Of a stretch of DNA of 25,245 nt, positions 1-25,245 are shown one piece after another. Under the pieces are notes generated by a model. The model ran no database searches and had not been told where the DNA came from. It saw only the letters and a list, made by a program, of their open reading frames with translations. Source of the stretch: a virus; the IMG/VR virus record IMGVR_UViG_3300043409_000227, positions 1 through 25,245 of that record; one strand, 5' to 3'. Numbering within the stretch: position 1 is the first letter of the stretch; every line of letters starts with the position of its first letter. The position numbers and the translations under genes were made by a program.

Positions 1-53
1 CCACTCCCGTGCATACTCCCCCATACCTCATCCGTTCTCGGCGTATCACTCAT
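1..53 (-). CDS. Partial small phage protein, PRTD-type N-terminus
   Basis: This leftward gene starts at ATG 53 and runs off the left edge, so only 17 complete codons are visible (MSDTPRTDEVWGSMHGS). The 'DTPRTD' opening is, from memory, common in small uncharacterised phage proteins; no function can be assigned. Its ATG overlaps the TGA of the gene before it (ATGA), and a strong ribosome binding site GGAGGAG lies just upstream, so the start is well supported. It continues the chain of translationally coupled small genes. Confidence 0.6.
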   Translation of the reverse strand, partial: MSDTPRTDEVWGSMHGS

Positions 54-211
54 TTCTCCTCCTTGCGCACAACGCAAACAGCCTCGACGAGTTCCGCTCT
101 GTCTGATTCGACAATCGCCGTACAGTGCGGATGGCAGTTCTGTTCTAACCAATCCATCAGCGGCTTTGCTACTAACCGGAATTCTGCAATCTTTTCTTTT
201 TGTAAAACCAT
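50..211 (-). CDS. Small conserved-looking phage protein, 53 aa
   Basis: A 53-residue ORF starts at ATG 211, six bases after a full-strength AAGGAGGT site, and its TGA overlaps the next ATG (ATGA at 53-50). The protein contains MDWLEQNCHPHCTAIVESD followed by RAELVE. From memory this 'NCHPH...AELVE' pattern recurs in uncharacterised phage proteins. No signal peptide or membrane segment is visible. The spacing (3 bases after the upstream TGA) and the binding site make it a real gene; its function is unknown. Confidence 0.7.
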   Translation of the reverse strand: MVLQKEKIAEFRLVAKPLMDWLEQNCHPHCTAIVESDRAELVEAVCVVRKEEK

Positions 212-212
212 C

Positions 213-518
213 TCAGACCTCCTTGCGCGATAGGTGTGCGCGAATTGCTCGTACTGTTTTCTGGCTGATGTCGCCCATTGTGTATTCGTGCAAAATCTTC
301 CGCAGCAGATCGTCGGCGGTTGTAGGGTGGCCAGAGGACTGAGTGTTGCTTTTCGGCTGGGGACTCCCGACCCTCTCAGCCTCTGGCCGTTGATCTTTCA
401 TGCCGCCCCAATACGTCATAGGTCGGCCCTGTTCGTCGCGTTGATATTTCGCCATCTCAATCTCCTCCTCGCGCCTGTTGTACTCGCGTTCGCAATCATT
501 AAATGCGTTGCGGCTCAT
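213..518 (-). CDS. Hypothetical phage protein, 101 aa
   Basis: The open frame extends to a GTG at 599, but the best start is ATG 518. It overlaps the stop of the upstream gene (ATGA at 518-515) and follows a GGGGGA site by four bases. The N-terminal third is charged (EREYNRREEEIE), the middle is rich in P, Q and S, and the end (DDLLRKILHEYTMGD... RAIRAHL) is probably helical. No known domain is recognised. It is part of the coupled small-gene chain at 1-1193. Confidence 0.6.
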   Translation of the reverse strand: MSRNAFNDCEREYNRREEEIEMAKYQRDEQGRPMTYWGGMKDQRPEAERVGSPQPKSNTQSSGHPTTADDLLRKILHEYTMGDISQKTVRAIRAHLSRKEV

Positions 519-655
519 TTGTTCCCCCATGTCGGCAGCTTGCCGTTCTCCAGTATCCACAGGTTGCGCTGGCGCATCCACTGCACCGCCCTCACCCACT
601 TAGCAGCGTTGCGGGTTGTGGGAAACAGTTGTCTTGCTCTTGATGTCAGGCTCAT
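515..655 (-). CDS. Hypothetical small basic phage protein, 46 aa
   Basis: This short gene starts at ATG 655, which overlaps the TGA of the 32-residue membrane peptide gene (ATGA at 655-652), with GGGGG upstream. Its own TGA overlaps the next ATG at 518. The product is basic and rich in W and R (TTRNAAKWVRAVQWMRQRNL) and probably forms an amphipathic helix. The frame is open up to 769, but only this start fits the junctions. Function unknown. Confidence 0.6.
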   Translation of the reverse strand: MSLTSRARQLFPTTRNAAKWVRAVQWMRQRNLWILENGKLPTWGNK

Positions 656-750
656 CTTGGCCCCCAAATTTGCAAGACCACCAGCGACACCACAACCACA
701 ACCACGACAGTAAGAAGTGGTATCAGAAACGCCATCATCCACGGTTTCAT
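652..750 (-). CDS. Single-span membrane microprotein, 32 aa
   Basis: A 32-residue gene starts at ATG 750 and ends at TGA 652. It is coupled on both sides by ATGA overlaps and has a strong GGAGG site four bases before the start. The protein is almost entirely one membrane segment: MKPWMMAFLIPLL, then T, then seven valines, SLVVLQIW and a short GPR tail. It would sit in the inner membrane. Roles such as a holin-like, superinfection-related or membrane-tethering peptide are possible, but nothing in the sequence chooses between them. Confidence 0.6.
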   Translation of the reverse strand: MKPWMMAFLIPLLTVVVVVVVSLVVLQIWGPR

Positions 751-1193
751 TTCGCCTCCATGATCTCAATCAGCTTGTCCAAGTAGTGCCGTGCCTTCTT
801 CAAGTCCTCGACTCCGTTCTTCTCACGATGCCGCGCAACGTACTTGACCACGTTACCGCTGAAGAACCCCAGACCCCACGCATGGATGGCATCCCACGGC
901 TGGATGCCCTTGGACTTGTAGTGCTGGCCACCTACCTGTACCTCGTTAGCTCTTTCCAGCAGTATTTCTTCTAGAATTTCTTTCTTTATTTTCATACCCG
1001 CCTCTATCTTTTTGCTCTTCGTCAGCACCGCCGCTACAAACTTGTCGGCCTTCGCGTTCTTCTTCATCAGGTAGCGATGGTTGGATATCTGTTGTGACGT
1101 TGCCTTGGGTATGGCTTTCATGATTTCTGCGTTTGGAAATCCTGCTTGGATCATGTTTTTTATCTTCTGTGCTGTTGTTATTGCTTTCTTCAT
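747..1193 (-). CDS. DUF3310 (SaV-like) protein
   Basis: A 148-residue protein. The C-terminal half carries the DUF3310 signature: GGQHYKSKGIQPWDAI, then GNVVKYVARHREKNG and VEDLKKARHYLDKLIE. This family is common in phages and is sometimes annotated as a nucleotide kinase; its true role is uncertain. The N-terminal half is basic and helical (QISNHRYLMKKNAKADKFV) and could bind nucleic acid. The frame is open to 1292, but ATG 1193 has a GGAG site seven bases upstream while the upstream ATGs have none. Its TGA overlaps the next ATG at 750. Confidence 0.8.
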   Translation of the reverse strand: MKKAITTAQKIKNMIQAGFPNAEIMKAIPKATSQQISNHRYLMKKNAKADKFVAAVLTKSKKIEAGMKIKKEILEEILLERANEVQVGGQHYKSKGIQPWDAIHAWGLGFFSGNVVKYVARHREKNGVEDLKKARHYLDKLIEIMEAK

Positions 1194-1346
1194 GTGTTTC
1201 TCCGTGATAGTTTTTGTATGTAAGGGAATGCACGGTGTCTGAATTGCCGCTTCAAAATTATTGGCTACCAGCGGCTTAACGCTTACACGCATTCAGACTC
1301 ATCAACCGCAGCCGTGCCTACAGCGAAAGAAAGGTAGCCGCATGAA

Positions 1347-1643
1347 TCAGGTGCAGCTAGACATACCGCAGAGTGTGTCGTGCAGTTCGTCCAGCGTTGT
1401 TTCGTTGATGACCAAGGCTACGCCCCCGCGCTTCTTGATCATCGCCAGTTCTCTTTGTTGTAGGGCGGTAGGTTGGTTGTTCCCGGCCTTGATCTCAATA
1501 CCGATGAACCTACCGTTGTAGCAAGCGATGATGTCGGGTACTCCGGTGCGACCATAACCCCCCGTTGCCGGGAAGAAGTAGTACACGCCGAAGTAATCCA
1601 GTATGGCCTTGGCTTGCTTCTTGACCTTACCCTCTGGTGTCAT
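1347..1643 (-). CDS. VRR-NUC domain nuclease
   Basis: A 98-residue stand-alone VRR-NUC protein of the PD-(D/E)XK nuclease superfamily, the usual length for phage copies. Visible signatures are E4 near the start, GVPDII with D37, the catalytic IEIKAG with E50 and K52, and PTALQQREL with the conserved glutamine. In phages these act as structure-specific nucleases, probably in replication or recombination. The gene lies nine bases after the DUF3150-like gene (stop at 1653) and is preceded by GGGG. A gap of about 150 bases to the next gene on the left (1194-1346) shows no convincing signal or ORF. Confidence 0.85.
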   Translation of the reverse strand: MTPEGKVKKQAKAILDYFGVYYFFPATGGYGRTGVPDIIACYNGRFIGIEIKAGNNQPTALQQRELAMIKKRGGVALVINETTLDELHDTLCGMSSCT

Positions 1644-1652
1644 ACGTACCCC

Positions 1653-2516
1653 TTAGAAATCGAACCGCTTGAGAATCTCGTCCACCTGCGTCTTGACCTC
1701 AAGACGGGCACCCTTACTCTCGCGCAAGTCCTTGATCTCGACATTCAAGATGGCCGACTCAAGGCTCTTACGTGCAGCTTCCAACTTGGGGTCGTTAGTG
1801 ACATTCAGCTTGGTCAGCAACTCGCATAGCTTGACCGGACTCTCAAGGAGACTGTCCCTGAATATCTTTCCCTTCCCCTCTCGCTCACCTTCGGTGACAT
1901 CAGCAAGCCTGTCGGCCATGTGCGTCAGTACACCGTGCAACCTGTCCCACAAATCTTTAGTCGTGGAACCTAACCTATCGTTGTAGGCTTTTTGGTAGTG
2001 CTCTTCCAATTCCTTTTTATCTGCTGCGTCAGCGTCTACGCGCCAATCACCAACTTCAGGAACCGGAGAGAAAGTGTATCGCAGGTCAAATTTATTTGCA
2101 ATGTCGTCTACATCCGGGTACTCAGCCCTATCGAAAAGAGTACCCATCGTGAAGGCTTGTGCCGAGATGAGGTCAGAGTACTTGGCACAGAAGATGCTAA
2201 CTGCGTCCTTGAACTCTTGCTCATACACAGTCAGTTGGGCCTTGAAATCCTTGAAGTTAGCCATAGGCAGCAGCCGATCTCCTCCATCTGACCAAGGCAT
2301 CGTCTGCTCATGGAACCAATTGCGAACCTTCCCGCTAACCTGCCCCACTACTAGCAACTCGTTAGCCCCGGCGAAGAGGTTCTTATGGTAGTTCCCTGCC
2401 CTTGTCTTGGTAGACTTGGCAACATCGACCTCCGCGCTGACCTTCTTATCCAGCTTGCGCCCTGTCCATACGGACATATTGAGGTTGACCAACATACTCT
2501 CGTTTGCGATGCTCAT
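1653..2516 (-). CDS. DUF3150-like protein of a MoxR/VWA cassette
   Basis: A 287-residue soluble, mostly helical protein (NYHKNLFAGANEL, VRNWFHEQTMPWSDGGDRLLP, then long charged helices to DEILKRFDF). From memory it resembles DUF3150, a family found next to MoxR-type ATPases and VWA proteins in phages, and the neighbours here fit: VWA at 2805 and MoxR at 4038. The start ATG 2516 overlaps the TAA of the 92-residue gene (TAATG). No catalytic motif is visible. A structural or substrate-adaptor role in the ATPase-VWA module is an inference. The family call is moderately sure. Confidence 0.6.
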   Translation of the reverse strand: MSIANESMLVNLNMSVWTGRKLDKKVSAEVDVAKSTKTRAGNYHKNLFAGANELLVVGQVSGKVRNWFHEQTMPWSDGGDRLLPMANFKDFKAQLTVYEQEFKDAVSIFCAKYSDLISAQAFTMGTLFDRAEYPDVDDIANKFDLRYTFSPVPEVGDWRVDADAADKKELEEHYQKAYNDRLGSTTKDLWDRLHGVLTHMADRLADVTEGEREGKGKIFRDSLLESPVKLCELLTKLNVTNDPKLEAARKSLESAILNVEIKDLRESKGARLEVKTQVDEILKRFDF

Positions 2517-2794
2517 TATGCTTCTCCCTGTAATTTGGTTTCTTCTGCGAGGATGTCTGCTTTGTGCAACAACTTACCCATTGCGTACTGCTCGGGTGTG
2601 AGCATGGACAACGTGATGAGATCATCTGATGCCATCTTTACCCTTGGCTCTTGCTTGTTAGTGGTGCCGTTCCACTTCGTCTCATAGAGTTCCAGTTCGC
2701 TACCCGCCAACGCATTGAACAGCGTGGTTGCAGCGGTTGAGTCCATGATGAAATTCGTGTAGCCCATCTTCAGTATTACCTTGCCTTTTGCCAT
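2516..2794 (-). CDS. Hypothetical protein within the MoxR/VWA cassette, 92 aa
   Basis: A 92-residue protein coupled by TAATG to the DUF3150-like gene and ten bases after the VWA gene. The N-terminus (GKVILKMGYTNFIMDSTAATTLFNAL) suggests a short beta strand followed by a helix; the C-terminus is helical (LTPEQYAMGKLLHKADILAEET). No family is recognised. Its position between the VWA and DUF3150 genes suggests a role in the same module. Confidence 0.6.
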   Translation of the reverse strand: MAKGKVILKMGYTNFIMDSTAATTLFNALAGSELELYETKWNGTTNKQEPRVKMASDDLITLSMLTPEQYAMGKLLHKADILAEETKLQGEA

Positions 2795-2804
2795 GCTGAT
2801 TCTC

Positions 2805-4016
2805 CTAGTTGATATGGATTGTCTTGCCAGTACCAGCAGTCGCTCGTTTGTTACCTGCTATGACCCACAGCACAGGGCAGGGCCACTGCCCACCCCAGTC
2901 CCTACCTACGTGCCCATCGGTCAGCATGATCACGCACTCAGGGCGCATCTTATTCTCCTTCATGTATGCGGTAACCCCTGATGGCGCAGTACCCCCACCG
3001 CCCTTGGGCTTAGTCGAAGAGGCAATCAACTCGTACTGCCCCGGCCCATACTTCTCATGCGATGCAACACGGGTATCCCAGTACATCAGGTCGATCAACT
3101 CGGGGGTCACTAACTTTGCAACACCGATGACCTCGGACACGAACTTGCTGATATCCGCACCACTGATAGACCCCGATGTATCTACACCCACACCGATGCG
3201 CCCTACCGACTCGGAGTACGACGAGGGCATGTACACCCCACTGTCGATGGTTCTGCGGTTGGGTCTACGCCACGTGCTCATCTCTTTGCCTATGCACAGG
3301 CTCACCACGAACTCCCGCATCTCCTCCACCCAGTCAACCTTGGGTGCCATCACCTCACCAATGGCGCGTGACAAGTCCCCACCCATCTTGCCGATCAGCA
3401 CGTTGCCTTGTTGCAACGCCTCACCTACCTGCTGATCCAGCCCCTTCGTGGCCTCGACACTGCGCTCCTTGGCCTCCTCCCACCCATGCTCATCGAAGCC
3501 TCCGGGTTCCTCAGTCCCACTGCTTCCCTTGCCACTGCCCTTACCCTTGGCCTCCTCGTCCTCCTTGGCCTTCTTCAACAACCTATAGACTTCTCCTGAG
3601 TCCATGCCCTTATATTTCAGGTCGAGTAGACCTTCCTTTGGCATCTTGATGAACCCTTCACCGTCATCGGACAAGACCAGCAGCAGGTTAATCACAAGGT
3701 CACACGCCTTGTTTGCCAGCAAAGGGTTCTCCTTGAACAGATACAACCACGTGATGAGATGGCGCAATGCCACGTGTAAAGACTCATGCAGTACAACGAA
3801 CCGCATCTCAGGCTCACTCCACCGCATGACAGCCGCCCTGCCATAGGTCTTGTCCAACCCATTGGTGTAGGCAGTCGGACACTTCTTCGGGTCATCCTCC
3901 ACCCGTGTGGTACCCATCATCAGCACACCCGCCATAGAGCGGTACTTCGTGTGCGTCAGTACATCAAGGGTGCATTTCTGCACCCGCCTCTCTGCTTCTA
4001 AGTCTTGGTAGCCCAT
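2805..4016 (-). CDS. DUF2201-type metallopeptidase-like/VWA domain protein
   Basis: A 403-residue protein with two visible parts. Residues about 45-90 carry a zincin-like motif, HESLHVALRH at 77-86 (HExxHxxxxH), preceded by a 'TNG' element, as in the putative metallopeptidase domain of DUF2201 proteins. After an acidic, glycine-rich linker (about 150-180), residues 274-403 form a VWA-like domain with a MIDAS sequence D279-T-S281-G-S283 and a second aspartate in LTDG (D367). Such proteins pair with MoxR-type AAA+ ATPases, and the ATPase gene lies 21 bases upstream. The module probably remodels protein targets; whether the zinc site is active is unknown. The start ATG 4016 follows GAAGGGAGAAG. 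Confidence 0.85.
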   Translation of the reverse strand: MGYQDLEAERRVQKCTLDVLTHTKYRSMAGVLMMGTTRVEDDPKKCPTAYTNGLDKTYGRAAVMRWSEPEMRFVVLHESLHVALRHLITWLYLFKENPLLANKACDLVINLLLVLSDDGEGFIKMPKEGLLDLKYKGMDSGEVYRLLKKAKEDEEAKGKGSGKGSSGTEEPGGFDEHGWEEAKERSVEATKGLDQQVGEALQQGNVLIGKMGGDLSRAIGEVMAPKVDWVEEMREFVVSLCIGKEMSTWRRPNRRTIDSGVYMPSSYSESVGRIGVGVDTSGSISGADISKFVSEVIGVAKLVTPELIDLMYWDTRVASHEKYGPGQYELIASSTKPKGGGGTAPSGVTAYMKENKMRPECVIMLTDGHVGRDWGGQWPCPVLWVIAGNKRATAGTGKTIHIN

Positions 4017-4037
4017 GCTCTTCTCCCTTCGTTATCC

Positions 4038-5111
4038 TTACATCATCCATTCGTTCTCGGTAGCCCACGCAATGAAAGTCCGGTTGGACTGCGCGATGCC
4101 TCGCTTCGGCGATGCCTGAACGCTCAAGGCAAACACGCCCTGATACTCCTTGGGTAGACGCTTCAGGTACGTCATGAACGGGGTCATGCTTGCCTTGTCC
4201 ACCAACTGAATGCCGCTGAACACCGTGACGTAGTTAGCCGCGAAGTCCTGCGCCGATGGCACCATGCACCCTGTCGGGTCGGTGATAGTTGCTTCCCACG
4301 ATGGCAACCTGTCGAAGGTCTGCGCGAAGGTCATCAGGTCTGCTGCTGCGGCGTTACCCACACAACCCCGTACCCCTGCTGCCACAGCATTGTCAGACAG
4401 CTTGCCCCGTACCCACATGTGGTGGCTGGCATTCTCCAAGCTACGTGGAGATACGAACGCGCCCTCAGTTTTCGATGGGTAGGAGATGTAGAGGTTACCC
4501 TCACCATCCTTGTAGGATGCTAGGCAGTGCGGGAACTTCTTCACCCACGCAATCACGATGGGGTTGATACCGTTCGACATAGCCCACGTGATCCACTCCC
4601 CTGAGTTAGGCTTACGCACCTCGACCATCGACACCCTGTTCTGTGCGTGTTGCTGCACATGATCGGACAGACCCTCAACCGCAAGGTTAGTCGTACCAAA
4701 CACCCTACTGCCAGCGGGTAGGGAGTACTCCCCTACCTTGTGCGACTGGAACAACCGAAGCATGGAGTTCTGCACCGGACGCATGGCCTTACCGATCTCA
4801 TCAGCCATGAAGATGATGGGCTTGTCCGAGTGAACACCCGTTAGGATGTTAGGTGCAAAGCGGGTGACCTTGACCCCATTGATCAACTCTGTGAACGGAA
4901 CACCCGACACATCCCCCACATCGAAGGTCTGCGTCTCGGCATACACGTACCGATACTCATCCTCAAACCGATCAGCCAACGTGTTCAGGATGGCACTCTT
5001 GCCAATGCCCATCTCGCCCTTGAATATGTACGAGACCTTATCCCCCACGTGCTCAACCATATCGGTTGCTTCTGCGAGGGACACGACTGCACCTAGTGAT
5101 ACTTCACTCAT
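4038..5111 (-). CDS. MoxR-type AAA+ ATPase
   Basis: A 357-residue AAA+ protein. Walker A is GEMGIGKS at 32-39, the MoxR-family 'DVSGVP' element is at about 67-72, Walker B is IIFMADE at 99-105 and the sensor-1 region is GTTN at 139-142. The family partners with VWA proteins as a chaperone or metal-insertion device; the DUF2201/VWA gene is immediately downstream. Phage copies are sometimes labelled CobS-like, but no cobaltochelatase link can be claimed here. ATG 5111 overlaps the end of the upstream 104-residue gene by eight bases, which implies translational coupling. Confidence 0.88.
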   Translation of the reverse strand: MSEVSLGAVVSLAEATDMVEHVGDKVSYIFKGEMGIGKSAILNTLADRFEDEYRYVYAETQTFDVGDVSGVPFTELINGVKVTRFAPNILTGVHSDKPIIFMADEIGKAMRPVQNSMLRLFQSHKVGEYSLPAGSRVFGTTNLAVEGLSDHVQQHAQNRVSMVEVRKPNSGEWITWAMSNGINPIVIAWVKKFPHCLASYKDGEGNLYISYPSKTEGAFVSPRSLENASHHMWVRGKLSDNAVAAGVRGCVGNAAAADLMTFAQTFDRLPSWEATITDPTGCMVPSAQDFAANYVTVFSGIQLVDKASMTPFMTYLKRLPKEYQGVFALSVQASPKRGIAQSNRTFIAWATENEWMM

Positions 5112-5418
5112 GTTGTTTCTCCTGATTGTTTTTGATACGTTGAAGTTCTACGTCTGCCAGCGCGTTCTCATATAGCCAATAGCCATTGTGCCGAGTATGA
5201 ATCGGCGCATCCATGAACCGCTGGTATGTCTCCCATGCTATGTGTACTGCCTTGATACGGGACTCTCCGTTCCCTGTGAACGCCCTGCCATCCTCTCTTC
5301 TTATCACTGCTACATAAGGTTGCCCAGCGGAGGAGGTCAAGTCGTCATACTCTACTACCCTAAGTGATGCACGGTCAAACTTTACGAGTGCTTCAATCTC
5401 ATCCTCTCTCAATTCCAC
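5104..5418 (-). CDS. Hypothetical protein, 104 aa
   Basis: A 104-residue protein with a GTG start at 5418, placed six bases after AAGGAG. The middle (VEYDDLTSSAGQPYVAVIRR, then GRAFTGNGESRIKAVHIAW) looks like a small alpha/beta fold. No family is recognised. It ends inside the start of the MoxR gene (eight-base overlap) and begins ten bases after the peptidase gene, so it is part of the same transcript. Confidence 0.6.
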   Translation of the reverse strand: MELREDEIEALVKFDRASLRVVEYDDLTSSAGQPYVAVIRREDGRAFTGNGESRIKAVHIAWETYQRFMDAPIHTRHNGYWLYENALADVELQRIKNNQEKQHE

Positions 5419-5428
5419 TCACTTCTCC

Positions 5429-6457
5429 TTAGTTAACTACTTGTTTGCCAAACTCCAACTCATCAGCCAACGTCTGCAACAAGTCGGCCACATCCTCGGG
5501 TGCAGATAGCCGCACCCACTTCACAATATCTTTGTAGCCCATGTTGGCTATGTCGGTCGAGTCCCTCGGGTCTAGGCAGAACTCCGCATCGGCATCGTCC
5601 ACACCATAGTTCTTGTCCTTCCAATTACCCCAACTGTACTTGTCATACTCCTCGACATCGTTCACGCCACGCACCACGGGCAGGTCGCCCGTTCCCTCTT
5701 GGAACGCCCCCACCACGGCATCGCGTAACGCCACCAAGTGCGTCACATCCAGCATCTCCCCCGGCCCATGCTCAAAGTCGTAGCCCACCGACACGTTCGT
5801 GCATTCGGGAATGAGGCGTATGTAGTTGGCGGTATCGGTGAACGATCCGGTGTTGTCAGGGGAATAACTCAAGCTGTTGTTTCTTGCGTTGATCTTGTCA
5901 CCCAACGCTTGAGCGAACACATCGCTGCAAGTCCTGCCCACCATCATCTCGGTGATGACACTGCCATCGCCACGCCTGTCGAACGCAATGGCGTACTTGA
6001 ACTGCTTCAGGAAGGCAGGGAAGTTTTTAGCCATTGCCGCCGAGCCGATACCCCCACGCTCCTCACCACGGTGGAAAAGATAGGTGCCCGGAACCCCTGC
6101 ATCAATCATCTCCATCAGCATCCAACACCCTGCGGCATTGTCTGCCCCGAGCGGCATCTTGAGGGGGTCTTTGTCGTCCTTGTAGACGAGTTGGCACTCC
6201 GTATCGTAGATGATAGTTTGATACAGAGGCGCATCCTTGGGATGCACGGTGTCCACGTGGGCACACCACAACACATCACTACCGTGTGAGTTCTCACACT
6301 TTGCTACCGTTATCCCGTAGGCAAGCGGCACCCCGGCAATATCGTGGAATACTTCAGGCTCATACGGGGCGAGGAACTTCTTCACGAATACCGCCTCACC
6401 CTTGGAGTCATGTGCCCTGCACAACTTCAGCATACTCAACAGTCTTTTGATCTTCAT
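5429..6457 (-). CDS. M20/M28/M42-like zinc metallopeptidase
   Basis: A 342-residue protein with the metal-binding pattern of the di-zinc co-catalytic peptidase clan (M20/M28/M42). H67 and D69 lie in WCAHVDTVHP, D106 in PLGADNAAG, the E132-E133 pair in HRGEERGGIGS, D160 in IAFDRRG and H230 in FEHGPGE. All five positions are present, so it may be active on peptides or on an amide of a small molecule. No signal peptide is visible, so it acts in the cytoplasm. The start overlaps the upstream stop (ATGA). Codons 53-58 contain an intact copy of the 16-bp palindrome found in the control regions. Confidence 0.8.
   Translation of the reverse strand: MKIKRLLSMLKLCRAHDSKGEAVFVKKFLAPYEPEVFHDIAGVPLAYGITVAKCENSHGSDVLWCAHVDTVHPKDAPLYQTIIYDTECQLVYKDDKDPLKMPLGADNAAGCWMLMEMIDAGVPGTYLFHRGEERGGIGSAAMAKNFPAFLKQFKYAIAFDRRGDGSVITEMMVGRTCSDVFAQALGDKINARNNSLSYSPDNTGSFTDTANYIRLIPECTNVSVGYDFEHGPGEMLDVTHLVALRDAVVGAFQEGTGDLPVVRGVNDVEEYDKYSWGNWKDKNYGVDDADAEFCLDPRDSTDIANMGYKDIVKWVRLSAPEDVADLLQTLADELEFGKQVVN
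6284..6299 (-). promoter_or_regulatory. 16-bp palindrome copy inside the peptidase gene
   Basis: GTGTGAGTTCTCACAC on the plus strand, reading GTGTGAGAACTCACAC in the transcript. It is identical to the six intergenic copies although it lies inside codons for K-C-E-N-S-H of the metallopeptidase. It could be a regulator-binding site or an RNA hairpin. Confidence 0.55.
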
Positions 6458-8073
6458 TCTTCTTCCTTTTCTTTGTTGTGTTCTTCTTTGACTTCTTCTT
6501 TGACTTCTTCTTCGTTGTCTTCTTCTTCATGCTCGGCACGGTACCCCGCGATGTCATCGTCCTTGTGGAACACGACATCCTCACCGTTGACCGTCTCGGT
6601 CACGGCATCGTCCTCATGGATCACGCGCCCGTCATGGGTTGTCGATATGTCGTCGTCATGGGCATGGGTGTTACCGTCCGAGTCCTCCTCATCCAGCGCG
6701 GTCACACTGTCGTTATGCACATACCCCCGTGACGTACTGCACAGGTCATCCACGTGGTAGTACTCCTCGCTGGCCTCACACATATAGATGTCGTTCTCGG
6801 ACAAGTAGTCCGGGTCGTAGTAGTTCCCGCCAACCTCCACCGCGTTGTCTGCCCTGATCATCACATCATTCCCACGCCGACCAAGGGCAGACACGAAGTT
6901 GTTGTTGTAGCAGTGCTCACACACGGTGATCTCTTCACTGTCGATGTAGTACCCCTCGTCCTCGCTTATCCTGTCCGAGCACTCATCGCACTGCGCCTGA
7001 TTGTCGAAGTCCACGTACCCACTCTGCTGCTGGGCCTCGACCCCCTCTGACCCGACCACCAGCGTATCCCCCGCATCGTCCACGTAGGTGTCGCACCTGC
7101 GCCCTGACCCATTGTCGAGGTAGGGCATCACCCACTTGTTCTCATAGCGAGAAGCCCCGTCATAGCGCACCTTGTCCAAGTGAACCCCGTGGAAGTTGCC
7201 ATGCGTATACCCCGCATCCTCCACTGCTTCCTGCATCGCGGTCTGCCAGCGGGTGTTCTCGGTGCTGGTGCCGTTGGGGTAGCACCGGATGTACTCCTTC
7301 TTGTCCTCCCGCACGATGCACCGTGCGTGTATCTCCTCGCCTTGGGTCAGGTAGGCCAGCCGAAGCACCGACTTCTTGTGGGCATAGACCTGCACACAAT
7401 CCTCGCCTTGCATACAGGACTGCGGCCCGTCCTTGTACACCCTGACCCACCCATCCTTGTCAGTCCCCTCAATGAACCGCAACTCCGCAGGGCAAGCCCG
7501 AGCCGCCTGACGTTCTGCCCAGTACTTGATCTGGGGTTCTGTCAGTACCCCATCGGCCCCGCCGAAAAACTTGGTCAGGTACCGCCCCGCCTTGGTGCTG
7601 GTGTATCGACCCAGCTTCATCTTGTCGAACGACTCGGCATAGGCCACGTTCGCGGGGTTATCCACCGCCTGATGCAGGGCATGGACGTAGGCATACGGGC
7701 TATTGGTGAACCAGTCCTCATCTGCCCACACTACATGACTCCAACGCTCCCTAGAAGTGTAGCCACTACTGAAGTTCTCGTTGGTAGTGTGAAACATATC
7801 ATGAAGGTCAGGACTCCCCATCAACACAACCAACATATTTCTGGCGCTATACCCCCACGCATCCCCAAACTTGGAGGACACGGTCTGGATCTGGATGCAG
7901 AACTTGGTAATCTTTACTGGGTCGAGGGGTTTTGTCATCACCCCGCTGTTGGCAATCATCTTGCCGAGGTGCTTCAGGTCATGCCGTCTGCTCTTGAAAT
8001 CCCACGAATACCCATGCTTCCATGCACCCGCTATTGAGCGGGACGGTTCTGTGTATCTCAGATGCTTTCTCAT
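6454..8073 (-). CDS. Large acidic protein with a CxxC pair, unknown function
   Basis: A 539-residue protein that I cannot assign. Residues 1-170 are basic and aromatic. Residues 190-345 alternate charged strands and loops. A zinc-ribbon-like CDEC (362-365) and CEHC (385-388) pair follows, then tyrosine/aspartate-rich repeats such as DDLC (442-445). The tail 465-539 is extremely acidic (DEEDSDGNTHAHDDD) and ends in a run of Glu/Lys. Zinc binding is an inference from the CxxC spacing. The acidic tail could mimic nucleic acid or bind basic partners. ATG 8073 has AAGGAA upstream, and a 16-bp palindrome lies about 22 bases before the start. The stop overlaps the peptidase ATG. Confidence 0.75.
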   Translation of the reverse strand: MRKHLRYTEPSRSIAGAWKHGYSWDFKSRRHDLKHLGKMIANSGVMTKPLDPVKITKFCIQIQTVSSKFGDAWGYSARNMLVVLMGSPDLHDMFHTTNENFSSGYTSRERWSHVVWADEDWFTNSPYAYVHALHQAVDNPANVAYAESFDKMKLGRYTSTKAGRYLTKFFGGADGVLTEPQIKYWAERQAARACPAELRFIEGTDKDGWVRVYKDGPQSCMQGEDCVQVYAHKKSVLRLAYLTQGEEIHARCIVREDKKEYIRCYPNGTSTENTRWQTAMQEAVEDAGYTHGNFHGVHLDKVRYDGASRYENKWVMPYLDNGSGRRCDTYVDDAGDTLVVGSEGVEAQQQSGYVDFDNQAQCDECSDRISEDEGYYIDSEEITVCEHCYNNNFVSALGRRGNDVMIRADNAVEVGGNYYDPDYLSENDIYMCEASEEYYHVDDLCSTSRGYVHNDSVTALDEEDSDGNTHAHDDDISTTHDGRVIHEDDAVTETVNGEDVVFHKDDDIAGYRAEHEEEDNEEEVKEEVKEEHNKEKEEE

Positions 8074-8094
8074 GTTGATTCCTTTGGTTAGTTG

Positions 8095-8110
8095 GTGTGA
8101 GTTCTCACAC
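8095..8110 (-). promoter_or_regulatory. 16-bp palindrome before the 539-aa gene
   Basis: A perfect copy of GTGTGAGTTCTCACAC in the short gap between the DUF1874 gene (stop 8119) and the 539-residue gene (ATG 8073). It ends about 22 bases before the start codon, just before the ribosome binding site AAGGAA. It could therefore act at the RNA level on translation as well as on DNA. Confidence 0.65.
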
Positions 8111-8118
8111 CCGTTGGA

Positions 8119-8421
8119 CTACTCAGACACCTCAACACACACCCACTCCAGCCGAAACCCATCCGGCAGGGTTGTGGTTCCCTCGGGCAACCTGCCCCCA
8201 ACCAACTGCGCCACGTACACGCAGTCCCCCCGCTCCAGCGTCACGCTGGCACGGTTCATCTCAACACCCAATACCTTTGCGATGTCGGCATGACCGACAA
8301 TGCTGATCATGTTCTTGGTATCGGGAGTCCCCCCGATGGGGTGCAGCGTGACTCGGCTCATATTCTCCCGCGCCACCATCTGCAACGAGAATGCGTTGCC
8401 CACATAAACCTTGTTCGTCAT
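8119..8421 (-). CDS. DUF1874 protein, probable anti-CRISPR ring nuclease AcrIII-1
   Basis: A 100-residue protein matching the DUF1874 (STIV B116-like) family over its whole length. It opens with NKVYVGNAFSLQM, has IVGHADIAKVLG with H44 in the middle, then RASVTLERGDCVYVAQLVGG, and ends with RLPEG holding R77 and E80. In AcrIII-1 (for example SIRV1 gp29), enzymes of this family cleave cyclic tetra-adenylate and switch off type III CRISPR signalling. From memory the active site uses a histidine in the same 'GH' motif and an R-x-x-E pair, all preserved here. The gene is the first one in the leftward operon, behind the strong promoter and boxA leader, as expected for an early counter-defence gene. 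The site before ATG 8421 is GAGGA. Family assignment is strong; activity is inferred. Confidence 0.85.
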   Translation of the reverse strand: MTNKVYVGNAFSLQMVARENMSRVTLHPIGGTPDTKNMISIVGHADIAKVLGVEMNRASVTLERGDCVYVAQLVGGRLPEGTTTLPDGFRLEWVCVEVSE

Positions 8422-8452
8422 GATAGTTTTCCTCAGAAGTTAAACAACGGAA

Positions 8453-8499
8453 CACCCTCAAGGGCACACGTGTCACCAGTTTTTATGTCCTTGAGGGTG
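8453..8499 (-). promoter_or_regulatory. Stem-loop in the 5' leader of the DUF1874 gene
   Basis: CACCCTCAAGG (8453-8463) and CCTTGAGGGTG (8489-8499) are perfect 11-bp inverted arms with a 25-base loop that itself contains ACACGTGT. In the leftward transcript the hairpin ends about 30 bases before ATG 8421. No U-run follows directly, so it looks like a leader structure rather than an intrinsic terminator. Confidence 0.5.
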
Positions 8500-8505
8500 C
8501 GCCCT

Positions 8506-8521
8506 GTGTGAGTTCTCACAC
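8506..8521 (-). promoter_or_regulatory. 16-bp palindrome in the DUF1874 leader
   Basis: A perfect GTGTGAGTTCTCACAC copy, flanked by T and A so that the symmetry extends to 18 bp. It lies 85 bases before the DUF1874 start codon, next to the 8453-8499 stem-loop. Confidence 0.65.
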
Positions 8522-8927
8522 AAGACGCGGTTGTTTGTTCTGTTCTGTTACGCCCTAGACATCTAGGCTAGGGAGGTAGTCGTTTTCGTTTGGGTGTCGC
8601 ACACCCGAGCAGGGGTTGTGTAGGACGAGAGGGCTGTCACCCCCAGCACATACACTATGTATGCACCTTCCCGCCCAGCACCATGACCATAGGTGCTGCA
8701 TTAGCTACACAACCTACTACTCGCATGACCTGCCTGAACCAGCAATCTGTCTTCGCTCGTCTCTTGTTCCCGCTTTGTATCCGGTATCGCTCACAGGTCA
8801 TGTCTCATCGGGATGTTGCCGTTAACCCGACTACCTTTGACCAGCTTGCCTTGAGCACCTTTTGAACCACGGGTGGACTTTGCTGAACCCCTCGCTTTCG
8901 GAGGCCGTCATGGTGTTGCGCTGAATT

Positions 8928-8938
8928 GTTAAAGAGCC
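8928..8938 (-). promoter_or_regulatory. boxA-type antitermination element
   Basis: Read leftward the sequence is GCTCTTTAACA, followed by ATT. It matches the rrn boxA consensus (TGCTCTTTAACA) at every position except the first base, which is G here. It sits directly after a 16-bp palindrome and about 70 bases downstream of the predicted start of the strong leftward promoter. That is where a NusB/NusE (S10)-dependent antitermination site would be expected. No classical boxB is seen, unless the preceding palindrome folds as one. Confidence 0.6.
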
Positions 8939-8954
8939 GTGTGAGTTCTCACAC
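8939..8954 (-). promoter_or_regulatory. 16-bp palindrome next to boxA
   Basis: A perfect copy immediately upstream (in transcript sense) of the boxA element, with no base between them. It is about 56-71 bases downstream of the predicted start from the 9017-9045 promoter, so a bound repressor would act as a roadblock and an RNA hairpin would sit in a nut-like arrangement. Confidence 0.65.
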
Positions 8955-9016
8955 AGGGGGCGACTCCCGCCGTGCCCCGACCTGCTTACTGCTACTTACT
9001 TCTTTCATCTACTAAC

Positions 9017-9045
9017 ATTATAGCACAAGACCATTTATAAGTCAA
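9017..9045 (-). promoter_or_regulatory. Strong sigma70-type leftward promoter
   Basis: Read leftward: TTGACT (-35, 9045-9040), a 17-base spacer and TATAAT (-10, 9022-9017) preceded by TGC, an extended -10. This is almost the consensus. It would drive the DUF1874 gene and the whole leftward operon, and is the best candidate for the early promoter of the window. Confidence 0.85.
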
Positions 9046-9069
9046 GTTTTATACATACTGTGGGTAGGG

Positions 9070-9321
9070 TTATTCCGGCGGGTTTTGCACCTCTTTCTGT
9101 CGCTTCCTGACCTCCCGCATATGGTCAGCCGCTTTCTTCAGGCGCAACTTGGCACGAACACTGGCAGCAATAGCGTTCCTCTCCAGCGATGGTTTCTGAC
9201 GGTCTTCGTCAGCTTCGGTCTGTCCGGCCTGTGCGTAGATTTTCCTGCGCCTGATCTCACTGTTCAATTCCCACATGGCATCGACCTTCTTGGCCTTACG
9301 AATTTCTCGGAGTAGGTTCAT
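9070..9321 (-). CDS. Small basic hypothetical protein, 83 aa
   Basis: An 83-residue, strongly basic and helical protein (REIRKAKKVDAMWELNSEIRRRKI, then RAKLRLKKAADHMREVRKRQKE). No family is recognised; nucleic-acid binding is plausible from charge alone. ATG 9321 follows AGGA by six bases. It has its own good promoter (9401-9429). Two AATGTTCC repeats lie between that promoter and the gene and a third abuts the -35, so this protein may be controlled by, or may bind, those repeats. Confidence 0.65.
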   Translation of the reverse strand: MNLLREIRKAKKVDAMWELNSEIRRRKIYAQAGQTEADEDRQKPSLERNAIAASVRAKLRLKKAADHMREVRKRQKEVQNPPE

Positions 9322-9400
9322 GTGTAGTCCTTTGGCAATGTTCCTGAATGTTAGCAGTTGTGGAGCAATGTTCCTGAGATTGGAACGCGCAAGTTCTGAT

Positions 9401-9429
9401 TATATAAGGGAAGTTCGCAAGAAGGTCAA
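9401..9429 (-). promoter_or_regulatory. Leftward promoter of the 83-aa gene
   Basis: Read leftward: TTGACC (-35, 9429-9424), 17 bases, TATATA (-10, 9406-9401). The iteron at 9429-9436 touches the -35 and two more lie downstream at 9367 and 9337, so binding there would be expected to repress this promoter. Confidence 0.65.
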
Positions 9430-9486
9430 ATGTTCCTGTTTTGGGAGGTGTAACTTCGCCAAACGCAAGGCAAGGCCTCCCCGATC

Positions 9487-9516
9487 CAATCATAGAAATC
9501 GACGCTCCACAGGTGA
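9487..9516 (-). repeat. Left copy of a 30-bp repeat, inverted
   Basis: The complement reads TCACCTGTGGAGCGTCGATT, then TCTATGATTG. It matches the copy at 9911-9940 at 29 of 30 positions but lies in opposite orientation about 400 bp away. Together the copies bracket the AT-rich part of the hub. Confidence 0.75.
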
Positions 9517-9518
9517 TT

Positions 9519-9538
9519 AGTGTATAAATTTATACACT
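9519..9538. repeat. 20-bp perfect palindrome
   Basis: AGTGTATAAATTTATACACT is perfectly self-complementary. It adjoins the left 30-bp repeat. A half copy, TTTATACACTAA, adjoins the right-hand repeat at about 9867-9879, so the palindrome half and the 30-bp unit form one composite inverted repeat. It may be a dimeric protein site. Confidence 0.7.
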
Positions 9539-9784
9539 CATATTTTTTGGCGGGAGGTAATAGTGAAATCACTGGAACATTGGAACATTGCTCTATATAT
9601 ATTTATTTAACATATTTATTATTATAAGAAACAATGAGTTGCAACACTTCGTACCATATTTCAATGTTGCTGACAACAGGAACATTCAGGAACATTTGTA
9701 ACTATTGCTAACTACCTATGCAAAACAACCACTTATGATTTTTTACAGATGAGAATCGTTTTCATTTAAAGTGTGATTGTCAGG

Positions 9785-9843
9785 AAAGTCCCCTATTTGC
9801 GTTACTGTTGCCTGTAGGGTCTTAAACTATGGCGGGACTTTTC
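9785..9843. other. Alternative hairpins in the hub
   Basis: AAAGTCCC (9785-9792) pairs with GGGACTTT (9834-9841), while CCCTA (9791-9795) can pair with TAGGG (9815-9819). The two pairings share bases and exclude each other in part. No U-run follows, so this is not a simple terminator. Confidence 0.35.
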
Positions 9844-9879
9844 TATGATTGGCTATTTCGTATAACTTTATACACTAAA

Positions 9880-9908
9880 TCACCTGTGGAGCGTCAATTC
9901 CTATGTTC
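9880..9908 (+). repeat. Middle copy of the 30-bp repeat, diverged end
   Basis: TCACCTGTGGAGCGTCAATT, then CCTATGTTC. It is in direct orientation and exactly 31 bp upstream of the copy at 9911, with changes in its last third. Confidence 0.7.
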
Positions 9909-9910
9909 AA

Positions 9911-9940
9911 TCACCTGTGGAGCGTCGATTCCTATGATTG
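9911..9940 (+). repeat. Right copy of the 30-bp repeat
   Basis: TCACCTGTGGAGCGTCGATT, then CCTATGATTG. It forms an inverted pair with 9487-9516 and a direct tandem with 9880-9908. A 16-bp palindrome begins two bases further on. Confidence 0.75.
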
Positions 9941-9942
9941 CC

Positions 9943-9958
9943 GTGTGAGTTCTCACAC
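9943..9958 (-). promoter_or_regulatory. 16-bp palindrome in the hub
   Basis: A perfect GTGTGAGTTCTCACAC copy, two bases after the right 30-bp repeat. It is in the leftward orientation like the copies at 6284-8954. Confidence 0.65.
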
Positions 9959-10023
9959 CGATGCCCACCTGCCCCCGATGATAGTTTTTACGTGGCGCAG
10001 CCGCGCACACTAGGTTTCCCCCC

Positions 10024-10039
10024 GTGTGAGTTCTCACAC
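10024..10039 (-). promoter_or_regulatory. 16-bp palindrome in the hub
   Basis: A perfect copy with outer T/A-type flanks, 65 bases to the right of the 9943 copy. It lies between the inverted-repeat region and the G-rich repeat. Confidence 0.65.
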
Positions 10040-10059
10040 AGCCTGACATTTATCTCCCC

Positions 10060-10094
10060 CACCCGCTCACCCACCCACCCGCTCACCCACCCAC
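10060..10094 (-). repeat. Tandem 16-bp repeat, G-rich on the minus strand
   Basis: CACCCGCTCACCCACC occurs twice with a 16-base period (10060 and 10076), followed by CACC. On the minus strand this gives GGGTGGGTGAGCGGGTGGG, which satisfies the simple G3N1-7 quadruplex pattern. It lies downstream of the terminator of the 155-residue gene. Confidence 0.6.
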
Positions 10095-10150
10095 CGACCC
10101 CTTAAGAACTATCACAAAACCGCGCCGGAGCGCAGCCCAAATTGAGGACG

Positions 10151-10181
10151 AAAAAAAGCCCCACACCTTTCGGTGTGGGGC
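10151..10181 (-). terminator. Intrinsic terminator of the 155-aa gene
   Basis: Read leftward: a perfect 10-bp stem GCCCCACACC/GGTGTGGGGC with a GAAA loop, followed by seven T. It lies 17 bases after the TAG/TAA end of the gene at 10198 and works only in the leftward direction. Confidence 0.92.
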
Positions 10182-10197
10182 GAGGACTGCGGTGCAT

Positions 10198-10665
10198 CTA
10201 AACTGCGAGGTCGATGCAGACCTGAAGCGCGGCGGTTAGTGCCGGAACATTCTTGTACTGTGGCGTTTCGGTCGCCTGTATCGTGGCGAGGATAACCCGC
10301 AGGGTATCGCTCAACCTCTTAGGCTTCGAAGCAATCACCTTCACTTGGGCTTTTGCCACACCTGTGACCTTGGTCACAGTAGCTTTCCCTGCCTTGCGCT
10401 TGGATGCGCCTTTCTTCGTATTCGTGAAAAGGTCGCTGTACGCCTTGCGAACCTTGGCATACACCGCCGCTTCTGCTTTGGACAGCTCACGGGAGGCGAT
10501 AACATTCCCCCCAATGGTGCGGCACTCTTTGTAGACCTGTTTAATCTTCTCCTCCCGCTTGGCGGGGGGAAGCCCCGCCAGCAAACCCCGCAAGATATCG
10601 GTGGCCTTTGCGTCACCATCAACTGCGGTACGAAACGCCTGTACTACCTCTTTGATTGTTGCCAT
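10198..10665 (-). CDS. Basic two-part hypothetical protein, 155 aa
   Basis: A 155-residue protein with a helical N-terminal part (residues 1-80, with REEKIKQVYKECRTIGG), a very basic linker (about 83-117, KKGASKRKAGKATVTKVTG) and a helical C-terminal part. No family is recognised. The charge pattern suggests DNA or RNA binding. ATG 10665 follows AAGGA. The gene has its own consensus-like promoter and a perfect terminator, so it is expressed as a single-gene unit, apart from both long operons. That is typical of an abundant or regulatory product; what it does is unknown. Confidence 0.75.
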   Translation of the reverse strand: MATIKEVVQAFRTAVDGDAKATDILRGLLAGLPPAKREEKIKQVYKECRTIGGNVIASRELSKAEAAVYAKVRKAYSDLFTNTKKGASKRKAGKATVTKVTGVAKAQVKVIASKPKRLSDTLRVILATIQATETPQYKNVPALTAALQVCIDLAV

Positions 10666-10719
10666 GATCTTTGAATCCTTTCGTTGTAGCCTTTGGCATG
10701 ATTGCCTCGACTGGTTCCC

Positions 10720-10747
10720 ATTCTACACTTACGCCCTAGAATGTCAA
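10720..10747 (-). promoter_or_regulatory. Leftward promoter of the 155-aa gene
   Basis: Read leftward: TTGACA (-35, 10747-10742), a 16-base spacer and TAGAAT (-10, 10725-10720). The -35 is perfect and the -10 has one mismatch. ATG 10665 is about 50 bases downstream. Confidence 0.75.
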
Positions 10748-10763
10748 TGGATGATGAGCGATA

Positions 10764-10779
10764 GTGTGAGAACTCACAC
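10764..10779 (+). promoter_or_regulatory. 16-bp palindrome in the divergent promoter region
   Basis: GTGTGAGAACTCACAC on the plus strand, so it is the only copy facing right. It sits between the leftward 155-residue gene and the rightward HNH/packaging genes, 17 bases upstream of the leftward -35. Orientation follows the rightward transcript. Confidence 0.65.
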
Positions 10780-10872
10780 ACCAATCCCGCCCAGCCCGAC
10801 CCCACCGTACCCCATCCCCCCGATCCTATTGGTAACATCCACACCTCCTCCCTATGCTGTGTTCCGCACGAA

Positions 10873-10903
10873 TGAAACAGTATTTTTTGCAGTAGGTTAT
10901 AAT
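10873..10903 (+). promoter_or_regulatory. Possible rightward promoter before the HNH gene
   Basis: A perfect TATAAT (-10) lies at 10898-10903, about 30 bases before the HNH start codon. The -35 is poor: only GAAACA at 10874-10879 with an 18-base spacer. It may need an activator or be recognised by a changed RNA polymerase. Confidence 0.4.
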
Positions 10904-10933
10904 CCACACTACTACCTAACTACTGGAGTGGAT

Positions 10934-11560
10934 ATGGAAAACAAACGGTTTGGGCGGCTAGTTGTTACAGGGTTAAACAGTAAAGATGCCCACTACAATA
11001 AACGCTGGGACTGCCTTTGTGACTGTGGGAATACCCATATTGTTCTCGCCCACCAACTAAAAGCGGGGCGCGTAAAATCCTGTGGGTGCCTTGGAAAAGA
11101 ACTGCGGGAAGCTAGTGAGGAACAAGCTGCTATAGATAGGCGAAAAGCAGCAAAGGGGAGTTATCTGGCTATGGTCAAGAGATGCCATCTACCCACCTGT
11201 AACAAATACTATTCTTATGGGGCGCGGGGGATCACCGTTTGTGACCGTTGGCGGTTTGGGGAAGAAGGAAGATCAGGGTTTGAATGTTTCTTTATAGACA
11301 TGGGGCCAAAACCGGTTGGGTATTCTATTGATAGGGTGGATAACGCTAAAGGGTACACCCCAGACAATTGCCGATGGGCTACTGCGCTTACGCAGTCTCG
11401 CAATAGGGATATTGTCCCTAAGATATATTGTGATGGGGAGTTTTTACCTTGGATGGATGTAGTGGAGAGACTGGGGCTAGACAACTTATTAGCTAGGGTA
11501 AACACCAACACCCCCAATAGACTTGCCAAGATAAAGACTTTTTTAGTCTCCCTTGGGTAA
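10934..11560 (+). CDS. HNH-type (AP2/NUMOD-like) endonuclease
   Basis: A 208-residue protein of the free-standing phage HNH type. It opens with NKRFGRLVVTG, has a cysteine cluster (C27, C29, C31, C50, C52), then YGARGITVCDRW (about 95-106), the SIDRVDNAKGYTPDNCRWAT block (131-150) and a C-terminal helix-turn-helix-like part. Such proteins are homing-type or packaging-associated nucleases. The place next to the terminase genes allows a role in cleaving packaging ends, but the sequence is closer to the homing type. ATG 10934 has GGAG seven bases upstream; the frame is open much further upstream, but nothing supports that. Confidence 0.85.
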   Translation: MENKRFGRLVVTGLNSKDAHYNKRWDCLCDCGNTHIVLAHQLKAGRVKSCGCLGKELREASEEQAAIDRRKAAKGSYLAMVKRCHLPTCNKYYSYGARGITVCDRWRFGEEGRSGFECFFIDMGPKPVGYSIDRVDNAKGYTPDNCRWATALTQSRNRDIVPKIYCDGEFLPWMDVVERLGLDNLLARVNTNTPNRLAKIKTFLVSLG

Positions 11561-11570
11561 GTTTCTACCA

Positions 11571-11670
11571 CACCCCCCCGTCACCAAAATGTTACCTCCC
11601 ACACCCCCACCCCCCTCCATATAGGAACACCCCCCGTCACAAAAAGTTTAACTTCCACACCCCCCACCCC
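11571..11670 (+). repeat. C-rich imperfect direct repeat before the small terminase gene
   Basis: Two copies of about 43 bases (11571-11613 and 11628-11670) share CACCCCCCGTCAC, an A-rich run, a GTTA/GTTTAACTTCC-like middle and CACACCCCC ends. They fill the gap between the HNH and small terminase genes. Paired repeats at this place could be the packaging recognition site; this is an inference. Confidence 0.5.
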
Positions 11671-12309
11671 ATGTGCTATAAACCCATCGTGCAAATCGTT
11701 CCAGAACAACACGTTCCGGTTGTTGACGCAATAAACCTATCGGACATCCCGATGTTGGAGAGGGCGCGGCTTGCCTGTAAGACGGCGAGGGAATTGTTTG
11801 GCGATGCCCCGGAGCCAAGTGAAGATGACAAGAACCAAGCCCGAGAAACCTTCAAGGCGTTTACGGACAACAAAGGCGTGAGAGCACCCTCCATGTCGGT
11901 TGTTTCGACTTACCCCAACGCTTCGCTTGTCTATCTAGACCAGATGCTTTCCGAGTACGACCACGAACTGATTAATAGTGCGGTGCGTATCAGGGAGTAC
12001 ACCAAGAACAAGCTGCTGGTGGAGTCTGAGAACCCCGATGGGAAGATCAGGATCAGGGCATTGGAACTGCTGGGCAAGATGAAAGATGTGGGTTTGTTCA
12101 CAGACCGCATAGAGATCACGCACAAGACCAAGACCGACGAGGAGTTGGAAGATGAACTCCATAAGAAGCTGGAACGGTACATGGGCAGTGCGTTGGAGGT
12201 CGAGGATGTAACATCCCTTGAGGAAGAGGACGAGTCTGATGCCCCCGTCAAAGAAAGCCTCTCTGATATTGCTCAGTTAGATGACCTTATCGACGATTTA
12301 ACCCCATAA
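11671..12309 (+). CDS. terS: Terminase small subunit
   Basis: A 212-residue protein immediately before the large terminase gene. The middle has helices ending in NPDGKIRIRALELLGKMKD, then VGLFTDRIE, which resembles the C-terminal part of the oligomerisation core in phage small terminases. The N-terminal part (DIPMLERARLACKTARELF) would hold the DNA-binding region and the tail is acidic (DLIDDLTP). It should recognise the packaging site and feed the large subunit. No ribosome binding site precedes ATG 11671 because the upstream is C-rich; an internal ATG at 11752 has none either, so the start is uncertain. Confidence 0.75.
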   Translation: MCYKPIVQIVPEQHVPVVDAINLSDIPMLERARLACKTARELFGDAPEPSEDDKNQARETFKAFTDNKGVRAPSMSVVSTYPNASLVYLDQMLSEYDHELINSAVRIREYTKNKLLVESENPDGKIRIRALELLGKMKDVGLFTDRIEITHKTKTDEELEDELHKKLERYMGSALEVEDVTSLEEEDESDAPVKESLSDIAQLDDLIDDLTP

Positions 12310-12310
12310 A

Positions 12311-13900
12311 GTGACCCCCGCTGCCCTTTCTGCGCTCAAAAACAACCTGCATAGGCTGAATTCCGTACAAAAAGCGGAAGTTTTGGACTTAATATCCGAG
12401 TTAGAGCACCGAAAGGTCGTCAAACAGGCCAGAATCTCCCTCCTTGCGTTCATTAAGTTCATTGAACCAGATTATAAGATAGGCGAACACCACAAACGGC
12501 TGGCTACGCTACTGGAGTGCCTAGCTAACGGGACAAAAGACCGCATTTCAGTCAATATTGCCCCCCGTTTTGGCAAATCTCACCTCGTTTCGTACTATTT
12601 TCCAGCTTGGTTTTTAGGTATTCACCCCGAGCAGAAGGTCATGATGGTGTCCCACACGGCTGATTTGGCCGTGGACTTTGGCCGGAAGGTGCGAAACCTG
12701 ATTGCCAGCGAGAAGTATCAGGAGATTTTCGGGGGGAAGGATGGTGTCGAGTTATCTCAGGATTCAAAATCGGCGGGGCGTTGGCATACTAATCATGGGG
12801 GCGAGTACTTTGCAGTCGGTGTTGGCGGTGCCATCGCGGGGCGCGGTGCAGACTTGCTACTTATTGACGACCCGCACAACGAGCAAGACATCATCAACGG
12901 CAACCTTGATGTGTTCGACAAAGCCTACGAGTGGTTCACCACCGGGGCAAGAACCCGACTGATGCCGGGGGGCAGGATTGCCATCGTCCAAACCCGCTGG
13001 GCTACCAACGATCTGACAGGCCGTGTCGTCAAGGATATGGTCATGAACGAGGGGTCAGACCAATATGAGGTGGTGGAGTTCCCGGCCATTCTGGAAAAGG
13101 AAGTTGAGGTTGAAGAAGACGGGGTGATGCAGACCCAGTTCATCCAGAAGTCCTTATGGCCCGAGCAATGGCCGCTGGACGCGCTTCTCAAGACCAAAGC
13201 CTCCATGCCGTCCTATCAATGGTCGGCTCAATATATGCAGAACCCCACCTCGGAAGAGGGGGCGATTGTGAAACGGGAGTGGTGGCGGGTGTGGCAGGAT
13301 GATGTACCCCCCAAATGCGACTTCATTATCCAGTCTTGGGATACGGCATTTGAGAAACACAACCGAGCGGACTATAGTGCGTGTACGACATGGGGCGTCT
13401 GGTGGCCTGAGAAAGACCCGCAGGATAACCCCACCGGGGCCGCAAACATCATCATACTGGACAGCTTCAAGGATCGGATGGAGTTTCCGGAACTGAAGAA
13501 AGTGGCGTTGGAGCATTACCATGCGTGGAACACGGAGAGCACACCGGTCTCGCTGATCGTCGAGAAGAAAGCATCAGGCGCACCACTTATCTATGAGTTA
13601 CGTGCGATGGGTATCCCGGTGCAGGAGTACACCCCAAGCAAAGGGCAGGATAAGATAGCACGGTTGCATTCGGTGTCGGACTTCTTCGCATCGGGGATTG
13701 TGTGGGCACCGCAGACTCGGTGGGCCGAGGAGTTGGTCGATGAGGTTGCGGAGTTCCCGGCAGGGTCACACGATGACTTGGTGGATGCGACAACGCTGGC
13801 ATTGATGAGGTTCCGACAAGGTGGGTTCTTGCGATTGGCAAGCGATGAGAAAGACCCGATAAAGAGATTCAAGTCCCGGCGAAACATCGGGTACTACTAA
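12311..13900 (+). CDS. terL: Terminase large subunit
   Basis: A 529-residue two-domain packaging motor. The ATPase half has a Walker A variant APRFGKS (84-90), Walker B LLLIDDPH (182-189) and the coupling motif QTRW (227-230). The RNase H-like nuclease half has D344 in QSWDTAF, E418 in IVEKKASG and the acidic cluster SHDDLVDA (486-493). All expected catalytic positions are present. It cuts concatemeric DNA and drives it through the portal. The start is GTG 12311, one base after the stop of the small subunit, with only a weak ribosome binding site, so translation is probably coupled. Confidence 0.95.
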   Translation: MTPAALSALKNNLHRLNSVQKAEVLDLISELEHRKVVKQARISLLAFIKFIEPDYKIGEHHKRLATLLECLANGTKDRISVNIAPRFGKSHLVSYYFPAWFLGIHPEQKVMMVSHTADLAVDFGRKVRNLIASEKYQEIFGGKDGVELSQDSKSAGRWHTNHGGEYFAVGVGGAIAGRGADLLLIDDPHNEQDIINGNLDVFDKAYEWFTTGARTRLMPGGRIAIVQTRWATNDLTGRVVKDMVMNEGSDQYEVVEFPAILEKEVEVEEDGVMQTQFIQKSLWPEQWPLDALLKTKASMPSYQWSAQYMQNPTSEEGAIVKREWWRVWQDDVPPKCDFIIQSWDTAFEKHNRADYSACTTWGVWWPEKDPQDNPTGAANIIILDSFKDRMEFPELKKVALEHYHAWNTESTPVSLIVEKKASGAPLIYELRAMGIPVQEYTPSKGQDKIARLHSVSDFFASGIVWAPQTRWAEELVDEVAEFPAGSHDDLVDATTLALMRFRQGGFLRLASDEKDPIKRFKSRRNIGYY

Positions 13901-13910
13901 AGGATAGATC

Positions 13911-16388
13911 ATGGCAATGGACAAATCGCTCTACGAAGCCCCGCAAGGATTGGAAGCCCTCGCTGAAGAAGAACCGGTTGAAGGTATTGAGATTGAGATT
14001 GAAGACCCGGAGTCAGTCAAGATCAACGGCGAAGAAGTCATGCCGGAGGAAGGTGACGAGGGAGAGTTTGGGGACAACCTCGCGGAGATCATAGATGAAC
14101 GGGCTTTGACGACCCTTTCCAGTGAACTGCTGGGGGACTATGAGTCGGATGTCTCTTCCCGCAAAGACTGGTTGGATACCTACGTCAAGGGTCTGAAACT
14201 GCTGGGTCTGAAGTACGAGGAACGCTCTGAGCCGTGGCCGGGGGCGTGTGGTGTGTTCCACCCGCTTCTGATGGAGTCAGCAGTCAAGTTCCAGTCAGAG
14301 ACCATCATGGAGACATTCCCCGCGATGGGGCCGGTCAAGACGCTGATCATCGGCAAAGAAACGCCGGATAAGAAAGAAGCAGCGGTTCGTGTGCAGGATG
14401 ACATGAACTATGAATTGACCGAAGTGATGGTTGAGTACCGCCCCGAGCATGAGCGGCTCTTGATCTCCATGTGTCTGTCGGGCAACGCCTTCAAGAAGAT
14501 TTACTTCGACCCATCCCTTGATCGGGCGGCTGCGCCATTTATCCCCGCAGAAGATATCGTGGTGCCTTACGGTGCAACAAGCCTTGAGTCAGCCGAGCGC
14601 GTGACCCACCGGATGCGTAAGACCGAGAACGAGATGCGCCGGTTGCAGGTAGCAGGGTTCTACCGGGACGTTGATCTGGGGGAACCGCAGACCGTCATGG
14701 ATGATGTGGAGAAGCAAAAAGCCAAGGAGCAGGGGTTCAACGCTTCCATAGATGACCGCTTCCAGTTGCTGGAGATGCACGTTGATCTGGACTTGGGGGG
14801 CTATGAGGACTTGGGTGAAGATGGAGAACCCACCGGCATTGCGCTGCCCTATGTCGTGACGATTGAGAAGGGAACTACACAAATTCTGTCTATCCGGCGC
14901 AATTGGCTGGAGGACGACAAGAGAAAGCTGAAGCGTCAGCACTTCGTACACTATGGATACATCCCCGGCTTTGGATTCTACTACTTCGGTCTGATACATC
15001 TTATTGGTGGGCATACACAAGCCGCCACCTCCCTGCTTCGCCAATTGGTTGATGCGGGAACCCTGTCTAACCTGCCGGGGGGTTTGAAGTCCAGAGGACT
15101 CCGTATTAAAGGTGACGATACCCCCATCGCACCGGGAGAGTTCAGGGACGTAGATGTACCCTCTGGAGCCATCCGCGATAACATCTTGCCGCTCCCCTAT
15201 AAAGAGCCGAGCCAGACCCTGTCGGGATTGCTGGACAAGATCGTGCTGGATGGTCAGAAGTTCGCTGCCACGGCTGACTTGAATATGTCGGATATGTCGG
15301 CGCAAGCCCCGGTGGGTACGACACTGGCTGTGCTTGAGCGGATATTGAAGGTGATGAGCGCGGTTCAGGCTCGGATTCACTACGCTATGAAGCAGGAGTT
15401 CAAACTCCTGAAGTTGATCATTCGTGACAACACGCCTACCGAGTACAGCTACGAACCAGAGTCTGGTAGCCGCAAGGCCAAGCAGTCTGACTACGATCAG
15501 GTTAACGTCATTCCGGTCTCAGACCCTAACGCCTCCACGATGGCGCAAAAGGTTGTGCAGTACCAGACCGTGATGCAGATGTCCCAAAACGCACCGCAAC
15601 TCTACGATATGGCTTACCTCCACCGTCAGATGCTGGAGGTCATAGGGATCAAGAACTTTGAGAAGATTGTCCCAAGCCCTGACGATATGAAGCCTACCGA
15701 CCCCGTGTCCGAGAACATGGCAATCATGAACGGTAAACCAGTTAAAGCCTTCATGTATCAGGATCATCAAGCCCACCTCGGTGTGCATATTGCAGCTACA
15801 CAAGACCCGAAGTTGGCGCAAGTCATGGGTCAGAACCCGCAAGCCCAAGCACTCATGGCCGCAGCGCAAGCCCACATCATGGAGCACGTGGCATTCCAGT
15901 ATCGCCGTGAGATTGAGCAACAGCTTGGAGCCGCCCTGCCCCCGATGCCGGATAAGGACTCCGACGACGATGATTTCACGTTGGCTCCAGAGGTTGAGGT
16001 TCAACTCTCCGCACTGGTTGCCCAAGCCGCACAGCAGCTACTCCAGAAGAACAAAGGAGAGGCGGCTGCACAACAAGCCCAGCAACAGCAGCAAGACCCG
16101 CTCATCCAGATGCAGCAGCAGGAACTTCAGATCAAGAAAGCAGAAGTTGACCGCAAGGCCAAGAAGGACGCAGCCGATGCCGCTGGTAAAGCAGATGAAC
16201 TTAAACTGCGTGAGACGGAGATCAACAACCGGATGCAGTTGGATGGGGCGCGAATTGGTGTGGACATCAAGAAGCATCAGGTTGATAGCCAGCGTCAACA
16301 GGAGTTGGAGGGGGTTCGCATGGGCATCGACATCGCCAAGCACAAGTCCCAGCAAGTCCAGCAACCTAAAAAGACGGGTGACCAATGA
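13911..16388 (+). CDS. Portal protein, P22-like
   Basis: An 825-residue protein. After an acidic N-terminus come the portal features: WPGACGVFHPLLMESAVKF, NAFKKIYFDPSLDRA and FIPAEDIVVPYGATSLESA in the wing region, then GFGFYYFGLIHLIGG, the SLLRQLVDAGTLSNLPGG helix and a stem/crown region. The last 130 residues are Q-rich and helical (QQAQQQQQDPLIQMQQQEL), consistent with a barrel like that of P22 gp1. It forms the dodecameric channel at one capsid vertex. AGGA precedes ATG 13911, and the stop overlaps the next ATG (ATGA). Confidence 0.9.
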   Translation: MAMDKSLYEAPQGLEALAEEEPVEGIEIEIEDPESVKINGEEVMPEEGDEGEFGDNLAEIIDERALTTLSSELLGDYESDVSSRKDWLDTYVKGLKLLGLKYEERSEPWPGACGVFHPLLMESAVKFQSETIMETFPAMGPVKTLIIGKETPDKKEAAVRVQDDMNYELTEVMVEYRPEHERLLISMCLSGNAFKKIYFDPSLDRAAAPFIPAEDIVVPYGATSLESAERVTHRMRKTENEMRRLQVAGFYRDVDLGEPQTVMDDVEKQKAKEQGFNASIDDRFQLLEMHVDLDLGGYEDLGEDGEPTGIALPYVVTIEKGTTQILSIRRNWLEDDKRKLKRQHFVHYGYIPGFGFYYFGLIHLIGGHTQAATSLLRQLVDAGTLSNLPGGLKSRGLRIKGDDTPIAPGEFRDVDVPSGAIRDNILPLPYKEPSQTLSGLLDKIVLDGQKFAATADLNMSDMSAQAPVGTTLAVLERILKVMSAVQARIHYAMKQEFKLLKLIIRDNTPTEYSYEPESGSRKAKQSDYDQVNVIPVSDPNASTMAQKVVQYQTVMQMSQNAPQLYDMAYLHRQMLEVIGIKNFEKIVPSPDDMKPTDPVSENMAIMNGKPVKAFMYQDHQAHLGVHIAATQDPKLAQVMGQNPQAQALMAAAQAHIMEHVAFQYRREIEQQLGAALPPMPDKDSDDDDFTLAPEVEVQLSALVAQAAQQLLQKNKGEAAAQQAQQQQQDPLIQMQQQELQIKKAEVDRKAKKDAADAAGKADELKLRETEINNRMQLDGARIGVDIKKHQVDSQRQQELEGVRMGIDIAKHKSQQVQQPKKTGDQ

Positions 16389-16591
16389 CAATAGCCGTAG
16401 ACCAGACGCTTCAGTTTATTGTTGACAGTCTCCATGAGAAGCAGATGGAGTTACAGGAATTTATTGGTAACGGAACCATTAAAGATTTCAATGAGTACCA
16501 CAGACTTTGCGGGGTCATCCAAGGCCTGACATTCGCAAAAGAGATAATCACCGGCCTTGCAAAACGATTGGAGACTGACGACGATGAGTGA
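16385..16591 (+). CDS. Small hypothetical protein after portal, 68 aa
   Basis: A 68-residue helical protein (MELQEFIGNGTIKDFNEYHR, then GVIQGLTFAKEIITGLAKRLE, with an acidic end). ATG 16385 overlaps the portal stop (ATGA) and its own stop overlaps the GroES-like start by eight bases. No family is recognised with confidence. The tight coupling places it in the head-morphogenesis cluster. Confidence 0.65.
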   Translation: MTIAVDQTLQFIVDSLHEKQMELQEFIGNGTIKDFNEYHRLCGVIQGLTFAKEIITGLAKRLETDDDE

Positions 16592-16976
16592 AATCTTGAT
16601 TGGGGCGAACGGAACGCCTCTCCCAGATACAGCAGAAAAGAAAGCCAAGCAGATACCGGAGCCGTCCGGGTTCCATCTCTTGTGTATGGTTCCTGAAGTT
16701 GAAGAGACGTTTGATAGCGGCATTATCAAAGCAGATACCACTCTTTTTGCGGAGGAACGGCTTACTACGGTTCTGTTCGTCATGAAGTTTGGGCCAGATG
16801 CTTACAAAGACCTTACAAAGTTTCCTACTGGGCCTTGGTGCAAAGAAGGTGATTTTGTTCTGGTTCGTCCGCACTCAGGATCACGCCTGAAGATTCACGG
16901 ACGCGAGTTCCGCATCATTAACGATGATACCGTCGAGGCCGTAGTTGAAGACCCTCGCGGAATCTCACGGGCATAG
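16584..16976 (+). CDS. GroES-like (Cpn10-fold) protein, probable
   Basis: A 130-residue protein with the outline of a GroES-type beta barrel: an N-terminal PEPSGFHLLCMVPEVEETFD, a 'GIIKAD' element as in the mobile-loop region, VLFVMKFGPDAY, then PWCKEGDFVLVRPHSGSRLKIHGREFRIIND. The 'CKxGDxVL ... G.E(Y/F)RII' pattern is typical of co-chaperonins. Phage copies (such as T4 gp31) help the host chaperonin to fold the capsid protein, which fits a place between portal and scaffold. The frame is open to 16557; ATG 16584 is chosen because it overlaps the previous stop. The call is probable, not certain. Confidence 0.55.
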   Translation: MSEILIGANGTPLPDTAEKKAKQIPEPSGFHLLCMVPEVEETFDSGIIKADTTLFAEERLTTVLFVMKFGPDAYKDLTKFPTGPWCKEGDFVLVRPHSGSRLKIHGREFRIINDDTVEAVVEDPRGISRA

Positions 16977-16986
16977 GGGGTAGATC

Positions 16987-17952
16987 ATGGCTGATAACTT
17001 CAAGTTTCCAGACGAAGTGGATAACGTAGACCAGACCAAACAGGTTGAATCGGTTGACGCTCCTGAAATCGAAATAGAAATCGTTGACGATGCTCCTCCC
17101 GAGGATCAACGGCGTTTGCCCCTGCCTAAGAAGCAGGTAGAAGAATTAGAGGCAGACGATCTTGAGGAGTATGACGGTAAGGTCAAGTACCGTTTGAGTC
17201 AGATGAAGAAGGTCTGGCACGACGAGCGGCGGGACAAAGAAACCGCTATTCGTGAGCGGGAAGAAGCGTTTAACTATGCTCAGGCAAAAGACAGAGAAAT
17301 CAGGGAACTACGAGCAAAAGTGGGACAGGGTGAACAGATGTTTGTCACCGAGGTCACCAAGTCTGCTACGGGTGAGATTGCCGCCGCTAAAGACCGCCTG
17401 AAGAAAGCCTATGAGGCCGGGGATTCCGATCTGATTGCTGACGCGCAGGAAGAGCTAACTGACGCTAAGTTTCGGATGCGGGATATCCAGTCCTTAAAAC
17501 CTTCTTTACAAGTTGAAAACAATGATGTACAACAGGCTCAACAGCCTAGAGCACAGGCTCCAGTTGTCGATACCAAAGCGGAATCATGGAGAACGAGAAA
17601 CACATGGTTTGGCGTTGACAAGAAAATGACTGGGTTTGCGCTAGGATTGCATCAGGAATTGGTTGAAGCCGGGGTAGACCCCCGTAGCGATGACTACTAC
17701 GATAAAGTCAACGCTGAAGTTAAACAGGCTTTTCCTGATCGGTTTGAAGCGGAAGACCCCGGCCATACGGATGTGCAGGATAAGTCTCCCCAGCGTACCA
17801 AAGCGTCATCTGTTGTTGCTCCCGTTTCACGGACTACCGCGCCGCGACGAATTCGGCTCACAACGTCCCAGTCAGCCCTTGTCAAACGACTTGGACTCAC
17901 GCCCGAAGCGTATGTACGTGAAATGATGAAATCGGAGAACAATAATGGCTGA
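16987..17952 (+). CDS. Scaffolding protein, probable
   Basis: A 321-residue protein with the layout of podovirus scaffolds. It has an acidic N-terminus (PEIEIEIVDDAPPED), a long charged coiled coil (about 75-165), a Q/A-rich hinge (DVQQAQQPRAQAP) and a basic C-terminus (TTAPRRIRLTTSQSALVKRLG) that would bind the capsid protein. It lies between portal and major capsid genes, the usual place. It should direct procapsid assembly and then leave. AGGGGGTAGATC precedes ATG 16987. The stop overlaps the next ATG. Confidence 0.7.
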   Translation: MADNFKFPDEVDNVDQTKQVESVDAPEIEIEIVDDAPPEDQRRLPLPKKQVEELEADDLEEYDGKVKYRLSQMKKVWHDERRDKETAIREREEAFNYAQAKDREIRELRAKVGQGEQMFVTEVTKSATGEIAAAKDRLKKAYEAGDSDLIADAQEELTDAKFRMRDIQSLKPSLQVENNDVQQAQQPRAQAPVVDTKAESWRTRNTWFGVDKKMTGFALGLHQELVEAGVDPRSDDYYDKVNAEVKQAFPDRFEAEDPGHTDVQDKSPQRTKASSVVAPVSRTTAPRRIRLTTSQSALVKRLGLTPEAYVREMMKSENNNG

Positions 17953-18397
17953 TAACCGCTTGGCACGTGAACTGGAATCCCGCGAAACTACTCAACGCGC
18001 TAAAGCGTGGGCACCTCCACAACTACTGCCTTCGCCTAACCCCCAACCGGGATGGGCATTCAGGTGGGTACGGACATCTCTTGTAGGTCAGTACGACCCA
18101 ACAAATGTCTCTGCAAAATTTCGTGAGGGCTGGGAGCCGGTTAAAGCTGAAGATCATCCAGAAATACCGTCTCAGTCCGACCAGAATAGTCGTTTTAAAG
18201 GCAGCATCGAGATTGGCGGCTTGCTGTTGTGCAAGATTCCACAGGAGTTTATGGATCAACGCGCAGCGCATTACAAACGTGCAAGCGACAATCAAGTTGA
18301 AGCCGTTGATAGTAGCTTTATGAAGACCAACGACCCAAGGATGCCTCTGTTTTCAGAGAAGAAGTCATCTACCTCCTTTGGTCGCGGGGCTAAATAA
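17945..18397 (+). CDS. Conserved head-cluster protein, 150 aa
   Basis: A 150-residue protein with a charged N-terminal helix (NRLARELESRETTQRAKAW), a proline-rich link and PGWAFRWVRTSLVG, then NVSAKFREGWEPVKAEDHPE. From memory this 'FRWVR...REGWEPV..EDHPE' pattern recurs in aquatic phage head clusters, always next to the capsid gene, but the function is not known. GGAG precedes ATG 17945, which overlaps the scaffold stop by eight bases. A capsid-associated role is inferred from position. Confidence 0.65.
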   Translation: MADNRLARELESRETTQRAKAWAPPQLLPSPNPQPGWAFRWVRTSLVGQYDPTNVSAKFREGWEPVKAEDHPEIPSQSDQNSRFKGSIEIGGLLLCKIPQEFMDQRAAHYKRASDNQVEAVDSSFMKTNDPRMPLFSEKKSSTSFGRGAK

Positions 18398-18420
18398 CTT
18401 AACTTTTTAGGAGTCTAACA

Positions 18421-19053
18421 ATGGCTTATCCGACAGTTTCAGCCGCTTACGGGTTTCGTCCCGTAAATCTACTGGGAGGACAGGTTTTCTCTGGTTCCAC
18501 TCGGCAGATGGCTATTGCGTCTGGTCATGACACCAATATTTTCTTTGGTGATTGCGTGATCATGTCTGCCAATGGCTGTATCAACAACAACACCGTTACC
18601 AATACTGGTACGGCAATTGTTGGAATTTTCATGGGTTGCAGCTACATCAATACGTCTGGTCAGCGTGTGTTTGGGCAGTACTACCCAGCCAAGATCTCCA
18701 ACGCTGTTGACGGCCCTAACGCCACCGTTGCTTTTGTTGCTGACGATCCCGATCTGGTAATGAAAGTTGCCATTCAATCTGCCGCTGATGCCGCTCCGTC
18801 CGCTAGTCAGAAGGACCGTGCCGCTCTGGTAGGTGGAAACGTGGATATCATCTACCAAACCGTTACTGGCAGTACGGCTACGGGTGATGGTACTCAAGGG
18901 GTAAAAAACGTTGGTGTGGCCTCCGCTACGCTTCCTGTCAAAATCATCGACGTTGTTCCCGATACCGCGCCAGCTACCGGCTCGTTCGTGGAAGTTTTGG
19001 TTACTTGGAACCAATTCGCCCATCTGTATCGCAACACAACTGCGTTGGCGTAA
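18421..19053 (+). CDS. Capsid-associated, decoration-like protein
   Basis: A 210-residue protein rich in small residues and predicted strands. It begins YGFRPVNLLGGQVFSGSTRQ and has IFFGDCVIM and QYYPAKISNAVDG. It has no visible catalytic motif. It lies directly before the major capsid gene and has a strong AGGAG site, which implies high expression. A head-decoration or stabilising protein fits these facts. Tail-tube or other structural roles cannot be excluded. Confidence 0.6.
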   Translation: MAYPTVSAAYGFRPVNLLGGQVFSGSTRQMAIASGHDTNIFFGDCVIMSANGCINNNTVTNTGTAIVGIFMGCSYINTSGQRVFGQYYPAKISNAVDGPNATVAFVADDPDLVMKVAIQSAADAAPSASQKDRAALVGGNVDIIYQTVTGSTATGDGTQGVKNVGVASATLPVKIIDVVPDTAPATGSFVEVLVTWNQFAHLYRNTTALA

Positions 19054-19064
19054 GGAGATAAATC

Positions 19065-19973
19065 ATGGCTATTTCACGCGCACAACTACTGAAAGAACTT
19101 CTTCCGGGTTTGAATGCTCTGTTTGGTCTGGAGTATGCAAAGTACGGTGAAGAGCATAAAGAGATTTTCGAAACCGAAACCTCCGAGCGTTCTTTTGAAG
19201 AAGAAACGAAACTGTCTGGCTTCAGTGCCGCCCCTGTGAAGAACGAAGGAAGCGCGATTTCCTACGACAACGCACAGGAAGCATGGACTGCCAGATACCA
19301 ACACGAAACTATTGCTCTTGGTTTCTCGGTGACAGAAGAGGCTGTCGAAGACAACCTGTATGACTCTCTGTCTGCCCGTTACACCAAGGCTCTGGCTCGT
19401 GCTATGGCGTACACCAAGCAAGTTAAGGCTGCTGCTATCCTTAACAACGCATTTGCTGGTGGCCCGACCTACGGTGACGGTGTTGTCCTGTGTTCTGCTT
19501 CGCATCCGCTGGTTTCCGGTGGCACGAACAGCAATACGGGCGGTGCTGCCGACCTGAATGAAACCTCGCTTGAGGCTGCTGTTATTCAGATCGCTGGTTG
19601 GACAGATGAGCGTGGTTTGCTGATCGCCGCCAAGCCCCGTAAGCTGATTGTTCCTCCTGCTTTGATGTTTGTTGCTACGCGTCTTCTGGAAACGGAACTG
19701 CGTACCAGTACCAACAACAACGACATCAACGCTCTGAAGAACAATGGTTCAATTCCTGAAGGGTACCGTGTAAACCACTTCCTGACGGATACGAACGCGT
19801 GGTTCCTGATGACTGACGTACCTAACGGTCTGAAGCACTTTGTCCGGACGCCGCTGGCGAACTCAATGGATGGTGACTTTGACACTGGTAACGTAAGGTA
19901 CAAGAGCCGCGAACGGTATTCGTTTGGTGCTTCTGATCCGCTGGGCATCTTCGGTGCCTCTGGTTCTAGCTAA
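19065..19973 (+). CDS. Major capsid protein, Mu gpT-like (HK97 fold)
   Basis: A 302-residue protein with features of Mu-type gpT major head subunits: LLPGLNALFGLEY, ETSERSFEEETKLSGF (N-arm/E-loop), AISYDNAQEAWTARYQHETIALGFSVTEEAVEDNLYD in the central part, then a long helix with RAMAYTKQVKAAAILNNAF, and RKLIVPPALMFVATRLLETE. It should form the icosahedral shell. AAGGAG precedes ATG 19065. The gene is followed by a hairpin-rich 160-base gap. Confidence 0.85.
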   Translation: MAISRAQLLKELLPGLNALFGLEYAKYGEEHKEIFETETSERSFEEETKLSGFSAAPVKNEGSAISYDNAQEAWTARYQHETIALGFSVTEEAVEDNLYDSLSARYTKALARAMAYTKQVKAAAILNNAFAGGPTYGDGVVLCSASHPLVSGGTNSNTGGAADLNETSLEAAVIQIAGWTDERGLLIAAKPRKLIVPPALMFVATRLLETELRTSTNNNDINALKNNGSIPEGYRVNHFLTDTNAWFLMTDVPNGLKHFVRTPLANSMDGDFDTGNVRYKSRERYSFGASDPLGIFGASGSS

Positions 19974-20137
19974 TGTAGTATAGTAGTAAGTAGGGCGGTG
20001 GGTTCTCCCCACCTTAATGACTGCCTGTGGTGCAGCACCCTATGTTTTACCGATCTGGGAATTTTACGCATAGCGACTGCCCCAGCAGACTTGTTAGAGA
20101 CTCTATGCGGATGTGCTAACACACTAGGAGTTTTTCA
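19974..20137 (+). other. Gap after the capsid gene with hairpins
   Basis: This gap has no gene. It holds GGTGGG/CCCACC (19997-20002 with 20008-20013), GGTGC-A-GCACC (20029-20039) and a GCATAG/CTATGC pair (about 20068-20107). None has a real U-run, so they are more likely mRNA-stabilising or partial-termination structures than a strong terminator. No tRNA fold is seen. Confidence 0.4.
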
Positions 20138-20650
20138 ATGTCTATCTCAACCTTCGATGGCCCCGTCCGTTCGCTTAACGGTTTCTACTCCCAAGGGCCG
20201 GGAAACATCCTCACCCTTGGTGCTACGGTAACGCTTTCTGTTGCTACCCACGCTGGTCATACCCTGCTGGTTCCGGCAACCTGCGCTATAACGCTCCCAA
20301 CTATTATTACTACGGCCGATGCGGCAACTGCTGGCCCCGGCTCTGATCCCAATACCCTGAACAACATTGGCGTTGAATTCAATCTGTTCTACAACGCCAT
20401 CGCTACGGACACCACTTCCCAGACAGTAACTTGCGGTGGTTCAGATAAATTTGTTGGTTCGTTGACGGTGATGGGTACTACGACGATGGCTTTTGCCTCT
20501 GTGACCAACACGATTATTACGTTGAACAAAACCACCACTGGTGGAGCAGCACGGGGTAGCATGATTAAGCTAGTTCCGCTGGCGGCTAATCTTTGGTCTG
20601 TCAACGGCATCCTGCTTGGTTCGGGTAGTGTTGCCACGCCTTTCTCCTAA
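20138..20650 (+). CDS. Beta-rich structural protein, 170 aa
   Basis: A 170-residue protein rich in Thr, Ala, Gly and Val, with alternating strand-like stretches (TLGATVTLSVATHAGHTLLV; TITLNK-type segments) and no charged active site. Such composition is typical of phage decoration or fibre-like virion proteins. AGGAG precedes ATG 20138. It shares style, but no obvious sequence repeat, with the next gene. The function is not known. Confidence 0.6.
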   Translation: MSISTFDGPVRSLNGFYSQGPGNILTLGATVTLSVATHAGHTLLVPATCAITLPTIITTADAATAGPGSDPNTLNNIGVEFNLFYNAIATDTTSQTVTCGGSDKFVGSLTVMGTTTMAFASVTNTIITLNKTTTGGAARGSMIKLVPLAANLWSVNGILLGSGSVATPFS

Positions 20651-20657
20651 CCTTCGG

Positions 20658-20671
20658 GGGGCTTCGGCCCC
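20658..20671 (+). terminator. GC hairpin with UUCG loop, weak terminator candidate
   Basis: GGGGC-TTCG-GCCCC, followed by TGCTTTCCTT, in the short gap between two structural genes. The very stable tetraloop could end part of the transcripts or protect the upstream mRNA; the U-run is poor. Confidence 0.45.
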
Positions 20672-20695
20672 TGCTTTCCTTACTAGGAGATTGTT

Positions 20696-21304
20696 ATGAT
20701 GCAAGGCGATAATTTTGCAGTATCCCCAACCACAAATGCTGGTTACTACCGCGCTTCTGCGGCAAGTACTGGTACGGCGGCTTATACGCTGCTTCAAACC
20801 ACTGCTGGCCCTAACGGTATTGGGTACAAAGTCTCCATCGTTTCCACGGCAGATGACTCTAGCAAGACGTTTACAATCGTCGGTCACAAAATGGGAACGG
20901 CTCCGGGTGTTGTAACGACAGAAGTTGTTACCGGCCCCAATGCGACTACTGTTTATTCCACCAACTACTATGACCGCATAACCAGCATTACGCCTAGCGC
21001 AACGATGACTGGGAGTATTGGTGTTGGTGTTCTTGGAACTAGCGTAGCCCTGCCTCGCACCCGTGTTAAGGGTGTGTACTTTGTTGGTGCAGCTTCCGCA
21101 GGGTCTGTCAAAGTAAATCTGAACTCAGCCACCGGCACCTTGCTTTTGCAAGTTGATACCCCCGCTTCCGTAACCTCTAGCCAGTATATGTTTCTGACTG
21201 GTGGTATTTTGGTTGGTGGCAGCAATGCTTTGGGCGCACTGACGATGGACATTGGTATCGTAACTCTAACAAGCATTACTTTCTCAACCATCATTTGCGG
21301 CTAA
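20696..21304 (+). CDS. Beta-rich structural protein, 202 aa
   Basis: A 202-residue protein of Thr/Ser/Gly/Val-rich strands (NAGYYRASAASTGTAAYTLL, TGSIGVGVLGTSVALP, LNSATGTLLLQVDTP), with no enzyme motif. It looks like a small virion surface protein. AGGAGA lies five bases before ATG 20696; a second ATG follows at 20699. The end overlaps the upstream region of the glycosyltransferase gene, whose ribosome binding site starts two bases after the stop. Confidence 0.6.
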   Translation: MMQGDNFAVSPTTNAGYYRASAASTGTAAYTLLQTTAGPNGIGYKVSIVSTADDSSKTFTIVGHKMGTAPGVVTTEVVTGPNATTVYSTNYYDRITSITPSATMTGSIGVGVLGTSVALPRTRVKGVYFVGAASAGSVKVNLNSATGTLLLQVDTPASVTSSQYMFLTGGILVGGSNALGALTMDIGIVTLTSITFSTIICG

Positions 21305-21315
21305 CAGGAGATAAC

Positions 21316-22068
21316 GTGCAACTCCAAAAGGGTTTTGACCTCGCTGGTAAGAAGTTGATGATTGGTCTTCCCGCTTACGACCACAAAGTAGGCGTGAAGA
21401 TGGCTATATCGTTGATGCAGCTTGGGCAGAAGTTGATGGAACACGGGATCGACGTACAGGTTAATAGCCTTTGCGGATGCTCTGTTGTATCTCGCGCACG
21501 GAACATTATTGCTCATCAGTTCATGAAATCGGACTGCGACAACCTGATGTTCATTGATGCGGATATGACGTTCAGCGCAGATGATGTTATCCGGCTGATG
21601 TGCTGGAACCAAGAGAAAGCGATTGTTGCCGGTGCTTATGAAGCCCGTAAAGAAGGCAAGATTTACATTGTGTCCCTAGATGGTGGGCATGGTGTAAACG
21701 GGCCTCAAGGCAAAGTCACAATGGATGAAGCCGGTCTTGTCAGGGCTTACCGTGTAGCCACTGGTTTCATGATGATCCAACGGCGCGTGTTTGAAGTTCT
21801 TAAAGCAGCCCATCCTGAATGGGAGCATAAAGACACGAATACCGAAGAGCGGATGTATGCTTACTTTGACTTCAAGGTAACTCCTGAAGGTTATATTGGC
21901 GAGGACTTCCTGTTCTGTGATCGTGCGCGGGAACAGGGTTTGGACATCTGGCTAGACCCGACAATTAAACTGGGTCACATGGGCATTCATGAGTTCAAGA
22001 GTGACTTTGGAAACGATGTTCTTTATCCCTCTATGATGGCGGCGCAGACACTTAGTACGGCGGCGTAA
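21316..22068 (+). CDS. GT-A fold glycosyltransferase
   Basis: A 250-residue GT2-like enzyme. Visible features are KLMIGLPAYD at the start, the SRARN element (59-63) and the nucleotide-sugar metal motif FIDADM with D81-x-D83. IVAGAYEARKEGK and RVATGFMMIQRRVFE follow, then GEDFLFCDRAREQG near residue 200. It should move a sugar from a nucleotide donor to a phage or host acceptor; no membrane segment is seen. The start is GTG 21316 with AGGAG six bases upstream; the frame is open to a TTG at 21295, which lacks a site and overlaps the previous gene. Confidence 0.85.
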   Translation: MQLQKGFDLAGKKLMIGLPAYDHKVGVKMAISLMQLGQKLMEHGIDVQVNSLCGCSVVSRARNIIAHQFMKSDCDNLMFIDADMTFSADDVIRLMCWNQEKAIVAGAYEARKEGKIYIVSLDGGHGVNGPQGKVTMDEAGLVRAYRVATGFMMIQRRVFEVLKAAHPEWEHKDTNTEERMYAYFDFKVTPEGYIGEDFLFCDRAREQGLDIWLDPTIKLGHMGIHEFKSDFGNDVLYPSMMAAQTLSTAA

Positions 22069-22323
22069 ATGGCTAAGACACCAGCATGGCAAAGAGCAGA
22101 AGGAAAGAGTCCCAAGGGTGGTTTGAACGCGAAGGGCAGGGCATCGTACAACGCGGCGAACCCCGGAAAACCCGGCTTGAAGCGGCCCCAACCCGAAGGC
22201 GGCTCCCGGCGCGATTCATTCTGTGCGAGGATGACGGGGATGAAGAAGAAGCTGACTTCCGCGAAGACAGCAAATGACCCGAATAGCCGCATAAACAAAA
22301 GCCTTCGGGCTTGGAAGTGCTAG
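22069..22323 (+). CDS. DUF6321-like small basic protein
   Basis: An 84-residue basic protein with TPAWQRAEGKSPKGGLNAKG, then RASYNAANPGKPG and RRDSFCARMTGMKKKLT. From memory this is the DUF6321 pattern, frequent in aquatic phages, function unknown. It starts on the base after the glycosyltransferase stop, with no clear ribosome binding site, so translation is probably coupled. Confidence 0.7.
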   Translation: MAKTPAWQRAEGKSPKGGLNAKGRASYNAANPGKPGLKRPQPEGGSRRDSFCARMTGMKKKLTSAKTANDPNSRINKSLRAWKC

Positions 22324-22332
22324 GAGATTGAT

Positions 22333-22530
22333 ATGGCAGATGACAGCAAACCTACACCAGCCGAACGCGCTGAAATGGAACGAGCAAGAGCAGAAGCTGC
22401 TAGGGACAAGAAAGAAAAAGCAGCCCCAACTACCAAGACTGGTATGGGTGATAAGTTGTTTGCCAAGGGTGGCTCCATCCGTGGTGGTGGTTGCGAGACC
22501 AAGGGTAAGACAAAAGGACGGATGGTGTAA
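22333..22530 (+). CDS. Small protein with KGKTKG C-terminus, 65 aa
   Basis: A 65-residue protein. The N-terminal half is a charged helix (AERAEMERARAEAARDKKEK) and the C-terminal half is glycine-rich, ending GGGCETKGKTKGRMV. The same KGKTKG element is found twice at the end of the next protein. AGGAG precedes ATG 22333, and the stop overlaps the next start (TAATG). Confidence 0.65.
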   Translation: MADDSKPTPAERAEMERARAEAARDKKEKAAPTTKTGMGDKLFAKGGSIRGGGCETKGKTKGRMV

Positions 22531-23687
22531 TGCCTTCCACCTCCAAGAGGCAGCATAACTTCATGGCTGCTATTGCCAATTCTCCTGCCTTTTCCAAGAA
22601 GGTTGGCATCCCTCAATCCGTAGGCAAAGACTTCACGGCAGCAGACAAGGGTAGGAAGTTTCGCACTGGCGGTAGGCCAGCAGCCATCAACAAGCAAAAC
22701 ACTCAGCACGGGAGTATGGACATGCCGTTTAAATCAGTCAGAAAATTTGCGGGGATGCAATCCGGCGGTAAGGTTAAACGGTACGCGGGTAAGGACGAAA
22801 GCGAAGTTTCTAACGACAATGATCGTCCTTTTGCGGAGACCAACGCTACTGAAGAGCGTACTACCACCCGCGAAGTCCCCCGTGAATCCGCTACCCCGGC
22901 TCCAACTAAATCAACTGGGTCTGCTGATTTTAAGGCTGCTTTTGCTGCGGCTCGTAAAGCTGGGGATAAGACGTTCGAATACAAGGGTGCGTCATACGGG
23001 ACAGGGTTCAAACAACCGGAATACCGGGACGAAGGAAGGAATGTCCCCCGTAAGGAGACCGTAACTGAAACGATAGCCACCCCTGCCGTCACCGGAAGAG
23101 CGGCAAAAGAGTCTAAATATATGCCTTCCGATGAGCAAAAAGAAAAGAACACGAAGCGGTTTATGGACGTTACGATGACTGCTGCATCAATGTCTCCGAT
23201 GGGTAGAGTAGCCTCCCTCGGGGCTTCGGCTTTGAAAGCGGCATCGGCTGCTCGGGCGGCTAGGACTGCTGGAGCGATGGAGAGGGCGGCTGAAGGTACC
23301 GCACGGCAAGCGCGGCTTCGTACCCCGGAAGCACGTAATTCAATTCTTGATGAAGTACGTAAGCGTGTCATCAAGGGTGGTAAAGACGAAAACGCTTTTT
23401 CTAGTAAGGCTAAATCCACCATGCAGGGTGAAGGTGGACTCAAAAAGGGAGGCAATGTGAAAGATAAAATGGGTATGAAAAAAGGTGGTATGCCGATGAA
23501 GGATGGCAAACCCGCATTCATGAAGAAAATGATGGGCGGCGGTATGTCTGGGTATGCCAAGGGCGGCGGTATTGAGTCCAAAGGCAAAACCAAAGGCACC
23601 GTTATTCGTATGGCTAGTGGTGGCTCTGTTTCCTCCCGTGCAGATGGTATTGCTCAACGCGGCAAGACCAAGTTCAAGATGTGCTAA
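22530..23687 (+). CDS. Basic, repeat-rich virion-cluster protein, 385 aa
   Basis: A 385-residue basic protein of unknown function. Residues 1-50 (TSKRQHNFMAAIANSPAF, KKVGIPQSVGKDFTAADKGR) form a recognisable block that I recall from aquatic phages. The middle is charged and T/P-rich, about 200-280 is helical and Ala/Arg-rich, and 295-385 is Gly/Met/Lys repeats (MKKGGMPMKDGKP, MMGGGMSGYAKGGG), ending with SKGKTKGT and RADGIAQRGKTKFKMC. It may be an internal or DNA-binding virion protein; that is inferred from charge and place. The start overlaps the previous stop. Confidence 0.65.
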   Translation: MPSTSKRQHNFMAAIANSPAFSKKVGIPQSVGKDFTAADKGRKFRTGGRPAAINKQNTQHGSMDMPFKSVRKFAGMQSGGKVKRYAGKDESEVSNDNDRPFAETNATEERTTTREVPRESATPAPTKSTGSADFKAAFAAARKAGDKTFEYKGASYGTGFKQPEYRDEGRNVPRKETVTETIATPAVTGRAAKESKYMPSDEQKEKNTKRFMDVTMTAASMSPMGRVASLGASALKAASAARAARTAGAMERAAEGTARQARLRTPEARNSILDEVRKRVIKGGKDENAFSSKAKSTMQGEGGLKKGGNVKDKMGMKKGGMPMKDGKPAFMKKMMGGGMSGYAKGGGIESKGKTKGTVIRMASGGSVSSRADGIAQRGKTKFKMC

Positions 23688-23978
23688 ATGAGACCCTCCC
23701 GTGGTATGGGGGGCATAGCCCCCTCCAAGATGCCAAAGGCTAGAACCATCAAGAAGAAGGATGGTGATCTGCCGGTATCTTTGTATGCCGCTGGTGGTCA
23801 AGCCAAGTCTAAAGTCAACGAAGCGGGTAACTACACCAAGCCGGGACTTCGTAAGCGCATCTTCAATAGCGTCAAAGCCGCAGCAATCGTAGGTACGGGC
23901 GCAGGGCAATGGAGCGCGAGAAAAGCGCAAGTTATGGCTAAACGCTATAAGGCTGCGGGTGGGGGGTATACAGATTGA
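23688..23978 (+). CDS. Small basic phage protein, 96 aa
   Basis: A 96-residue basic protein: MPKARTIKKKDGDLPVSLYA, then KVNEAGNYTKPGLRKRIF and GQWSARKAQVMAKRYKAAGG. From memory the 'NEAGNYTKP..RKR..GQWSARKAQ..A..YK..GGGY' pattern is widespread in aquatic phages, without known function. It begins on the base after the previous stop; no ribosome binding site is visible, and an internal ATG at 23706 is an alternative start. Confidence 0.65.
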   Translation: MRPSRGMGGIAPSKMPKARTIKKKDGDLPVSLYAAGGQAKSKVNEAGNYTKPGLRKRIFNSVKAAAIVGTGAGQWSARKAQVMAKRYKAAGGGYTD

Positions 23979-24211
23979 AGGCTCCCCAACAATCCCTTAA
24001 AAATTGGGGTGATCAAAAGTGGCGTACAAAGTCAGGTAAACCCTCGTCAAAAACAGGCGAAAGATACCTCCCCGAAGCTGCTATTAAAGCCCTCAGTCCA
24101 CAAGAGTACGCTGCTACCACCAAGGCAAAACGCCAAGGCAAAGCGGCTGGGAAACAGTTCGTGGCTCAACCTAAAAGCGTGGCTAAAAAAACTGCTGCGT
24201 ATAGGAAATAA
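23975..24211 (+). CDS. DUF5872-like small basic protein
   Basis: A 78-residue protein with QQSLKNWGDQKWRTKSGKPS, then TGERYLPEAAIKAL and AKRQGKAAGKQFVAQPKSVAKKT. This matches my memory of DUF5872-type proteins, found in phages and some large eukaryotic viruses; the domain number is from memory. The start is TTG 23975, overlapping the previous TGA, with a G-run upstream. It probably binds nucleic acid, judged by charge only. Confidence 0.6.
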   Translation: MKAPQQSLKNWGDQKWRTKSGKPSSKTGERYLPEAAIKALSPQEYAATTKAKRQGKAAGKQFVAQPKSVAKKTAAYRK

Positions 24212-24214
24212 ATA

Positions 24215-24940
24215 ATGGTCGCAAAAACCACAGATACAACGGACTTCAACCTAGACCTCAATAGTCTGGTAGAGGAGGCGTTTGAACGCTGTGGCAAGGA
24301 ACTGCGCAGTGGCTACGATATGCGTACCGCTCGTAGGAGCATTAACCTGCTGACTATTGAGTGGGCAAACCGTGGTTTAAATCTGTTTACCATTGAAAAG
24401 GTGGAGCAGGTTCTAACCTATAACGTAGACGAATACGACATTCCGGTAGATACGATTGACCTGCTGGATCATGTGATCCGCACAGGGACTGGGACAAACC
24501 AGACTGACATCAACATCACCCGGATTTCGGTCAGTACCTACGCCATGATCCCCAATAAGAACGCTACCGGAAGACCAATTCAGGTCTGGTTCCAGCGTAA
24601 AACGGGTGCTACAAGTGCCACCAATGTTGTCCAATACCCGCAAATCCATGTCTGGCCCAAGCCGGATAACAGCCAAACCTACACTTTTGTGTACTGGAGA
24701 CTGCGTAGGCTTCAGGATGCTGGGAACGGTATAAACGGTCAGGACATCCCATTCCGGTTCCTTCCTTGTATGGTGGCGGGGCTATCCTACTATCTGTCCA
24801 TGAAGCTGGTTGGGGTCGATCCTATGCGTATCCCGATGCTGAAAGCGGACTATGAGCAGCAGTTCCAGCTTGCCGCCGATGAAGACCGGGAGAAAGCCGC
24901 TATCCGGTTTGTTCCCCGGCAGATGTTTATAGGCTCTTAA
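24215..24940 (+). CDS. Head-tail adaptor, P22 gp4-like tail accessory factor
   Basis: A 241-residue protein. The helical N-terminal part (LVEEAFERCGKELRSGYDMRTARRSINLLTIEWANRGLNLFTIE) and the later QIHVWPKPDNSQTYTFVYW strands, ending with FRFLPCMVAGLSYYLSMKL, resemble podovirus tail accessory factors of the P22 gp4 type that close the portal after packaging. No lysozyme motif is visible. AGGA lies eight bases before ATG 24215. It is the first tail-side gene in the window. Confidence 0.6.
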   Translation: MVAKTTDTTDFNLDLNSLVEEAFERCGKELRSGYDMRTARRSINLLTIEWANRGLNLFTIEKVEQVLTYNVDEYDIPVDTIDLLDHVIRTGTGTNQTDINITRISVSTYAMIPNKNATGRPIQVWFQRKTGATSATNVVQYPQIHVWPKPDNSQTYTFVYWRLRRLQDAGNGINGQDIPFRFLPCMVAGLSYYLSMKLVGVDPMRIPMLKADYEQQFQLAADEDREKAAIRFVPRQMFIGS

Positions 24941-24941
24941 A

Positions 24942-25245
24942 ATGCCGAATAACTTCGCATCCGGCAAGTTTGCGATAGCGGAATGTGACCGCTGCGGGTT
25001 CCGGTACAAGCTGACAGAACTGAAGAACTTGGTCATCAAGACCAAGAACGTGTCAATTAAGGTTTGCCCTACCTGTTGGGAGCCGGATCAGCCGCAGCTT
25101 TCCCTTGGCCTGTACCCCGTTAATGACCCTCAAGCTGTACGGGAACCCCGTCCGGATGTCAGCTATAATTCTTCTGGAACCAGCGGGTTACAGCTTACTC
25201 CCGGTGATACAGGGTATCCAGAAGGTGGCAGTCGCATATTCCAGT
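24942..25245 (+). CDS. Partial zinc-ribbon protein
   Basis: A gene starting at ATG 24942, one base after the previous stop, and open at the right edge; 101 codons are visible. The N-terminal part has CDRC (C15, C18) and CPTC (C42, C45), a likely zinc ribbon, and is followed by a Pro/Gly/Ser-rich stretch. The ribosome binding site is weak. Its place after the gp4-like gene suggests a virion-related role. The function is not known. Confidence 0.65.
   Translation, partial: MPNNFASGKFAIAECDRCGFRYKLTELKNLVIKTKNVSIKVCPTCWEPDQPQLSLGLYPVNDPQAVREPRPDVSYNSSGTSGLQLTPGDTGYPEGGSRIFQ

Follow-up and report, generated by a model that had tools for sequence, protein, structure and literature searches.

The window, i.e. 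the whole 25,245-nucleotide stretch of viral DNA that was analysed, carries at 8119-8421 on the minus strand an open reading frame of 100 residues which, by sequence, predicted fold and conserved residues, is confirmed as a DUF1874/AcrIII-1 ring nuclease gene, here in a short-helix form. With a probability of about 0.88, we consider that this AcrIII-1-family ring nuclease is made early, removes cyclic tetra-adenylate (cA4) and protects against type III CRISPR.

In the proposed mechanism, the protein would be produced early, its gene standing first after a strong promoter of host type and a boxA leader. Two copies would dimerise and bind cA4 in their shared cleft. H44 would serve as the general acid alongside the active-site residues R77 and E80, and cA4 would be cut, metal-free, to A2>P and then to A2-P. 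In this way cA4 would be removed before type III effectors (Csx1/Csm6, Can2, Cam1 and the like) halt the infection. Judging from its sequence, the protein very probably destroys cA4; the cleavage, the dimer and the mechanism are presumed by analogy with the family. The protective role in native infection and the early timing are the least certain parts of the proposal.

Identification of the ring nuclease gene

The reading frame starts with ATG, and a ribosome-binding-like site (TGAGGA, 8430-8435, minus strand) is located 8 nt 5' of it. An earlier, sequence-only reading of this DNA had given the same coordinates and length exactly, and the motifs it quoted (NAFSLQM, IVGHADIAKVLG, ERGDCVYVAQ and RLPEG) were all found in the 100-residue protein. 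The profile search that it proposed was carried out with a DUF1874 family profile of 59 relatives, from which the window protein and its near-twin L002 were excluded. This leave-out profile matched the window protein with E=1.5e-36 and 120 bits; the next-best open frame in the window reached E=0.65, and when the window protein was shuffled 2000 times, the top score was 8 bits. Going by this comparison, chance is excluded as the source of the match. Membership in DUF1874 was thus upheld, but the description of the fit as running end to end goes slightly too far: compared with SIRV1 gp29, six helix residues after H44 are absent.

General resources registered the gene less clearly. The Pfam model PF08960 (STIV_B116-like, the former DUF1874) scored 19.8 bits against a curated cut-off of 26, so routine annotation would overlook the gene. 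PHROGs placed the protein in phrog_5063 (E=3.8e-9), a family without assigned function. None of the NCBIfam models matched any of 61 family members, and PADLOC returned nothing for the ring nuclease and six neighbouring genes. A single-sequence search of viral_contigs yielded 1 relative; an alignment-based search yielded 53 viral loci, together with 17 genome loci. AcrIII-1 genes in phages are already known. In a tblastn search of named phages, the SIRV1/SIRV2 proteins showed 30% identity to the window protein. The closest tested relative was AcrIII-1 of the Thermoanaerobacterium phage THSA-485A (DUF1874, AFK87686.1), with 42% identity over 94% of the length (E 5e-15). Like the window protein, it has all active-site residues, about 100 residues and a stand-alone phage gene. 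In E. coli equipped with a foreign type III complex, it does away with the cA4-based immunity against plasmids (PMC7371418).

Active site and predicted fold

The sequence-only reading had placed H44 and the R77/E80 pair at the ring-nuclease active site, and alignment to SIRV1 gp29 bore this out. In detail, H44 (codon at 8290-8292, minus strand) aligns with the catalytic H47 and is invariant in 61/61 relatives, R77 (8191-8193, minus strand) aligns with R85 and is kept in 60 of the 61, and E80 (8182-8184, minus strand) aligns with E88 and is kept in 57. The gp29 residues R85 and E88 are, we assume, part of its active site. Furthermore, R57 aligns with gp29 R66, and the residues invariant across the 61 relatives were N9, A10, F11, S12, M15, G43, H44, R57, Q72 and L78. 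The H47A variant of gp29 is inactive and retains cA4 binding (PMC7213978), and the histidine has been described as the general acid in AcrIII-1 (PMC7371418).

An AlphaFold2 single-chain model of the window protein reached a mean pLDDT of 94.9 and a pTM of 0.85. When this model was compared with known structures by Foldseek and VIA-align, DUF1874 structures filled all top ranks, and the first unrelated fold followed at Z 2.6. In line with the overlay on SIRV1 gp29 that had been suggested earlier, the best match was 6scf (SIRV1 gp29 H47A), with Z 11.6 and an rmsd of 2.5 A across 97 residues; this structure was deposited with a report on cA4 degradation. Next came 2j85 and 2x4i (both Z 11.1), 2j6b (10.4) and Csx1-Crn2 8y7f (10.0); expressed by protein, STIV B116 scored 11.1, AFV3-109 10.4 and the Crn2 domain of Csx1-Crn2 10.0. 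The Foldseek TM-scores against DUF1874 structures were modest (0.6-0.7), which is in keeping with the identity of 20-28% and the shortened helix.

With SIRV1 gp29 / SIRV2 gp37, the founder of AcrIII-1 (2x4i, 6scf), the window protein thus shares the fold, the counterparts of H47, R66, R85 and E88, and the NAFS motif, whereas the founder belongs to an archaeal virus and has a long helix and a longer C-terminal part. In the case of Marinitoga Csx1-Crn2 (8y7f, 8y7g), the domain fold and the position of the catalytic histidine (H495) are alike. The Marinitoga Crn2 is fused to the Csx1 ribonuclease and encoded in a type III locus, whereas the window gene stands alone in a phage. The viral SAVED protein AcrIII-2 is likewise a cA4 ring nuclease, but its fold is unrelated to that of the window protein and its cleavage is stepwise (PMC12751052).

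A shortened helix beside the active site

Compared with SIRV1 gp29, the window protein lacks six residues of the helix that follows the catalytic histidine. Measured as the spacing from this histidine to the invariant arginine, most family members have 18 residues, and 19 of the 61, the window protein included, have exactly 12. The long form was found in every structure whose sequence was compared (2x4i, 6scf, 2j85, 2j6b and 8y7f), and also in the activity-tested AcrIII-1 of THSA-485A, with 18 residues against the 12 of the window protein. The short forms come mostly from viral contigs (17/19), the other two from contigs of metagenome-assembled genomes. Only 6 of the 17 that were scored pass the PF08960 cut-off; since the cut-off excludes many short forms, ring nuclease genes of this kind are undercounted in phages. 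The short-helix form is a natural AcrIII-1 variant beside the active site that is so far uncharacterised. A single origin of the short helix was considered and dropped: in the tree, built without the deleted helix columns and with few columns left for resolution, the starred branches demand no fewer than 3 changes, and the best count over the tree is 6.

In gp29, the helix after the catalytic histidine reportedly moves inward upon cA4 binding. The deletion therefore adjoins the active site, in what is likely a ligand-closing part, and by this analogy the shortened region likely matters for closing over the ligand. The same two features, a helix that reportedly moves and the six missing residues after the histidine, would also suit a sponge, i.e. 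a protein that binds cA4 and cuts it poorly. We regard such a sponge as improbable: H44, R57, R77 and E80 are kept not only in the window protein but across the whole short-helix group, and from a pure sponge one would expect loss of the catalytic histidine in some members. An active ring nuclease is the preferred reading here. Going further, we put forward tentatively, and with more doubt than belief, that short-helix AcrIII-1 arose more than once in phages, that it alters the capture or release of cA4, and that here, as an early first gene, it could be a genuine native anti-CRISPR, unlike in SIRV2.

Operon, promoter and leader

The ring nuclease gene had been described as leading the leftward operon, and this held, the next open frame in the same direction beginning at 8073. 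This second gene (6454-8073, minus strand) encodes 539 residues, belongs to phrog_6980 and has a homologue in both L081 and L089, the closest long relatives of the window. The remainder of the operon core (2805-6457, minus strand) is conserved and comprises an M28-like peptidase, a 104-residue gene, a MoxR-like ATPase and a DUF2201/VWA protein. A link between the ring nuclease and MoxR/VWA genes (seen with L008, L053 and L031/L066) was judged a coincidence because the MoxR/VWA pair is common in phages. As a separate observation, a small conserved cysteine-rich protein of about 70-77 residues, ending in LNNKGGLV[RK], heads the leftward operon in L008 (7730-7950), L081 (6618-6851) and L089 (5764-5997); in L008 its gene stands directly before the ring nuclease.

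About 600 nt 5' of the ring nuclease gene, the near-consensus promoter that had been claimed was recovered at 9045-9017 on the minus strand (TTGACT-17-TATAAT, extended -10, 11/12 sigma-70 positions). At the spacing used, matches of at least 11/12 occur only twice in the whole window, here and at 10747-10720, both leftward and within the same regulatory region. A plain sigma-70 promoter scan gave 4 sites for 3.8 expected, which is not significant; therefore the promoter rests on its near-perfect match and on its recurrence in relatives.

Downstream of the promoter, a 16-bp palindrome (8954-8939) is directly followed by the boxA-like GCTCTTTAACAATT (8937-8924, minus strand), an exact match to the rrn boxA of E. 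coli; all three elements are 5' of the ring nuclease gene. L089 shows the same order with other sequences, namely TTGACA-17-TAGAAT at 7548, the palindrome GTGTGACATGTCACAC at 7463-7478 and the boxA GTTCTTTAACAATTT at 7446. In L081, a 12/12 promoter at 7660 is followed by a palindrome of its own at 7546. The proposal of an antitermination-like leader thus gained support from the boxA and from the recurrence of this layout in L089. As L089 has the layout without the nuclease, the leader belongs to the phage group, to which the nuclease has been added as an accessory at the first position of the operon. Just 5' of the gene, the leader is further predicted to form two adjacent stable RNA hairpins (8454-8528, minus strand), the first built on the 16-bp palindrome; their z value was -4.87, and 0 of 200 shuffles folded equally well. 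Taken together, promoter and leader point to early expression of the ring nuclease.

The 16-bp palindrome

The palindrome between promoter and boxA (8939-8954, minus strand), GTGTGAGAACTCACAC, has seven exact copies in the window, at 6284, 8095, 8506, 8939, 9943, 10024 (minus strand) and 10764 (plus strand). Two of them flank the ring nuclease gene, one on its 5' side (8506-8521, minus strand) and one directly 3' of it, before the next gene (8095-8110, minus strand). Degenerate copies were sought in the window and none were detected, with about 0.2 matches expected even at 3 mismatches. The copy at 6284-6299 lies, unlike most, inside a coding sequence, that of the M28-like peptidase, where it encodes KCENSH.

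Related phages (L081, L089, L107, L109, L111, L119, L123, L125 and L153) carry 3-7 copies each of a different palindrome of 16-20 bp in the same region. These often have GTTA...TAAC as the outer part and a variable inner part, and 52/67 copies lie between open frames. The elements look like a set of operators bound by a phage regulator that differs in specificity from phage to phage, and the copy at 8939-8954 is a probable regulator site. An oriented RNA element was also considered: in the window all seven copies are oriented along the direction of transcription, but the idea was weakened by mixed orientation in the related phages.

Relatives, selection and mobility

The copy in L002 is 95% identical to the window ring nuclease as protein and 87% as DNA, with a dN of 0.023, a dS of 0.70 and a dN/dS of about 0.03, values by which the gene is under purifying selection. 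L002 is a phage whose terminase is unrelated to that of the window and whose nearest relatives are Caulobacter phages, and its similarity to the window begins and stops at the boundaries of the ring nuclease gene. The low dN/dS and the confinement of the similarity to the gene indicate that selection maintains the protein and that the gene travels on its own from one phage to another, unrelated one.

Within the window's own phage group, the gene was sought in 30 relatives, many of them fragments, and was absent from all. These include L081 and L089, which share 80-81% identity in the large terminase and the same operon of 6454 gene, peptidase and MoxR, and which have other small genes at the ring nuclease position. 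The absence from close relatives and the other small genes in the same place mark the ring nuclease gene as accessory and its position as variable. In L008 and L010, which are less closely related (terminase identity 51-56%), ring nuclease homologues with 60% and 51% identity are placed between the terminase and the leftward operon, as in the window.

The ancestry of the gene also bears on whether it is simply a captured host Crn2, a cellular off-switch of type III systems with no special viral role. Family members do occur in cellular genomes, and the Crn2 fold is identical. Yet the nearest relatives of the window protein are all on viral contigs, the tree groups the window with L002, L007 and L008, all viral, and one survey came across the family in 36 phage genomes but in no more than 7 type III loci of prokaryotes (PMC12409355). 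A Crn2 gene is by definition part of a type III CRISPR locus, and the neighbours of the window gene are phage replication and packaging genes. We hold this origin to be very improbable, and a viral AcrIII-1 remains our preferred reading.

In a proteobacterial metagenome-assembled genome (L070:2200-3918), a 573-residue protein joins an N-terminal DUF1874 domain to a Csx1/Csm6-like CARF-HEPN part (PF09670, E 4.9e-16). This domain order is the reverse of that in Marinitoga Csx1-Crn2, termed unique in 2020, and the active-site motif reads RLEPG instead of RLPEG.

Biological role and host

The case of SIRV2 cautions against deducing the biological role from homology. Reportedly, the SIRV2 AcrIII-1 gave no anti-CRISPR effect from its native promoter, where it is expressed in mid-infection and shares its operon with a Holliday junction resolvase, and an early regulatory motif was present on only 13% of archaeal acrIII-1 genes (PMC11065993). 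The dispute over native protection by AcrIII-1 is also cited elsewhere (PMC12751052). The enzyme activity has strong support from homology, as tested members lie on both sides of the family, whereas we grade the counter-defence role as plausible, which is weaker than the sequence-only reading suggested.

The window protein could be an active ring nuclease whose main job is not to defeat type III CRISPR; it would then act on oligoadenylates other than cA4, be they cyclic or linear, or adjust a system of benefit to the phage, e.g. an anti-competitor defence. Besides the native SIRV2 enzyme, the ring nuclease domain of Csx1-Crn2, which also trims RNA 3' ends (PMC7293037), speaks for such a job. 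Several points make it unlikely. Firstly, unlike in SIRV2, the window gene heads its operon behind an early-type promoter. Secondly, patchy presence at a conserved operon head is typical of counter-defence genes. Thirdly, AcrIII-1 did not trigger Panoptes, which fits cA4 and not cyclic dinucleotides as the target (PMC12657218); by analogy, a cyclic dinucleotide is an unlikely target of the window protein as well. Protection against type III CRISPR is thus still preferred. A place at the operon head and a strong promoter are what the critics require of a working anti-CRISPR, so the window gene lends itself to a test. If the anti-CRISPR idea is right, it should apply to just such a setup, a bacteriophage AcrIII-1 at the head of an operon behind a strong early-type promoter equipped for antitermination, which makes the question testable.

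Regarding the host, Rfam gave no match over the whole window and a tRNA search of the window found none, so that neither is informative. The boxA suggests a gamma- or betaproteobacterium, which, going by the ring nuclease, would be predicted to use cA4-based type III immunity. The terminase has relatives in Pelagibacter phages, a gammaproteobacterial phage and others, at 46-48% identity. It can be added that the structural gene region of the window includes a GroES-like co-chaperonin gene at 16557-16976 (phrog_3188, E 7.6e-8).
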